Assembly (NCBI RefSeq): GCF_001518815.1
Contig: NZ_CP013987.1
Location: 1,033,001-1,097,000 of the forward strand
Source: Pseudomonas oryzihabitans
GTDB lineage: Bacteria > Pseudomonadota > Gammaproteobacteria > Pseudomonadales > Pseudomonadaceae
Length of the DNA stretch: 64,000 nucleotides
Direction of reading: 5' to 3'
The stretch's first letter is position 1. Each line of letters begins with the position of its first letter. The notes below the pieces were generated by a model, which was not told the origin of the DNA, made no database searches, and saw only the letters and a list, made by a program, of their open reading frames with translations. The position numbers and the translations under genes are program-made. This document shows positions 1 to 64,000 of this stretch, piece by piece.

Positions 1-368
1 CAGAGAAACTGGCCGGTCAGGTTGGTGTTGATCACCGTGTTCCAGTCCTCGAGTGACATGTCGGCGACCGCCGCATCCTTTTGCAGGCCGGAATTGGCGA
101 CCAGGATGTCCAGCCGGCCGAAGGCTTCCAGGGTTTGGTCGAACAGGGCCTGGACCTCGGCCTCGTCGCCGACGTCACCGCCGACGGCGATGGCGCGACC
201 GCCGGCATCCTCGATACGCTTGGCTAATTCCTCGGCCGGCTCGGCGCTGGAATGGTAGTTGATGGCGACGGCGGCACCGGCCTTGGCCAGGGCTTCGGCG
301 ACGGCGGCGCCGATCCCGGAGCTGCCACCGGTGACCAGGGCGACCTGACCGTTTAGGGAAAGCTGCAT
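1..368 (-). CDS. SDR-family oxidoreductase (FabG-like), C-terminus off the left edge
   Basis: The first 122 residues of a short-chain dehydrogenase/reductase are visible. The Rossmann motif TGGSSGIG lies at residues 13-20, followed by the usual acidic turn and a VANSG version of the NNAG structural motif. The catalytic Ser and YxxxK residues would lie beyond position 1, so catalysis cannot be confirmed. The ATG at 366-368 has AGGAG about 7 nt upstream, which fixes the start. Close relatives are annotated as glucose 1-dehydrogenase or 3-oxoacyl-ACP reductase, but the substrate cannot be told from this part. It is transcribed away from the chemoreceptor gene at 460. Confidence 0.85.
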   Translation of the reverse strand, partial: MQLSLNGQVALVTGGSSGIGAAVAEALAKAGAAVAINYHSSAEPAEELAKRIEDAGGRAIAVGGDVGDEAEVQALFDQTLEAFGRLDILVANSGLQKDAAVADMSLEDWNTVINTNLTGQFL

Positions 369-459
369 GTCCAGACTCCTGTGCGGGAAAAGGTGTCTGA
401 CTGCTGACCGTCACGCTTGCCGCTAGGTTCAGCCCGGGAGCGTTGCCGGATGTTCAGGT

Positions 460-2100
460 CTAGGCGGTGCGGAACAGACTCATGCGGCGTTCCAGATCCT
501 CGGCCAGTTCCGCCAGTTGACGGCTGGCCCCGGCGATCTGCTGCGAGCCGCTGGCGGTTTCCAGGGTGGCCGAGTGGATGCGGTTGATGTTCTCGTTGAC
601 CTCTTCGGCCACCGCGGTCTGCTGGGCGGCTGCGGTGGCGATCTGGGCATTCATGGCGTTGACCGAGCCAACGTCGGCCCGAATGGCCGCCAGGGCCGTG
701 ACCGCGCGCTGGGTCAGCTCGGCAGTCTCATGGGCCTGGCTGCGGCTTTCTTCCATCTGCGCGGAGGCGCGGCTGGCTCCTTCCTGCAGGGTGGCGATCA
801 TGCCGCGGATCTCGCGGGTCGACTCCTGGGTGCGGGTCGCCAGGTTACGTACCTCGTCGGCCACCACGGCGAAGCCGCGGCCCTGCTCGCCGGCACGGGC
901 GGCTTCGATGGCGGCATTCAGCGCCAGCAGATTGGTCTGCTCGGCGATGCCGTTGATGACGGCGACGATGTTCTCGATGCTGGCACTGTCGCTGGACACC
1001 TGCTGCACGGTCACGCTGGCCTGCTCCAAGGCCTGCACCAGTTGGCCGATGGCCTGGCCGGAGCTGGCCACCAGCTGGTTGCCGGTGTCCACCTGGGTAC
1101 TGGCATTGCCGGTGGCCTGGGCGGCCTGAGCGGCGTAGCCGGCGACCTCGCCGATGGTGGCGGCCAGTTCGGTGACCGCCGCCGCCATGTGCTGGGCCTG
1201 GTTGGACTGGACATCGGTGTGCCGCTGGTTGGTCTGGGCGGTGTTCTGCAACTGGGCCGCGGCCGCGGCGACCGAAGTGGCGGTGCTGCGTACCTGGACG
1301 ATGGTCTCGCCCAGGTGCGCCGTGGCGCTGCCCAGGGTGCCCATGACGCTGTCCGGGTGACGCGTGGCAGGACGCTCGTCCAGGCGGCCCTCGGCCAGCC
1401 GGCGAATGGCCGCAGCCACGGCGTGGGGCTCGCCGCCCAGGGTCGCACCCATCTGGCGAATGAGCAGAATGGAGACGGTCACGCTCAGCAGCAGGGCGAT
1501 GGCGCAGGTCACCAGCATCAGCCAGCGGAAGCCGCCGGCGATGGTACGAACTTCGCCCAGATGGCCGCTGGCGATGGCTTCCTCGTGATCGATGAGCGCA
1601 TTGATGCGCTTGAGCCACTCGACGTAGGCCGGCGAGACGCGGTCGAGCAGGAACACCCGGGCGCCTTCGAAATCACCGGCCTGACGCAGCTGCAGCAGGC
1701 GATCGGTCAAGGGCAGGGCGATGCCTTCGATCTCCTTGATGGCCGCGAGCAGGCGCTGCTCCTCAGGGGTAGCGCCTTGGCTGGCATAGAGCTGATCCAT
1801 GGGGGCGGCGGACTGGCTATAGAAGGCCTTGAGGCGATCGATGTCGGCCAGGCGGTTGGTCAGGGGGGCGGCGTCGTGGATCAGCACCGTATCGCGGATG
1901 GCGATGGCACGGTCGTGGACGCTGCCGCGGAAGTTGATGGCGTAGCGCTGCTTGACGCTGGCGCCCTGGCTGACGGCGGTCAGGGTGTCGTCGATGACGT
2001 TGACGCGCTGGACGCCGACCAGGGTGATCAGCAGCATCAGCACCAGGATGAGGCCGAAGCCCAGACTCAGGCGAGCGGCTATGGAAAGGGGGGTATGCAT
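460..2100 (-). CDS. Methyl-accepting chemotaxis protein
   Basis: A 546-residue transmembrane chemoreceptor that would pass ligand binding to CheA/CheW and the flagellar motor. A first membrane segment (about residues 8-28) is followed by a roughly 160-residue periplasmic helical domain of the four-helix-bundle type. A second membrane segment then leads into a HAMP linker and a long cytoplasmic coiled coil. The signalling tip is canonical ([20 protein letters not shown] region followed by [12 protein letters not shown]). No C-terminal CheR/CheB-tethering pentapeptide is seen; the protein ends RRMSLFRTA. An in-frame ATG lies 39 nt further upstream, but the ATG at 2098-2100 has TTGAGG in front and gives the normal short N-terminus. 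The ligand is unknown. Confidence 0.92.
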
Positions 2101-2227
2101 GGAAACCTCAAGACTCGATCGGTATGTGATATGGATCACATTTTGCGATTAAGGTTTGCGCGATAAATGTCCCCTGGGCCGAACGGTCGTTCAGGGCGGA
2201 TGAACGACCGTGGCGGTGACGGGCGGC

Positions 2228-3487
2228 TCAGCTGTCGACGCGTGGCTCGTGCAGGCGATCGCGTTTGGCCAGACCCGGGAACAGCTTCATCCAGGCCCCG
2301 GTGATGACCAGGGTGCCGACGCCGCCCAGCACCACGGCGGGCACCGTGCCGAAGTAGTGCGCGGTGACCCCGGACTCGAATTCGCCGAGCTGATTGGAGG
2401 CGCCGATGAACAGGCCATTGACCGCGCTGACCCGGCCGCGCATGGCATCCGGGGTTTCCAGCTGGACGAAAGAGCTGCGGATCACCACGCTGACCATGTC
2501 GGCGGCACCCAGCACCACCAGGGTGCCCAGCGAGAACCACAGCGAGGTGGATAGCCCGAAGGCGATGGTGGCCACGCCGAACAGCGCCACCGAGCCGAAC
2601 ATGACGCGCCCGACGTGGCGATTCAGGCTGACGTAGGCGAGCAGGAAGGACATGCCCAGGGCGCCCACCGCGGGTGCCGAGCGCAACAGGCCGAGGCCCC
2701 AGGGCCCGGTGAGCAGGATGTCGGCGGCGAACACCGGGAGCAGGGCGGTGGCGCCGCCCAGCAGCACGGCGAACAGATCCAGGGAAATGGCGCCGAGCAC
2801 GTCCGGGCGACTCTTGATGAAGCGGATGCCGGCCAGCAGATTGTCCAGGGTTGGCTTTTCCTTCTGGCTGGGCGTCTGCCGTGCCGGCAGGCTCGACACC
2901 AGCAGGATGGCGATGCCATAGAAGAGCACGGCCGGGCCGTAGACCCAGGCGGCGCCCAGGGCATAGAGCAGGCCACCCAAGGCGGGCGCGATGATGGTGG
3001 CGCCCTGCATGGCCGAAGCCGCCGCGGCGATGGCGCGGGGAAAGATCGCCGGTGGCACGATGTTGGGCAGCAGCGCCTGGGTGGTCGGCTGCTCGAAGGC
3101 ACGGGCGGTGCCCAGGCAGAAGGCCAGGATGAAGATCAGTTCGCGGGTCACCGCCTGGTTCAGGCTGCCCACCAGCAGCACCAGGGCGATCAGCCCCTGG
3201 CCGGTCTGGCAGAGGGCCGCGACCCGGCGGCGATCGTAGCGATCGGCGACATGGCCGGTGTGCAGCATGAACAGCACCCGCGGCAGGAACTCCACCAGGC
3301 CCACCAGCCCCAGGTCGAGTACGTTGCCGGTGAGGGAATAGAGGTGCCAGCCGATGGCCACGGTCAGCATCTGGAAGCTGCCAGCAGTACAGACGCGGGC
3401 GAACCAGAAGGCGACGAAGGGACGATGGTGACGCAGCTGCAGGGTATCGCCGGACATGACTGGGGCTCGCGGGGGCAGAGGCGGCAT
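2228..3487 (-). CDS. MFS transporter, EntS-like (MFS_3) family
   Basis: A 419-residue major facilitator with about 12 hydrophobic segments. The loop between segments 2 and 3 carries the MFS signature (GHVADRYDRRR). The overall pattern resembles the EntS/YbdA-type efflux group, often annotated as enterobactin or multidrug exporters; no siderophore genes lie nearby, so the substrate is open. The first ATG has AGGTGG six bases upstream. A second ATG ten codons in (3455-3457) aligns with a more typical N-terminus but lacks a clear ribosome binding site. It stands alone, upstream of nothing co-directional within 100 bp. Confidence 0.85.
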   Translation of the reverse strand: MPPLPPRAPVMSGDTLQLRHHRPFVAFWFARVCTAGSFQMLTVAIGWHLYSLTGNVLDLGLVGLVEFLPRVLFMLHTGHVADRYDRRRVAALCQTGQGLIALVLLVGSLNQAVTRELIFILAFCLGTARAFEQPTTQALLPNIVPPAIFPRAIAAAASAMQGATIIAPALGGLLYALGAAWVYGPAVLFYGIAILLVSSLPARQTPSQKEKPTLDNLLAGIRFIKSRPDVLGAISLDLFAVLLGGATALLPVFAADILLTGPWGLGLLRSAPAVGALGMSFLLAYVSLNRHVGRVMFGSVALFGVATIAFGLSTSLWFSLGTLVVLGAADMVSVVIRSSFVQLETPDAMRGRVSAVNGLFIGASNQLGEFESGVTAHYFGTVPAVVLGGVGTLVITGAWMKLFPGLAKRDRLHEPRVDS

Positions 3488-3940
3488 CTTAAGCCACCTG
3501 GAGACTAATCGTCAGACAACCTAGTGGGGTGGTTCAGGCGTTCGTGAAAAAATGGGCCAGCGATTTTCTGCGGTTCGATGCTCCGCTGGCGGGGCCAGGC
3601 GCCGCGGCGGCTCATGGCAGGGCTATGGTGAGGAGTGGCAATGCCGCCGCTGCGGCCGAAAAAGCCCCGCCGCAATGACGCGGTCGACGGCTGAAACAGC
3701 GCACCTGGGGTGCGACAGCCTGCCCAGTGCGACATCGAACCGCGTAAGCAAATGTATCCAAGAGGTCTACTCTAAAGCCTGACGTTGATCCACGTCAGTT
3801 TCCGGGCACGCCTGATCGGCTAGCCGCGCCACCTTTTTAGCGTCCCGCTAGAACCGCTGGCGATGCCTGGGGCTCGAACCTCGGTCAGCGTCATCTCGAC
3901 CGGCTGCCCTCGACAGCCGGCGTGCCTGAGAGGAATAGCT
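3488..3940. other. Intergenic region upstream of cioAB
   Basis: About 450 bases lie between the divergent MFS gene and cioA. No convincing coding sequence is seen; the short open frames here lack ribosome binding sites and family resemblance. The region holds the Anr-like box listed separately and a possible -10 element (TACTCT at 3768-3773) placing transcription about 160 bases before cioA. Confidence 0.5.
3785..3798 (+). promoter_or_regulatory. Possible Anr/FNR box upstream of cioAB
   Basis: TTGAT-CCAC-GTCAG matches the Anr/FNR consensus TTGAT-N4-ATCAA at eight of ten positions. It lies just downstream of a weak -10-like TACTCT (3768-3773), a position that would fit repression. In P. aeruginosa the cio operon is known to be repressed by Anr at low oxygen. 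The match is imperfect, so this is a candidate only. Confidence 0.4.
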
Positions 3941-5386
3941 ATGTTCGGCCTCGAAGCCCTGGATCTCGCCCGGATCCAGTTCGCCTTCACCGTGTCCTTC
4001 CACATCGTCTTCCCGGCGCTGTCCATCGGTACCGCGAGCTTTCTCGCCGTGCTCGAAGGGCTCTGGCTGAAGACCGACAACCACGTCTACAAGGATCTGT
4101 ATCACTTCTGGCTGAAGATCTTCGCGATCTTCTTCGGCATGGGCGTGGTGTCCGGTCTGGTGATGGCCTATGAGTTCGGCACCAACTGGAGCGGTTTCGC
4201 CGACTATGCCGGCGCCGTGACCGGTCCGCTGCTGACCTACGAGGTGCTCACCGCCTTCTTCATCGAGGCCGGCTTCCTTGGCGTCATGCTGTTCGGCTGG
4301 AATCGCGTGGGCCGCGGCCTGCACTTCTTCTCGACGGTGATGGTGGCCATCGGCACCCTGATGTCGACCTTCTGGATCCTGTCGTCCAACAGCTGGATGC
4401 ACACCCCGAGCGGCTACGAGATCGTCGACGGGCGCATCGTCCCGGTGGACTGGCTGGCGGTGATCTTCAACCCGTCGTTCCCCTTCCGCTGGGCGCACAT
4501 GACCATCGCCGCCTACCTGTCGGTGGCCTTCCTGGTCGGCGCCTCGGCGGCCTGGCACCTGCTGCGCGGCAACGACAACCCGGCCGTGCGCAAGATGTTT
4601 TCCATGGCCATGTGGATGGCCCTGCTGGTGGCGCCAATCCAGGCCTTCGTCGGCGACGCCCATGGCCTCAACACCCTGGAGCACCAGCCGGCCAAGATCG
4701 CCGCGATGGAAGGCCACTGGGAGAATCCCCCCGGCGAGGCGACCCCGCTGATCCTGTTCGGCTGGCCGGACATGGAGCGCGAGGAAACCCGCTTCAAGCT
4801 GGAGATCCCGGTACTGGGCAGCCTGATCCTCAAGCACAGCCTCACCGAGCCGATCCCGGCGCTCAAGGACTTCCCCAAGGAAGACCGGCCGCCGGCCTAT
4901 GTGGTGTTCTGGTCGTTTCGCATCATGGTCGCCCTGGGCATGCTGATGATCGCCGCTGGTCTGTGGAGCGCCTGGCTGCGCTGGCGCGGCAAGCTGTTCG
5001 AGACTCGCGGCTTCCTGCGCCTGGTCACCTGCATGGGCCCGGTGGGCCTCATCGCCCTGCTGGCCGGCTGGTTCACCACCGAGGTGGGCCGCCAGCCGTG
5101 GATCGTCTACGGCCTGTTGCGCACCAAGGACGGGGTGTCCAACCACAGCGTCACCCAGCTGAGCATCACCCTGGTGGCCTTCGTGGTGGTCTACTTCGCC
5201 GTGTTCGGCATCGGCACCCTCTATGCCCTGCGCATGATCGGCAAGGGTCCGCACACCGGTGAAGGCGACCTGCCCACCTCCGGCGGCCCGGGCACCGATC
5301 GTCATCCCAAGCGTCCGCTGTCCGGTGCCGATGGCGGCCTGGAAGAAGAAAACCCCACCGACCAGCTGACCGGAGACCGCACATGA
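3941..5386 (+). CDS. cioA: Cyanide-insensitive bd-type quinol oxidase subunit I
   Basis: Subunit I (481 residues) of a cytochrome bd-type ubiquinol oxidase in the inner membrane, which reduces oxygen to water without pumping protons. The N-terminal heme-ligand His (about residue 21, in FHIVFP) is present, as is the conserved GRQPWIVYGLLRT block near the C-terminus. The quinol-binding loop is short, as in the CioA branch rather than E. coli CydA. Nine or so membrane segments are evident. The ATG at 3941 has AGAGGAA upstream and gives the family N-terminus (MFGLEALDLARIQF); an in-frame ATG at 3863 would add a non-homologous extension. The stop overlaps the start of cioB by four bases. Confidence 0.95.
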   Translation: MFGLEALDLARIQFAFTVSFHIVFPALSIGTASFLAVLEGLWLKTDNHVYKDLYHFWLKIFAIFFGMGVVSGLVMAYEFGTNWSGFADYAGAVTGPLLTYEVLTAFFIEAGFLGVMLFGWNRVGRGLHFFSTVMVAIGTLMSTFWILSSNSWMHTPSGYEIVDGRIVPVDWLAVIFNPSFPFRWAHMTIAAYLSVAFLVGASAAWHLLRGNDNPAVRKMFSMAMWMALLVAPIQAFVGDAHGLNTLEHQPAKIAAMEGHWENPPGEATPLILFGWPDMEREETRFKLEIPVLGSLILKHSLTEPIPALKDFPKEDRPPAYVVFWSFRIMVALGMLMIAAGLWSAWLRWRGKLFETRGFLRLVTCMGPVGLIALLAGWFTTEVGRQPWIVYGLLRTKDGVSNHSVTQLSITLVAFVVVYFAVFGIGTLYALRMIGKGPHTGEGDLPTSGGPGTDRHPKRPLSGADGGLEEENPTDQLTGDRT

Positions 5387-6405
5387 ACGGCATCCCTGGC
5401 ATCGACCTCCCGCTGATCTGGGCGATCATCATCATCTTCGGCCTCATGATGTACGTGGTCATGGATGGCTTCGACCTGGGCATCGGCATCCTCTTTCCCT
5501 TCGTCAAGGGCAAGGAAGACCGCGACGTCATGATGAACACCGTGGCGCCCATCTGGGACGGCAACGAGACCTGGCTGGTGCTGGGCGGGGCGGGGCTCTA
5601 TGGCGCCTTCCCGCTGGCCTACTCGGTGATCCTGCCGGCGCTGTACCTGCCGCTGATCTTCATGTTGATCGGCCTGATCTTCCGCGGCGTGGCCTTCGAG
5701 TTCCGCTTCAAGGTCCAGGAAGGCAAGGAAGCCCTATGGGACAAGTCCTTCATCTTCGGCTCGCTGCTGGCCAGCTTCTGCCAGGGCGTGGCCCTGGGTG
5801 CCTTCATCGAAGGCTTCCCGGTGGAGAATCGCCAGTACGTCGGCGGGCCGCTGGATTGGCTGACGCCCTTCTCGATGTTCTGCGGCCTGGGCGTGATCGT
5901 CGCCTATGCTCTCCTGGGCAGCACCTGGCTGATCATGAAGACCGAAGGCCCGCTGCAGGCCACCATGCGCCGCCTGACCAAGCCATTGCTGTTCCTGCTG
6001 CTGGCCTTCACCGCGGTGGTGAGCATCTGGACGCCGCTGAGCCAGGCGGCCATCTCCGCCCGCTGGTTCAGCATGCCCAACCTGATCTGGTTCCTGCCGG
6101 TGCCGATCCTGGTGGGCGTGGTGACCCTGGCCCTGCTGCGCGCCATCCTGCGCGAGGACTCGCACCATGCGCCCTTCCTGCTCACCCTGGCGCTGATCTT
6201 TCTCGGCTACAGTGGCCTGGGCATCAGCCTCTGGCCGAACATCATCCCGCCGGCAGTTTCCATTTGGGAGGCGTCGTCGCCGCCGCAGAGCCAGCTGTTC
6301 CTGCTCATCGGCACCCTGTTCATCATTCCCATTACCCTGATGTACACCTTCTGGGGCTACTACGTGTTCCGTGGCAAGGTCCGGACGGGGGAGGGCTATC
6401 ACTGA
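5383..6405 (+). CDS. cioB: Cyanide-insensitive bd-type quinol oxidase subunit II
   Basis: Subunit II (340 residues), a membrane protein with about eight helices that pairs with CioA to form the oxidase. The N-terminal YVVMDGFDLGIG and NGNETWLVLGG-type block (here DGNETWLVLGGAG) are diagnostic of the CydB/CioB family. The start lies in an ATGA overlap with cioA, and the stop forms TGATG with the next small gene, so the three genes are very probably translationally coupled in one operon. Confidence 0.95.
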   Translation: MNGIPGIDLPLIWAIIIIFGLMMYVVMDGFDLGIGILFPFVKGKEDRDVMMNTVAPIWDGNETWLVLGGAGLYGAFPLAYSVILPALYLPLIFMLIGLIFRGVAFEFRFKVQEGKEALWDKSFIFGSLLASFCQGVALGAFIEGFPVENRQYVGGPLDWLTPFSMFCGLGVIVAYALLGSTWLIMKTEGPLQATMRRLTKPLLFLLLAFTAVVSIWTPLSQAAISARWFSMPNLIWFLPVPILVGVVTLALLRAILREDSHHAPFLLTLALIFLGYSGLGISLWPNIIPPAVSIWEASSPPQSQLFLLIGTLFIIPITLMYTFWGYYVFRGKVRTGEGYH

Positions 6406-6566
6406 TGGTCGGCCGCTCGCGCGTACCCAACCCCGCCGATAACAAGCCGCTCTGGCAGCGGCTGGCCTGGATGGCCGGCATCTGGGCCTGCAGCCTGGTA
6501 GCGCTCGGTGTGGTGGCCTGGGTGTTGAGATTGGTGCTGACGGCGGCGGGGCTCAAGTCGCATTGA
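6405..6566 (+). CDS. DUF2474 small membrane protein of the cio operon
   Basis: A 53-residue protein starting in a TGATG overlap with cioB. It has a short polar N-terminus (PLWQRLAWMAGIWACS) and a single hydrophobic helix, as in DUF2474 proteins encoded after cioAB/cydAB. By analogy with CydX it probably packs against the oxidase and aids assembly or heme stability. This role is inferred from position and shape; no catalytic residues are expected. Confidence 0.8.
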   Translation: MVGRSRVPNPADNKPLWQRLAWMAGIWACSLVALGVVAWVLRLVLTAAGLKSH

Positions 6567-6580
6567 CCCTTCCATGTGTC

Positions 6581-6608
6581 GGTGGATGAGGCTGCGCCGT
6601 CATCCACC
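6581..6608. repeat. Palindromic intergenic repeat (GGTGGATGA type)
   Basis: A perfect nine-base inverted repeat, GGTGGATGA / TCATCCACC, with a ten-base loop and CCTACG next to it. It follows the cio operon by 15 bases and has no U-tract. This type of element is dispersed in pseudomonad intergenic regions; it may serve as a transcript 3' end. Confidence 0.5.
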
Positions 6609-6659
6609 CTACGCAGGGGTTTGTCCTTGCGTAGGAAACTTATCCTGCACACCGGATTA

Positions 6660-6687
6660 CCCCCTCTCCCGCTTGCGGGGGAGGGGG
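6660..6687. repeat. GC-rich palindromic repeat (CCCTCTCCC type)
   Basis: CCCCCTCTCCCGC and its near-complement CGGGGGAGGGGG flank a short loop. A related element (CCCTCTCCC-tcc-GGGAGAGGG) sits at 47186-47206, so this is a dispersed intergenic palindrome rather than a gene-specific site. The rest of the 6567-6853 gap holds nothing recognisable. Confidence 0.5.
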
Positions 6688-6853
6688 CTGTCTAGCGTCA
6701 AGGTATCATCCGCCGTACAAGGACCCTCCCTCGCAGGGAATCTGCTGGTTCCGCGAATCAACTCACTCCCCAAACCTACAACTTTTCCCAGTTATCCCCC
6801 TGCCACCCGCCCGCTAGCCTGACCCCGTTCCCATCCAGACGAGGAAGGCATCC

Positions 6854-7747
6854 ATGCAGGTTCGAGAAGGCTACGCCGATTTCCAAGGCCACCAGACCTG
6901 GTACCGGGTCACCGGCGACCTGGCCAGCGGGCGGCTGCCGCTGGTAGTGGCTCATGGCGGTCCCGGCTGCACCCATGACTATGTCGACAGCTTCAAGGAT
7001 CTGGCCGAGCACGGCTGGCCTGTGGTGCATTACGACCAATTGGGCAATGGCCGTTCCACCCACCTGCGCGGCATCGATCCGGGGTTCTGGACAGTGGCGT
7101 TGTTTCTTGACGAATTGAACAACCTGCTGCGCCACCTGGGTATCGCTGAGTACGTGCTGCTTGGCCAGTCCTGGGGCGGGATGCTGGCTGCCGAGCATGG
7201 GGTGCGCCAGCCGCCGGGGTTGAAAGGACTGATCATCGCCAATTCACCGGCTTCCATGGCGCTCTGGCGCGCGGCGGCGGCTGGACTGCGGGCCGAGTTG
7301 CCAGCCGAGGTGCAGGCCACCCTGGAGCGCCACGAGGCGGCCGGTACCACCGCCTCACCGGAGTACCGCGCCGCCAGCGAGGTCTTCTATGCCCGCCACG
7401 TCTGCCGGGTACAGCCCCTGCCGGCCGAGGTGGCGCGTACCTTCGCCGCCATCGACGCCGACCCCACCGTCTATCACGCCATGAATGGCCCGACCGAATT
7501 CCATGTGATCGGCAGTCTCAGGGACTGGAGCGTGACCGAGCGGCTGGAGCGGATCCGGGTGCCGACCTTGCTGATCTCCGGCCGCCATGACGAGGCGACG
7601 CCGGCCTGCGTGGAGCCCTTCGAGCGGCTCATACCGGACGTGCGCTGGCGTATTTTCGAAGACTCCAGCCACATGCCCCATGTGGAAGAGCGCGAGGTCT
7701 GCATGGCCCTGGTGGCGGACTTTCTCGCCGAGGTGGAGCGCGGCTAG
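6854..7747 (+). CDS. Proline iminopeptidase-family alpha/beta hydrolase
   Basis: A 297-residue alpha/beta-hydrolase of peptidase family S33, which removes N-terminal proline or hydrolyses amino-acid amides. The oxyanion region [10 protein letters not shown] is near residue 36, the nucleophile elbow GQSWGG near residue 105, the catalytic Asp in SGRHDEA, and the His in DSSHMPH close to the C-terminus. It is probably cytoplasmic; no signal peptide is seen. GAGGAAGG precedes the ATG at a good distance. The last four bases overlap the convergent end of the DUF3482 gene. Family membership is firm; the exact substrate is not. Confidence 0.85.
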
Positions 7748-9120
7748 GCGTCCGCGTCCAGGGCCGCGGCGATCTCGTCGATACGGGTCTGGCGGTCGTC
7801 GGCCTGCAGGCGCGGACGCGGATTGAGCGCCGACCATTCCGGATGGGCCCGCGCCACCTGCACGGCGGCGGGCAGCTTGCCCTCGCGCCAGCGCTGCTCG
7901 TCAGGCGCGGCCACTTCGATCGCGCCCTGGGCGGCGTGACCGCGGATTTCCAGCGCCGCCAGCAGCTGACGCTGCCGTAGCGCCAGCAGGCGCAGCACGG
8001 CATCGTCGATGGACAGCTCCCGCCCGCCGCGCAACTTGCCGAACAGCCGCCGGCCGTAGTGGCCGCCGGTCTGCGCCAGGCCACCGGCCAGGGCACCCAG
8101 CACCGTGGCGGCGCCCAGGGTCAGGCCACCGGCGAGCAGGTCGAGCCCGACCCCTGCCGCGGCGCCGGCCGCCACGCCGCCGCCCAGGCGAATGCCCAGC
8201 AGGCGCAGGGTCTCCGGATTGAACAGGTCATCGCCCCAGCGCCCGTCCAGCAGCGGCAGGTCGCTGGCATGGGCATCACCCGGGCGAAAGCCGAACAACC
8301 GCAAGAGTTCTTCCACGCAGCGTTGTTCGCGGCTACGCAGGGCATCGCGCAACTCGGCGGTCGCGGTGCTCACCTCGGCTTCGCCGGGCGCCACGCTGCG
8401 CCGCGCGGCGGCGGCGTCCACCAGCAGTTCGGCGATCAGGCGCACGCCCTGCTGATGGCGGCGCCGGGCCTGTTCGGCATGGTCGGCGATCAGCCGTTGC
8501 AGCGCTGGGCGGCCGCTTTCCAGCAGGGTCGCCAGGCTTTCGTAGAGACGGGCCTCGCCGTCCGCCGGCGGCGCGACGCTGTCGAAGCGCACCAGGGCAT
8601 GCAGCCCGAGGCGGGCCAGGGTCGCGCGCCAGTCGTCGGCGCGGTGGCCCTCGGCGGCGACGAAATTGAGTACCGGCACCAGCGGTCGACCGCAGCCAGC
8701 CAGCACCGCCAGTTCGTCGCGGTATTTGGCCAGCACCGGCTCGCGGGCGTCGATCACATAGAGACCGGCATCGGAGGCGCGCAACTGGCGGATCACCTTG
8801 GCTTCCTGTTCGAAACGCTGGCGAGCTTCCACGCTGTCGAGAAAGCGCTCGAGCAGGGTGGCGGCGTCCAGGCGTTCGCCGGGGCGCTCCAGTTGCTCCA
8901 GGTAGTCGCGCAGGGCGATGGCGTCTTCCAGGCCGGGCGTGTCGTAGAGCTCCAGCAGGGCCTCGCCATCCACCGACAGCCGCGCGCCCTCGACGTGACG
9001 GGTGGTGCTGGGGCGATGGGAGACCTCGCCGAAGTCGACGTCGCGGGTCAGGGTGCGCAGTAGCGAGGTCTTGCCGACATTGGTGTGGCCAACCAGCGCC
9101 AGGCGCAGGGGGCCGCTCAT
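7744..9120 (-). CDS. DUF3482-domain GTPase
   Basis: A 458-residue P-loop GTPase of the Era/TrmE superfamily with a C-terminal DUF3482 region. The P-loop GHTNVGKTS is at residues 11-19 and the G3 motif appears as DTPG near residue 61. The usual NKxD base-specificity motif is not obvious (VPVLNFVA occupies its place). A Gly/Ala-rich hydrophobic stretch near residues 320-360 suggests membrane association. It overlaps the DUF2868 gene by four bases, the conserved partner in other pseudomonads, where the pair sits beside folA as it does here. The function is not established. Confidence 0.85.
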
Positions 9121-10505
9121 GGATTCGTCTCCAGCCAGGCCAATTCTGTTTGATCGCCTTCGCAGTGTGCCAGATGCAGAGCGTCCAGTGCCTGGCGCCA
9201 GTCATCCAGGCGGATCGGATCGAGCTTGCTACCCAGGGGCGCGGGCAGCAGCCAGATGCGGGTCGCCGTGGCGCAGCGCGACAGTTCTGCCAGCAGCGTC
9301 AGGGTACCGCGATCCGGTGAGCGGCGGGGATCGCAGGCGATCAGCAGGCGGCGCGCTGGATAGCGGGTCAGCTGTTCGAGCAGGTGCCGGCGCCCCTGAC
9401 CGTCGTCGAGGACGCCGGCGTCTCGCACGCCCTCGGGCAGCGGCGGCGGCCAGGTATGGTCGCTGAGCTCGATGCCTACCAGCAGCGCCTCGTCGCCGGT
9501 GCGGGTAAGACCACCGGCGTCCTGCTGGGGCAGGTGCGCGGGGGCGGCGTCGTTCACGCCCAGGCGTTCGCTGGTGGGCAGCAGGCGTTCACGCAGTTGC
9601 AGATAGCCAGGGCGCTCCACGTCCAGGCGCAGCCGCTGGCGGCCGCGCTGCCAGCGCCACAGGCAGAGCAGGGTCAGCAGCAGGCGTGGCAGCAGGCCAT
9701 AGACCAGCACCACCCCGAGCAGCCAGCCAGCCCAGGCCTGGCGTGCAGCGGCCAGGGGGCTGGCCGCATCGCCACTGGCGGCGATGCTGGCCGGATCGGG
9801 CAGGGGAAAGCCCAGCAGGTGGGGCAGGGCGCCCAGCACCTGGGTCAGGAGCACGAAGGTGTCACTGCCGAGCAGGGTGGTCTCCCAGACGAACAGGTAG
9901 CTGCGTCCGGAGAGCAGCGCCAGCAAGGTCGCCAGGGCACTGCCGAGGATCAGTAGCCAGAGGCCATGGACCAGGCCGCCCAGGGCCCAGGGCAGCAGGC
10001 GGGCGCGGCCGAGCAGGCCGACCAGTGCCGGCCCCAGGTGCAGGGCCCGGGCATCGCGCGCCAGGCGACCGGATAGCCACAGCCAGAGCCGGGCCAGCGG
10101 CGAGGCCAGCTGCCGTCCGCCCCCCAGCAGGCCAAGGGCCCAGACCGCGAGGCTCAGCAGATTGAGACCGAGCAGACTGCCCAGCGCCCAGAACACATTG
10201 ACCGGGCGACTGCCGTCGCCCAGGGCGCCAGCGGCGAGGCCGGCGCCACAGAACAGCGCCACGATGCCGAGCAGCCAGGCGGCCAGCACCGCGCCCTGGC
10301 GCCAACGGCGCCGCGCGGCCAGCAGACCGTCACGCTGGCCGAGCAGCCGGGCGCGGGTCACCAGGCGCGTCTCGAAGGCACCACCGGCTGCTCGTGCCTG
10401 GCGATTGGCCTCGGCGTCTTCCAGCGGGCCGCTGTCTTCCTCGGTCAGGCGCAGGGCTTCGGTCAGCCAGAGATCTTCGAAGGCGGGAGAAGGGGGTGCG
10501 GTCAC
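9117..10505 (-). CDS. DUF2868 membrane protein
   Basis: A protein of about 462 residues with four or five hydrophobic segments between residues 80 and 290 and a soluble C-terminal half. It matches the DUF2868 family, which travels with DUF3482 GTPases; the downstream GTPase overlaps it by four bases, so the two are almost certainly co-expressed and may act together at the inner membrane. The start is uncertain: I chose the GTG at 10503-10505 giving MTAPPSPAFEDLW. An in-frame TTG seven codons upstream is also open, and neither has a strong ribosome binding site. Confidence 0.8.
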   Translation of the reverse strand: MTAPPSPAFEDLWLTEALRLTEEDSGPLEDAEANRQARAAGGAFETRLVTRARLLGQRDGLLAARRRWRQGAVLAAWLLGIVALFCGAGLAAGALGDGSRPVNVFWALGSLLGLNLLSLAVWALGLLGGGRQLASPLARLWLWLSGRLARDARALHLGPALVGLLGRARLLPWALGGLVHGLWLLILGSALATLLALLSGRSYLFVWETTLLGSDTFVLLTQVLGALPHLLGFPLPDPASIAASGDAASPLAAARQAWAGWLLGVVLVYGLLPRLLLTLLCLWRWQRGRQRLRLDVERPGYLQLRERLLPTSERLGVNDAAPAHLPQQDAGGLTRTGDEALLVGIELSDHTWPPPLPEGVRDAGVLDDGQGRRHLLEQLTRYPARRLLIACDPRRSPDRGTLTLLAELSRCATATRIWLLPAPLGSKLDPIRLDDWRQALDALHLAHCEGDQTELAWLETNP

Positions 10506-10586
10506 GCGGGGACGCCCTTGCGGCAAAAACGCCGAGGATAGTCCCTGGCGTCCCTGCTGTTAACGCCTCTGTTATGCTCTGTCACC

Positions 10587-11102
10587 ATGAAAACTTCTCT
10601 CCCCCTTAGCCTGATCGTTGCCGTAGCTGATAACGGCGTCATCGGCATCGACAATCGTCTCCCCTGGCACCTGCCGGCGGAGCTCAAATATTTCAAGGCC
10701 GTGACCCTCGGCAAGCCGTTGGTCATGGGTCGCAAGACCTGGGACTCCCTTGGCCGCCCGCTACCGGGACGGCTGAATCTGGTGGTCTCCCGTCAGACTG
10801 ATCTGGTGGCCGAAGGTGCCGAGGTCCGCACCTCGCTGGCGGCGGCGGTCGAGCGCGCCGAGGCCTGGGCCCTTGAGCACCAGGCAGCCGAGATCATGCT
10901 GATCGGTGGTGCCCAGCTGTTCGCCGACGCCCTGCCCCAGGCGCAGCGCCTCTACCTGACCCGAGTCGCCCTGGCGCCGCAAGGCGATGTCTTCTTTCCC
11001 CCATGGCAGGAGAGCGACTGGCAGCTCGTCTCGCGGCAGGAGCATGCGGCCGAGGACGATCGTCCCGCCTATGCCTGCGAGGTCTGGGAGCGGCGGGGCT
11101 AG
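10587..11102 (+). CDS. folA: Dihydrofolate reductase
   Basis: A 171-residue cytoplasmic enzyme that reduces dihydrofolate to tetrahydrofolate with NADPH and is the target of trimethoprim. Family features are clear: VADNGVIGIDNRLPWHLPAE at the N-terminus (including the substrate-binding acid and Trp), the VMGRKTWDSLGRPLPGR cofactor segment, and IGGAQLFADALP. It is divergent from the DUF2868 gene, with about 80 bases between them that should hold both promoters. Length and motifs are normal; nothing suggests a resistant variant. Confidence 0.97.
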   Translation: MKTSLPLSLIVAVADNGVIGIDNRLPWHLPAELKYFKAVTLGKPLVMGRKTWDSLGRPLPGRLNLVVSRQTDLVAEGAEVRTSLAAAVERAEAWALEHQAAEIMLIGGAQLFADALPQAQRLYLTRVALAPQGDVFFPPWQESDWQLVSRQEHAAEDDRPAYACEVWERRG

Positions 11103-11227
11103 CGCCTGTCGCCTGTGTCTTTCCCGCGTCGCGTCTCCGATCCTTGCCCCGGCCTTAAGTAAAACCTAAGACGGGTATGGCATAAAGATGCTGAGACAGG
11201 CCGCCTGGGCGGCCGGAGGGCACGACC

Positions 11228-12277
11228 ATGAGGGCGATCGACAGCCAGACTTCGACGGCAACGACAGGGACTCAGCCTGCCAATCCGAGCGCTACCGGCA
11301 ATCAGGGCGCACCCGCCGCCGATTCCGCCAGCGCGGGGGGAACCCCAGCCGGCACCGATGTCGCGGTGGACCTGTCGCCCGCCGCCCAGCTCATTGCCAG
11401 GCTGTTGCCGGGCCAGTCGAACGGTAACAGCGATCTCGACAGCTTCATGCAGATCCTCCAGCAACAGATCCGCAGCCAGGGTACCGACGCCGCCGTGCTC
11501 GGCGAGATGCCCGAGGGGGCCAGTCCCGACCGTATCCAGTTGGCGAAGCAGGCGGCCAATCACCTGCTGGTGAGCTATTACCATGACGACAGTCGCTATG
11601 CCGACGCCTCCACCCAGGATCCCTTCGCCAACCTGGACAGCGACAGCCTGACGCGTAACGACAGTCGCTATGCCGACGCCTCCACCCAGGATCCCTTCGC
11701 CAACCTGGACAGCGACAGCCTGACGCGTAACGACAGTCGCTATGCCGACGCCTCCACCCAGGATCCCTTCGCCAACCTGGACAGCGACAGCCTGACGCGT
11801 ATCGCCAGCGACGATTCGGGCACCTTCACTTCGGCTGAACGTCAGCTTGCCTATTTCGAAGGCGCGCAGCGTGGCACCGATGCGGCCAACGTGGCCTTCT
11901 CCGGGCTTTCCCCGCAGGATCAGGGTGCCGCGTCCTGGAACTGGGCTCCCGCCGCCACGGAAGATGCCGGCATCCTCGGTACGCTGAATCCCGGCATGCC
12001 GGATTGGCATCCCAATCAGTTGAGCAGCCAGCTCATCAATGGCCTCAGCCCTGGCGGCGTGGCGACCGCTGCCGCTCAGGAAACCGCCCAGTTGTCGGCG
12101 CCGACCTTCAACATCAGCACCGGTGCCGATGGTGCACCCCAGTGGACGGTGCTGCCGGCGGACGGACAGGGCGCAGGGGCGAGCATCGCGCTGGATGGCA
12201 GTATCCTCACCCAGATGACCGGCACGACCACAGCGCCAGCGCTGTCGCTCTATCGCCAGATCGCCGCGTTCGGTTGA
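11228..12277 (+). CDS. Hypothetical protein with three identical internal repeats
   Basis: A 349-residue protein I do not recognise. The first 50 residues are Ser/Thr/Ala/Gly-rich and likely disordered, with no signal peptide or membrane segment. A helical-looking segment follows (residues 50-120). Then come three copies of a 24-residue unit beginning DSRYADAS and ending DSDSLTR (about residues 121-191), identical at the DNA level. The C-terminal part is Ala/Gly/Thr-rich and low in charge. GGAGG stands 9 nt before the ATG. It follows folA by 125 bases and could have its own promoter. The repeats look recently amplified, so copy number may vary between strains. Confidence 0.75.
   Translation: MRAIDSQTSTATTGTQPANPSATGNQGAPAADSASAGGTPAGTDVAVDLSPAAQLIARLLPGQSNGNSDLDSFMQILQQQIRSQGTDAAVLGEMPEGASPDRIQLAKQAANHLLVSYYHDDSRYADASTQDPFANLDSDSLTRNDSRYADASTQDPFANLDSDSLTRNDSRYADASTQDPFANLDSDSLTRIASDDSGTFTSAERQLAYFEGAQRGTDAANVAFSGLSPQDQGAASWNWAPAATEDAGILGTLNPGMPDWHPNQLSSQLINGLSPGGVATAAAQETAQLSAPTFNISTGADGAPQWTVLPADGQGAGASIALDGSILTQMTGTTTAPALSLYRQIAAFG
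11588..11800 (+). repeat. Three exact 72-bp tandem repeats within a coding sequence
   Basis: Units begin at 11588, 11660 and 11732. The first two are identical over 72 bases and the third over its first 69, diverging only in the last codon (AAC to ATC). The 24-codon length keeps the reading frame. Perfect synonymous identity points to very recent slippage or recombination. Confidence 0.95.
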
Positions 12278-12291
12278 GTGGGGCTGTTGGG

Positions 12292-12690
12292 CTCAGGCCT
12301 GCCTGTTGGGCTTCGACGATGAAGCTGTCTCAGCCCAACCTACGGGAGACTGGTAGGTTGGGCTAAGCGGCAGCGAAGCCCAACATCGTGGCGCTCAGGT
12401 CTGGCTGTTGGGCTTCGACGGTGAGGCCGTCTCAACCCAACCTACGGCGCGGTAGGTTGGCGCTGAGCGCAGCGAAGCCCAACATTGTAGCGCTCAGGTC
12501 TGGCTGTTGGGCTTCGACGATGAAGCCGTCTCAACCCAACCTACGGGTCGGTAGGTTGGGTTGAGCGCCAGCGAAGCCCAACATCGTGGCGCTCAGGCCT
12601 GCCTGTTGGGCTTCGACGATGAAGCCGTCTCAACCCAACCTACGGGTCGGTAGGTTGGGTTGAGCGCCAGCGAAGCCCAACAGCGTGTCG
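12292..12690. repeat. Tandem array of four ~100-bp palindromic repeat units
   Basis: Units start with CTCAGG at 12292, 12393, 12493 and 12592. Each holds GTTGGGCTTCGACG, CCCAACCTACGG, GGTAGGTTGGG and GCGAAGCCCAAC in order, so each can fold into two GTTGGG/CCCAAC hairpins. A single related element is at 47081-47173. The array fills the space between two convergent genes (stops at 12277 and 12695), a typical location for REP/BIME-like elements. No transposase of the RAYT type is in the window. Confidence 0.85.
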
Positions 12691-12694
12691 TTGC

Positions 12695-13132
12695 TCAGAT
12701 CGCCCGCAGTTTCTTCGCCGGCAGGTAGTCGCGATGGACGCGCTCTTCCACCAGGTACAGCCAGCAGGGGCCTTCCACCTGGGGGAAGAGGCGTACTTCC
12801 TGGATGCTGCTGGGCTTGGGTTCGCCATTGCCGACCTGCACCGCCACCGTCTGGCCGAGGCGGAAGCGCGGGACCACGCCGGCGTCCACCACGCTCTGCT
12901 CGGCCTTGGTCGCCGGGCGGCCCAGGTATTCGCCCAGGTCCACCGGGCCGGAGGGGCCTTCGGCCACGGTATCCACATGGAAGCTGTAGGCGGTGGCCAG
13001 GCCTTCGTCGCCACCGTGGGTCTCACCCTGCTTGATGCGCGACACGGCCTGGTCGAGGGCGGCGTCGAGCGTCAGTTCATTGTTCGATTGCAGGGTAATG
13101 ACGATGCGGCGTTCGAAGGGGTACTGGCTCAT
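12695..13132 (-). CDS. Hypothetical protein, 145 aa
   Basis: A 145-residue soluble protein with no signal peptide or membrane segment and no motif I recognise. The N-terminus (MSQYPFERRIVITLQSNNEL) and C-terminus (LVEERVHRDYLPAKKLRAI) look like ordered beta/alpha segments, and codon use is like its neighbours, so I take it as real. It may be cotranscribed after yejK (gap of about 165 bases). No function can be assigned. Confidence 0.7.
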   Translation of the reverse strand: MSQYPFERRIVITLQSNNELTLDAALDQAVSRIKQGETHGGDEGLATAYSFHVDTVAEGPSGPVDLGEYLGRPATKAEQSVVDAGVVPRFRLGQTVAVQVGNGEPKPSSIQEVRLFPQVEGPCWLYLVEERVHRDYLPAKKLRAI

Positions 13133-13296
13133 GGTTTCGACTTTTTCGGAGGATAAGGAAAAGAAGGGACATCTTGTGCCCCCTTTGGCCGGCCGCTGTC
13201 CAGCCGGGGGCGCCCGATCGGTGATCGCGTTTGCAACCCCAGGTGTCCAGGAGGCTCGACGGTCATTCGCCGATGACCGTGCTCGCTGCGTTCAGG

Positions 13297-14304
13297 CTAG
13301 TCATTGCGCCGCTTGAGCTGGTCCTTGAGCTGGCTGGGCACCTCGCGAATGATCAGCAGGTCCTGGCCTTCGTCGTATTCGATACGCGAACCCAGGAGGT
13401 GCGCCTCGAAGCTGATCGACAGCCCTTCGGCGCGGCCGGTGAAGCGGCGGAATTGATTGAGGGTGCGCTTGTCCGCCGGGATCTCCGGAGCCAGGCCATA
13501 GTCCTTGTTGCGGATGTAGTCGTAGAAGGCACGCGGGGCCTGGTCGTCCATCAGCTCGGAAAGGGCATCCAGGGCCATGGGCTCGCCACGCTTGGCCTGG
13601 CTGCTGGCGTAGTCCACCAGGGTATCGGTCTTTTCCTTGGCGGCTTCCTCGGGCAGGTCCTCGCTTTCCACGTAGTCGCTGAAGGCCTTGAGCAGGGTGC
13701 GGGTCTCGCCCTTGGCGTCGACGCCTTCCTGGCAGCCGATGAAGTCGCGGAAGTAGTCCGAGACCTTCTTGCCGCCCTTGCCGCGGATAAAGGAGATGTA
13801 CTGGCGCGACTGCTTGTTGTTGCGCCATTCCGAGAGGTTGATGCGCGCCGCCAGGTGCAGCTGGCCCAGGTCCAGGTGCTTGGCCGGGGCCACCTCCAGG
13901 CTCTCGGTGACGGTCACCCCCTCGCTGTGGTGCAGCAGGGCGATGGTCAGGTAGTCGGTCATGCCCTGCTGGTACTGGGCGAACAGCACATGGCCGCCGG
14001 TGGAGAGGTTGCTGCTCTCCATCAGGCTCTTGAGGTGCTCCACCGCCTGGCGACTGAAGGCGACGAAATCCTGCTCGCCTTCCAGGTAGGCGGTGAGCCA
14101 GCCGCTGAAGGGGTAGGCGCCGGATTCCTCGTGGAACAGGCCCCAGGCCTTGTTGGGCTTGGCGTTGTAGCTGTCGTTGAGATCGGCCAGCAGATTCTCG
14201 ATGGCCTGGGAATCGGTAAGGGTGGCGTCCCGCGCGTGCAGGGTCGCGGGCTGGCCGTCGGGCTTCTTGTCGATCAGATGGACGATGGCGTGACGGATCG
14301 GCAT
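13297..14304 (-). CDS. yejK: Nucleoid-associated protein YejK (NdpA family)
   Basis: A 335-residue member of the YejK/NdpA family (37-kDa nucleoid-associated proteins), which binds DNA in the cytoplasm. The N-terminus [17 protein letters not shown], the [15 protein letters not shown] region and the RINLSEW and [14 protein letters not shown] blocks are characteristic. Its exact role is poorly known even in E. coli; an effect on topoisomerase activity has been proposed. Full length and apparently intact. Confidence 0.93.
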
Positions 14305-14382
14305 GGCGGACTCGGGTGACGGGAAAAGTCCACCAGTCTAACGCTCCCGCGCCCTGGCGGGCAGGCCCCTGGCGCCGCAGGC

Positions 14383-15261
14383 TCAGCTCGCGGGCGCCGT
14401 CTGCTTTTCCTGCAGCGCGTTGCCGAGGTGCAGGGTCATGAAGGCTGCCGCGTCCTCGCGGTGGCCCTCCAGCAGCAGATCGATCAGCTGCAGATGCTCC
14501 TGGCAACGGCGCTGGGCCTGCTGGCGATCCACCGACTTCTGGTACTCGATCAGCCGGCGCAGGCGATTGAGGCGGCGCAGCGCATCGAGGATGAAGGCAT
14601 TGCCAGAGCAGCGGGCGATGGTCTCGTGCAGGCGGGTGTTGGCGTCGAAGATTTCCGCGGGCGAGGCCTCGAACACCCGGCCTGCGGCCAGCAGCGCCTG
14701 CTCATCGCGGCAGCGCCGCAATTCACCGGCATCCAGGGTGAAGCCGGCGTCGCGGATGCCGGCGGGTTCGATCAGCAGGCGGAAGGCATAGCTCTGGGCG
14801 TAGGCGTCGGGCGAGGTGAGGCCTTCGACGAAACTCCAGCCATAGCCTGGCAGGCGCTCGGCCCAGCCTTCCTGGACGATGCGTCTGAGGATGTCGGCCA
14901 GTTGCCCACGGGTGACCTGGTAGCGGCGGATCAACTCGTTTTCCGTGACCTTCAGCGGCAGTTCGCCCTCGATCCGGTCGCGGGCGATGGTCAGGTACAG
15001 GCGCTCGCTGGCGGACACCTCTTCGCGCGCCTGGGGCGTGGCGTCCAGGGCCGCGGCGGCCACGGCGAAGCCGCCTTCGGGATGGCGCGCCAGCAGGGAC
15101 TGGTCGGCCATCTGCTGCAGGGCACTGCGCACCGGCGAGCGGGAGACGCGCAGCCGCTCGGCCAGGGTGCGCTCGGGCAGTCGTGTGCCCACCGCCAGCT
15201 GGTGAGAGGCGATGTAGGTAAGGATCTCGGGGATCAGTTGGGAGGCGAGGGTGTTGCCCAT
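14383..15261 (-). CDS. GntR-family transcriptional regulator (FCD type)
   Basis: A 292-residue regulator with an N-terminal winged helix-turn-helix (TRLPERTLAERLRVSRSPVR, about residues 22-41). A middle stretch resembles a second winged-helix-like region, and a C-terminal helical FCD effector domain follows with His/Asp residues able to bind a metal (DANTRLHETIA; final HLGNALQ). FCD regulators usually respond to small organic acids or amino acids. It lies directly after the LysP-like permease on the same strand (86-base gap), making it a candidate regulator of that transporter and the catabolic genes upstream. Confidence 0.88.
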   Translation of the reverse strand: MGNTLASQLIPEILTYIASHQLAVGTRLPERTLAERLRVSRSPVRSALQQMADQSLLARHPEGGFAVAAAALDATPQAREEVSASERLYLTIARDRIEGELPLKVTENELIRRYQVTRGQLADILRRIVQEGWAERLPGYGWSFVEGLTSPDAYAQSYAFRLLIEPAGIRDAGFTLDAGELRRCRDEQALLAAGRVFEASPAEIFDANTRLHETIARCSGNAFILDALRRLNRLRRLIEYQKSVDRQQAQRRCQEHLQLIDLLLEGHREDAAAFMTLHLGNALQEKQTAPAS

Positions 15262-15346
15262 GGCAGCGCTGGCGAGTCGACCGGAAAGGTCAGGATGCTA
15301 GCACGGGACCCGCCGGGCGCAGCCGGCAGGTCCCGCTAGCGGTCGC

Positions 15347-16801
15347 TCAGTCCCCGCTCGGACTGACGTCCATGTCCTTGAGCTTAACCAGGCGGCTGCG
15401 GTGCTTGAAGCGGTAGCCCAGCCAGACGGCGAGAAACAGCGGCAGGCTGATGTAGGTGGCGGCCAGGCCTAGCCAGTCGACGCCGTTCGGCCCGAACAGG
15501 GCGGCATAGTTCTGCCCCAGGGTGATCACCAGGCAGAGGGCGAAGGCCAGCAGCGGCCCGAAGGGGAACAGCTTGGCGCGGTAGGGCAGGTCTTCCAGGC
15601 GGCGACCCTGGGCCAGGTAGCCCTGGCGGAAGCGATAGTGGGAGACGGCGATGCCCAGCCAGGCGATGAAGCCACACATGCCCGAGGTGTTGAGCAACCA
15701 GCCATAGAGGGCCTTGTCGCCGACCAGGGAGGTAAAGAAGCACAGGGCGCCCACCGCGGTGGTGGCCAGCAGGGCATTGCGCGGCACGCCATTGCGCGAG
15801 ACGCGGGCGAACAGCCGCGGCGCCTTGCCCTGTTCGGCCAGGCTGTGCAGCATCCGGGTCGAGGCGTACATGCCCGAGGTGCCAGCGGAGAGCACCGCCG
15901 AGAGGATCACCGCGTTCATCAGGCTGGCGGCGAAGGCCAGGCCGGCGCGCTCGAACAGCAGGGTGAACGGCGAGACGGAAACATCGGTGGCATCGTTCTG
16001 CAAGAGGCGCGGATCGGTGTAGGGAATCAGCATGCCGATGACGAAGATCGCTAGCACATAGAACATCAGGATGCGCCAGAACACCTGGCGGATGGCGATG
16101 GGCACGTTCTTGCGCGGATTCTCCGATTCACCGGCGGCGATGCCGATCAGCTCGGTGCCCTGGAAGGAGAAGCCGGCGATCATGGCCACCCCGACCATGG
16201 CCTGCAGGCCGCCGACGAAGGGCGCCTCGCCCTGGGTGAACACGGAAAGCCCCGGCGGTTCGATGCCGCTGAAGATGCCGAGGATGGCAGCCAGGCCCAG
16301 GCCGATGAAGACCACCACGGTGGCCACCTTGATCAGCGCGAACCAGAATTCGCTCTCGCCGAAGCCGCGTACCGACACCGCATTGAGCAGGAACATCAGT
16401 GCGAGGAACAGCGCGCTCCAGATGAGCCCCGGCACCTCGGGAAACCAGAAGCCCATTACCAGCTGCGCCGCCACCAGTTCGGCAGCGATGGTCACCGCCC
16501 AGTTGTACCAGTAGTTCCAGCCCAGGGCGAAGCCGAAGCCGTCCTCGACGAAGCGACTGCCATAGATGGAGAAGGAGCCCGACACCGGCTGGTAGGCGGC
16601 CATTTCGCCGAGGCTGGTCATGAGGAAGTAGACCATCAAACCGATCAGCGCATAGGCCGCCAGGGCGCCGCCGGGACCAGCGGTGGCCACGGTGGCGCCG
16701 GAGGCGACGAACAGCCCGGTGCCGATGGAGCCGCCGATGGCGATCATGTTGAGGTGACGGGGCTTGAGCCGGCGCTGCAGACTCGGAGAGGCGGTGGACA
16801 T
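15347..16801 (-). CDS. Amino acid permease, LysP-like
   Basis: A 484-residue APC-superfamily permease with about 12 membrane segments that would carry an amino acid inward by proton symport. The first helix contains the consensus IGGSIGTGLFVASG, and the region through GFALGWNYWYNWAVT is very close to E. coli LysP, suggesting lysine or another basic amino acid. I use the ATG at 16799-16801 (MSTASPSLQRRLKPRH), which matches family length; an ATG 17 codons upstream is possible. It sits between the aldehyde dehydrogenase and the GntR regulator, all on the minus strand. Confidence 0.88.
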   Translation of the reverse strand: MSTASPSLQRRLKPRHLNMIAIGGSIGTGLFVASGATVATAGPGGALAAYALIGLMVYFLMTSLGEMAAYQPVSGSFSIYGSRFVEDGFGFALGWNYWYNWAVTIAAELVAAQLVMGFWFPEVPGLIWSALFLALMFLLNAVSVRGFGESEFWFALIKVATVVVFIGLGLAAILGIFSGIEPPGLSVFTQGEAPFVGGLQAMVGVAMIAGFSFQGTELIGIAAGESENPRKNVPIAIRQVFWRILMFYVLAIFVIGMLIPYTDPRLLQNDATDVSVSPFTLLFERAGLAFAASLMNAVILSAVLSAGTSGMYASTRMLHSLAEQGKAPRLFARVSRNGVPRNALLATTAVGALCFFTSLVGDKALYGWLLNTSGMCGFIAWLGIAVSHYRFRQGYLAQGRRLEDLPYRAKLFPFGPLLAFALCLVITLGQNYAALFGPNGVDWLGLAATYISLPLFLAVWLGYRFKHRSRLVKLKDMDVSPSGD

Positions 16802-17178
16802 GGAATTTCCAGCTGGCAGTTGAAGGGGCCGGACGTTGGCTCTGGCGGCCATTCTCGGTCATGGGGTGCAGGGCGGTGCACCCACCGCCTGCGGCGACCT
16901 GCACGGGCAGGTGGCAAAAAAGCGGCGAAGCTTAGCAGGCTAAGGGCGCCAGGTGGGATGGCGGTCGTCGGTGCGCGGCCGGGCGAGGAAGCCAGCACGT
17001 CCGTTCTGGCTACGGGGAGGCAGCACAGGGCAAGCGCTAGCCAGCGAGATCAGCGCCGCAGCGAACGGCGGACCGCCGCCACCTGGTCAGCCAGGGTACT
17101 GATGTCGAGCGCGGCCAGGCAGGGGAGGACGGTCCGCTGCGCTGCGGCAGCGGACCGAATAGCGTCTTTAGCTCGAGA
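16802..17178. other. Intergenic region between permease and aldehyde dehydrogenase
   Basis: About 377 bases without a convincing gene. It contains the strong hairpin at 17130-17157 and presumably the promoter of the permease. Open frames here are out of keeping with any family and lack ribosome binding sites. Confidence 0.5.
17130..17157 (-). terminator. Candidate terminator after the aldehyde dehydrogenase gene
   Basis: An 11-base perfect stem (CGGTCCGCTGC / GCAGCGGACCG) with a six-base loop lies 22 bases beyond the stop codon on the minus strand. It lacks a proper U-tract, so it may act as an RNA 3' stabiliser or Rho-assisted end rather than a strict intrinsic terminator. Confidence 0.45.
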
Positions 17179-18669
17179 TCAAGACGCGTCGATCCAGATG
17201 GTCTTGATCTCGGTGTACTGGTCGTGGGCCCACAGCGACTTGTCGCGCCCACCGAAGCCCGACTCCTTGTAGCCGCCAAAGGGAGTGGAGGCATCGCCCT
17301 CGCCGAAGCAGTTGACGGTAACGATGCCGGCACGGATGCCACGGGCCAGCTTGATGGCGTGGCGCAGGTTGCCGGTGTAGGCCGAGGCGGCCAGGCCGTA
17401 GGCGGTGTCGTTGGCCAGCTCCAGGGCTTCGTCGAGCGTGTCGAAGGGGGTCACGCTCAGCACCGGGCCGAAGATCTCCTCGCGGAACAGGCGGCTGTCA
17501 CGGTCCACGTCATCGACGATGGTCGGCTCTACATAGACGCCCTCGCGGGTCGCGCCACCGGTCACCAGCTTGAGCTGCTGCTCGCTGGCATGTTCCAGGT
17601 AGGAACGCACCTTGTCGAAGTGTGCCTTGCTGACCATCGAGCCCAGACGATTTTCGGGATCCAGCGGATCGCCCAGCTGCCAGTCCTGCAAGTGGGCCTG
17701 GACGCGCTCCAGCAGGGCGTCCTTGACCTCGCGATGGACGATCAGCCGCGACGATGCCGAGCAGTTCTCGCCCATGTTCCAGAAGGCGCCATTGACCACG
17801 TGCTGGGCGACCTGGTCAAGATCCTCGACGTCGTTCATCACCACGGCTGGATTCTTGCCTCCAAGTTCCAGCACGATGCGCTTGAGGTTGGATTCGGCGG
17901 CGTACTTGAGGAACAGCCGCCCGGTGTCGGTGGAGCCGGTAAAGCTGACTGCCGCGATATCGGGATGACGGCCGATGGGCTCGCCGGCTTCCTTGCCACT
18001 GCCGGGCACCACGTTGAACACGCCGGCCGGCACCCCAGCCTGGTGGGCCAGCTCGGCCACCCGCAGGGCACTCAGGGTGGTCTCCTTGGCCGGCTTGACC
18101 ACGATGGAGCAGCCGGCAGCCAGCGACGGGCCGATCTTCCAGGCCAGCATCAGCAACGGGAAGTTCCAGGGCAGCACCAGACCCACCACGCCGATGGGCT
18201 CGCGGACCACCATGGCCAGGGCGCCGGCGCCGGTGGGGGCGGTGGCGTCGTAGATCTTGTCGATCAGCTCGGCGTGCCAGCGCAGGGTGTTGATGGTCTC
18301 GGGCACATCGATGGTCTGGCACTCGCGCACCGGCTTGCCGCTGTCGAGGCTCTCGACCACCGCCAGTTCATGGGCGTGTTCTTCCAGCAGCGCAGCGAAT
18401 TTCTGCAGCACGACCTTGCGCGCGGAGGGGTGCAGACCGCTCCAGCGACCGTCCTCGAAGGCGGTCTTGGCGGCGGCCACGGCAAGGTCGACGTCGGCGG
18501 CGCCACAGGCCGCCACCCGCGCCAGCTCGACCCCTGTGGCGGGGTTGCTGGTGACGAAGGTCTGGCCGCTCTGGGCGGCGACGAAGGCGCCATCGATGAA
18601 GGCCTGGGTGCGTAGCTCGACGGTGGCGGCGAGGTCGGCGTAGGCGGCTTTGCTCAGCAGATCGGTCAT
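17179..18669 (-). CDS. NAD(P)-dependent aldehyde dehydrogenase (PuuC/KauB-like)
   Basis: A 496-residue aldehyde dehydrogenase that oxidises an aldehyde to the acid. The catalytic Cys is in GENCSASSR and the general base Glu in LELGGKNPAV; the NPATG N-terminal block, the LPWNFPLL cofactor segment and FGGYKESGFG near the end are all typical. It is closest in pattern to gamma-glutamyl-gamma-aminobutyraldehyde/4-guanidinobutyraldehyde dehydrogenases. Only two bases separate it from the DHDPS-family gene, and the FAD oxidoreductase precedes that, so it probably takes the aldehyde formed by one of these two enzymes. An alpha-ketoglutarate-semialdehyde substrate, as in hydroxyproline breakdown, is an alternative. 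Confidence 0.9.
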   Translation of the reverse strand: MTDLLSKAAYADLAATVELRTQAFIDGAFVAAQSGQTFVTSNPATGVELARVAACGAADVDLAVAAAKTAFEDGRWSGLHPSARKVVLQKFAALLEEHAHELAVVESLDSGKPVRECQTIDVPETINTLRWHAELIDKIYDATAPTGAGALAMVVREPIGVVGLVLPWNFPLLMLAWKIGPSLAAGCSIVVKPAKETTLSALRVAELAHQAGVPAGVFNVVPGSGKEAGEPIGRHPDIAAVSFTGSTDTGRLFLKYAAESNLKRIVLELGGKNPAVVMNDVEDLDQVAQHVVNGAFWNMGENCSASSRLIVHREVKDALLERVQAHLQDWQLGDPLDPENRLGSMVSKAHFDKVRSYLEHASEQQLKLVTGGATREGVYVEPTIVDDVDRDSRLFREEIFGPVLSVTPFDTLDEALELANDTAYGLAASAYTGNLRHAIKLARGIRAGIVTVNCFGEGDASTPFGGYKESGFGGRDKSLWAHDQYTEIKTIWIDAS

Positions 18670-18671
18670 GG

Positions 18672-19574
18672 TCAGGCTCCTTGGACGATACGGGCGACGT
18701 TGTTCTTCAGCGCGGCGATCACCTGCGCCAGTTCGGCCTGTTCGGTTTCGCTCATGCCCTTGAGCGGCGCGCGGACGCCGCCGTTGGGCAGGCCGGCCAG
18801 TTCGCAGCCGTACTTGATCGACTGCACGAACTTGCCGCCTTCGAGGTAATCCATCAGCGGCAGCATGGCCGCCATGATCCGGCGCCCCTTGGCGAAGTCC
18901 TGCTCCAGTACGCAGGCCTCATAGAGCGCCACGTGCTCGCGCGGCACGAAATTGGAGCCGGCGCAGACCCAGCTGCGCGCGCCCCAGGCGAAGAATTCCA
19001 GGGCCTGGTCGTCCCAGCCGCAGGAAAGCTGCAGGTCCGGGCGCTTGACCGCGTGGCGGTGCAGACTCGCCATGTCGCCGCTGCTTTCCTTGATCGACTG
19101 GACATTGCTGCAGCCGGCGATGGCGGCGAAGAAGTCCTCGCCCATGGCCACGTTCATCCGCCCCGGATAGTTGTAGAGCATGATCGGCAGGTCGGCGGCG
19201 CGATCCACCGTCAGTACGTGCTCGGCGATCTCCTGCTGGGTCGGCAGGGCATAGGGCGGGGTGCCGACCAGGAGGGCGTCGGCGCCGTGCTCACGCGCGG
19301 CCTGGGCGAACACCACCGAATCCTCGGTACGGATGGCGCCGGTACCGATCACCAGTGGCAGGCGCTGGCCCACCACGTCGCAGGCCTGGGCGATCAGCGC
19401 CAGGCGCTCTTCGCCGCTGTGGGCGTAGTACTCGCCGGTGGAACCGCCGACCACGATGCCGTGCACCTTGGACTCGATCAGGTATTCCAGGACCTGGGCG
19501 AAACCGGCCTGGTCGATGGCGCCGTCCGCCTTGAGCGGGGTGATGGCCGGTGTGTAGATGCCGTCGAAGTTCAT
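18672..19574 (-). CDS. Dihydrodipicolinate synthase-family lyase/aldolase
   Basis: A 300-residue TIM-barrel class I aldolase/lyase of the DHDPS/N-acetylneuraminate lyase family. The catalytic Tyr lies in MLYNYPGRM and the Schiff-base Lys in SIKESSGD; the GGSTGEYY pyruvate-carboxylate loop is near residue 45. The ATG at 19572-19574 has GGAGG upstream. It is unlikely to be the biosynthetic DapA because it sits between an FAD amine oxidoreductase and an aldehyde dehydrogenase. Family members in that setting deaminate or cleave 2-keto acids (for example pyrroline-hydroxycarboxylate deaminase). The exact substrate is not known. Confidence 0.88.
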   Translation of the reverse strand: MNFDGIYTPAITPLKADGAIDQAGFAQVLEYLIESKVHGIVVGGSTGEYYAHSGEERLALIAQACDVVGQRLPLVIGTGAIRTEDSVVFAQAAREHGADALLVGTPPYALPTQQEIAEHVLTVDRAADLPIMLYNYPGRMNVAMGEDFFAAIAGCSNVQSIKESSGDMASLHRHAVKRPDLQLSCGWDDQALEFFAWGARSWVCAGSNFVPREHVALYEACVLEQDFAKGRRIMAAMLPLMDYLEGGKFVQSIKYGCELAGLPNGGVRAPLKGMSETEQAELAQVIAALKNNVARIVQGA

Positions 19575-19624
19575 GGGTGGAGCCTCCAGAGGTTGCACGG
19601 ATGTCAGCGGGGAGGGTGCGGCCG

Positions 19625-20941
19625 TCAGCTTTCGCAGCCGGCGCGGTACTGTCCCCACAAGAGGTTGAAATTGACGCCGGCCGAGAGGAACGGCTGCGGT
19701 GGGTTGGCATTGGGCCCGGGCGCGGCGAGCAGGAAATCGATCAGTTCGTCGCGCTCGCCGGCCAGCCAGTTGGCGAGCAGCTTGCCGGTGGCGGTACCGC
19801 GGGTGACGCCCAGGCCGTTGCAGCCCAGGGCGCCATAGACGTTGGGGGCCAGCTGGCCGAAGAAGCCGTTGTGGTTGCGGGTCATGGCCAGGGCGCCACC
19901 CCAGGTGTACTCGAAGGTTACCTTTGGCAGCATGGGAAAGCGGCGGGCGAAGGAGGCCTGGTGACGCTGCAGCACCCGCTGCAAATGCTTGGGATTGCTG
20001 CGGCCATCGGGGTTGAAGCTGAAGCTGTTGCGGATCAGCAGGCGCTGGTCGGGGGTACGCCGCACCGTGGTGCCGAAAGGGTCGGCAGGGATGGCACCCC
20101 AGAAGGGCTTGCCGCCCAGCAGCGCCTGCTCGTCGGGCGTCAACTGCCGCGTGAGACTGCCGTAGGTGAAGATCGGCAGCATGCGCCCCTGCAGGAAGCC
20201 GAAGTGCTGGCCGAAGGAATTGTTGGCCAGCACCAGTTTGCCGGCGGTGATACGGCCAGCTGCATGCCGCAGCTCGGGGCGCGGACCGTAGTCCACGTCC
20301 AGGATCGGCGTGCGCTCATGGAGCGTGACATTGGCTGGTAGATTCTCGGCCAAACCCTTGACCAGGGCGCTGGGCTGGATCAGCACCGCGCCAGGGGTAT
20401 AGAGCGCCCGCTGATAGAAGTCCGTGCCCAGATGCTCGGGCAGGGTCTCGCGTTCGATCATCTGGTAGGGCTGGTCGAGCTTGTCCAGGCCGCGCCGGTA
20501 GGCATCGAGCACTGCCAGACCGCGTTCCTCGACAGCGGCCTGATACTTGCCGCAGGCCTGCAGCTGGCAATCGATGCCGTAGCGTTCGACCTGCCGGCGC
20601 AGGTAGGCCTGGCCACTCAGGTTCAGCTTGAGCACGGTGCGGGCGATGCCGATGTCGCCGATGTAGTCCTCGGCGCCGATGTCGTGGGGCAGATCGATGG
20701 CGAAGCCGGCATTGCGCCCGGCCGGGCCCAGACCGACCTCCTGCGCCTCCACCAGGATCACCTCGTCGTCCGGGAACTTCAGCGCCAGCTGCCGCGCGGC
20801 AGCGAGCCCGGTGAAACCGGCGCCGACCACCACCCAGGGCGCCTCGCTATGGCCGCGATGGCTGGGCCGGGGCGTGCGCGGGGCACTGGTGTGGTACCAG
20901 CCACAGGTGTTGTCGTCGGCGGGCAGGGCTTGGACTTTCAT
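19625..20941 (-). CDS. FAD-dependent amine oxidoreductase (PuuB/OrdL-like)
   Basis: A 438-residue DAO-family flavoprotein. The dinucleotide-binding motif VVGAGFTGLAAAR starts near residue 38, followed by the ribose-binding Glu in VILVEAQEVG. The middle has the substrate domain, and the C-terminus carries the second FAD block (GALGCNGLGVTRGTATG). Such enzymes oxidise secondary or primary amines such as gamma-glutamylputrescine or N-methyl amino acids. The ATG at 20939-20941 is preferred over the TTG three codons upstream. It lies between the betaine transporter and the lyase/dehydrogenase pair, fitting a route in which an imported amine is oxidatively opened. Confidence 0.87.
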   Translation of the reverse strand: MKVQALPADDNTCGWYHTSAPRTPRPSHRGHSEAPWVVVGAGFTGLAAARQLALKFPDDEVILVEAQEVGLGPAGRNAGFAIDLPHDIGAEDYIGDIGIARTVLKLNLSGQAYLRRQVERYGIDCQLQACGKYQAAVEERGLAVLDAYRRGLDKLDQPYQMIERETLPEHLGTDFYQRALYTPGAVLIQPSALVKGLAENLPANVTLHERTPILDVDYGPRPELRHAAGRITAGKLVLANNSFGQHFGFLQGRMLPIFTYGSLTRQLTPDEQALLGGKPFWGAIPADPFGTTVRRTPDQRLLIRNSFSFNPDGRSNPKHLQRVLQRHQASFARRFPMLPKVTFEYTWGGALAMTRNHNGFFGQLAPNVYGALGCNGLGVTRGTATGKLLANWLAGERDELIDFLLAAPGPNANPPQPFLSAGVNFNLLWGQYRAGCES

Positions 20942-21146
20942 GGTGCGCAACCGTCTCTGGTGAAGCGTCTGGCCTGAACGCGAGGCGCACAGGGCTTGCC
21001 CGCCTCCCGGGGAGGCAGGATGTCGCTTGAGGTCGTTCAGGGCCGGGCCGCGGGCTCAGGCCGTTCAGGCCCGGCGGTCCGGTACGTCGTGGTGGCGCTG
21101 TGCCCGACTACTGCCCGGTCACGGCGCGCTGGCGCCGTCTAGGCGA

Positions 21147-22172
21147 TCACTTCTGGCCAGCGGCGCGGGCGTCCGCCAGCCAGCCGTCCCACTCGGCCTG
21201 GTGCGCCTTGATCCACTCGGCGGCCTGACGCTTGATGTCGTCCAGCGATTTCTCGCCGTTCTGCATCTTGAGGTTCTGGGCGCTTTCGTCGGCGGTGGCG
21301 ATCTTCAGCTCCGAGAGGAACTTGACCGCGGCGGGGTTCTTCCTGGCGAAGTCCTTGTTGATCACCGCCACGACGTTGTCGATGGGAGCGCCCAGGTTCT
21401 TGCCCTCGAAGGTGGTGTTCACATCGTTCTTGCCGTCGGGCAGCGAGGTGAAGGGCACTGGTAGCCAGACAACGTCCCGGCCTTCCACCAGCACGCTGGA
21501 GATCCACTGCGGCACCCAGGTGTAGTAGAAGATCGGCTTGCCGTCCTTGTAGCGCTGGATGGTGTCGGCCATCAGCGCGAAATAGGAGCCGCGGTTGTCG
21601 GTGACGGTGTCGTTCAGGCCATAGGCCTTGAGCTGGTGCTCGACGATCACCTCGCAGCCCCAGCCGGGGTTGCAGCCGGTAAGGTCGGCCTTGCCGTCGC
21701 CATTGCTGTCGAACAGCTTGGCGATTTCCGGCTTCTTGAAGTCCGAGATGTCCTTGATGTGGTACTGGTCGGCGGTCTTCTTGTCGATCATGAAGCCCTG
21801 CAGCACGCCTGGCATCACGTTACCGGCCTTGACCATGGTGTCGTCGCCGCCGGCCTTGTCATAGAAGGCCTGGTGCATGTGTTCCCACATGTGCACGGTG
21901 AAGTCGGCGTCGCCATAGGACAGCGCCAGGAACAGCGCCGGGTAGTCGGTTTCCTTGGGGGCCTTGACGTCGTAGCCCAGCGCCTTGAGGCCGGCTATGG
22001 CGATCTCGCCGCGAAAGCGTTCTTCGGCGATGGTGGGGAAGATCGGCGTGACTTTCACCCCGGCGCCGGGTTGGTCGGCGCTAGCGGCATGGACGGCGCC
22101 GCTCAGGGCCAGACCCAGGAGGGAGGCGGCGAAGCCGGTCAGGAGCGCTTTCTTGCATGCGGAAAGATTCAT
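21147..22172 (-). CDS. Betaine-type ABC transporter substrate-binding protein (ProX-like)
   Basis: A 341-residue periplasmic binding protein of the OpuAC family. A signal peptide with Ala-X-Ala ending (GAVHAAS, about residue 30) precedes the mature domain. Trp and Tyr residues typical of quaternary-amine cages are seen in FTVHMWEH, CNPGWGCE and FYYTWVPQW. It should capture glycine betaine, proline betaine or a related osmolyte/nutrient and deliver it to the permease encoded just upstream in the operon. The ATG at 22170-22172 has AGGTG in front. Confidence 0.9.
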   Translation of the reverse strand: MNLSACKKALLTGFAASLLGLALSGAVHAASADQPGAGVKVTPIFPTIAEERFRGEIAIAGLKALGYDVKAPKETDYPALFLALSYGDADFTVHMWEHMHQAFYDKAGGDDTMVKAGNVMPGVLQGFMIDKKTADQYHIKDISDFKKPEIAKLFDSNGDGKADLTGCNPGWGCEVIVEHQLKAYGLNDTVTDNRGSYFALMADTIQRYKDGKPIFYYTWVPQWISSVLVEGRDVVWLPVPFTSLPDGKNDVNTTFEGKNLGAPIDNVVAVINKDFARKNPAAVKFLSELKIATADESAQNLKMQNGEKSLDDIKRQAAEWIKAHQAEWDGWLADARAAGQK

Positions 22173-22218
22173 GGAGCACCTGTCGTTGTGAGTTGATGTT
22201 CTGCGGTGAAAGGCAGGT

Positions 22219-23175
22219 TCAAGGCGTAACCGGATGCGGCAGCGCTTTTTTCTTGCCGACCAGACGCACCACCAGGCCGACCGGGCCGCTGTGGTACCAG
22301 CGCTGACCGCTGGCCAGGTGGGCGCTGCGCTCGCCCATGGCCTGGGTGAAGCGATCAAGGAAGATCGCCAGCAACACCAGGCCGATACCGCCGACGCTGG
22401 CCAGGCCCATGTCCAGGCGACCGATGCCGCTGAGGACCATGAGGCCGAGTCCGCCGACCGAGATCATCGAGGCCACCACCACCATCGACAGCGCCAGCAT
22501 CAGGGTCTGGTTGACCCCGGCCATGATGGTCGGCGCGGCCAGCGGCAGCTGGACCTTGACCAGCATCTGCCAGGGCGTGCAGCCGAAGGCACGGGCGGCT
22601 TCGATCTTGTCTTCCGGCACCTGGCGGATGCCCAGATTGGTCAGGCGCACCAGCGGTGCCAGCGAGAAGATGATGGTGACGATGACCCCCGGCACGTTGC
22701 CGATGCCGAACAGCATCACCACCGGCACCAGGTAGACGAAGGCGGGCAGCGTCTGCATGGCGTCCAGCAGCGGGCGGATGCACATTTCCAGGCGATTGCT
22801 GCGGGCGCTGAGGATGCCTAGCGGGATGCCGATCACCGCGCAGAACACCAGCGAGGTGAGTACCAGGGCAAGGGTGACCATGGCGTCGTTCCACACGCCG
22901 ATCAGTCCCAGGGCGGTGAGCATGACCAGGGTCAGCACGCCGATGCGGCGACCGCCGATCTGCCAGCCGAGCAGGGCGGCCAGCAGGATGAACACGGTCG
23001 GCGGCACCGACATCAGCGCGGCCTGGATGCCGTCCAGGACCTGGTCCACCGGCCAGCGGATGGAGCGGAACACCTCGCGGAAGTTGTGCACCAGGTAGCG
23101 CAGCGCGGCTTCCACCCAGGAGCCCACCGGAACGGTAATCGTCTTGAAGGGATCAAGAATGCTGAAATCGGACAT
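22219..23175 (-). CDS. Betaine-type ABC transporter permease (ProW-like)
   Basis: A 318-residue inner-membrane permease with a long N-terminal segment, as in ProW. The first part carries a hydrophobic domain with [14 protein letters not shown]; the core has the binding-protein-dependent transport motif in [20 protein letters not shown], which contacts the ATPase. It lies 50 bases after the ATPase gene and 46 before the binding-protein gene, all on the minus strand. Confidence 0.92.
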
Positions 23176-23225
23176 GAGCGGGGCCTCCGGCGCGCCTGCG
23201 CGCCCTCAACAAAGGAAAACAGCGA

Positions 23226-24260
23226 TCAGTGGCCGCCGAGATAGCTCAGCAGGCGACCCTGGGAGATGCAGCCCTGATAGGCGCCGGCGGCGTCCACGAC
23301 CGGTACGGGCGCACTGGCGCGGGCCACGGTGCCGAAGATGTCCCTGATCGGCGTGTCCGCCGTGATCGGGGTCTCGCGACCGGGCCTATAGGCGATCTGC
23401 GCATCCCGCTGGGCGATGTCGCCGGCCTTGAGGATGCGGCTGGAATCGAAGCCGTTGAAGAAGGTGCGCACGTAGTCGTTGGCCGGCTGGCACAGCAACT
23501 GGCGCGGGGTACCGATCTGCACCACCCGGCCGCCTTCCATGATGGCGATGCGATGGCCGATGCGGACCGCTTCCTCGATGTCGTGGGAGATGAAGATGAT
23601 GGTGCGGTCCTGTTGCTGTTGCAGCTTGATCAGCTCGCCCTGCATCTCGTGGCGGATCAGCGGATCGAGGGCCGAGAAGGCTTCGTCCATCAGCAGGATG
23701 GCTGGATCGTTGGCCAGCGCCCGGGCCAGGCCCACGCGCTGCTGCATGCCGCCGGAGAGCTGGTGCGGATAGCAGTTTTCCTGGCCGGCCAGGCCGACCT
23801 GGCGCAGCGCGGTGATGGAGCGGCTGTTGCGCTCCTTTTCGGCGACGCCGCTGATCTGCAGACCGAAGCCGACGTTGTCCAGCACCGTCATGTGCGGCAT
23901 CAGGGCGAAGGACTGGAACACCATGCCCATGTCCTTGCGGCGGACCTGCAACAGGTCCTTGTCACTGAGGCCAGTGATTTCCCGGCCGTTGAGGAAGATG
24001 GTGCCAGCGGTGGGTTCGATGAGGCGATTGAACAGCCGCACCATGGTCGACTTGCCCGAGCCGGACAGTCCCATGATCACGAAGATCTCGCCGCGCATGA
24101 CCGAGAAGCTGGCATCGAAGACCCCGATGACCTGGCCGGTCTTCTCGAACACCTCCGCCTTGGAAGCCCCCGCCCTGACCAGCGCCATGGCGGTGTCCGC
24201 CTGAGAGCCGAACACCTTGTAGATGTTACGGACCGAGATGATTTCGTCGGAGCGGGTCAT
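23226..24260 (-). CDS. Betaine-type ABC transporter ATP-binding protein (ProV-like)
   Basis: A 344-residue ATPase of the quaternary-amine uptake family. Walker A is GLSGSGKST, the signature LSGGMQQRVGLARAL, Walker B ILLMDEAFSALDPL, and the switch His follows in FISHD. An N-terminal extension (VRNIYKVFGSQADTAM) and a C-terminal region with a CBS-like domain (about residues 260-344) match ProV/OpuAA rather than generic ATPases. The ATG at 24258-24260 has AAGGAGG upstream. It is the first gene of the transporter operon and divergent from a LysR regulator. Confidence 0.92.
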   Translation of the reverse strand: MTRSDEIISVRNIYKVFGSQADTAMALVRAGASKAEVFEKTGQVIGVFDASFSVMRGEIFVIMGLSGSGKSTMVRLFNRLIEPTAGTIFLNGREITGLSDKDLLQVRRKDMGMVFQSFALMPHMTVLDNVGFGLQISGVAEKERNSRSITALRQVGLAGQENCYPHQLSGGMQQRVGLARALANDPAILLMDEAFSALDPLIRHEMQGELIKLQQQQDRTIIFISHDIEEAVRIGHRIAIMEGGRVVQIGTPRQLLCQPANDYVRTFFNGFDSSRILKAGDIAQRDAQIAYRPGRETPITADTPIRDIFGTVARASAPVPVVDAAGAYQGCISQGRLLSYLGGH

Positions 24261-24602
24261 GCCATGCCTCCTTCGCGCCCAGCACAGGCAGTCACCACCG
24301 CTGTGCAGTTCTGATTGATGAGAGATGCTGGGCAGAGGAAATGGGTGTCTGTCTTCACGACGGCGGTCCCTTCTTGTTGTTCTGGTGGCCCTCGGAACGG
24401 GGCTTTTCAGCAAATCTATAAGCTGACTCCGGGCAAATCCAACAACATTTCCAGCCCTGATTTGATAACGTCACGTTATGATTTCGCTGAGCGCGCCAGA
24501 GGTGTCGCCGTGAGATATGCCTGGCGTCTCCACAGGCTCCAAAGTCGCGCGGCCATGGCCAATAATGGTGGTCCGCCCCTTTTCCGTCCGTCGAGAGTCG
24601 CG
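24261..24602. other. Divergent intergenic region between ProV-like and LysR genes
   Basis: About 342 bases without a credible gene. The region is AT-richer than its surroundings and should hold the promoters for the transporter operon and the LysR gene. The only clear element is the palindrome at 24465-24479. Confidence 0.5.
24465..24479. promoter_or_regulatory. Palindromic LysR-type operator candidate
   Basis: ATAACGT-C-ACGTTAT is a perfect seven-base inverted repeat around a single central base. It contains the T-N11-A pattern expected for LysR-family regulators and lies between the divergent LysR and transporter genes, where an autoregulatory and activating site would be expected. Confidence 0.55.
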
Positions 24603-25568
24603 ATGTCCAAAGCCGTCGATCCCGATACGCTGCTGCTGAAAATGCCTTCGTTGCGCGCGGTGAAGGCCTTTGTCGCGGCGGCCAAGTACGCAAGTTTCAC
24701 CCGCGCTGCCGAGGCGCTGTGCGTGTCCCAGGCGGCGATCAGTAGACAGATCCGCGAGCTGGAGGGCTATCTCGGGGCCCAGTTGTTCAGCCGGGTCGGG
24801 CGCGCGGTGGCGCTGACCCCGGCGGGCGAACTGTTCTTCGATGCGGCCCAGTTATCCTTCGTCAACATCGCCCAGGCCGCCGAACGCATCCGCAGCAACC
24901 AGACCGCCCGGCACATGCTCACCCTGTGCTGCTCGCCGGCGTTCTCGGCACTGTGGTTGTCTCAGCACCTGCCGGATTTCTTCGCCAGCCACCCCGAGAT
25001 CGAACTGAATCTGGTCACCACGCAGAATTTCCTGGCCATGGAGCCGGGGGTGCAGCCGGACGCCTTCATCACCAAGATGCCCAAGGTGCGCGACGGCTAT
25101 CGCAGCACGGCGCTGTTCCACGACATCATCTATCCGGTGTGCTCGCCGCTGTATCTCGAACGCCATCCGCAGATCCGCACCCTCGAAGGGGTACGCGACG
25201 CGGCCCTGCTCAACCTCAGTCCCTACGGTCGCTCCCAGGTGGCCGAGCACGTCGACTGGGGCGTCTGGCTGGCCTTCCAGGGCATTGATCTGGACGAGCG
25301 TCCGGCCGGGCGTCCGCCGCTGTTCAATGCCAACGACTACAACCTGATCATCGGCATGGTGCTGACGCACCAGGGCATCAGCCTGGGCTGGAATCACCTG
25401 GTGGCGGCGCTGCTGGAACAGGGCCAGCTGGTGCGGCCGATCCAGGAGCAGGTGGTCCTGCGCAACAGCCGCCACTACCTGTCGATCCGCGAGGAAATGG
25501 AAGACAGCGAGGCGGTGCGGCGCTTCCAGCAGTGGCTGCTTGGCCGCCTCGGCCGGGCGCCCGCCTGA
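24603..25568 (+). CDS. LysR-family transcriptional regulator (GcvA-like)
   Basis: A 321-residue regulator. The helix-turn-helix spans about residues 25-55 (FTRAAEALCVSQAAISRQIRELE), followed by LFSRVGRAVALTPAG and a periplasmic-binding-like effector domain. It is divergent from the ProV-like operon across a 342-base gap with a palindromic candidate operator, so it likely controls the transporter. The ATG at 24603 gives a normal N-terminus; the open frame extends further upstream but without homology. Confidence 0.9.
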   Translation: MSKAVDPDTLLLKMPSLRAVKAFVAAAKYASFTRAAEALCVSQAAISRQIRELEGYLGAQLFSRVGRAVALTPAGELFFDAAQLSFVNIAQAAERIRSNQTARHMLTLCCSPAFSALWLSQHLPDFFASHPEIELNLVTTQNFLAMEPGVQPDAFITKMPKVRDGYRSTALFHDIIYPVCSPLYLERHPQIRTLEGVRDAALLNLSPYGRSQVAEHVDWGVWLAFQGIDLDERPAGRPPLFNANDYNLIIGMVLTHQGISLGWNHLVAALLEQGQLVRPIQEQVVLRNSRHYLSIREEMEDSEAVRRFQQWLLGRLGRAPA

Positions 25569-25677
25569 CCTGCGGTTATCCTTTGCCCGGCGAAAAAGTC
25601 GTTGGAGCCATCGCCCGACCCTGACTCATTGTCTGTTGCCGGCCAACCTCGGCAGCCAACAACAAGGGAGTCCGCGG

Positions 25678-26083
25678 ATGTCGCTCTACGCCTTTTGCCA
25701 AGCCCTCACCCTCGACCAGGGACCGCGCCCTAGCCGGGCCATCCTGCAGAAGAGCCTGCTGGACATCCTCGGCACCATGGCCGTGGCGGTGTCCAATGCC
25801 ACCAGTCAGACTCTCTATGGCTATGCGTGCAAGCACTATCCCGGTGGCGAATTCATGAGTCGCCTGCCTTTCGATGGCACCCCGGTGAATCTGCTGGGCG
25901 CGGGTTGGGCGGGAGGGTTCACCGCCGACAGCCTGGACGCCCACGAGGGGCACTTCACCTCCAAGGGCCATGCCGCACCGCGGTCCCGGCACTGCTGGCC
26001 CTGGCCGATGCCCTGCACGCCCAGGGCCGCCGTATCAGTGGCCGCGAGCTGCCCGAAGCCCTCTGCCTCGGCTACGAGACCGG
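25678..26083 (+). pseudogene. MmgE/PrpD-family fragment with a frameshift
   Basis: About 135 codons of a MmgE/PrpD-type protein (2-methylcitrate dehydratase superfamily) with an intact start and ribosome binding site (AAGGGAG). Resemblance runs to SKGHA near 25975. The matching continuation (TAVPALLALADALHAQGRR) is then in another frame: inserting one G after GCC at about 25975 would restore HAGTAVPALLA. The similarity stops at LCLGYETG near 26083, where a Rieske oxygenase fragment begins. More than two thirds of the normal ~450-residue protein is missing, so it is non-functional as a dehydratase. Confidence 0.75.
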
Positions 26084-26517
26084 CCCGTGCGCTGTACAGC
26101 GATCCCGAGGTCTGTCGCCAGGACCTCGAACAATTCTGGCATCGCGACTGGATCTTCGCCGGCCACACCTTCGAGATCGCCAAGCCCGGCCGGTACTTCA
26201 CCCTGCAGATCGGCGACTACCCGGTGGCGGTGGTGCGCAGCAGTGACGGTCAGGTGCGGGCCTTCCATAACGCCTGTCGCCGTCGTGGTGCCAAGGTCTG
26301 CGAGGACGAGCAGGGCAAGGTTGCCAAGCGGGTCTGCCCCTATCACAGGTGGACCTACGAACCGGACGGCAGCCTGCTGTTCGCCGGCAACGTGAACGCT
26401 GATTTCGACGGGACCCTGGTCGCTGGCGACATGGTGGGCGGCGGTTCTCCCGCCAGGTGGGAACGCGGCTTTGGGCTAGGATGGGCCCGAGGCAAGGAGC
26501 GGGGCGGTAGGACGTGA
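26084..26517 (+). pseudogene. Truncated Rieske oxygenase fragment (GbcA-like) fused after the PrpD remnant
   Basis: From ALYSDPEV onward the sequence resembles the N-terminal Rieske domain of glycine-betaine/stachydrine demethylating oxygenases (LEQFWHRDWIFAGHTFEI, YFTLQIGDYPVAVVR). The [2Fe-2S] site should read CxH...CxxH. Here the first pair is CRR (NACRRRGAK), so a ligand His has become Arg, while CPYHRW is kept. Similarity ends near LLFAGNVNADFD (about 26412), so the whole catalytic iron domain is absent. The frame happens to stay open from 25678 to 26517, so a chimeric 279-residue product could be made, but it cannot be a working oxygenase. Confidence 0.75.
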
Positions 26518-27527
26518 TCGATTCAAGAACCTTTGGCAGCGGTATCCAGGGCAAGAACTACCTGCAGTTGCAGTCGACGCGGCCACGGCCGGAGTTTTCC
26601 CGGCTGGTCGGCTTCATCCTGCTTGATCACTTTTCCCTGCCGTCCTTCACCCAGGCGCTGGATACCCTGGTCACCGCCAACCTGCTGGCCGCCGGGACCT
26701 TCGCCACCCGGACCTACAGCCCGACCGGCGCCGAGGTGCTCAGTGACCTCGGCATCGTCATCCGTCCGGACGGCGACTACCGCGCCGCGGAGAGCGCCCG
26801 CTTCGATCTGCTGGTGGTTTGTGGCGGGCTGCGAACGCCCCTGGAGCTGGATCCGCGGCTCAAGGCGCTGCTGGTGCGCGCGGCCAAGCAGCAGGTGACC
26901 CTCTGTGGCCTGTGGAACGGCGCCTGGCAACTGGGCCAGGCCGGGATGCTGGACGGCTATCGCTGCGCTATCCATCCCGAGCACCGCAGCGCCTTCAGCG
27001 AGCGTGTGCGTGGCTGCAAGACCTCGGCGGAAAGCCATGTACTGGATCGCGACCGGCTGACCGCCGCCAGCCCCAGTGGCGCCTTCCACCTGTTCCTCGA
27101 ATGGATCGGTGCCCAGTGCGGGAGCGCCCTGGCCGATGGCCTGGTCAATATCCTGGCCTTCGAGGAATCGCGCTTCCGCCAGGTCAATCCCACCCTCAAG
27201 GTGCAGATGACGCCGCCGCTGCGCGAGGTGGTGACCCTGATGGAAGCCAACATCGAGGAGCCCCTGACCATCGAGCAGCTGTGCGACTACGCCGGCCGCT
27301 CGCGGCGTCAGGTCGAGCGGCTGTTCCGCGAGCAGCTCGACACCGCGCCCATGCGCTACTACCTGGAACTGCGCATCACCGAGGGCCGTCGCCTGCTGCA
27401 GCATTCCAGGCTGTCGGTACTGGAGGTGGCGGTCGCCTGCGGCTTCACCTCGGTCACGCACTTCAGCAAAAGATATTCGGCCTACTTCGGCTATCCGCCC
27501 TCCAAGGAACGGCGACTCAAGTACTAG
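26514..27527 (+). CDS. GlxA/GbdR-like AraC-family transcriptional regulator
   Basis: A 337-residue regulator with an N-terminal DJ-1/PfpI-like domain (residues 28-195; FDLLVVCGG and LCGLWNGAWQLG region) and a C-terminal double helix-turn-helix of the AraC type (LTIEQLCDYAGRSRRQVERL and VLEVAVACGFTSVTHFSKRY). This architecture is that of GbdR and related activators of glycine-betaine and carnitine catabolism. The start is GTG at 26514, overlapping the stop of the upstream pseudogene. It lies beside a broken Rieske oxygenase fragment and near a betaine-type importer, so it probably once controlled, or still controls, quaternary-amine genes. Confidence 0.88.
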   Translation: MIDSRTFGSGIQGKNYLQLQSTRPRPEFSRLVGFILLDHFSLPSFTQALDTLVTANLLAAGTFATRTYSPTGAEVLSDLGIVIRPDGDYRAAESARFDLLVVCGGLRTPLELDPRLKALLVRAAKQQVTLCGLWNGAWQLGQAGMLDGYRCAIHPEHRSAFSERVRGCKTSAESHVLDRDRLTAASPSGAFHLFLEWIGAQCGSALADGLVNILAFEESRFRQVNPTLKVQMTPPLREVVTLMEANIEEPLTIEQLCDYAGRSRRQVERLFREQLDTAPMRYYLELRITEGRRLLQHSRLSVLEVAVACGFTSVTHFSKRYSAYFGYPPSKERRLKY

Positions 27528-27701
27528 GCACGTCGTACGGGCGGCGACAATCCTTGCGGCAAAGGACCTGAATGGTCGGGCCTCTTCGTCGCGCACGGTG
27601 AACGGCCGCGCGCGGTCAGGATCGAATCATCACCCCGGTGCAACACTGCCCGCATGATGCGTCGATGGGTGTCCGAATGACTTTCAAGCCAAGGAAATCC
27701 C

Positions 27702-27857
27702 ATGACCGATCCCCGTAACGTCGCCCACGACAAGAAAGTGCAACAAGAGAAGAAGCATCATGGCGAGGACATCGCGCCCGATGCCGAGCACGCGCCACAA
27801 CCAGGCAAGAAGCCTGCGCTCAAGGATGACGACGACCAAGCCGACGACAAGGCCTGA
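27702..27857 (+). CDS. Small charged hypothetical protein, 51 aa
   Basis: A 51-residue protein made almost wholly of charged and polar residues (MTDPRNVAHDKKVQQEKKHH at the start, a DDDD run near the end). It should be disordered and soluble. AAGGAAAT precedes the ATG and a strong hairpin follows the stop, which supports expression as a single gene. I do not recognise a family. Confidence 0.6.
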   Translation: MTDPRNVAHDKKVQQEKKHHGEDIAPDAEHAPQPGKKPALKDDDDQADDKA

Positions 27858-27891
27858 TCCGGCGCGCGCCTCGCGATGAACGAGGCGCGTG

Positions 27892-27917
27892 GTGATGCTG
27901 ACGGCTGTCAGCATCAC
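27892..27917 (+). terminator. Hairpin after the small charged protein gene
   Basis: GTGATGCTGAC-GGCT-GTCAGCATCAC, a perfect 11-base stem with a four-base loop, followed by GCTTTCC. A second inverted repeat (GCGCCTCG / CGAGGCGC) lies just before it. It is a plausible transcript end, though the T-tract is short. Confidence 0.5.
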
Positions 27918-28076
27918 GCTTTCCAGTCACAGCTTCTGCCCCGTGCCTGCCCAGGTTGGAAGCAAGGCCAGGGCCGGCATGAAGGGTCATGCCAGCTTAC
28001 AAAGGCCCTGCTGATGCACCCTGAGCTGTCTTTATAGGTAGGGAAGGGTGACGCCGGATGCGGCGCGGCGATGCCG

Positions 28077-28976
28077 TCATCTGTCCATTGCAGGCTCCAG
28101 TCGGCCAGTGCGCTCCGCCGCATTCAAACAGAGCAACCCCGCCAGGGCGAACAGCAGGCCGAGCAGCATGCCCGGCGCCAGGGGCTCGTCGAAGCAGGCC
28201 CAGGCCCACAGCAAGGCTACCGGCGGACTGAGGTAGAGAGCGCCGCTCACTGCCTGGGGGCTGCCCTGGCGCAGGCATAGCCAGTAGAGGCCGAAGCCGA
28301 GCAGGGTAGGGATCAACAGCCAGAGTACCGCCAGCGCGAAGCCGAGGGTCAGCGGAGGTGTCAGGGGACCTTCTATCCCAGCCACTCCCAGCATTACCAG
28401 GCTGCTGGCCGCGAGCTGGATGAACAGCTGGGTCCGCAGGGCCAGGCGACTGGGGGGCAGGCGACTCTGTACCAGGGTCGCCAGGGCCAGCGCCAGGGCG
28501 CCGCCCAGTGGCAGGGCATAGGCCCAGCGCGGTGCCACGCCCAGTCCCAGTCCTGCCCCGGTGGCGAGCAACACCCCCGCCAGCCCCAGGGCCAGTCCGA
28601 GCCACTGGCGTCCATTGGTGCGCTGGCCGGGCAGCAGGCAGCAACCCAGAGCCACCAGCAGCGGCGACAGATCCGAAAGCAGCGCCGCCAGCCCAGGCGA
28701 GACGCCCAGTTCGATGGCCTTGGCCGCTGGCGCTGCCGCGCCGGCGAAGGCGAGCACTCCAATGACCGCCTGCTGACCGATGACTTTCAGCGGCAGGCGT
28801 CGCACGTCGGTCCAGGCGAAGGGCAGCAGCAGCGCGGCGGCCAGCAGCAGACGCCAGAAAGTCACCAGCAGGGTAGGGGCCTGGTCCGCGGCATAGCGAT
28901 AGCCGACGAAGCCAGCGCTCCAGCACAGTACCAGGGCGAATTGACGTAGCAGGGGGGAAGAAAGGGCACGGGTCAT
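28077..28976 (-). CDS. EamA-family (DMT) transporter
   Basis: A 299-residue drug/metabolite transporter with about ten hydrophobic helices arranged as two EamA repeats. AGGAGCC lies 7 bases before the ATG at 28974-28976; the open frame runs on upstream without homology. It is divergent from a LysR regulator, a common pairing in which the regulator controls the exporter. The substrate (amino acid, metabolite or drug) cannot be told. Confidence 0.88.
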   Translation of the reverse strand: MTRALSSPLLRQFALVLCWSAGFVGYRYAADQAPTLLVTFWRLLLAAALLLPFAWTDVRRLPLKVIGQQAVIGVLAFAGAAAPAAKAIELGVSPGLAALLSDLSPLLVALGCCLLPGQRTNGRQWLGLALGLAGVLLATGAGLGLGVAPRWAYALPLGGALALALATLVQSRLPPSRLALRTQLFIQLAASSLVMLGVAGIEGPLTPPLTLGFALAVLWLLIPTLLGFGLYWLCLRQGSPQAVSGALYLSPPVALLWAWACFDEPLAPGMLLGLLFALAGLLCLNAAERTGRLEPAMDR

Positions 28977-29040
28977 GGCCAGGCTCCTGGGGACGGGATG
29001 CCTTGAGCCTGGGCCAGACTGGTAATACACTCAAACGACA

Positions 29041-29064
29041 TTATCAGCATATATGATTCGATAA
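29041..29064. promoter_or_regulatory. Candidate operator between EamA and LysR genes
   Basis: TTATC-N14-GATAA encloses a second inverted pair, ATCA-N7-TGAT, just ahead of the LysR start codon. AT-rich nested dyads with a T-N11-A core in a divergent LysR intergenic region usually mark the regulator's own binding site. Confidence 0.5.
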
Positions 29065-29073
29065 AGGTGCATA

Positions 29074-29934
29074 ATGCCTGCTCCCCTCGACATCGACGTC
29101 CTGCGTACCTTCCACACCATCGTCCGGTTGGGGCAGTTCCGCGCCGCCTCGCTGCAGCTCAACCGCAGCCCCTCGGCGGTGAGCAGCCAGATTCGTCGGT
29201 TGGAGGAGCAGACCGGTGGCCGGCTGTTCGAGCGCGACAACCAGGCCGTGACCCTGACTCCGCTCGGGCGCCGCGTGCTGCTGGAGACCGCCGACCTGCT
29301 GCAGGCCCACGACCGTATCCTCGCGGGTCTCACCGGTCAGCCAGTGGTGGGCGAGGTGCGCCTGGGCGTGGCCGAAGACTATGCGGCCCGCTTGCTCAAA
29401 GCGGTGCTGCCGCGGTTGCAGGGCGAGCACCCGGGAATCGTGCTGGAGGTGCTGACCGGCAACAGCAGCCAACTCCGTCGCTGGCTCGGCCAGGGACTGC
29501 TGGACCTGGCGCTGCTGGTCGGGCCGCCCCGCAGCGACCGGGCGGACGGCCAGATGTTCGCCCACACCCAGCCGGTATGGGTCGCCGGCCCTGGGCTGCA
29601 TCCGAGTCCGGATGCCAGCGTGCCGCTGGCCTTGCATGGCGAAGGCTGTAGCTATCGCGAACTGGGCATCGACCTGCTGACCGGCCAGGGCCGTCGCTGG
29701 CACGCGGTAGTGACCAGCGCCGCCTCTTCAGCGCTGGAGGCCGCGGTCGAACTGGGTCAGGCGGTGGCCATCACTGACCAGGCGCGCATGACCCCGCCGA
29801 TGCGCGAATTGTCGCCGGAAGAAGGCTTCCCCAGGCTGCCGGTGCACGAATTGCGCTTGGCCTCGCCACCGGGCGAACGCAGCCCCGCCTGCGCTCACCT
29901 GGCCGGGCTGATCGCCGAGGGTTTTCGGATCTGA
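29074..29934 (+). CDS. LysR-family transcriptional regulator
   Basis: A 286-residue LysR regulator. The helix-turn-helix is near residues 18-45 (FRAASLQLNRSPSAVSSQIR), then LEEQTGGRLFERDNQAVTLT and an effector-binding domain starting with GEVRLGVAEDY. AAGGTG stands ahead of the ATG at 29074. It is divergent from an EamA transporter with a candidate operator between them and likely regulates it. Confidence 0.9.
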   Translation: MPAPLDIDVLRTFHTIVRLGQFRAASLQLNRSPSAVSSQIRRLEEQTGGRLFERDNQAVTLTPLGRRVLLETADLLQAHDRILAGLTGQPVVGEVRLGVAEDYAARLLKAVLPRLQGEHPGIVLEVLTGNSSQLRRWLGQGLLDLALLVGPPRSDRADGQMFAHTQPVWVAGPGLHPSPDASVPLALHGEGCSYRELGIDLLTGQGRRWHAVVTSAASSALEAAVELGQAVAITDQARMTPPMRELSPEEGFPRLPVHELRLASPPGERSPACAHLAGLIAEGFRI

Positions 29935-29980
29935 ACCCCTCTGTATCACGCGTTTCCTTGCGATTCGGCTAGTGCCTCCG

Positions 29981-30009
29981 CTGTAGCCTTGCTGTCATCT
30001 TGCCCTGGC
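29981..30009 (+). promoter_or_regulatory. Pho box upstream of ugpBAEC
   Basis: CTGTAGC-CTTG-CTGTCAT-CTTG-CCCTGGC: three seven-base half-sites with exact 11-base spacing, the second identical to the PhoB consensus half-site CTGTCAT. It lies 76 bases before the ugpB start codon. In E. coli the ugp operon is activated by PhoB under phosphate starvation; this site predicts the same here. Confidence 0.75.
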
Positions 30010-30084
30010 ATGTTGCCTTGCGAACGAGAGGAGGCGCGATTTCGCGCTTCCTGCTTCTAAACCATCGGCAAGGGCGGCACAGAC

Positions 30085-31401
30085 ATGCAGGCTTCGCTTC
30101 GCGGTATGACGTTGGGATTGGTTCTTAAGCTGATGAGCAGCGGTCAGGCACTGGCGGCGACGCCCATTCCCTTTTGGCATTCGATGGATGCGGAGCTCGG
30201 CAAGGAAGTCGATTCCCTGGCCCAGCGATTCAACCAGACGCACCCGGAATTCCAGGTGCAGCCGGTGTACAAGGGCAACTACGAGCAGAACCTGGCCGCC
30301 GGGATCGCCGCCTTCCGTACCGGCAAGCCACCGGCCCTCCTGCAGGTCTACGAGGTGGGCACGGCGACCATGATGGCGTCCAACGCCATCGAGCCGGTCT
30401 ACCAGGTGTTCAAGAATGCCGGCCTTGCCTTCGACGAGTCGCGCTTCGTGCCTACCGTCGCCAGCTACTACAGCGATGGCAAGACCGGGCAGCTACTGTC
30501 GCAGCCCTTCAATAGCTCGACGCCGGTGCTCTACTACAACAAGGACGCCTTCACGAAGGCCGGCCTCGACCCGCAGTCGCCGCCCAAGACCTGGCAGGAG
30601 CTGGCCGAGGACAGCGCCAAATTGCGCGCCGCCGGCATGAAATGCGGCTACACCAGTGGCTGGCAGAGCTGGGTCCAGTTGGAAAACTTCAGTGCCTGGA
30701 ACGGCTTGCCGTTCGCCAGCCGCGACAACGGCTACCTAGGTACCGACGCCGTGCTGGAGTTCAACAAGGCGCCCCAGGTCAAGCACATCGCCCTGCTGCA
30801 GGAGATGGGCAAGAAGGGTGATTTCACCTATGTCGGGCGCAAGGACGAACCCACCGAGAAGTTCTACAACGGTGACTGTGGCCTGCTCACCACCTCGTCC
30901 GGCTCCCTGGCCAACATCCGCCACTATGCCAAGTTCGATTTCGGCGTGGCCATGATGCCCTACGACGGCGACCTCAAGGGCGCGCCGCAGAACGCCATCA
31001 TCGGTGGGGCCAGCCTCTGGGTGTTCAAGGGCCAGGACGCGGCGGTGAAGCGCGGCGTGGCCGAATTCCTCGCCTTCCTGGCGCAGCCGGAGATCGCGGC
31101 CGAGTGGCACCAGCAGACCGGCTACCTGCCGATCACCAAGGCGGCCTACGACCTGACCCGCGAGCAAGGCTTCTACACCAAGAACCCGGGGGCCGACATC
31201 GCCACCCGGCAGATGCTGAACAAGCCGCCACTGGCCTTCACCAAGGGCCTGCGCCTGGGCAACATGCCGCAGATCCGCGCGGTGATCGATGAGGAGCTGG
31301 AAGGCGTCTGGACCGGCAAGCAGGCCCCGCAGCAGGCGCTGGACGCCGCCGTGCAACGCGGCAATGCCCTGTTGCGTCGCTTCGAGAAGTCCAGCCAGTA
31401 A
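30085..31401 (+). CDS. ugpB: sn-Glycerol-3-phosphate ABC transporter substrate-binding protein
   Basis: A 438-residue periplasmic binding protein with a signal peptide cleaved near residue 25 (SGQALAA). The mature sequence closely follows E. coli UgpB throughout ([64 protein letters not shown]). It binds sn-glycerol 3-phosphate and glycerophosphodiesters and passes them to UgpAE. It opens an operon of four genes, preceded by a Pho box at 29981-30009, so phosphate limitation is the likely inducer. Confidence 0.96.
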
Positions 31402-31475
31402 GGCTGATGTCTGCCCCGGCGCCGGCATGCTTCCTGCCGGCGCCGGCCCTTCTTCTCGCAACGACTTTCCCGCCC

Positions 31476-32363
31476 ATGTCCACATCGCGTCAGGTCTTTC
31501 CCTCCGGCTGGCTGCCCTATGCGCTGCTCGCGCCGCAGCTGGCGATCACCGCCGTGTTCTTTCTCTGGCCGGCCGGCAAGACGCTCTGGTATTCGCTACA
31601 GAGCCTCGACCCCTTCGGGCTCTCCAGCCAGTTCGTCGGCCTGGACAACTTCATTCAGCTGTTCCATGACCCCCTGTACCTGGCCTCCTTCTGGACCACC
31701 CTGAAGTTCAGCGCCCTGGTGACCGGCTGCGGCCTGCTGGTCTCCCTGGTCTTCGCCGCCCTGGTCGATCTGGTGGTGCGCGGTAGCCGGCTGTACCAGA
31801 CCCTGCTGTTGCTGCCCTATGCGGTGGCTCCGGCCATCGCCGCGGTGCTGTGGATCTTTCTGTTCAACCCCGGCCTTGGCCTGCTCACCCTGCTGCTGGA
31901 GCACTACGGCTACGCCTGGAACCACGCCCAGAATGCCGGCCAGGCGATGTTCCTGGTGGTGCTCGCCTCGGTGTGGAAGCAGATCAGCTACAACTTCCTG
32001 TTCTTCTTCGCCGCGCTGCAATCCATCCCACGCTCGCTGGTGGAAGCCGCCGCCATCGATGGGGCCGGGCCGTTGCGCCGCTTCCTGCAGCTGTCCCTGC
32101 CGCTGATCGCGCCGGTGAGCTTCTTTCTGCTGGTGGTCAACCTGGTCTATGCCTTCTTCGACACCTTTCCGGTGATCGATGCGGCCACCAACGGCGGGCC
32201 GGTGCAGGCCACTACCACCCTGATCTACAAGATCTATCGCGAGGGCTTCACCGGTCTCGACCTTTCGGCCTCCGCCGCCCAGTCGGTGGTGCTGATGCTG
32301 CTGGTCATCGTGCTCACGGTGCTGCAGTTCCGCTATGTCGAACGCCGGGTACGCTATCAATGA
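31476..32363 (+). CDS. ugpA: sn-Glycerol-3-phosphate ABC transporter permease UgpA
   Basis: A 295-residue inner-membrane permease with six membrane segments. The N-terminus [15 protein letters not shown] aligns with E. coli UgpA, so I start at 31476 even though an upstream ATG (31407) has a better AAGG ribosome binding site. The permease motif [20 protein letters not shown] contacts UgpC. The stop overlaps the start of ugpE in ATGA. Confidence 0.94.
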
Positions 32364-33205
32364 TCGAGAATCGCCGTGGGCTGACGCTGCTGTGCCACCT
32401 CATGCTGGTGCTGGGTATCGCCGTTATCCTCTTTCCGCTCTATGTGGCCTTCGTCGCCGCCACCCTCGACGACCAGGCGGTGTTCGCCACGCCCATGACG
32501 CTGGTGCCGGGTCGCCACCTTTGGGACAACCTCAGCCTGATCTGGACCCAGGGCGTCGGCAACAGCACGGCGCCTTTCTGGCTGCTGCTGTTCAACAGCT
32601 TCCTGATGGCGCTGGGCATCACCCTGGGCAAGCTCTCGGTGTCCATCCTCTCGGCCTTCGCCATCGTCTGGTTCCGCTTTCCACTGCGCAACCTGGCCTT
32701 CTGGCTGATCTTCATCACCCTGATGCTGCCGGTGGAGGTGCGCATCTTTCCCACCGTGGACACCCTCGGCCAATTGGGCCTGGTGGACAGCTACGCCGGC
32801 CTGACCCTGCCGCTGATGGCCTCGGCCACCGCCACCTTCCTGTTCCGCCAGTTCTTCCTGACCCTGCCGGACGAATTGCTGGAGGCCGCGCGCATCGACG
32901 GCGCCTCGCCCCTGCGCTTCTTTCGCGACATCGTGCTGCCGCTGTCACGGACCAACCTGGCGGCGCTGTTCGTCATCACCTTCATCTACGGCTGGAACCA
33001 GTACCTCTGGCCGCTGCTGATCGTCAGCAACCCCGACCTCGGCACGGCCGTGGCGGGCATCCGCAGCATGCTCTCGCTCGGCGAGCGGGCGCCGCAGTGG
33101 AATCAGGTGATGGCGGCCATGCTGCTCACCCTGATCCCTCCGGTGACGGTGGTGCTGGTCATGCAACGCGCCTTCGTACGCGGTTTGGTGGATAGCGAAA
33201 AGTAA
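32360..33205 (+). CDS. ugpE: sn-Glycerol-3-phosphate ABC transporter permease UgpE
   Basis: A 281-residue permease subunit with six hydrophobic helices and the EAA-loop motif [20 protein letters not shown]. It begins [14 protein letters not shown], as in known UgpE proteins, in a four-base overlap with ugpA. With UgpA it forms the membrane channel for glycerol-3-phosphate. The ATPase gene starts two bases after its stop. Confidence 0.94.
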
Positions 33206-33207
33206 CC

Positions 33208-34293
<1,086 letters not shown>

Positions 34294-34308
34294 ACGGGCT
34301 CCGGCGAG

Positions 34309-34700
34309 GACGTGGCAGGGTTCCCCTCCGACGCCCTTGAGGAGCATAAGGCGCTCCTTGCCACCTTGACCTCGCCGACCCAAGGGCAACCTTCCGCTGT
34401 GGTATCTGCCTGTCTTGACCGACGGATCGGCCGCTGCAGTGGCGTCGTCGTGATGATGAAATCGGCCTGTTGCACGGCGACATTCCCTTCGTCAGACCGC
34501 GCGACCCGGTGCGGAGCCAGACGCCGCCTCGTTGACCGAGCGGCGTCGCAGCCACTAAGGTGCCCGCCTTGCCGCCCGCCCTGGCGCTGGTCGACCGCGA
34601 CCCGCCGCAGGGGCAGGGCACCGCTCGAACGCGCCGGCGAGCCCCTGTGGCGGGCCCGCGCGCTCGTCCACTACGCGAGGTCCCGAGGGCGCCTCGCCGT
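34309..34700 (+). pseudogene. Decayed partial copy of the sbcD leader and gene
   Basis: This 392-base stretch resembles pieces of the intact sbcD locus. 34366-34410 matches 36047-36091 (leader, start and first codons of sbcD, with ATG changed to AAG). 34446-34520 matches 36513-36587 (codons about 151-175, including IPFVRPRD). Both are near 80% identical by eye. Weaker resemblance to the region of sbcD with QRVGGLEQVRYSGSPLC follows near 34590-34660. About 390 bases between the first two blocks are missing. The reading frame is broken and no product is expected. It lies between ugpC and an MFS gene; the intact sbcD follows that MFS gene. Confidence 0.65.
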
Positions 34701-34761
34701 TGCCTCCGGGGCTGGCCACGTACCGCCTGTCTCGCCTCTCTGCCGGAATGCTTTCCTCGCC

Positions 34762-35952
34762 ATGAATGCCCCACCCGCCATCCCTCGTCTCGTCTATCTG
34801 CTGGCCCTTACCATCTTCGCGCTGACCACCGCCGAATTCATGGTGGCCGGCATGATGCCGGCGCTGGCCACCGATCTCGGCGTTTCCATCGGCCAGATCG
34901 GCTATCTGATCTCCTGGTACGCCCTGGGCATGGCCCTGGGTGGTCCCCCGCTGACCCTGCTGCTGCTGGCGTTGCGGCTGGCCGAAAAGTCGGCGCTGCT
35001 GTGGCTGCTGTCGCTCTATCTGATCGGTGCCGTGGTGGCCGCGCTGGCCGCCAGCTATCCGGTGATGGCGGCGGGTCGAGTGCTCATGGGGGTCGCCAGC
35101 TCCGCCAGCATCGGCCTGTGCCTGACCCTGGGTGCCTCCCTGGTCACGCCGGACCGCCGCGGACGGGCGGCCTCGCTGGTGCTGTCCGGTCTCATGCTGG
35201 CGCCCGTCTTCGGTGTGCCGGGTACGGTATTGATCGAGCAACAGGCCGGCTGGCGGGCCAGCTTCTGGGCGGTCGCGCTACTGGCAGCCTGCTGCACCCT
35301 GCTGGTCGGCTGGTGCGTGCCTCGTGCACCGGCCCACGCCGTCGGGCAGCTGGGCCGGGAACTCCGTACCCTGCTCAGTGCCAGGCTTTGGGCCGCCTAC
35401 GTGACCAGTGGCCTGATCATCGGCGCGACCTTCGCGGGGTTCAGTTATTTCTCACCCATCCTCATCAAGGTGACCGGATTCGCGCCCACTACCATTCCCT
35501 GGTTGCTGATGGGCTATGGCATCGCCAATGTGCTGGGCAATCTACTGGTAGGCCGCTTGGCCGATCGTCACACCCTGAAGGTCCAGGGCGTTGGCCTGGC
35601 CGTGCTGGCTCTGGGTTTCGCCCTGTTCGCTCGCGGCGCTGAACAGCCGGCTGTCAGCCTGGTGGCCCTGGCGCTCATCGGCGTGACCGGGGTGGCGCTC
35701 AATCCGGCGATGGTCGCCCGGGTAATGGCTGCGGCGACGCCAGGGCCACTGGTCAACACCCTGCATACCTCGGTGATCACGGCGGGACTGGCGGTGGGAG
35801 CCTGGGCGGGCGGTGCGGCCATTGACGCCGGCCAGGGCCTGCAAGCCCCGCTGTGGGTCGGTCTGGGGATGGCGGTGCTGGGTCTGCTCAGTCTGGCCCC
35901 GCTGGCCGTGAGGCGGAGTCGTCTCACGGCCAGCCAGCCGTGCGAAGGGTGA
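34762..35952 (+). CDS. MFS transporter, DHA1/AraJ-like
   Basis: A 396-residue major facilitator with about 12 hydrophobic segments. The first helix (LTIFALTTAEFMVAGMMPAL) and the loop-rich C-terminal half fit the DHA1 sugar- or drug-efflux (AraJ/SotB-like) group. The conserved Arg-rich loop 2-3 is weakly kept. I start at the ATG 34762 because the upstream open frame is sbcD-relic DNA; the ribosome binding site is poor. It lies between a decayed and an intact copy of the sbcD start, suggesting it arrived by insertion or recombination at that point. Confidence 0.87.
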   Translation: MNAPPAIPRLVYLLALTIFALTTAEFMVAGMMPALATDLGVSIGQIGYLISWYALGMALGGPPLTLLLLALRLAEKSALLWLLSLYLIGAVVAALAASYPVMAAGRVLMGVASSASIGLCLTLGASLVTPDRRGRAASLVLSGLMLAPVFGVPGTVLIEQQAGWRASFWAVALLAACCTLLVGWCVPRAPAHAVGQLGRELRTLLSARLWAAYVTSGLIIGATFAGFSYFSPILIKVTGFAPTTIPWLLMGYGIANVLGNLLVGRLADRHTLKVQGVGLAVLALGFALFARGAEQPAVSLVALALIGVTGVALNPAMVARVMAAATPGPLVNTLHTSVITAGLAVGAWAGGAAIDAGQGLQAPLWVGLGMAVLGLLSLAPLAVRRSRLTASQPCEG

Positions 35953-36062
35953 CAGACCGGTCCGCTGCCAATCGCCCGCTAGCGGGTCGTGGCGCTCGGT
36001 ATTTCCCTCCCTGCGGCGGGAGGAGGATACTGCGCCCTTTGCCGCGTTGACCTCGCCTGCCC

Positions 36063-37358
36063 ATGGAAAACCTCCCGCTGTTCGATCTGCCCGCCGCCTC
36101 CGCGGAAAAAACCAAGTCCAAGCGCGCGCGCAAGGCCACCGCCCGTGGCGGCCTGCGCCTGCTGCACACCTCCGACTGGCACCTGGGGCAGCACTTTCTC
36201 GGCCGCACCCGCGAGACCGAGCATCGCGCCTTTCTTGCCTGGCTGGTGGCTCAGGTGGAGGAGCAGGCGGTGGACGTGGTGCTGGTGGCAGGGGACATCT
36301 TCGATACCGCCACCCCACCGAGCTATGCCCGCGAGTTGTACAACGGCTTCATCGTCGCCCTGCGTGGCACCGGCGCCAGCCTGGTGGTGCTCGGCGGCAA
36401 CCATGATTCGGCCGCGGTGCTGGCCGAGTCCCGCGAATTGCTGGCCTGCCTGGACACCCGGGTGATCCCCTGTGTCAGCGAGACGCCGGCGGATCAACTG
36501 CTGGAATTGCGTCGCCGTGATGGCGAAATCGGCGCGCTGCTCTGTGGCATTCCCTTCGTCCGGCCGCGTGACGTGGTGCAGAGCCAGGCAGGGCAAAGCG
36601 CTGATGAAAAGCGCCAGGCGCTGCAACAGGCCATCCAGGGGCACTATGCCGAACTCCATGGCCTGGCCGAGGCACGTCGCGCCGAGCTGGGCGTCGCCCT
36701 GCCGATCATCGCCACCGGTCACCTGACCACCGTGGGTGCCAGCGCCAGCGAGTCGGTGCGGGAGATCTACGTCGGCAGCCTCGATGCCTTTCCCACCAGC
36801 GCCTTTCCGCCGGCGGACTACATCGCTCTCGGCCACATCCACCGGCCCCAGCGGGTCGGGGGGCTGGAGCAGGTGCGCTACAGTGGTTCGCCCCTGTGCC
36901 TGAGCTTCGACGAAGAGCGCGCCAAGGAGGTCCTACTGGTGGAGTTCGGCACGGGTCTGGAGCAGGTCACGCCACTGGCGGTACCCTGTTTCCAGCCCCT
37001 GGCGGTGGTGCAGGGCACTCTGGATACCCTGGGCGCGGCCCTGGCTCAGGCGGCCGCTGACGGCAGTCCCGAGTGTCCGGTGTGGGTCGAGGTGGTGGTG
37101 GCCGGTGACGACTACCTGGCCGATCTGCAACCACGCATCACGGCCCTGGTAGCCGAGTTGCCGCTGGAGGTGCTACGCGTCCGCCGGGCACGTAGTACGG
37201 TGGCGCCGACCCTGCAGAGCGTCCAGCGCGAGACGCTGGATGAACTCAGCCCGTTGGACGTCTTCAGCCAGCGCCTGGCCGAGGAGACCCTCGACGACGA
37301 GCTGCGCACCCGGCTGGAAGGCCTTTACCGCGAGGTTCTTGGCGAGTTGCCGACCTGA
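36063..37358 (+). CDS. sbcD: Exonuclease subunit SbcD (Mre11 homologue)
   Basis: A 431-residue nuclease subunit of the SbcCD complex, which opens and trims DNA hairpins and protein-blocked ends. Metal-binding phosphoesterase motifs are in place: DWHLGQ (D38, H40), GDIFD (near 78), GNHDS (near 119), ATGHLTT and LGHIHRPQ. A Lys/Arg-rich N-terminal extension of about 28 residues precedes the first motif, longer than in E. coli. Its partner sbcC is normally adjacent but here is 2.5 kb downstream, after three other genes. Confidence 0.95.
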   Translation: MENLPLFDLPAASAEKTKSKRARKATARGGLRLLHTSDWHLGQHFLGRTRETEHRAFLAWLVAQVEEQAVDVVLVAGDIFDTATPPSYARELYNGFIVALRGTGASLVVLGGNHDSAAVLAESRELLACLDTRVIPCVSETPADQLLELRRRDGEIGALLCGIPFVRPRDVVQSQAGQSADEKRQALQQAIQGHYAELHGLAEARRAELGVALPIIATGHLTTVGASASESVREIYVGSLDAFPTSAFPPADYIALGHIHRPQRVGGLEQVRYSGSPLCLSFDEERAKEVLLVEFGTGLEQVTPLAVPCFQPLAVVQGTLDTLGAALAQAAADGSPECPVWVEVVVAGDDYLADLQPRITALVAELPLEVLRVRRARSTVAPTLQSVQRETLDELSPLDVFSQRLAEETLDDELRTRLEGLYREVLGELPT

Positions 37359-37458
37359 TCGCAGCGAAACGCGTCCATCGGGCCGATTTTCCCCTTCGGA
37401 ACAACGTCCCACGCGCTGGGGTCACCCTCTCTATGTAGCCCATACCGGAGGAGACCCC

Positions 37459-38298
37459 ATGCACGACCTATCCCAACCCCTCGCCGCCACGCGCCATGAG
37501 CGTTCCGACAACCAGGTCCCCAACGTCCAGGGCACCGAACGTGTGGTTTCCCTGCTCGGCGGCGGTCTGCTGATCCTTGGCGGCCTGCGCCGCGGTGGCC
37601 TGGCCGGCTGCGTGAAGATGGCCCTGGGCGCCATGGCCCTCAGCCGGGGCGTGCGTCAGCGCTGCGAGCTCAAGGCCGCGCTGCAGCCGTCGCCCTTCGA
37701 GCAGGCCCTGGCCGAGCGCTGGGGCTGGCGCAATCCCACCGCCATCCAGCGCAGCGTCACCGTCGCGCGGCCGCGTGAAGAGGTGTTCGCCTACTGCGCC
37801 GACCTGCAAAAGCTGCGCGAGCTGCTGCCCTTCGTCGACCGCATCGAACTAGGCGCCGATGGCGACAGCCACTGGCATGCCTCCGGTCCCCTGGGTCGTA
37901 CCCTGAACTGGACCCTGGAGCAGAGCGAGCGCCGCGAGAACGAGTTCCTGCTGTGGAGTACCGTGCCCGGCACCTTCATGGCGCACAAGGCCAGCCTGAC
38001 CTTCAGCGATGCGCCCCAGGGCCGTGGCACCCTGGTGCAGGTCGTGCTGGCCTGCGAAGCCCCGGCCGGCCTGCTCGGCCATGCCGTCACCGAGGGCATC
38101 AGCCGCTTCACCGGCAAGGCGGTCAACCTCGGCCTGCGCCGCCTCAAGCAGCAACTGGAAACTGGCGAGATCGCTACCCCCGAGGTCTCGCGCAGCGGTC
38201 GCCCGCTGGCGCCACCCCATCCGCCGGTGACTCGCCCGGCCGACGAACCCTCGGCTGACATCGACGCCGGCCTCGGTACTCCGGGGAGGGCGAACTGA
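37459..38298 (+). CDS. DUF2892/SRPBCC-domain protein
   Basis: A 279-residue protein with an N-terminal small hydrophobic region (VVSLLGGGLLILGGLRRGGLAG, DUF2892/YgaP-like; about residues 29-65) and a SRPBCC lipid-binding-type domain (about 92-215; TVARPREEVFAYCADLQKL). The C-terminal tail is Pro-rich. Members with this layout are often found beside zinc alcohol dehydrogenases. GGAGGAG precedes the ATG at 37459, and its stop overlaps the next ATG in TGATG, so it is translationally coupled to the dehydrogenase. No ligand is known. Confidence 0.82.
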   Translation: MHDLSQPLAATRHERSDNQVPNVQGTERVVSLLGGGLLILGGLRRGGLAGCVKMALGAMALSRGVRQRCELKAALQPSPFEQALAERWGWRNPTAIQRSVTVARPREEVFAYCADLQKLRELLPFVDRIELGADGDSHWHASGPLGRTLNWTLEQSERRENEFLLWSTVPGTFMAHKASLTFSDAPQGRGTLVQVVLACEAPAGLLGHAVTEGISRFTGKAVNLGLRRLKQQLETGEIATPEVSRSGRPLAPPHPPVTRPADEPSADIDAGLGTPGRAN

Positions 38299-39473
38299 TG
38301 CGTGCCCTGACCTGGCAAGCCCCCAACCGTCTGCAGGTGGAAACCGTCCCGGATCCGGAGATCCTCAATCCGCGCGATGCCATCGTGCGCATCATCATGT
38401 CCTCGGTGTGCGGCTCGGACCTGCATCTTTTAGGCGGTTATGTCCCGGCGATGAAGCCCGGCGACATCATCGGCCATGAGTTTCTCGGCGAGATCGTCGA
38501 GTTGGGCAGTAGCCTGCGCAACCAGGGCCTGGCCGTGGGCGATCGAGTGGTGACCGTCTCCATCATCGGGTGCGGGGACTGCGAGCACTGCCAGCGTGAG
38601 GATTACAACTGCTGCGACAACAGCAATCCCAAACCCGAGATGACCGAGCTGGCCTATGGGCAGCCCTGTTCCGGCATCTTTGGCTACAGCCATGCCTTCG
38701 GCGGCTATGCCGGCAGCCATGCCACCTACGTGCGGGTGCCCTATGCCGACGTCAACCTGTTCAAGGTGCCCGACGGCGTCAGCGATGCCCAGGCAGTGTT
38801 CGTGTCCGATGCCGTGCCCACTGGCTACTACGCCGCCGACATCGCCGACATCCAGCCCGGCGACACCGTGGCGGTCTGGGGCTGCGGTGGCGTCGGCCAG
38901 ATGGCCATTCGCAGCGCCTACCTGTTGGGCGCGGAGCGGGTCATCGCCATCGACCGCTTCAGCGATCGTCTGCAACTGGCGGCCGAGAAGGCCGGCGCCA
39001 TCGTCCTCGACTACGAAACCACCAACGTCCACGAAGCCCTGCTGGAGCTGACCGGGGGCCGTGGCCCGGATCGCTGCATCGATTGTGTCGGCATGGAGGC
39101 CCATGGCACCCAGCTGGATTACGCCTACGACAAGACCAAGCAGATGCTGCGCCTGCACACCGAACGCGGCTCGGCGCTGCGCCAGGCCATCCGCGCCTGT
39201 CGCAAGGGCGGTACGGTATCGGTGATCGGTGTCTATGGTGGCTTGATCGACAAGTTTCCCATGGGCGCCATCGTCAACAAGGCCCTGACCCTGAGGTCCG
39301 GCCAGCAGCCGGGGCAGCGCTATGTGGAGCGGTTGTTCGAACACATCCAGAAGGGCGAACTGGATCCCTCCTACCTGCTCACCCATCCGATGAGCCTGGA
39401 GGAATCGCCCTACGGCTACGAGCTGTTCAAGTCCAAGGACAAGAACTGCATGAGAGCGGTGTTCATGCCGTAA
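38298..39473 (+). CDS. Zinc-dependent alcohol dehydrogenase (formaldehyde dehydrogenase-like)
   Basis: A 391-residue medium-chain dehydrogenase. Catalytic zinc ligands are Cys in SSVCGSDLH and His-Glu in GHEFLGEI; the structural zinc lobe is CGDCEHCQREDYNCC. The NAD motif WGCGGVGQMAI is near residue 195. The long insertion and overall pattern fit the glutathione-independent formaldehyde dehydrogenase-like group. It is coupled to the SRPBCC gene by TGATG. Substrate undetermined; the pair sits unusually between sbcD and sbcC. Confidence 0.88.
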   Translation: MRALTWQAPNRLQVETVPDPEILNPRDAIVRIIMSSVCGSDLHLLGGYVPAMKPGDIIGHEFLGEIVELGSSLRNQGLAVGDRVVTVSIIGCGDCEHCQREDYNCCDNSNPKPEMTELAYGQPCSGIFGYSHAFGGYAGSHATYVRVPYADVNLFKVPDGVSDAQAVFVSDAVPTGYYAADIADIQPGDTVAVWGCGGVGQMAIRSAYLLGAERVIAIDRFSDRLQLAAEKAGAIVLDYETTNVHEALLELTGGRGPDRCIDCVGMEAHGTQLDYAYDKTKQMLRLHTERGSALRQAIRACRKGGTVSVIGVYGGLIDKFPMGAIVNKALTLRSGQQPGQRYVERLFEHIQKGELDPSYLLTHPMSLEESPYGYELFKSKDKNCMRAVFMP

Positions 39474-39513
39474 TGGGCAGCCCGGTGATTCTGGATCGCC
39501 GGGCTCTTTCCCG

Positions 39514-39651
39514 CTAGACCAGCCAGGTCACCAGCGGCTGCCAGAGCGCGGCGGTCTTGTGACCGCCACTGCAGCTGACCAGCGCCAGGATGCCCAGACC
39601 GACCAGCAGGGGCATGCCGAGGAAATCGAAGGGAGACAGGGGCGAGCGCAC
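39514..39651 (-). CDS. Possible 45-residue membrane protein
   Basis: A GTG start at 39649-39651 is preceded by GGGAGGATC at ideal spacing. It opens a frame of 45 codons reading MRSPLSPFDFLGMPLLVG and then a hydrophobic stretch ending GILALVSCSGGH, with a short C-terminal tail. It would be a single-span membrane peptide. It is antisense to its neighbours in the gap between the dehydrogenase and sbcC. The strong ribosome binding site is the main support; no family is recognised. Confidence 0.45.
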   Translation of the reverse strand: MRSPLSPFDFLGMPLLVGLGILALVSCSGGHKTAALWQPLVTWLV

Positions 39652-39823
39652 GGCGGATCCTCCCGGAAAAGGTAGTTGCAGAGCGATACCTTCCTGTTGA
39701 GAACCTCAGCGGGCACAAGTTCAGCAGTGGGTACGACCTCAGGTCGAGTGGTCGGTTGGCATGGGCGAGCGCGCCCAACAATGCCAGAATTGGCGGTTCG
39801 CCGAGTCGACCTGGAAAAGCCCG

Positions 39824-42800
39824 ATGAAGATCCTCACCCTGCGCCTGAAGAATCTCAATTCCCTCAAGGGTGAGTGGAAGATCGACTTCACCGCCGAACC
39901 CTTCGCCAGCAGTGGCCTGTTTGCTATCACCGGGCCGACCGGGGCGGGCAAGACCACCCTGTTGGATGCCATCTGTCTCGCGCTCTATCACCGCACCCCG
40001 CGCATGAGCAAGGTGGGCGGCGAAAGCAACGAACTCATGACCCGCCATACCGGCGATTGCCTCGCCGAGGTGGAATTCGCCGTGCGTGGCGAGCGCTATC
40101 GGGCCTTCTGGAGTCAGCGACGGGCCCGGGATCGCGCCGATGGCGCGTTGCAGCCGCCCAAGGTCGAGCTGGCCCGACTCGACGGCATCATCCTCGCCGA
40201 AAAGACCGGCGATAAGCTCAGGCTCACCGAAGAACTCACCGGCCTAGACTTCGAGCGTTTCACCCGCTCCATGCTGCTGGCCCAGGGTGGCTTCGCCGCT
40301 TTCCTGGAGGCCAGTGCCAGTCAACGTGCCGAACTCCTCGAAGAGCTGACCGGGACCGCCGTGTACGGCCAGATCTCCCAGCGGGTCTACGAGCGCGCGC
40401 GAGAGGCCAAGGGCGTGCTGGAAGGCCTGCGCCAGCGTGTCGCGGGCGTGGAAGTATTGGACGACGAACGCCGCCAGGCGCTGGCCGCCGAGGGTGCCAG
40501 CCTGGCCGCTCGCGAGGGCCAATTGAGTGAAGACCTCAAGACCTGGCAGACCCAGCGGCAATGGCTGACCGCATTGGAGCAGGCGGCGGCGGGGGAGCAG
40601 GAGGCCCAGGCGCGCCTGGCCGGGGCGCAGCAGGCCTGGGACGCCGCCGAGCCGCGACGCCAGCGCTTGGCGGCGGCTGAACCGGCGGCCCGGCTGCTGC
40701 CCATCGAGCAGGCATGGCGCGAGGCCGAGGCGCGCGAACAACGCAGCCAGGAAGAAGGGGCGCAACTCGATCAGCGCATCCAGAGCCTGGCCACTCGCCG
40801 CGCTGCTGCGCTGGCCGACGGCCTGGGCGCCAGTCTCGAACAGCTGCGTCAGGCCGAGACGGACCAGGCGCGCATCCTCGACGAGCAACGGCGCCTGGAC
40901 GCCAGCCTGGCCGAGCGTACCGGCCATGCCGAGCTGGGCGAGCGCCTGGGCGACTGGCGCAGTCAGTTGGCCCTGCGCGACGAAAGAGCCGAGGCGCTGG
41001 CGCGTCTGACCCGGCGCCAACAGGAACAGACCCGTCAGCTGCAGCTCCTGGCCGAGGAGCGCGAGGCCCAGCAGGTCGCGGTGGCGCGCGCCCGCGAGCA
41101 GGCCACCCAGGCCCAGGCGGCGGAGCAGGCCCAGGACGAGCGCTGGCAGGCCGCGCTGGACGGGCGCGACGAAAAGGCCTGGCGTGCGCTCTGGCAGGCC
41201 GCGCTCGGACGAGTCAACGAAGTGGACCAGCTGGATCAGCTGGTCGAACGCCAGCGGCAACTGCAGACCCAGCTAGAGCGCCTGGCGCGCAGCCAGGGCG
41301 ATCGCCAGCGTCAGCATGGCGAACACCAGGTGCGGCTGGACGCCCTGCGCGGTCGCTACCGCGAAGTGGCCCAGCAGGTGCGCGAGCGCGAAAAGCTGCT
41401 GGAACAGGAAAGGGTCATTCGCAGCCTGGAAGCCCAGCGCGCCGACTTGCGGCCCGACGAACCCTGCCCGCTGTGCGGTTCCCGCGACCATCCGGCGGTG
41501 GCCGACTATGCCGCCCTGGACGTCTCGGCCACCCAGACGGCCCTGCAGGAGGCCCGGACCGAACTGGAGCGGCTGACCCAGGAGGGCAAGGAACTGGGTG
41601 AGGCCCTGGTCGCCCTCAAAACGCAGCTCGACCAGGCCAATGAGCAGCAGACCGAGGCCAGCCAACAGCTGGAGCAACTGGGCGAACTCTGGCGCCAGCG
41701 CTGCACGGCGCTGGGCGCCGACCCCGAGGCGCCCGGTGCGGTGGCCGAGTTGCGGCGGCGGCAGGATCAGGAGCTGGCGCGTATCCAGCAGGTGCTCGCC
41801 ACCCTGGATGGTTTGCGCCAGCAGGGCGAGGAGAATCGGCAGGAAGCCCTGCGCCTGGCGCGCCAGCAGGCCGATGCCGAACAGCGCCTGGCCCTGGCCG
41901 AGGCGGCCTGGGAGCGGGCACGTCAAGGCCTGGCCGAAGGCGCCGAGGAACAGCGCGCGGCCCAGACGCAGCAGACCACGGCGGAGCGCCAGCTGGCCGA
42001 GGACCTGGCCCTTTGGGGCTACGAGCTGCCCAGTCGCGCCGCCGAGTGGCTGGACCAGCGCGAACAGGAATGGCGTCGCTGGCAAGCCGATCGCCAGCGC
42101 GCGCAGGAGCTGCAGCAGCAATCGAAGGATATCGCTCAGCGCCTGGCCAGCCTGGCGCCCCTGGTAGCGACCTGGCGCGAGCGTGCCGCGGACATCGCAC
42201 CGACCACGGTGGCACCGGAGGCCGCAGCGACGCTTCTGGGCGAGGCCATCGCGACCTGGGAGGAGTGCCGTGAACAGGGTGCGGCCCTACAGGGTAGCCG
42301 GCAGGCCCTGAACGAGCGATTGGCCGGAGAGACGCATCTGGCCCGTGAGGCGGGCGAACGCTGGGAAGCGGCCCTGGCCGCCAGCGCCTTCGCGGATGCC
42401 GAGGCCTGGCGCGCCGCGCAACTGGACGATAGCGAGCGCAATGCCCTGGACGAGGAGCGTACCCGCCTCGAGACCGCCCTGACCGAGTCGCGTGCCCTGG
42501 CCGGAGCCGCCCGGGAACGGCATGCCAGCCTAGGCGCCGTACCCCTTACCGAGCGCACCGCTGCCGAGCTGGATGCCGATCTGGCTGCCGCCACCGCCGA
42601 ACTCCGCACCCTTGGTCAGCGCCAGGGCGAGGTCGGTGCGACCCTGCGCGAAGACGACCGCCGACGCGACGGCCTGCAGGCCCTGCTGAGCGAGATCGCC
42701 GCCCAGGAGCGCGATCATGACCTCTGGCAGCACCTCAACGGCCTGATCGGTTCGGCCGATGGCGCCAAGTTCCGCAAGTTCGCCCAGGGGCTGACCCTGG

Positions 42801-43249
42801 ATCACCTGGTGCACCTGGCGAACGACCAGCTCAGGCGTCTGCACGGCCGCTACCAGTTGATCCGGCGGCAGGCGGCGGAGCTGGAGCTGCAGATCCTCGA
42901 TACCTGGCAGGCCGATGCCCTGCGCGACATCCGTACCCTTTCCGGCGGTGAGAGCTTCCTGGTCAGCCTGGCCTTGGCGCTGGCCCTGTCGGATCTGGTC
43001 AGCCAGCGCACCGGCATCGATTCGCTGTTTCTCGACGAGGGCTTCGGCACCCTCGATGGCGAGACCCTGGAGGTCGCCCTCGATGCCCTGGACCAGCTCA
43101 ATGCCGGCGGCAAGACCATTGGCATCATCAGCCACGTGGAGGCGCTCAAGGAGCGCATTCCCGTGCAGCTCAAGGTGCGCAAGGGTGTCGGTCTGGGCCA
43201 TAGCGGTCTGGAGCGGCGCTATGCCGTGGAGAAAAACGCGACCGAGTGA
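39824..43249 (+). CDS. sbcC: Exonuclease subunit SbcC (Rad50 homologue)
   Basis: A 1141-residue SMC-like ATPase that pairs with SbcD. The N-terminal Walker A is GPTGAGKTT (residues 37-45). Two long Gln/Glu/Ala/Arg-rich coiled coils flank a zinc hook CPLC (Cys548 and Cys551). The C-terminal half supplies the signature LSGGESF and Walker B SLFLDEGFGTLDG. The ATG at 39824 (MKILTLRLKNLNSLKG) matches the family start; an in-frame ATG 21 codons upstream is not supported. It is separated from sbcD by three other genes. Confidence 0.95.
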   Translation: MKILTLRLKNLNSLKGEWKIDFTAEPFASSGLFAITGPTGAGKTTLLDAICLALYHRTPRMSKVGGESNELMTRHTGDCLAEVEFAVRGERYRAFWSQRRARDRADGALQPPKVELARLDGIILAEKTGDKLRLTEELTGLDFERFTRSMLLAQGGFAAFLEASASQRAELLEELTGTAVYGQISQRVYERAREAKGVLEGLRQRVAGVEVLDDERRQALAAEGASLAAREGQLSEDLKTWQTQRQWLTALEQAAAGEQEAQARLAGAQQAWDAAEPRRQRLAAAEPAARLLPIEQAWREAEAREQRSQEEGAQLDQRIQSLATRRAAALADGLGASLEQLRQAETDQARILDEQRRLDASLAERTGHAELGERLGDWRSQLALRDERAEALARLTRRQQEQTRQLQLLAEEREAQQVAVARAREQATQAQAAEQAQDERWQAALDGRDEKAWRALWQAALGRVNEVDQLDQLVERQRQLQTQLERLARSQGDRQRQHGEHQVRLDALRGRYREVAQQVREREKLLEQERVIRSLEAQRADLRPDEPCPLCGSRDHPAVADYAALDVSATQTALQEARTELERLTQEGKELGEALVALKTQLDQANEQQTEASQQLEQLGELWRQRCTALGADPEAPGAVAELRRRQDQELARIQQVLATLDGLRQQGEENRQEALRLARQQADAEQRLALAEAAWERARQGLAEGAEEQRAAQTQQTTAERQLAEDLALWGYELPSRAAEWLDQREQEWRRWQADRQRAQELQQQSKDIAQRLASLAPLVATWRERAADIAPTTVAPEAAATLLGEAIATWEECREQGAALQGSRQALNERLAGETHLAREAGERWEAALAASAFADAEAWRAAQLDDSERNALDEERTRLETALTESRALAGAARERHASLGAVPLTERTAAELDADLAAATAELRTLGQRQGEVGATLREDDRRRDGLQALLSEIAAQERDHDLWQHLNGLIGSADGAKFRKFAQGLTLDHLVHLANDQLRRLHGRYQLIRRQAAELELQILDTWQADALRDIRTLSGGESFLVSLALALALSDLVSQRTGIDSLFLDEGFGTLDGETLEVALDALDQLNAGGKTIGIISHVEALKERIPVQLKVRKGVGLGHSGLERRYAVEKNATE

Positions 43250-43374
43250 GTACTTTTTCTGGCGCAGTGGTCGAAGGCCAGCGCGAAGCGAAACGCTGAA
43301 ACTGTTAATTTAGACGGGTTTCCTCTGTTCGCCCTCGCGGTGACTCTTTTCTCCTAACCGGCCACCTACCTACC

Positions 43375-45288
43375 ATGTCCCAATTCCTTGCCGTCGGCTT
43401 GTTCGAATACGATTCCTGCCGCGCCGAATGGCGAGCGGACGCCACCTGTGCGGCCATGCTGGAATGGGACGCCGAGCTGCTCGCCCGGGGCCTGGCGCCC
43501 GCCGAGCTGCTGGCCGGCCTGCAGAGCCGCACCGCACCGCCCGAGGGCCTGCTGCCTGCTCCAGGAACGGTGTGGGAGGCCTGGCGCCAGGGCGCGGACG
43601 GTCAGCTGCGTTGCCTGCAATTCCAGCGCCGCGAGGCCGGTGGCGTGATGCTGGACGTTACCGCCCAGCGCCGTCACGAGGCCGAACTCTGGCAGGGTGA
43701 GGCCTTCAAGCGCAGCGTCATGGTCTGCAGTGTCGACTGCATCAAGCTGATCGATCTCGAAGGGCGCCTGGAATACATGAATCCGGGCGGCCTGATGGTC
43801 ATGGAGATCGATGACTTCATTCCCTTCCAAGGCCGACCCTGGGCCGAGCTCTGGCCCGAGGGGCAGCGTCACGAGGTGGTAACCGCCATCGAGGCGGCGC
43901 GGCAGGGCGGCATCGGTCGCTTCACCGGGCTCGCACCTACCGCCAAGGGCACCCGCCGCTGGTGGGACGTGGTGGTCACGCCGATTCTCGACGATGACCA
44001 GCGTCCCATGAAGTTTCTGTCCATCTCCCGCGACGTCAGCGAGACCGTACGGGCCCGCGAAGCCCTGGACGAACTCAATCGCAACCTGGAAGAGCGTATC
44101 GAGGCGCGCAGCCGGGAGCTGGTGGCCCTGGAAGAAGAGCTGCGCCAGGCGCAGAAGATGGAAGCCATCGGCCAGCTCACCGGTGGCATCGCCCATGACT
44201 TCAACAATCTGCTGACCGGTATCGTCGGCTCGCTCGACCTGATGCGGCGGCGGGTGCAACAGGGGCGCATCCAGGAGCTGGAACGCTACCTGGACACCGC
44301 TACCCGCTCGGCGGAGAACGCCGCGGCCCTGACCCAACGGTTGCTGGCCTTCGCTCGTCGTCAGGTGCTCGAACCCCGCGCGGTGGATGCCGGGCAGCTG
44401 GTGCAGGACATGCACGAGCTGCTGCGCCATAGCCTGGGCAAGAAGATCCGCAAGGAGGTCCAGCGCGCCGACGATCTCTGGCTGCTGCACTGCGACCCCC
44501 ACCAGCTGGAAAACGCCATCCTCAACCTGGCCATCAACGCCCGTGATGCCATGCCGGACGGCGGCAGCCTGAGTATCCGTGTGGAAAACGTCAGTGGGCC
44601 GCTCAGCGTCGGCTTGCCGATCGAGACGCTGGAGGGCGATTTCGTCCGCATCCAGGTCTGCGACACGGGGACCGGGATGGATGCCGACACCCTCAAACGT
44701 GCCTGCGAACCCTTCTTCACCACCAAGCCCAGCGGTCGCGGAACCGGCCTCGGGCTATCGATGATCTACGGTTTCGTCCGCCAGTCCGGTGGCCAGGTGG
44801 AAATCCACTCGGTGGTGGGCGAGGGCACCTGCATCAACCTCTATCTGCCGCGGCTGCTGGCTCAGCCTGAGGTGCAGCCCGCTGCCAACGACGCCGAAGG
44901 CCCGGTGCTGCCGGAGGTATCCGGCGATTGCGCACTGATCGTCGAGGAAGAACGCGAGGTCCGCGTCATCATCGGCGAGGTATTGGCCGAACTGGGGTAC
45001 ACGCCGCTGGCGGTGGCCGACAGTGCCACGGCCGTGGCCCTGATCGCCTCCGGCAGCCTGCGCATCGATCTGCTGGTGACCAGCCTTGGCCTCGCCGGGC
45101 TGGATGGCCGGCAGCTGGCCGAACAGGCCCGTGCCACCACCCCTGGGCTGCCAGTGGTCTACCTGTCAGGCCAGGCTGATCCGGCGTCCCTTCCGGAGCT
45201 GGCCGAGGAGGGCGTCGAACTCATCGGAAAACCCTTCGGCCTGGAGGAGCTGGCGCGCTGCGTGAGGCGTCTGCGACCAGGCGCCTGA
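43375..45288 (+). CDS. PAS-containing hybrid histidine kinase with degenerate receiver
   Basis: A 637-residue sensor kinase without membrane segments, so probably cytoplasmic. PAS-like domains occupy about residues 1-230. A coiled linker leads to the HisKA box with phospho-accepting His274 (IAHDFNNLLTG). The ATPase domain follows with N box (NLAINARDAM), G1 box (VCDTGTGM) and G2 (GRGTGLGLSM). A C-terminal receiver (about 515-637) retains acidic residues (VEEEREV) and the Lys (GKPFG), but the phosphorylatable Asp is replaced by Ser570 (VTSLGLAG). It may therefore act as a non-phosphorylated regulatory module. No response regulator gene is adjacent. Confidence 0.9.
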   Translation: MSQFLAVGLFEYDSCRAEWRADATCAAMLEWDAELLARGLAPAELLAGLQSRTAPPEGLLPAPGTVWEAWRQGADGQLRCLQFQRREAGGVMLDVTAQRRHEAELWQGEAFKRSVMVCSVDCIKLIDLEGRLEYMNPGGLMVMEIDDFIPFQGRPWAELWPEGQRHEVVTAIEAARQGGIGRFTGLAPTAKGTRRWWDVVVTPILDDDQRPMKFLSISRDVSETVRAREALDELNRNLEERIEARSRELVALEEELRQAQKMEAIGQLTGGIAHDFNNLLTGIVGSLDLMRRRVQQGRIQELERYLDTATRSAENAAALTQRLLAFARRQVLEPRAVDAGQLVQDMHELLRHSLGKKIRKEVQRADDLWLLHCDPHQLENAILNLAINARDAMPDGGSLSIRVENVSGPLSVGLPIETLEGDFVRIQVCDTGTGMDADTLKRACEPFFTTKPSGRGTGLGLSMIYGFVRQSGGQVEIHSVVGEGTCINLYLPRLLAQPEVQPAANDAEGPVLPEVSGDCALIVEEEREVRVIIGEVLAELGYTPLAVADSATAVALIASGSLRIDLLVTSLGLAGLDGRQLAEQARATTPGLPVVYLSGQADPASLPELAEEGVELIGKPFGLEELARCVRRLRPGA

Positions 45289-45387
45289 GGCCGTCGCGGC
45301 GAACTGTCGCGGCGCTCCAGGGTCGATCCTTTCGTGTCGCAACGTCCGTTGCGGCTGCTGTCGTGTCGACAAGAAAAGGAGCGCTTC

Positions 45388-47031
45388 ATGAAACGCCTGC
45401 CACCTGCGCCACCCGCGCGGATGCTCGTCCTGTCCCTGTCCATCGCCTTTCTCGCCGGCTGTGCCCATGAGGCGAGCAAGCCGGAAACCTCGACCTGGAG
45501 TTGGCGCGACGCCAGCAATGCCCGCGCAGTACCGCCGGACCAGGCCTATCCCGAGCTGTTCGCCGCGGTGCAGCAGGGCAAGCTGTTCACCGACCAGAAG
45601 CACTTCGTCGATGCACTGCCCAAGCGCAACCCGGCCGACATTCGCCAGGACTACCTGAGCCAGCGCGACAAGCCCGGCTTCGACCTCAAGGCCTTCGTCA
45701 GCGCCAATTTCGAAGAATCCGCTCCGATCAAGGCGGCACCACCCAAGCCTGGCGCCGACCTGCCCACCCACATCAAGGATCTCTGGCCGGTACTGACCCG
45801 CCACTATGAAGAAGTACCGGCCTACAGCAGCCTGCTGCCGTTGCCCAAACCCTATGTGGTACCGGGCGGACGCTTCCGTGAGGTCTACTACTGGGATTCC
45901 TACTTCACCATGCTGGGTCTGGCCAAGGACGGACGCACCGACCTGGTCCGCGACATGGTGGACAATTTCGCCCATGAGATCGACGTCTACGGCCATATCC
46001 CCAATGGCAACCGCAGCTACTACCTGAGTCGCTCGCAGCCACCGTTCTTCGCCTACATGGTCGACCTGCAGGCCAGCCTGGAAGGCGACTCGGCCTATCG
46101 TCGCTACCTGCCGCAGCTGCAGAAGGAATACGCCTACTGGATGGCGGGCGCCGAAGGCCTGCAAGCGGGCCAGGCCAATGCCCATGTGGTCAAGCTGGCC
46201 GATGGCACCCTGCTCAATCGCTACTGGGATGCCCGCGACACGCCGCGTCAGGAGTCCTATCTGGAAGACCTGGCCACCGCCGGCCAGGCCAAGGGCCGTC
46301 CGGCCGGCGAGGTCTATCGCGACCTGCGCGCCGGCGCCGAGAGCGGCTGGGATTTCTCCTCGCGCTGGCTCGGTGATGGCAAGACCCTGGCCACCATCCG
46401 CACCACCTCCATCGCTCCGGTGGACCTCAACAGCCTGCTCTATCATCTGGAACAGACCATCGCCAAGGCCTGTGAGAAGACCGGTGAGGCCAGTTGCGTC
46501 CAGGCCTACAGTCAGAAGGCCAAGACCCGCCAGCAGGCCATCGACCGCTACCTGTGGAATCCGGCCGGTTACTACACCGACTTCGATTGGCAGGCCAAGC
46601 GTCGTACCGACAAGGTCACCGCCGCCGCGCTGTTCCCGCTGTACACCGGGCTCGCCAGCCAGAGCAGTGCCGACCAGACCGCCGCGACGGTGGCCAACCA
46701 GCTGTTGCGTCCCGGCGGCATCGCCACCACGACCGTCAAGACCGGCCAGCAGTGGGACGAACCCAATGGCTGGGCACCGCTGCAATGGGTGGCCGTGGAT
46801 GGCCTGCGCCGCTACAAGCAGGACAAGCTCGCCGAGGACATCGGCACCCGCTTCCTGACCCAGGTGCAGAATCTCTACGCCCGCGAGCAGAAGCTGGTGG
46901 AGAAATACGACCTTACCGGCGGCCAGGGCGGTGGTGGCGGCGAGTACGAGCTGCAGGACGGCTTTGGCTGGACCAATGGCGTTACGCTCAAGCTGCTCGA
47001 ACTCTACAAAGCGCAACCCGGCACGAAATAA
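45388..47031 (+). CDS. treA: Trehalase (GH37), predicted lipoprotein
   Basis: A 547-residue glycoside hydrolase family 37 enzyme that splits trehalose into two glucose units. Signature 1 ([20 protein letters not shown]) and signature 2 ([13 protein letters not shown]) are intact. The N-terminus carries a lipobox (FLAGC, Cys25), so it is predicted to be a membrane-anchored periplasmic lipoprotein rather than a free periplasmic protein. AAGGAG precedes the ATG at 45388. A strong intrinsic terminator follows 9 bases after the stop, so it is a single-gene unit. Role: use of external trehalose as carbon source. Confidence 0.94.
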
Positions 47032-47040
47032 GGCCAAAGA

Positions 47041-47066
47041 AAAGGTCCGCCACGGCGGACCTTTTT
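47041..47066 (+). terminator. Intrinsic terminator of treA
   Basis: AAAGGTCCGC-CACG-GCGGACCTTTTT: a ten-base stem with a tetraloop and a run of five T, directly after the trehalase stop codon. Confidence 0.9.
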
Positions 47067-47080
47067 CATGATGTGAAACC

Positions 47081-47173
47081 CGTAGGGTGGGCTGAGACAA
47101 TCCCATCGTTGAAGCCCAACGTCTCAGTTAATGGTGACAACGTTGGGCTTCGCTGCGCTCAACCCAACCTACG
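47081..47173. repeat. Single GTTGGG/CCCAAC palindromic repeat
   Basis: Bounded by CGTAGGGTGGG and CCCAACCTACG, with internal AAGCCCAACG and CGTTGGGCTT. It is related to the units in the array at 12292-12690 but arranged as one element. Confidence 0.7.
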
Positions 47174-47185
47174 GGCCACCATTCA

Positions 47186-47206
47186 CCCTCTCCCTCCGGG
47201 AGAGGG
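47186..47206. repeat. CCCTCTCCC palindromic repeat
   Basis: CCCTCTCCC-TCC-GGGAGAGGG, a perfect nine-base inverted repeat. A related element is at 6660-6687. Confidence 0.6.
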
Positions 47207-47258
47207 CTGGGGTGAGGGCAAATCCAACTCCAGATCCATCAGACGGCATACTACGGCG

Positions 47259-47363
47259 TCACAGCGGATCCACGGGCGGCGCATCGTCTTCGTCCGCCGG
47301 CAGCTCCGCAGGATGCAGCCCTTCCGGATCTTCATCCTCGGGCAGCGGCAGGATGGCGTTCAT
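47259..47363 (-). CDS. Very small acidic hypothetical protein, 34 aa
   Basis: A 34-residue frame beginning MNAILPLPEDEDPEG and ending DDAPPVDPL, strongly acidic and Pro-rich. Its ATG overlaps the stop of the upstream 50-residue acidic ORF in TGATG, the usual sign of translational coupling. It has no recognisable family and could be spurious, but the overlap and shared composition argue for a two-gene unit. Confidence 0.4.
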   Translation of the reverse strand: MNAILPLPEDEDPEGLHPAELPADEDDAPPVDPL

Positions 47364-47515
47364 CAGCTGTACTCCGGATCGCGCGGATTCTTTTGCGGCA
47401 GGCGCTCTTCCACCGGCCGGTCTTCCGGGTCATCGCCCACGGGCTCTTCGGGATCGGGCGCGATGTCCGGATCGATGTCCAGGTCGTCGGGGTTTTCCTT
47501 GATCTGATCGTTCAT
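47363..47515 (-). CDS. Small acidic hypothetical protein, 50 aa
   Basis: A 50-residue Asp/Glu/Pro-rich protein (MNDQIKENPDDLDIDPDIA at the start), likely disordered. GGAGGCCGC precedes the ATG, a clear ribosome binding site. It lies downstream of the ABC exporter on the same strand (65-base gap) and overlaps a second acidic mini-ORF. Function unknown. Confidence 0.6.
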   Translation of the reverse strand: MNDQIKENPDDLDIDPDIAPDPEEPVGDDPEDRPVEERLPQKNPRDPEYS

Positions 47516-47579
47516 GCGGCCTCCGCGAGTGGTTGTTAAGGTTGGGCAGAGCGCCCTGCGCGAAGTTCGCCACCGGCGA

Positions 47580-49391
47580 TCAACGATACCCTCGGGCTTG
47601 CAGATCGAACAGCTGGGCATAGCGGCCGCCGCTGGCCAGCAATTGGTCATGATCGCCGCGTTCGCGGATCTCGCCGCCCTCCAGCACCAGGATCTGATCG
47701 GCGTTGCGCACGCTGGAGAAGCGGTGCGAGATCAGCAGGGTCATGCGCTGCTGCGCCTGGGCCCGAAAACGCTCGAAGATCACTGCCTCGGCCGCGGCGT
47801 CCAGGGCGGCGGTGGGTTCGTCCAGCACCAGGATGTCGGCGTCTTCACGCATATAGGCCCGCGACAGGGCGATCTTCTGCCATTGCCCGCCAGACAGTTC
47901 CTGGCCACCGAGAAACCAGCGACCCAGCTGTGTCCCGTATCCCTCGCGCAAACCGGCGATGACGTCGTCGGCCAGGCCCTGTTCGGCCGCCTTGCGCCAG
48001 CGCGCTTCGTCAGCGAAGGCGGCGGTGTCGCCGACCCCCAGGTTCTCGCCCGCAGTGAGCTGGTAGCGGATGAAGTCCTGGAAGATGACCCCGATGCGTC
48101 GGTGCAGGGCCGCTGGCTGCCACTCCTGCAGATCGCTGCCATCGAGCAGGATGCGCCCTTTGGTAGGGGCATGCAGGCGGGTAAGCAGCTTGATCAGAGT
48201 GGTCTTGCCGGAGCCGTTGGCGCCTACCAGGGCCAGGCTCTGGCCCGGTGCCAGATGAAAGCTGATGTCCTCTAGCGTCGTCGCGGTCGCGCCTGGATAG
48301 GTAAAGCCGACCCCTTCGAATCTCAGCCCGTCGCCAGGATGGCTCCCCACCGTCAGGCTGCCGCCCTCGGCGCTGGTTGGCTGGCCGAGATAGTCATAAA
48401 GATTGCTCAGGTAGAGGCTGTCTTCATAGAGACCGCCAAGGGCGGTAAGGCTCGCGCTGACCGCCGCCTGGCCCTGGCGGAACAGCGTCAGATAGAGGGT
48501 CATCTGGCCCAGGCTCAGGCGACCCCGCACGGTATCGAGCACCACCCAGGCGTAGGCGGCATAGAAGGCGAGGGTGCCGAGGAGGCCAAAGACGAAACCC
48601 CAACCGTCGCGTCTCAGGGTGAGGCGGCGATCCTCGGCATAGAGTTTGGCGAAGGTGGTGCGGTAGCGCTCCAACAGCAGCGGCGCCAGGCCGAACAGCT
48701 TGACCTCCTTGATGTAGGCCTCATGGGAAAGCAGGGTTTCCAGGTAGGTCTGGCGACGGGTCTCGGGCGCGCGCCGGCTGAAGAGACGAAAGGCATCACC
48801 GGAAAAGCGCGCCTCGGCCAGAAACACCGGAAGGGCACCCACCACCAGCAGCAGTAGCGCCCAAGGCGAGAAATGCACCAGCAGCACGGCGAAGCTGACC
48901 AGGGAGATGAGGTTCTGCAATAGGGTCAGGGACTTGGTCACCAGCGCCAGCGGCCTTACCGACGCCTCGCGCCGGGCCCGCACCAGCTTGTCGTAGAAGT
49001 CGGCGTCCTCGAATTGCGCTAGCGACAGGGTCTGGGCCTTTTCCAGTATCAGCAGGTTCACCGTCTGCCCCAGGCGTACCCGCAGCAGCGATTGCTGCAC
49101 CGACAGCAGACGCTGGGCACCGGCCAGGGCTGCCAGGACCCCGGCTTCCGCCAGCACGAACTTCAGCACTGGCCACAGAGGGGCCTGACCCTGCTCGGCA
49201 TGTAGCTGCATGGCTGCCACCACGGCATCGACGATACGCTGCCCGAGCCAGGCGGCCAGGGCCGGCAGCAGGCCGGCGACCAGAGTCGCCAGGACCAGGC
49301 CGACCAGCAGCGCGGGCGAGGTGCTCCAGACCAGGCCGGCAGCACGGCGCATCTGCAATTGCACGATAGCGAAGGAGGTAGAGAGGGCCAT
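47580..49391 (-). CDS. ABC transporter, fused permease and ATPase
   Basis: A 603-residue half-transporter that should work as a dimer. About six membrane segments occupy residues 20-310. The ATPase follows with Walker A GANGSGKTT, signature LSGGQWQKIALSRAY, Walker B ILVLDEPTAALDA and switch His in LISHR. It resembles bacterial exporters of the MsbA/LapB type or peptide/antibiotic-export class; the first loop lacks the C39 peptidase found in bacteriocin exporters. It is divergent from the small-RNA array, whose first unit begins about 60 bases from its start codon. Substrate unknown. Confidence 0.88.
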   Translation of the reverse strand: MALSTSFAIVQLQMRRAAGLVWSTSPALLVGLVLATLVAGLLPALAAWLGQRIVDAVVAAMQLHAEQGQAPLWPVLKFVLAEAGVLAALAGAQRLLSVQQSLLRVRLGQTVNLLILEKAQTLSLAQFEDADFYDKLVRARREASVRPLALVTKSLTLLQNLISLVSFAVLLVHFSPWALLLLVVGALPVFLAEARFSGDAFRLFSRRAPETRRQTYLETLLSHEAYIKEVKLFGLAPLLLERYRTTFAKLYAEDRRLTLRRDGWGFVFGLLGTLAFYAAYAWVVLDTVRGRLSLGQMTLYLTLFRQGQAAVSASLTALGGLYEDSLYLSNLYDYLGQPTSAEGGSLTVGSHPGDGLRFEGVGFTYPGATATTLEDISFHLAPGQSLALVGANGSGKTTLIKLLTRLHAPTKGRILLDGSDLQEWQPAALHRRIGVIFQDFIRYQLTAGENLGVGDTAAFADEARWRKAAEQGLADDVIAGLREGYGTQLGRWFLGGQELSGGQWQKIALSRAYMREDADILVLDEPTAALDAAAEAVIFERFRAQAQQRMTLLISHRFSSVRNADQILVLEGGEIRERGDHDQLLASGGRYAQLFDLQARGYR

Positions 49392-49451
49392 GAGAGATCT
49401 TCGGCTGGAATCAGCATTAGTCGAAACGACGGTCGCGGTGTTCCCGGGGGT

Positions 49452-49470
49452 ATGGCAAAAGGCTTACACG
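49452..49470 (+). promoter_or_regulatory. Candidate GacA upstream element (first unit; repeated in all five)
   Basis: Position -70 relative to the sRNA start holds ATGGCAAAAGG followed by CTTACA, the exact right half of the GacA consensus TGTAAG-N6-CTTACA. The left half is poorly kept. The same element recurs at about 49680, 49909, 50138 and 50366, always the same distance from the sRNA. Confidence 0.5.
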
Positions 49471-49524
49471 GCGTGGTGTCACCTGGCCATGTTGCGGTCC
49501 CGGCAGGCTGCGTAATCTACACCC

Positions 49525-49637
49525 ATCAGCCGCGCAGGATGCGCAGCCCTGAGGTCACGGATGAAGACCAGGCCAGGATGGCGCCTGACAGGACGTTGGG
49601 ATGGTCGCAACAAACAACCCGCTTCGGCGGGTTTTTT
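49525..49637 (+). ncRNA. RsmX/Y/Z-like regulatory RNA, copy 1
   Basis: A predicted ~113-nt RNA that would bind and sequester RsmA/CsrA. A -10-like TAATCT (49513-49518) sits 12 bases before the inferred start. Five GGA motifs follow in order: GCGC-AGGAT-GCGC (hairpin loop), CACGGATG, GCC-AGGAT-GGC (hairpin loop), ACAGGACG and TTGGGATGG. It ends in CCCGC-TTCG-GCGGG and six T (49618-49637). Size, repeated loop-borne GGA and the terminator fit the RsmX/RsmY/RsmZ group. The 5' end is inferred. Confidence 0.78.
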
Positions 49638-49752
49638 GTTGCCTGGGATTCAGGGCCGAGCAGGGGTGCTGGCGAAGGGATGGCAAAAGGCTTACACGGT
49701 GTGGTGTCACCTGGCCATGTTGCGGTCCCGGCAGGCTGCGTAATCTACACCC

Positions 49753-49866
49753 CATCAGCCGCGCAGGATGCGCAGCCCTGAGGTCACGGATGAAGACCAG
49801 GCCAGGATGGCGCCTGACAGGATGTTGGGATGGTCGCAACAAACAACCCGCTTCGGCGGGTTTTTT
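49753..49866 (+). ncRNA. RsmX/Y/Z-like regulatory RNA, copy 2
   Basis: Same plan as copy 1, with TAATCT at 49741-49746, five GGA motifs and terminator ending at 49866. One extra C lies near the inferred start, and the fourth motif reads AGGATG instead of AGGACG, which keeps the GGA core. Confidence 0.78.
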
Positions 49867-49981
49867 GTTGCCTGGGATTCAGGGCCGAGCAGGGGTGCTG
49901 GCGAAGGTATGGCAAAAGGCTTACACGGCGTGGTGTCACCTGGCCATGTTGCGAGCCCGGCAGGCTGCGTAATCTACACCC

Positions 49982-50095
49982 CATCAGCCGCGCAGGATGC
50001 GCAGCCCTGAGGTCACGGATGAAGACCAGGCCAGGATGGCGCCTGACAGGACGTTGGGATGGTCGCAACAAACAACCCGCTTCGGCGGGTTTTTT
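49982..50095 (+). ncRNA. RsmX/Y/Z-like regulatory RNA, copy 3
   Basis: TAATCT at 49970-49975, five GGA motifs as in copy 1 (fourth is AGGACG), terminator T-run at 50090-50095. The segment before the -10 box reads CGAGCCCGG in place of CGGTCCCGG. Confidence 0.78.
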
Positions 50096-50210
50096 GTTGC
50101 CTGGGATTCAGGGCCGAGCAGGGGTGCTGGCGAAGGTATGGCAAAAGGCTTACACGGTGTGGTGTCACCTGGCCATGTTGCGAGCCCGGCAGGCTGCGTA
50201 ATCTACCTAC

Positions 50211-50323
50211 ATCAGCGGCGCAGGATGCGCAGCCCTGAGGTCACGGATGAAGACCAGGCCAGGATGGCGCCTGACAGGACGTTGGGATGGTCGCAACAAA
50301 CAACCCGCTTCGGCGGGTTTTTT
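50211..50323 (+). ncRNA. RsmX/Y/Z-like regulatory RNA, copy 4
   Basis: TAATCT at 50199-50204 and terminator T-run at 50318-50323. This is the most divergent 5' end: CTACATCAGCGGCGCAGG replaces the usual CCCATCAGCCGCGCAGG, but the first GGA hairpin (GCGC-AGGAT-GCGC) and the other four motifs are intact. Confidence 0.77.
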
Positions 50324-50438
50324 GTTGCCTGGGATTCAGGGCCGAGCAGGGGTGCTGGCTGAGGTATGGCAAAAGGCTTACACGGTGTGGTGTCACCTGG
50401 CCATGTTGCGATCCCGGCAGGCTGCGTAATCTACACCC

Positions 50439-50551
50439 ATCAGCCGCGCAGGATGCGCAGCCCTGAGGTCACGGATGAAGACCAGGCCAGGATGGCGCCT
50501 GACAGGATGTTGGGATGGTCGCAACAAACAACCCGCTTCGGCGGGTTTTTT
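50439..50551 (+). ncRNA. RsmX/Y/Z-like regulatory RNA, copy 5
   Basis: TAATCT at 50427-50432, five GGA motifs (fourth is AGGATG), terminator T-run at 50546-50551. Its terminator lies ten bases from the end of the convergent diguanylate cyclase gene and may serve both directions. Confidence 0.78.
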
Positions 50552-50560
50552 GTTTGGGCG

Positions 50561-51976
50561 TCATTCTGCCTTGGAGTCCGATTCCAGTACGGATGCCGCG
50601 GCGATCCGGTTGCGGCCGGCGCCCTTGGCGGCATAGAGCGCCTGATCGGCGCTTTCGGTCAGACGATAGGCATCCATGCCGGCAGCATAGGTGACCAAGC
50701 CGACACTGAGGGTGATGGGGCGGCGCGACCAGGCATGGTTGGCAACCGCCGCACGACAGCGCTCGGCCACCAGCTGGGCCGCGTTGCTGTCAGCGCCCGG
50801 CAGCAAGATGGCGAATTCTTCGCCGCCATAGCGGAAGCAGGCGTCATTGTCGCGGCAGCTCTGCGACAGCAGCCGGCTGACTGCCTGCAGGGCGACATCG
50901 CCGGCCTGATGGCCAAAGGCGTCGTTATAGGCCTTGAAGTGATCGACATCGATCAGCAGCATGGACAGCGGCGTGCCCTGTTCTTCGGCGCGCCGCAGAT
51001 GCTCCGCCAGGCGCAGGTCGAAGGCGCGTCTGTTGTACAGGCCGGTCAGGGCGTCGGTGACACTGCGTTGTTCGGCGGCCTGCATCATGTCCAGCAGTTG
51101 GCGCTGCGAGGCCTCCAGCATGTGCTGCTGCTCGATATGCTCGGTGACATCCACCGACAGCCCCGCCAAGGCGATGCCCTGGCGGGTGACCAGGGGAAAC
51201 TTGTAGGACTGCCAGAAGATGCGTCGTCCATCGTGGGTGGTCATGCGCTCGACGAGACGGCTCGGCTTGAGCTCGTTCATGACCTGCTCGTCGCTTTGAC
51301 GAAAGCGCAGCGCCGCGTCCGGCCAGATGACGAAATCGTCCTTGCCGATGATCTCCTCACGGGTCAGCCCCAGCTGTTGCAGAAAGGGCTCGTTGACGTA
51401 GGAATAGCGCCAGTCGCGGTCCTTGATATAGGCGACGAAGGGACCGTTGTTCATGAAGGCGGAAAAGTTGATGTCCAGCTCTTCCAGTTGGCGCAGGGTG
51501 TCGCGCTGCTGCAAGAGGATCGTGACCTGCCGTGCCAGGCGTTGCAGGTTGTCGATCTGGGCGGTTTCGAAGCGGCGGACCCGATCGTCCATCACGCAGA
51601 GCGTACCGAGCGCGACGCCGTGTCGATCGAGCAGGGGGATGCCCAGGTAGGCACACATCCCTTCCAGGCCTGGTGCGGCTCTGAGGTGAGCCACGCGCGG
51701 ATCCCTTTGCAGGTCTTCCACCATGAAAGGCTGTCGCGGGGTGCGGATCGCCAGATGACACAGTGACGAGTCGACCGGGACCTCGTCCACTCTCAGGCCC
51801 TGGCAGGCCTTGAACCAGAGTCGATGACGATCGGCCAGGGTGATGAAGGCCACCGGCGCGCGGGTCAGTTGGCAGGCCAGGACGACGATGTCCTCGTAGG
51901 CGGCCTCGACCCCACTATCGAGAATCTGCAGCTCGCTCAGGGCGTGGAGACGCTGGGCGTCATCGGAGGCAGTCAT
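50561..51976 (-). CDS. GAF-PAS-GGDEF diguanylate cyclase
   Basis: A 471-residue cytoplasmic enzyme that should make cyclic di-GMP from two GTP. A GAF domain spans about residues 10-160 (LSELQILDSGVEAAYEDIV at its front). A PAS domain follows (about 170-295; FMNNGPFVAYIKDRDWRY) and then the cyclase (about 310-465). The active site reads YGGEEF, an active variant, and an RxxD inhibitory site (RDND) lies just before it, so feedback inhibition by product is likely. I use the ATG at 51974-51976; another in-frame ATG lies 12 codons upstream. It converges on the small-RNA array, of interest because RsmA often controls such genes. Confidence 0.9.
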   Translation of the reverse strand: MTASDDAQRLHALSELQILDSGVEAAYEDIVVLACQLTRAPVAFITLADRHRLWFKACQGLRVDEVPVDSSLCHLAIRTPRQPFMVEDLQRDPRVAHLRAAPGLEGMCAYLGIPLLDRHGVALGTLCVMDDRVRRFETAQIDNLQRLARQVTILLQQRDTLRQLEELDINFSAFMNNGPFVAYIKDRDWRYSYVNEPFLQQLGLTREEIIGKDDFVIWPDAALRFRQSDEQVMNELKPSRLVERMTTHDGRRIFWQSYKFPLVTRQGIALAGLSVDVTEHIEQQHMLEASQRQLLDMMQAAEQRSVTDALTGLYNRRAFDLRLAEHLRRAEEQGTPLSMLLIDVDHFKAYNDAFGHQAGDVALQAVSRLLSQSCRDNDACFRYGGEEFAILLPGADSNAAQLVAERCRAAVANHAWSRRPITLSVGLVTYAAGMDAYRLTESADQALYAAKGAGRNRIAAASVLESDSKAE

Positions 51977-52059
51977 GCGGGCTCTTGAATGCAGTGTCTC
52001 AGGCTTGAGCATAGTATCCAGCACGGCGGAGGAAAACCGTGGCCGTTGCGCAAGTGACC

Positions 52060-52085
52060 GAGGTGCCGGCCGGAGCCGGCACCTC
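52060..52085 (-). terminator. Candidate terminator of the GH63-type gene
   Basis: GAGGTGCCGGC-CGGA-GCCGGCACCTC, an 11-base perfect stem lying 12 bases beyond the stop on the minus strand. It has no U-run, so strength is uncertain. Confidence 0.5.
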
Positions 52086-52096
52086 AAGCGACCACT

Positions 52097-54736
52097 CTAG
52101 CGCCTGGGTTGCAGCAGGAGCGCCACCAGGGCGCTCCAGCCGGTTTGGTGCGAGGCGCCGAGCCCGCGACCGTTTTCACCATGGAAATACTCGTGGAACA
52201 GGACCAGGTCGCGACTGCGCGGATCGTCCTGCAGTTGCGGATAGTCGACCATGCTCGGGCGCTTGCCGTCGGCGTCCTTGAGGAACAGCCGGGTCAGTCG
52301 CTGGCTGAGACCATCGGCGACTTCTTCCAGGTTGGCCAGGTAGCCGGAGCCGTTGGGGTATTCCACCGAGAAGCTGTCGGCATAGTAGCGGTGGAATTCG
52401 TGCAGCGACTCGATGAGCATGTAGTTGATCGGCATCCACAGCGGGCCACGCCAGTTGGAGTTGCCGCCATAGAGTCGTGAATCCGACTCTGCCGGTTGGT
52501 AGCGGGCGCTGAGCAGATTGCCGTCGGCCTGGCGCATCTCGAAGGGTTGCTGTTCGTGGGCCTTGGACAGCGAACGGATGCCGTACTCGGAGAGGAATTC
52601 GCTGTCATCCAGCATGCGCTTGAGCAGCAGCTTGGTGCGATGGCCACGCAGCAGCGAAAGCAGGAATCTATTGCCCTGGCCGGGCTCGGTCCAGCGCGAC
52701 ACCAGGCGGGCGAGATCCGGACGTTGCCGCAGGAAGCCGCGCAGGCGGCCACCCAGGCCCGGCAGGCCTTCATGTTCGCGCTGCTCCAGTACCTGCACCG
52801 CGAACAGCGGGATGAGGCCGACGATGGATCTCAGGCGCAGCGGTTCGGCACTGCCATCCGGCTTGTGCAAGACGTCGTAGAAGAATTCGTCCTGTTCGTC
52901 CCAGAGGCCGTCTTCGCGTTCGTCGCTATGGTTGATGGCGCCGGCGATGTGCAGGAAGTGCTCGAAGAACTTGACCCCTAGGTCGACGTACACCGGGTTT
53001 TCCTTGGCCAGCTCCAGCGCGATGCGCATCAGGTCCAGGGCATAGGCGGCCATCCAGGCGGTGCCGTCGGCCTGGTCCAGGTGATAGCCCGGAGGCAGCG
53101 GGGCCGAGCGGTCGAAGAGGGCGATGTTGTCCAGGCCGAGGAAGCCGCCCTGGAAGATGTTGCGGCCTTCGGTGTCCTTGCGGTTGATCCACCAGGAGAA
53201 ATTCAGCAGCAGCTTGTGGAAGACGCGCTCCAGGAAGACGCGATCACCCACTCCGGTCAGGGATTTCTCCTGCAGGTAGACGTGCCAGGTCGCCCAGGCA
53301 TGCACCGGCGGATTGGCATCCTCGAAATTCCACTCGTAGGCCGGTAGCTGGCCATTGGGATGCATGAACCTGTCCTTCACCAGGAGCAGCAGCTGCTGCT
53401 TGGCGAAGCCGGGATCGATCAGTGCATAGGCCACCGCCTGGAAGGCCAGGTCCCAGGAGGCGTACCAGGGATACTCCCACTTGTCCGGCATGGAGACGAT
53501 GTCGAAATTGAGCAGGTGACGCCAGTGGCCGTTACGGATGCGTTCGCGCTGCGCCGGTGGCATGGGCTGGGCCGGATCGCCATTGAGCCAGCGATTGACC
53601 TCGAAATAGTAGAGCTGCTTGGACCACAGCAGGCCGGCCAGGGCCTGGCGCTGCACCAGGCGCGCATCGGGGTCGCTGATCTTTTCCTGCAGGGCGGCGT
53701 AGAAGGCATCGGCTTCGGCGATGCGTTCGGCGAAGATCGCATCGGCATCCACCGCAAGGGCATTCGTGGGGGCCAGCCGCAGGTAGATCACCGTCGTGGC
53801 GCCACCGTCCAGCTCCACGGCGAAATGGGCGGCCGCCTTGCTGCCGAAGTCGCGACGGATCGCCTCACGGGCGCCCTTCACCACGTAGTCGTTGATGCCG
53901 TCCTTGAAGGGCCCCTCGGCGGCTTCGCCGGTAAGACGCGGCAGGTTGGTTTCGTTGTTGCAGAACAGCCACTCGACGTCGCGCGGTCCCCAGGCGGTGA
54001 CCACCAGGTCGGGGCGATCGAAATAGCTGGCGCGGACCTGCTCGCCTTCCAGGCTGAGCATGGAGCGCGGCGGGGTGCCGGTCCAGGCCCAGGTATTGCG
54101 CGACCAGATCTGTGGCAGTACCCGCAGGCTGGCGCGCTCGGCGCCGCGGTTCTCTACCGTGACCCGCATGAGGATGTCGTCGGGGGTGTGCTTGGCGTAT
54201 TCGACGGTGACATCAAAATAACGATTCTCGGCGAAGACGCCGGTGTCGAGAATCTCGTATTCCCGATCATTCAGGCCGCGCCGGGCGTTTTCCTCGGTGA
54301 GCTGGGCATAGGGGAAGGCGGCGTGGGGGTACTTGTAGAGCATCTTCTGGTAGGCATGGCTCGGTACGCCATCCAGGTAGAAATAGAGCTCCTTGACGTC
54401 TTCGCCATGGTTGCCCTCGGCGTTGGTCAGGCCGAACAGGCGTTCCTTGAGAAAGGCATCGCGTTCGTTCCACAGGGCGATGCCCAGGCACCATTGCTGG
54501 GCCTTGTCGCAGAACCCGGCGAGGCCATCCTCGCCCCAGCGATAGGCACGGCTGCGCGCATGGTCATGGGGAAAGTAGCGCCAGGCGTCGCCATCGGCGC
54601 TGTAGTCCTCACGGACCGTGGCCCACTGGCGCTCGCTCAGGTAGGGGCCCCACTGGCGCCAGGCGGCGGCATCGGTATCGGCCAGGCGCTGGCCTTCGCG
54701 GGTATGCAGGATGCCCGGGGCGGGATGTGCCGTCAT
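52097..54736 (-). CDS. MGH1-like/GH63-family glucosidase
   Basis: An 879-residue protein of the mannosyl-oligosaccharide glucosidase superfamily (GH63-like). The N-terminal beta-sandwich region includes NAEGNHGEDVKELYFYLDG, and an (alpha/alpha)6 barrel follows with EYPWYASWDLAFQAVAY, the usual acid-bearing WDLAFQ segment, and SNWRGPLWMPINYMLIES near the end. No signal peptide is seen, so it is probably cytoplasmic. Bacterial relatives act on glucosylglycerate, mannosylglycerate or similar osmolytes, but the substrate here is unknown. The trehalase nearby hints at sugar-osmolyte metabolism. Confidence 0.87.
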   Translation of the reverse strand: MTAHPAPGILHTREGQRLADTDAAAWRQWGPYLSERQWATVREDYSADGDAWRYFPHDHARSRAYRWGEDGLAGFCDKAQQWCLGIALWNERDAFLKERLFGLTNAEGNHGEDVKELYFYLDGVPSHAYQKMLYKYPHAAFPYAQLTEENARRGLNDREYEILDTGVFAENRYFDVTVEYAKHTPDDILMRVTVENRGAERASLRVLPQIWSRNTWAWTGTPPRSMLSLEGEQVRASYFDRPDLVVTAWGPRDVEWLFCNNETNLPRLTGEAAEGPFKDGINDYVVKGAREAIRRDFGSKAAAHFAVELDGGATTVIYLRLAPTNALAVDADAIFAERIAEADAFYAALQEKISDPDARLVQRQALAGLLWSKQLYYFEVNRWLNGDPAQPMPPAQRERIRNGHWRHLLNFDIVSMPDKWEYPWYASWDLAFQAVAYALIDPGFAKQQLLLLVKDRFMHPNGQLPAYEWNFEDANPPVHAWATWHVYLQEKSLTGVGDRVFLERVFHKLLLNFSWWINRKDTEGRNIFQGGFLGLDNIALFDRSAPLPPGYHLDQADGTAWMAAYALDLMRIALELAKENPVYVDLGVKFFEHFLHIAGAINHSDEREDGLWDEQDEFFYDVLHKPDGSAEPLRLRSIVGLIPLFAVQVLEQREHEGLPGLGGRLRGFLRQRPDLARLVSRWTEPGQGNRFLLSLLRGHRTKLLLKRMLDDSEFLSEYGIRSLSKAHEQQPFEMRQADGNLLSARYQPAESDSRLYGGNSNWRGPLWMPINYMLIESLHEFHRYYADSFSVEYPNGSGYLANLEEVADGLSQRLTRLFLKDADGKRPSMVDYPQLQDDPRSRDLVLFHEYFHGENGRGLGASHQTGWSALVALLLQPRR

Positions 54737-55000
54737 CGTGTCTCCTGATTCAGGTAACGGTTAAAGCTCGAGAATAGATCATCATTGTGGCGCGCAGAGG
54801 CGTCGACTGGCGCATCGCTGCCCTCTTAGTGCCTGATCGCAGCGGAAAAATTCACGCCGCTGCGGTTTCGGTCACAGGGTATCCGATGCGGACGCAGGTG
54901 CCTGACGCCTTGCGGCGGACGAAAAAAAGCCCCACGCCCGAAAGGGGTGGGGCTTTGCCAGGCTACGCGGCCCGAGAGGAATCCTCGGGCCGGTCGCTCA
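54737..55000. other. Gap between GH63-type gene and mqo
   Basis: About 264 bases. It contains the mqo terminator at 54922-54956 and the start region of the GH63-type gene; I see no other feature. Confidence 0.5.
54922..54956 (-). terminator. Intrinsic terminator of mqo
   Basis: Read on the minus strand: AAAGCCCCAC, a loop with CCCTTTCGGG, then GTGGGGCTTTTTTT. A ten-base stem followed by seven T, 45 bases beyond the mqo stop. Confidence 0.88.
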
Positions 55001-56638
55001 TCAGAGCGCCATGTCGTTGGCGGCCTTGTCGGCGCGCGGGGCGCTGACGGTAGCCTTGGCGTTCTGGGTGCCGGTGGCGACTGGCGGGGTGGCCAGCTGC
55101 AGCACTTCGGCGGTGTAGTTCCACTCCTGCTGCACGCGCTCGGGATCACCGTTGAGCTTGGTGCCGTAGCTGGGCACGATCTGGTGCAGCTTGGCTTGCC
55201 ACTCCGGGGTCGCGACCTTGTCCTTGAACACCTTCTCCAGCACGCTCAGCATGATGGGCGCGGCGGTCGAGGCGCCCGGGGAGGCGCCCAGCAGGCCGGC
55301 GATGCTGCCGTCCTTGGCCGCGACGATCTCGGTGCCCAGCTTCAGCACGCCACCCTTGTCGGCGTCGCGCTTGATGATCTGCACGCGCTGACCGGCCTGC
55401 CACAGGCGCCAGTCTTCCTTCTTAGCGTTGGGGAAGTACTCGCGCAGGGCGGCCATGCGGTCGTCATCCGACAGCATCAGCTGGCCGGCGAGGTATTCCA
55501 CCAGCGGGTACTCGGCCACGCCCACGCGGACCATCGGCCAGGCGTTGTGGGTGTTGGTGCTGGTCAGCAGGTCGAGGTAGGAACCCTGCTTGAGGAACTT
55601 GGTGGAGAAGGTGGCGAAGGGCCCGAACAGGATCACGCGCTTGCCGTCGAGCACACGGGTGTCCAGGTGCGGCACCGACATCGGCGGTGCGCCGACCGAC
55701 GCCTTGCCGTAGGCCTTGGCCAGGTGCTGCTGGGCGATCTCGGGGTTGTCGGTGACCAGGAAGGAGCCACCCACCGGGAAGCCGGCGTAGTCGTTCGCTT
55801 CGGGGATACCCGATTTCTGCAGCAGGTGCAGGGCACCGCCGCCGGCACCGATGAAGACGAACTTGGCGTCGGTCTCGGTCTTCTTGCCGTCCTTGAGGTT
55901 CTTGTACTCCACGCGCCAGCTGCCGTCGGCATTGCGGGTGATGTTCTCGACTTCGCTGGACAGGTTCAGCTTGAAGTTCGGCTTGGACTGCAGGTTGGCG
56001 GCGAACTGGCGGGTGATCTCGCCGAAGTTGACGTCGGTACCCAGCGGGCTCCAGGTGGCAGCGATCTTCTGCTTGGGATCGCGGCCTTCCATCATCAGCG
56101 GGACCCACTGCTTGATCTGCGCGGGATCCTCGGAGTACTGCATGCCGGAGAACAGCGGGCTGGCCTTCAGGGCTTCATAGCGCTTCTTCAGGAAGGCAAT
56201 GTTCTCGTCACCCCAGACGAAGCTCATGTGCGGGGTGCTGTTGATGAAGCTGCGGGGGTCCTTGAGGACGCCGTTCCTGACCTGCCAGGACCAGAACTGA
56301 CGGGAGATCTGGAAGGCTTCGTTGATCTCGATGGCCTTGGAGATGGTGACCTTGCCGTCTTTGTCTTCAGGGGTGTAGTTCAGCTCGGCCAGGGCGGAGT
56401 GGCCGGTACCGGCGTTGTTCCAGCCGTTGGAACTCTCTTCGGCGACCTTGTCCAGGCGCTCGACCATTTCCATGGTCCAGTTCGGCTCCAGCTCATTCAG
56501 CCAGATACCCAGGGTGGAGCTCATGATGCCACCGCCGATCAGCAGGACGTCGACCTTCTTGGCATCTTCGGCCTGTGCGGTGCCCAGGGCGGAGGCGATG
56601 GCGACGCCGAGCAGCGCGCCAGTCATTTTCTTCAGCAT
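55001..56638 (-). CDS. mqo: Malate:quinone oxidoreductase
   Basis: A 545-residue FAD enzyme that oxidises malate to oxaloacetate and passes electrons to quinones at the inner membrane, a main TCA-cycle step in pseudomonads. The FAD motif [14 protein letters not shown] begins near residue 31; [25 protein letters not shown]-type (TPHMSFVWG) and [14 protein letters not shown] are all family hallmarks. A signal-like N-terminus ([21 protein letters not shown]) is present, as in E. coli Mqo. The ATG at 56636-56638 follows GAGAG. The upstream frame is open but unrelated. A strong terminator follows. Confidence 0.96.
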
Positions 56639-57128
56639 GTGGTCTCTCAATCGATAGAAGCTGGATCTGCTTATCGAGTTTCGGTGCGGTGCGGCACCAT
56701 GGCACATGGGGGTATGTGCAGTGGGCAAGGCAGAATGCAGCCAGAAACACGCAAGGGCAGGTTCTTGTCCCTCCACCGCCCCTCTCTCGTGAGTCACCGG
56801 AGGAGTCGGAGCAAAAACGCATACGCGGTCTTGGCAACGGCTGGCCGGAGACAGAGGTCTCGGGCGCGGTTGCGTGCGCGTGGCGTTTTTGTTGGCCGGC
56901 ATTTTAATGAGAAGACCCCGGGATTCCTAGTCCGTAATTCATAGGCTTTGGCTATTAGCCTTTGGTCTAATCCTGTGCGACCTGGGTCAAAGTCCCGTCA
57001 CATGCCCATCAGGCGGAGCGGGCAGGTTCCGCCTGGCTGCCTGCAGCAGGACGCAGCACCGACGAAACCGGCCAGAAAGCCGCTGAAGGGTCAGGGTTCG
57101 AGGCGCCCGGCGGGCGCCGGACACTCGA
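56639..57128. other. Intergenic region upstream of mqo
   Basis: About 490 bases between mqo and rlmF, both on the minus strand. It should contain the mqo promoter. A short dyad GGCTATTAGCC lies near 56948. I find no credible gene or RNA. Confidence 0.5.
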
Positions 57129-58055
57129 CTAGGCGAAGCGCCAGGCGAGAAAGCGACTCTGCTTCTGGCCTTGGGCCATGGCGACGACGCGGACCTCGCG
57201 GGCCTGCTCGCGGCGCAACGCCGTCTGCAAGGGCGGCAGGTTGCTGGCCTTGGAGACCAGGCAGGTGAACCAGCCTACCTGAGCGGCATGGCTGCGGCTC
57301 TCACGGATCATCCGTTCGATGAAGGCCGCTTCGCCACCGGGGCACCAGAGTTCGGCCGCCTGCCCGCCGAAGTTGAGCAGCGGCACCGTCTTGCCGGTGG
57401 TCTTGCCCAGGTTCTTCCATTTGCGCTTGCTGCCGCGCACGGCGTCGTCGGGGCTGGCGTGGAAGGGCGGATTGCACAGGGTGGCGGCGTAGCGCTCACC
57501 GGGTTTCAGGATGCCCGCAAAGATCGCCTGGGAGTCCGGCTGGCGGCGTAACTCGATGGCGGCGGCGCAGTCCGGGTTGGCGGCCAGGGCACGCCCGAAG
57601 GCGGCCAGGGCCGCTGGGGCGATGTCGCTGCCAACGAAATGCCAGCCGTACTCCTTGAAGCCGATCAGCGGATAGACGCCATTGGCGCCCGTGCCCACGT
57701 CCAGCAGCCGAATCGCCTCCCCGCGAGGAATCTGGCCGCTATTGCCCTCGGCCAGCAGGTCGGCCAGGTGGTGCAGATAGTCCGCCCGACCGGGAATCGG
57801 CGGACAGAGAAAGTCGGCGGGGATGTCCCAGTCGCGCACGCCATGGTGCAGCGCCAGCAACGCGCGATTCAGTGCCCGGACCGCCTGGGGATCGGTGAAA
57901 TCGATGGAGAGATTGCCCCGCGGCGTGGGTGCCACGAATGGCTTGAGCGCCGGGCTCACGCGTATCAGGGCCGGAAAGTCGTAGCTGCCCTGGTGGCGAT
58001 TGCGCGGATGCAGGGGAGCGGGGCGGCCCGGCAGGGGCCGGCGGGGCGAAGTCAT
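57129..58055 (-). CDS. rlmF: 23S rRNA (adenine-1618-N6)-methyltransferase
   Basis: A 308-residue SAM-dependent methyltransferase that modifies A1618 of 23S rRNA. The SAM motif [16 protein letters not shown] and catalytic motif CNPPF are present, as is the N-terminal [12 protein letters not shown] typical of RlmF/YbiN. Full length. It is followed on the same strand by nothing closer than 490 bases, and preceded by the aldo/keto reductase gene 57 bases away. Confidence 0.94.
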
Positions 58056-58111
58056 GGCGGCGGACAGGGTGGAAAAGGGGGCGGCAGCCTAGCACAGCCG
58101 CCCCCTTGGAC

Positions 58112-59083
58112 TCACGCCGGCGTCGGCGCATCTTCTGGCAGCACGCCGATCTCGCGCAGATTGCGCCAGAAGGCGGCGGGGATGGCTGCCCGCAGCAGTT
58201 CAGCGTTCTGCCGGGCCCGCTCCGGGGTGCTGCTGCCCGGTATGGTGGCGGCGACGGTGGGATGGGCGAGACAGAACTGCAGGGCCGCGGCGCGGATATC
58301 CACCCCGTGATCCTGGCAGACACCCTCGATCAGCTCGACCTTGCGGCGCAGTGCCGGCTCGGCTTCGGCATAGTTATAGTGCTTGCCACCGGCGAGCAGA
58401 CCGGAGTTGAAGGGCCCGCCCACCACGATACCCACGCCACGGCGTTCGCATTCGGGAAAGAGCGTATCCAGGGCTTCACGATGATCCAGCAGCGAATAGC
58501 GTCCGGCCAGCAGGAAGGCGTCGGGATCGCTTTGCTCCAGCGCCAGCCGGCAGGGCTCCACCAGGTTGACGCCGAGGCCCCAGCCCAGGATCAAACCCTC
58601 CTCGCGCATCTCGGTGAGGGCCTTGGCCGCCCCCTGCATGGCCTGGGCGAAGTAGTCGCGCCAGGCGGGCCCGTGCTGGTCCTCGGACAGATCATGGATC
58701 CAGACCAGGTCGAGCCGGTCGGTCTTGAGGCGTTCCAGGCTGGCTTCGATGGAGCGGCGGGCGCCATCGGCGGAATAGTCGAGCACCCGCTTGAAGGGCA
58801 GTTCGTTGACGAACGGCGGGGCGTTTTCCGGCCTGTCAGCCGGCTCCAGCAGGCGGCCTACCTTGCTGCAAAGCACGAAGTCATCGCGCGGCTTGTCGGC
58901 CAGCACCTCGGCGAAGCGGTGCTCGGACAGGCCGGCGCCATAGTGCGGCGAGGTATCGTAGAGGCGGATGCCGGCCTCCCAGGCGGCTTCGAGCGTCGCT
59001 CGGGCGTCGGCGTCGCTTACCTCGCGGAACATGTTGCCCAGCGGGGCGCCGCCAAAACCGAGGGAGGGGATGTCGATACGCAT
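58112..59083 (-). CDS. Aldo/keto reductase
   Basis: A 323-residue TIM-barrel oxidoreductase using NAD(P)H. Catalytic Asp/Tyr lie in RLYDTSPHYGAG and Lys in LCSKVGRLL; the C-terminal cofactor-binding IPGSSTPERARQN is present. The pattern fits the D-threo-aldose (L-fucose) dehydrogenase/pyridoxal dehydrogenase branch. I start at ATG 59081-59083 (MRIDIPSLGFGGAPLG) with GGAG upstream; an in-frame alternative ten codons upstream is less likely. Substrate not known. Confidence 0.88.
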   Translation of the reverse strand: MRIDIPSLGFGGAPLGNMFREVSDADARATLEAAWEAGIRLYDTSPHYGAGLSEHRFAEVLADKPRDDFVLCSKVGRLLEPADRPENAPPFVNELPFKRVLDYSADGARRSIEASLERLKTDRLDLVWIHDLSEDQHGPAWRDYFAQAMQGAAKALTEMREEGLILGWGLGVNLVEPCRLALEQSDPDAFLLAGRYSLLDHREALDTLFPECERRGVGIVVGGPFNSGLLAGGKHYNYAEAEPALRRKVELIEGVCQDHGVDIRAAALQFCLAHPTVAATIPGSSTPERARQNAELLRAAIPAAFWRNLREIGVLPEDAPTPA

Positions 59084-59143
59084 GAGAGGTCTCCGGGTGG
59101 TACGTGTCTGCATCCCGACCGGTGCTCCCGAGGTCCTGTTCCC

Positions 59144-59848
59144 CTAATCCGCCGGACGTAACAGCGCCACTTCCTGCTTTGTGAGCGCGCGATGAGCACC
59201 CTCTGCCAGTGTTGGGTCCAGCGCCAGGCCGCCAATGCGATCGCGGTGCAGGGCGATGACCTCGATGCCGAAGCGCCCGAACATGCGCTTGACCTGGTGA
59301 TAGCGGCCCTCGACCAGGGTCAGGTAGGCACTGCGTTCATCCAGCAGCTCCAGCTGGGCGGGCTGGGTCGTGAGGTCTTCGTAGGCGAAATAGAGGCCCT
59401 CGGCAAAGGCTGCCACGAGGTGCGGCGGGATGACCTCGGCGGTGGTGACCAGGTAGCGCTTGGTCTGCTTGTGCCGTGGATGGCTCAGGCCACGCGACCA
59501 CTGGCCGTCATTGGTGAGCAACAGCAGGCCCGTGGTGTTGAAGTCCAGCCGCCCGGCCAGGTGCAGATCGGCACGCTGGTCCGGATCGAGGCAGTCCAGC
59601 ACCGTGGGATGGCGGGTATCGACCGTGGCGCTCACGCAACCACGCGGCTTGTGCAGCATCAGGTAGCGACCGCCGGGGCCGTCTTGCAGCAGGCGCTCGT
59701 CGGACTCGATGCGATCGAAGGCGAACACCTCTCGCTCGGCCTGCAGGGTCGTGGCGCCGTTGACCTTTATCCGACCCTCGGCGAGCAGGCGGCGGGCCAG
59801 CTGGCGACCCAGCTCGGGGCGATTGCCCAGCCAGCGATCCAGGCGCAT
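59144..59848 (-). CDS. rsuA: 16S rRNA pseudouridine(516) synthase
   Basis: A 234-residue pseudouridine synthase. An S4-like RNA-binding segment (residues 1-45, MRLDRWLGNRPELGRQLARR) precedes the catalytic domain with Asp in AGRLDFNTTGLLLLTNDG. The conserved MLHKPRGCVSA and RYHQVKRMFG blocks support RsuA over RluE, though these paralogues are close. It overlaps the CWC gene in TGATG fashion, so the two form an operon. Confidence 0.87.
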   Translation of the reverse strand: MRLDRWLGNRPELGRQLARRLLAEGRIKVNGATTLQAEREVFAFDRIESDERLLQDGPGGRYLMLHKPRGCVSATVDTRHPTVLDCLDPDQRADLHLAGRLDFNTTGLLLLTNDGQWSRGLSHPRHKQTKRYLVTTAEVIPPHLVAAFAEGLYFAYEDLTTQPAQLELLDERSAYLTLVEGRYHQVKRMFGRFGIEVIALHRDRIGGLALDPTLAEGAHRALTKQEVALLRPAD

Positions 59849-60063
59849 CAGCTGCTCTCGACCTGGGCCCCGACGGCGCAGGCGGGGCAGAGGCAGCGCC
59901 GATCACGCTCCTCCTCGGGCAGGCGCGCCAGGGCGGCCGGAGCGATCGGCGTCTGCAAGCACCAGCAGTCGTGGATCTCACCGCCGGCGGCGAGGACGCA
60001 GCGATTGGGCCTGCCGCAGAGCGGACAGCGTGTGGGATCGAAGAGGGTGGGAGAGGCGGTCAT
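59848..60063 (-). CDS. Cysteine-rich CWC family protein
   Basis: A 71-residue protein with paired cysteines (CPLCGRPNRC near residue 13, CWC near 33, CLCPAC near 57), the hallmark of the CWC family and likely a zinc site. It is translationally coupled to rsuA. The function is not known; family members are widespread in gamma-proteobacteria beside rRNA-modification genes. Confidence 0.85.
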   Translation of the reverse strand: MTASPTLFDPTRCPLCGRPNRCVLAAGGEIHDCWCLQTPIAPAALARLPEEERDRRCLCPACAVGAQVESS

Positions 60064-60375
60064 GGTGATCTCGTCAGGCGAAGCGGGCGGCAGAGTACCG
60101 GAAATTGCGACCTGGATAACGTCTCCTGCGCCGGGTGTCTGCGTAATGTCGCCTCCAGGGTGCAGTCTGCACCCTGAACGCAGTTCGGAGGTGGTTCCGC
60201 CTGACGCAGACCACGCGGAAACGGGCCCCTATCGGCCTGTTCCCTGGGGATGCCCATTCGTCCACCTTGAACTAGGCTTCTGCAGCTGTCTTCCTGGAGC
60301 CGCAGTCGATCCTACCCAGGCTCGCACGATCTGCAGCAGGCCTCAGCGCTACCCGTCGGACCACCCGAGGAACCC
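60064..60375. other. Divergent intergenic region before glpQ
   Basis: About 312 bases between the CWC gene and glpQ. The only strong element is the inverted repeat at 60156-60176. I looked for a Pho box with 11-base periodicity and found none convincing. Confidence 0.5.
60156..60176. promoter_or_regulatory. Perfect inverted repeat, possible operator
   Basis: CAGGGTGCA-GTC-TGCACCCTG, a nine-base perfect dyad with a three-base centre, placed between divergent genes. It could be a repressor site or a short hairpin; no regulator can be named. Confidence 0.4.
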
Positions 60376-61497
60376 ATGACAATAAACGCTCTGCGCACCC
60401 TGATCCGTACCCTCATACCCGGCACCCTGCTGGTCAGCCAGCTGGCCCTGGCCACCGAAGCCGATGTCGGCCAGACCCTGGCACGCCAGGCCGGCATTCC
60501 CTGGCCGGCGGTGATCGCCCATCGCGGCGCCTCCTTCGATGCCCCGGAGTCCACCACCCCGGCCTATCTGGTGGCGCGGGAGCTGGGCGCCGACTACCTG
60601 GAACTCGACCTGCAGCGCACCAAGGATGGCCAGCTCATCGCTCTGCATGACGATACCCTGGAACGCACCACCGATGTCGCCAAGCGCTTTCCCGACCGTG
60701 CCAAGGCACCGGTCAGCCAATTCACCCTGGCCGAACTCAAGTCGCTGGACGCCGGCAGCTGGTTCAACCAGGCCCATCCCGACCGCGCCCGTTCGACATT
60801 CGCCGGACTCAAGATCCTCACCCTCGACGAGGTCATCGACATCGCCGAAGGCGGTCGCAACAAGCCGGGCCTCTACATCGAGACCAAGCAGCCCAAGCTG
60901 TTTCCCGGCATCGAGCGTGACCTCAAGGCCAAGCTGACCCAGCGCGGCTGGCTCGGCCAGCCCAAGGCCGGCGCCACCGGCGTCGCCGCCATGCCCGGCC
61001 GGGTGATTCTGCAGACCTTCGAGAAGAGCAGCCTGGAGCTCTTGCAGAAGGAGATGCCCAAGACGCCGAAGATCCTTTTGCTGTGGCTGGGCGACGACTA
61101 CATCCCGGCCAAGGCCGGACCGAGCTATGCCGACTCCGGCGAGGCGAGCAAGGCGGCCTACTATGCCAAGCAGCAGGTGCGCTCCGAGGGTGACTTCACC
61201 GCCTGGATCGAGTGGGCCAAGGCCCATGGCGCCATCGGCATCGGCCCGTCGGCGGCCCTGGAGGAGGGCGGCGACCAGAGCTATGCGGATCTGGTGAAGC
61301 CCTGGATGAATGATGTCGCCCATGAACGCGGCCTGCTGGTGCATGCCTATACCGTGGATTCGGCGGTGGACTACGCCCGGCTGGCGCCGCGTGGTGTGGA
61401 TGGCTTCTTCAGCAACCGCAGCGCTGAATTGCTGAAGTTCTACGAACGGCCGGCCAAGCAGGAGCCGGGTGCACTGCTCAAGCAACTCGGCTACTAA
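60376..61497 (+). CDS. glpQ: Glycerophosphodiester phosphodiesterase (periplasmic)
   Basis: A 373-residue enzyme that splits glycerophosphodiesters into glycerol 3-phosphate and an alcohol. A signal peptide (ending near LALATEA, about residue 28) implies a periplasmic location. The GDPD active-site residues are in VIAHRGASFDAPEST, YLELDLQRTKDG, ALHDDTLERTTD and YIETKQPKLF. Its product would be taken up by the ugp system encoded 30 kb upstream. A hairpin (GGGGAGGCC / GGTCTCCCC) follows the stop at about 61505. Confidence 0.93.
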   Translation: MTINALRTLIRTLIPGTLLVSQLALATEADVGQTLARQAGIPWPAVIAHRGASFDAPESTTPAYLVARELGADYLELDLQRTKDGQLIALHDDTLERTTDVAKRFPDRAKAPVSQFTLAELKSLDAGSWFNQAHPDRARSTFAGLKILTLDEVIDIAEGGRNKPGLYIETKQPKLFPGIERDLKAKLTQRGWLGQPKAGATGVAAMPGRVILQTFEKSSLELLQKEMPKTPKILLLWLGDDYIPAKAGPSYADSGEASKAAYYAKQQVRSEGDFTAWIEWAKAHGAIGIGPSAALEEGGDQSYADLVKPWMNDVAHERGLLVHAYTVDSAVDYARLAPRGVDGFFSNRSAELLKFYERPAKQEPGALLKQLGY

Positions 61498-61546
61498 GTC
61501 GCTACGGGGAGGCCTTGCGGTCTCCCCACATCCAGCGGAGATCGCC

Positions 61547-61999
61547 ATGTCACTCGAAGCCTTCAACGGTGCCAAGCTGGCCTTGCTCTGCGCGGACCAG
61601 ATACTGGTCTATCAGCGCGACGACAAGCCCGATATTCCCTGGCCGGGACTCTGGGACCTGCCCGGTGGCGGTCGTGAAGACGGCGAAACGCCCGAACGTT
61701 GCGCCCTGCGTGAACTGGAGGAGGAGTTCGGGCTGGTGCTGGACGAATCGCGGCTGATCTGGGGCCGCTGCTATCCACCCCGCCAGCCGGGCTACCTGCC
61801 TAGCTGGCTGTTCGCCGGGGTGCTGAGCCAGGCCGACATCGCCGCCATCCGCTTCGGCGACGAAGGCCAGGACTGGCGGCTGATGAGCGTCGTCGATTTT
61901 CTCGCCCATCCCCAGGGGGTGCCCCATCTGCAGGAGCGGCTACAGCACTACTTGGCCGAGCGGCAGAAGAATGGGCCGGCGGCGACCGGCGTCTCTTAA
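61547..61999 (+). CDS. Nudix hydrolase
   Basis: A 150-residue pyrophosphohydrolase with a perfect Nudix box (G-x5-E-x7-REL-EEEFGL, in GGREDGETPERCALRELEEEF). The N-terminus (residues 1-45) is the usual beta-sheet; the substrate is probably a nucleotide or sugar-nucleotide derivative. GGAG precedes the ATG at 61547. It follows glpQ closely and may share its transcript. Confidence 0.88.
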   Translation: MSLEAFNGAKLALLCADQILVYQRDDKPDIPWPGLWDLPGGGREDGETPERCALRELEEEFGLVLDESRLIWGRCYPPRQPGYLPSWLFAGVLSQADIAAIRFGDEGQDWRLMSVVDFLAHPQGVPHLQERLQHYLAERQKNGPAATGVS

Positions 62000-62094
62000 T
62001 CCCGGCTGAATGAACGTGTGATAGCTGGGCGCACGGCACCGCCGCAGCTTAAGCTTTCTCCAGGCCCATCCGGGCCGTTCTGGAGACTCCCCCC

Positions 62095-62391
62095 ATGCGC
62101 CATTTCCTCTTGGCGTCGCTCTGTGCCCTGACCTTCACCGGCTGCACCGTCTACGACACGTCCCCACGCTATTACAGCCGGCCGGCACCGCCTGCGGCCG
62201 TCTTCTATGGCACGCCGGCCTATCCGCCGCCCGCGGTCATCGTGCGGCCCTATGGCTACGGCTACTACTATCGACCGGCACCTCCGCCGCCGCCGCACTG
62301 GGGGCCTCCGGGCTGGGGGCCGCGTTCGGGCTATGGTCCGCCCGGTTGGGGCCCACGTTACGGCCCTCCGGGGTGGGGCCCGCGCTGGTAG
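62095..62391 (+). CDS. Pro/Gly/Trp-rich lipoprotein
   Basis: A 98-residue predicted lipoprotein: signal sequence MRHFLLASLCALTFTGC with lipobox FTGC (Cys17), then a Tyr/Pro-rich region. The last third repeats GPPGWGPR with small variations. It should be exposed at the envelope and unfolded. GGAG lies ahead of the ATG. I know no function; similar short Pro/Trp-rich lipoproteins occur widely in pseudomonads. Confidence 0.75.
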   Translation: MRHFLLASLCALTFTGCTVYDTSPRYYSRPAPPAAVFYGTPAYPPPAVIVRPYGYGYYYRPAPPPPPHWGPPGWGPRSGYGPPGWGPRYGPPGWGPRW

Positions 62392-62402
62392 CAGGTTTGA
62401 CA

Positions 62403-62436
62403 GGGGCAGCCGGCTTTTCTAGGGTGCTGCCCTTGT
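62403..62436 (+). terminator. Candidate terminator after the lipoprotein gene
   Basis: GGGCAGC and GCTGCCC enclose a 15-base loop, followed by TTGTCTT. It lies 12 bases after the stop codon; the loop is longish and the T-tract interrupted. Confidence 0.45.
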
Positions 62437-62458
62437 CTTGACCAGGAAGCCTCGAATC

Positions 62459-63151
62459 GTGGATGACGATCGCATCAAGCTCGACCCCCAATGGAAAGCC
62501 GCGCTGCGCGACGAGTTCGAGCAGCCCTACATGCGTCAGCTGAGCGAATTCCTGAGGCGCGAGAAGGCCGCGGGCAAGGTCATCTATCCGCCCGGTCCGC
62601 TGATCTTCAATGCGCTTAATACCACCCCTTTGGATCAGGTGAGGGTGGTCATCCTCGGCCAGGATCCCTATCACGGTCCGGGCCAGGCCCATGGCCTGAG
62701 CTTCTCGGTGCAGCCTGGCGTGCCGGCACCACCATCGTTGCAGAACATCTTCAAGGAGCTCAAGCGCGACCTGAACCTGCCCATCCCTAACCACGGCTAC
62801 CTGCAGCACTGGGCCGAGCAGGGCGTGCTGCTGCTCAACACCTCGCTGACGGTGGAGCAGGCCAACGCCGGGTCCCACGCCAAGGCCGGCTGGCAGCGCT
62901 TCACCGATCGCATCATCGAAGTGGTCAGTGCCGAGCGCGAGAATCTGGTGTTCTTGCTCTGGGGCAGCCATGCCCAGAGCAAGCAGACGCTCATCGACCC
63001 CCAGAAGCACCTGATCCTCAAGTCGGCGCACCCTTCACCACTGTCCGCTCACCGCGGTTTCATCGGCAACGGCCATTTCGGTCGTACCAACGAATTCCTG
63101 CGCAACGCCGGTCTGACCCCCATCGACTGGGCGCTGCCACCGCTGGCGTAG
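62459..63151 (+). CDS. ung: Uracil-DNA glycosylase
   Basis: A 230-residue family-1 uracil-DNA glycosylase that removes uracil from DNA. The catalytic water-activating motif [13 protein letters not shown] and the minor-groove loop [10 protein letters not shown] are intact. The start is GTG at 62459 (giving [10 protein letters not shown]), with AGGAAG upstream and length equal to P. aeruginosa Ung; an in-frame TTG seven codons upstream has no homology support. Confidence 0.94.
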
Positions 63152-63181
63152 GATGGGTGCAGACGGTCGGGACCCTCAGGG

Positions 63182-64000
63182 TCAGGTCGCCACCGCTGCC
63201 GTCGGGGGCGGCCGCCGGTGGCATTGCAGGCACCAACTCGTCCCGAGCACGAGCAGAAAGATCGCCAGGGATTCCAGGCGAGTCGGCCAGCGCCCGTTCC
63301 AGAGAAAGCCATAGGTCAGCGAGGCCAGGGTCTCGATGACGATAGCCTGACCACTCAGGGTCAGGGGTAGTCGGCGGCTGGCCTGGTTCCAGCAAGTGCC
63401 GCCGATGACCGAGGCGAGCAGCGCCACGCCGGCGGCCACCAGCAGCGGTTGCAGCCAGTCCGCCGGTGCTCGCAACACCATTTGCTCGCTAAGCAACCAG
63501 GGCGCGGCCAGCAGTGCCTGGGCGCCGGCCATCCCCCCCAGCAGCAGGCCCCAATCGTGGGCGCCGATCGGCGTGCTGGCCAGAAAGCGCGTGTTGACCA
63601 CCGCGAACCAGCTCCAGGCCAGCAGGGCGCCACAGGCGCACAGCAAACCCAGGACGGGTTGCTCGCCGACTGCGGTGCTGGTCAGCGTCTCGTAGCTGAT
63701 CAGGGCGACGCCGAGCAGCGCGCAGCAGAGCGATGGCCAGAGGCGACCGAAACTCACGGCGCCCGCGTCGCGCTGCCCGGCCAAGGCCACCAGCAGCGGG
63801 ATCAGGCCGACGATCAGGGTGGTCGCCGCGATACCGGCCTGCTTCACGCCCACGCCGACCAGGGTGTAGTAGGCCAGGTTGCCGATCAGGCTGAGCCAGA
63901 ACAGGCGCTTGCCGTCGGACCAGGTCAGTTGCGTGCGGAGTCGGCGCCAGCCGGGCAGCAGCAGTCCGAGTGAAACCAGCCCGTAGCAGAGAAAGCGCAG
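63182..64000 (-). CDS. EamA/DMT-family transporter, N-terminus off the right edge
   Basis: At least 273 residues of a drug/metabolite transporter are encoded, with its N-terminus beyond position 64000. The visible part has about nine hydrophobic helices, with the second EamA repeat complete. The frame is open to the window edge, so an internal ATG at 63853 should not be taken as the start. The C-terminal tail is Pro/Arg-rich. It converges on ung. Substrate unknown. Confidence 0.85.
   Translation of the reverse strand: MRFLCYGLVSLGLLLPGWRRLRTQLTWSDGKRLFWLSLIGNLAYYTLVGVGVKQAGIAATTLIVGLIPLLVALAGQRDAGAVSFGRLWPSLCCALLGVALISYETLTSTAVGEQPVLGLLCACGALLAWSWFAVVNTRFLASTPIGAHDWGLLLGGMAGAQALLAAPWLLSEQMVLRAPADWLQPLLVAAGVALLASVIGGTCWNQASRRLPLTLSGQAIVIETLASLTYGFLWNGRWPTRLESLAIFLLVLGTSWCLQCHRRPPPTAAVAT

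What the first reader, a model, noticed from the sequence alone, without database searches (positions are those of the whole stretch)
49449..50551. Five tandem RsmX/Y/Z-like RNA genes, each with its own promoter element and terminator
Seen: five ~229-bp units, almost identical, each with a CTTACA element, TAATCT box, about 113 bases holding five GGA motifs (two presented in hairpin loops GCGC-AGGAT-GCGC and GCC-AGGAT-GGC), and the terminator CCCGC-TTCG-GCGGG-T6. Known: RsmX, RsmY and RsmZ are ~110-130-nt RNAs with repeated GGA loops that titrate RsmA/CsrA; GacA activates them through TGTAAG-N6-CTTACA; some pseudomonads, such as P. syringae, have several rsmX copies. Inference: the array gives 25 GGA motifs in one place, a gene-dosage amplifier of the Gac/Rsm switch. 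A head-to-tail array in which each unit has its own control region is unusual and should be prone to copy-number change by recombination.
Basis: partly seen in the sequence, partly recalled or inferred. Interest (0 to 1): 0.92.

Follow-up and report, generated by a model that had tools for sequence, protein, structure and literature searches.

The report
Five tandem RsmX regulatory RNA genes
A Pseudomonas genome carries five near-identical copies, head to tail, of a known small RNA gene (rsmX) thought to mop up a regulatory protein; the gene itself is ordinary, but the number of copies in the row differs between related genomes, which offers a natural dose series.

Summary
Window 49449-50551 has five head-to-tail units 228-229 bp apart, each scoring above Rfam's cut-off for rsmX (67.4-69.2 bits; cut-off 56), with CTTACA, TAATCT, five GGA and a terminator. 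The perfect palindrome stands at the genome's rsmY-like and rsmZ genes.

Best reading: five separately promoted rsmX genes raising the dose of a GacA-driven RsmA sponge. The family, tandem rsmX pairs and five-copy genomes are in print; a longer row I did not find in my searches.

New here: eight genomes of the genus have 5, 5, 4, 3, 3, 2, 2 and 1 units. Units in rows of three or more resemble each other more than units elsewhere. In 398 family genomes, rsmX rows of three or more at this period were seen in five of this genus and one other. Transcription, RsmA binding and strain-level instability were not tested. New variant of a known kind; moderate interest.

The parts
49449..49677 (+). rsmX unit 1 (box, promoter, RNA, terminator, spacer)
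49677..49906 (+). rsmX unit 2 (boundary approximate, from the blastn hit)
49906..50135 (+). rsmX unit 3 (boundary approximate)
50135..50362 (+). rsmX unit 4 (boundary approximate)
50363..50554 (+). rsmX unit 5, without the spacer
49522..49637 (+). RsmX RNA 1
   Evidence: RF02144, 67.4 bits
49751..49866 (+). RsmX RNA 2
   Evidence: RF02144, 68.2 bits
49980..50095 (+). RsmX RNA 3
   Evidence: RF02144, 67.4 bits
50208..50323 (+). RsmX RNA 4
   Evidence: RF02144, 69.2 bits
50436..50551 (+). RsmX RNA 5
   Evidence: RF02144, 68.2 bits
49451..49468 (+). rsmX-type GacA box TATGGC-AAAAGG-CTTACA of unit 1 (CTTACA again at 49691, 49920, 50149, 50377)
   Evidence: published rsmX box TATAGCGAAACGCTTACA (PMC7911923 section 3.1)
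49513..49518 (+). TAATCT (-10-like) box of unit 1; again at 49741, 49970, 50199, 50427
49618..49637 (+). intrinsic terminator CCCGC-TTCG-GCGGG-T6 of unit 1; again at 49847, 50076, 50304, 50532
47580..49391 (-). divergent ABC transporter gene that marks the locus in relatives
   Evidence: Pfam ABC_tran 106.7 bits
50561..52087 (-). convergent GAF-PAS-GGDEF diguanylate cyclase gene downstream
   Evidence: Pfam GGDEF 154.3 bits

Best explanation
Five tandem copies of the sponge RNA gene rsmX. Each copy is a complete gene: an rsmX-type GacA box, a sigma-70-like -10, an RNA of about 113 nt with five GGA motifs (about three well exposed), and its own terminator. When GacS/GacA is active, five promoters in parallel should make RsmX, which binds RsmA and frees its target mRNAs; more copies mean more sponge per active GacA. 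The row arose by tandem duplication of one gene-plus-spacer unit, and it grows, shrinks and is homogenised by recombination between units. Shown here: identity of the RNAs, anatomy, presence of GacA-type, RsmA and rsmZ genes, copy number per genome, within-genome likeness of units. Inferred: transcription of all five, GacA control, RsmA binding, a dosage effect, and unequal crossing-over or gene conversion as the means.
For: Rfam rsmX above cut-off for 5 of 5 units. Five GGA in 25 of 25 units of eight genomes. In that alignment 20 of 115 RNA columns vary against 38 of 75 promoter columns. TAATCT is kept in 24 of 25 (TACTCT in EpS/L25). CTTACA is in 25 of 25, but the units were located by it; independently, the rsmX matches in these eight genomes over cut-off number 25 as well. 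Genome-wide: 5 rsmX, one rsmY-like RNA (49.5 bits, cut-off 57), one rsmZ (78.1 bits, cut-off 44), one full CsrA (89.2 bits) and one GacA-type match over cut-off (306.9 bits, cut-off 280). Copy number: own 5, DE0602 5, KNF2016 4, YY7 3, S3C122 3, G007 2, RY24 2, EpS/L25 1. Mean unit identity within genomes is 0.937-0.974 for the five rows of 3-5, against 0.891 between genomes (266 pairs). The tree needs 9 label changes (least possible 7) against 17.4 in shuffles, 0 of 200 as low; the window's five are one side of a branch, 99/94.
Against: No transcript or protein-binding data. Two of five GGA are often paired in predicted folds. Only 4 of 27 predicted pairs of a 16-row alignment have a change on both sides. 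The two-copy genomes are not homogenised: unit identity 0.868 and 0.862, below the between-genome mean, and the nearest other unit lies in the same genome for 19 of 24 units, not all. DE0602 and S3C122 need 2 changes each on the tree. GacS was not searched for. The copy series comes from one genome per species, and drafts can lose copies.
Confidence: 0.85

Rival explanations
1. The row is real rsmX, but extra copies serve different inputs rather than dose: promoters drift apart so that copies answer to different regulators.
For: In the two-copy genomes G007 and RY24 the promoters of the two copies are 73% and 72% identical while the RNAs are 95.7%; a variable block lies between GGCCATGT and GCGTAATCT. 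In Vibrio tasmaniensis csrB copies are differently controlled (PMC6262261, passages).
Against: In the window the promoters are 95.2% identical on average and keep the same box type and -10.
Confidence: 0.15
2. The row is a neutral by-product of recombination, with no effect on dose because one copy already suffices or because feedback compensates.
For: Copy number varies 1-5 among relatives; the genome also has rsmZ and an rsmY-like RNA.
Against: GGA motifs and -10 are kept in nearly every copy, which old neutral copies should lose; young rows could still be neutral.
Confidence: 0.25
3. Leaky terminators yield longer multi-unit RNAs, as PrrH arises by read-through of the tandem prrF genes, and these are the functional product.
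For: Tandem layout with 36-37 bp between terminator region and next unit; PrrH precedent (PMC4211561, passages).
Against: Every unit in the window keeps the GC hairpin with T6 and its own promoter elements.
Confidence: 0.07
4. Assembly artefact: one or two genes multiplied in the assembly.
For: Contigs end inside the row in 102515, NBRC 102199 and G011, so such rows are hard to assemble.
Against: The genome is one contig and no two of the five units are identical, although two pairs of RNAs are; rows of 4 and 3 lie in records titled complete chromosomes, KNF2016 and YY7.
Confidence: 0.03

Closest known systems
rsmX (Rfam RF02144), Gac/Rsm system of Pseudomonas
   Same: Covariance score above cut-off in 5 of 5, GGA motifs, rsmX-type box, terminator
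   Different: Five copies head to tail at one locus
Tandem rsmX-1/rsmX-2 of P. brassicacearum NFM421, P. fluorescens F113 and P. stutzeri (PMC7911923: section 3.1 and passages with table 1 seen)
   Same: Head-to-tail rsmX genes about 210-240 nt apart; a GacA box upstream of each in NFM421
   Different: Two copies at 75-81.5% identity there; five at about 97% here, and 1-5 among relatives
rsmX1-5 of P. syringae (Moll 2010 not held; as quoted in PMC7911923)
   Same: Five rsmX per genome
   Different: The table passage lists one tandem pair (rsmX-3/-4, 84-87% identity); I did not see where the others lie
RsmZ1-7 (RsmZ8 in one passage) and RsmY of Azotobacter vinelandii (PMC11330419, passages)
   Same: Many GacA-controlled Rsm sRNAs in one genome
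   Different: RsmZ family; their arrangement on the chromosome was not in the passages seen
csrB1-4 of Vibrio tasmaniensis, csrB2/csrB3 neighbours of Aeromonas salmonicida (PMC6262261, passages)
   Same: Sponge RNA multiplied by duplication
   Different: No row of near-identical units in the passages seen; the word tandem does not occur in the paper's main text
Other tandem sibling sRNAs: PrrF1/2, OmrA/B, AbcR1/2, some csRNAs (PMC4211561, passages)
   Same: sRNA genes duplicated head to tail
   Different: Pairs in the passages seen; that review lists Csr/Rsm RNAs as 2-3, distal

Membership tests
rsmX (RF02144) | Match to the curated covariance model above its gathering score | tested here: met
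   67.4-69.2 bits against 56, 5 of 5 units
rsmX (RF02144) | Several GGA motifs, some in hairpin loops | tested here: met
   Five GGA in each; first three mostly unpaired, last two often paired in the three own units folded
rsmX (RF02144) | rsmX-type upstream box, published as TATAGCGAAACGCTTACA | tested here: met
   TATGGC-N6-CTTACA in 4 of 5 own units, GATGGC in unit 2; over 25 units of eight genomes TATGGC 21, GATGGC 2, AATAGC 2. Of 20 rsmX stretches from other genomes 18 have CTTACA and in none is TGTAAG the left half
   Absent from the row, present at own rsmY-like and rsmZ. Not taken as defining: the published rsmX box lacks it too
rsmX (RF02144) | Rho-independent terminator at the 3' end | tested here: met
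   5 of 5
rsmX (RF02144) | Transcription dependent on GacA | not testable with these tools
   GacA-type gene present; needs a mutant
rsmX (RF02144) | Binding of RsmA/CsrA | not testable with these tools
   CsrA-family gene present; needs a binding assay
RsmY (RF00195) | Score above 57 bits | tested here: not met
   Row units 33.8-35.7 bits
PrrB_RsmZ (RF00166) | Score above 44 bits | tested here: not met
   The only own match at E 0.001 is at 1399551, outside the window

The most novel reading that the evidence does not exclude
The row is a recombination-driven dial: unit number changes often enough within a strain to create heritable differences in Gac/Rsm output, so that a population hedges between RsmA-repressed and RsmA-relieved lifestyles without mutating gacS or gacA.
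Probability: 0.12. Interest if true: 0.7.

Novelty: new variant of a known kind. Interest (0 to 1): 0.42.

Why it matters
Why bacteria keep several near-redundant sponge RNAs is an open question. Related genomes that carry 1, 2, 3, 4 or 5 units of one rsmX type offer a natural dosage series, and rows of about 97% identical 229-bp repeats should be easy to shorten by recombination, so dose and instability can both be measured directly. If strain-level change proves frequent, the row would be a tunable setting of a global regulator.

Tried and rejected
Protein-coding reading: several ORFs of 60-140 aa cross the row, but unit spacing is 226-229 bp across relatives, mostly not a multiple of three, and conservation follows RNA and promoter elements. 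Rejected; no formal coding test was run.

RsmY or RsmZ identity: lower or no score. Chance repeat: rejected.

Rows elsewhere: a pattern of three CTTACA with a period of 207-237 bp matched 7 of 398 family genomes: own, G001, G003, G008, G012, G240 and G372. Rfam finds rsmX three times at the G240 place and nothing over any cut-off at the G372 place. The reversed control pattern matched 6 of the 398 by my count. In the order, 4 of 390 matched: own and three others whose places have no Rfam match; the control matched 11 of the 390 by my count. The pattern misses longer periods, CTTACG boxes and rows split by contig ends, so this is a lower bound. The listing of matches for 298 family genomes was cut, so I searched again the 10 genomes outside the genus that had three or more matches: only G240 has three in a row; G256, G270 and G286 (4-5 copies, unnamed) have them dispersed or in pairs.

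Locus loci of P. luteola, P. duriflava and P. asuensis beside the related ABC gene: no Rfam match.

Papers: oryzihabitans with rsmX, 0; rsmX with tandem and Pseudomonas, 20; rsmX1 or rsmX5, 15; copy-number terms, 12; rsmX, stutzeri, tandem and GacA, 2; oryzihabitans with GacA, 3, listing only; tandem sRNA array terms, 0. 'Not found in print' rests on these and on an open-access library. Most listed papers were not opened; I read passages of PMC7911923, PMC4211561, PMC7366521, PMC11330419, PMC2375449 and PMC6262261, and one whole section (3.1) of PMC7911923.

Full report
What is there. Window 49449-50551 holds five head-to-tail units. CTTACA recurs at 49463, 49691, 49920, 50149 and 50377. The duplicated unit begins just before the GacA-type box and ends, after the terminator, with a spacer; unit 5 lacks the spacer and leads into unique DNA. 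All five RNA parts match Rfam rsmX at full length above the curated cut-off, 67.4-69.2 bits against 56, and are the only matches over any cut-off in the window. RNAs 1 and 3 are identical, and 2 and 5.

Anatomy. From 5' to 3' each unit has the box (TATGGC-AAAAGG-CTTACA; GATGGC in unit 2), a GGCCATGT block, a variable block, TAATCT, the RNA, and CCCGC-TTCG-GCGGG-T6. Its left half is not in the row, but the full palindrome stands upstream of the genome's rsmY-like RNA (388209) and rsmZ (1399551). This looks like a feature of rsmX rather than decay: a published rsmX box is TATAGCGAAACGCTTACA (PMC7911923 section 3.1), and of 20 stretches with rsmX from other genomes 18 have CTTACA and in none is TGTAAG the left half. 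Whether the half-conserved box is a weaker GacA site is untested; if so, the row would be a set of weak promoters beside two strong ones.

Folding. Unpaired probabilities for GG of the first three GGA are 0.67-0.95 in own units 1, 2 and 4; the fourth is 0.20-0.50 and the fifth 0.06-0.68. A 16-row alignment with relatives gives 27 pairs, 4 with changes on both sides in at least one row. That is compatible with the family but thin when taken alone; the Rfam score carries the weight.

The circuit in the genome. One GacA-type match over its cut-off (306.9 bits, cut-off 280), one full RsmA/CsrA (89.2 bits) and a second, partial hit just over cut-off (28.7 bits, cut-off 27), one rsmZ (78.1 bits) and one rsmY-like RNA below cut-off (49.5 against 57 bits). 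GacS was not searched for. Together with the row: seven Rsm-type RNAs.

Relatives. The neighbouring ABC protein is 95-97% identical to eight loci titled P. oryzihabitans, P. rhizoryzae or Pseudomonas sp., so I place it in the P. oryzihabitans group by inference. I equate G001 with KNF2016, G003 with YY7, G008 with DE0602, G009 with RY24, G010 with EpS/L25 and G012 with S3C122 because contig lengths agree. Of 13 genomes in the genus, 12 have rsmX over cut-off. Counts in a row: own 5, DE0602 5, KNF2016 4, YY7 3, S3C122 3, G007 2, RY24 2, EpS/L25 1. G011 shows one unit cut by a contig start; G006 shows none and was not resolved; G002, G004 and G005 have dispersed copies. Of the eight ABC loci scanned, six show rsmX just upstream of the ABC gene, as in the window; in the other two (102515, NBRC 102199) the contig ends within the first unit. 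I did not check the ABC gene beside G007's row.

Evolution. In 25 complete units of eight genomes the RNA varies at 20 of 115 columns and the promoter at 38 of 75. Mean unit identity within a genome is 0.974 (own), 0.966 (KNF2016), 0.965 (DE0602), 0.956 (YY7) and 0.937 (S3C122), but 0.868 (G007) and 0.862 (RY24) in the two-copy genomes, against 0.891 between genomes; the nearest other unit is in the same genome for 19 of 24 units. The window's five units are one side of a branch (99/94). Copy 2 of G007 groups with copy 2 of RY24 (89/79), and their copies 1 lie in another part of the tree. The simplest story is an old pair, one lineage of which was later amplified and homogenised in several species. 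The tree rests on 196 columns and 12 of 22 inner branches are open, so finer claims are not warranted.

How unusual. In 298 family genomes 142 have rsmX at E 1e-7. Rows of three or more rsmX with a period of 207-237 bp were found in five members of this genus and in G240 (three units, 228 bp apart) among 398 family genomes. Tandem pairs and five-copy genomes are in print (PMC7911923); I found no report of longer rows in the searches listed under Tried and rejected.

Mechanism. Most likely the row multiplies a GacA-driven RsmA sponge. Identity and anatomy are shown; expression, GacA control, binding and dosage are inferred from the family. The copy-number series among relatives is the part a specialist could use, and strain-level instability is the open, testable question.

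Noticed in passing
I read 20 of these 28: 20 of 20 have CTTACA 48-64 nt upstream of the RNA stretch and 4-6 GGA. G002 shows only one CsrA match, so sponge number does not track RsmA number there.
   Followed up: partly
L120 (own genome 388000-388500): The rsmY-like RNA is about 177 nt from just after its -10 to the T run, with eight GGA, scores below the RsmY cut-off (49.5 of 57 bits) and has a perfect TGTAAG-N6-CTTACA.
   Followed up: partly
L189 (own genome 1862200-1862900): The second CsrA-type gene (RsmN-like by recall) is a 73-aa ORF in KNF2016 (L190); in the window's genome the frame runs through a short repeated stretch into a 142-aa ORF, so its C-terminal end differs.
   Followed up: no
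   Followed up: partly
window 12291-12687 and 11586-11808: Two other tandem repeats: 99 bp x 4.0 (91% matches) and 72 bp x 3.1 (98% matches).
   Followed up: no
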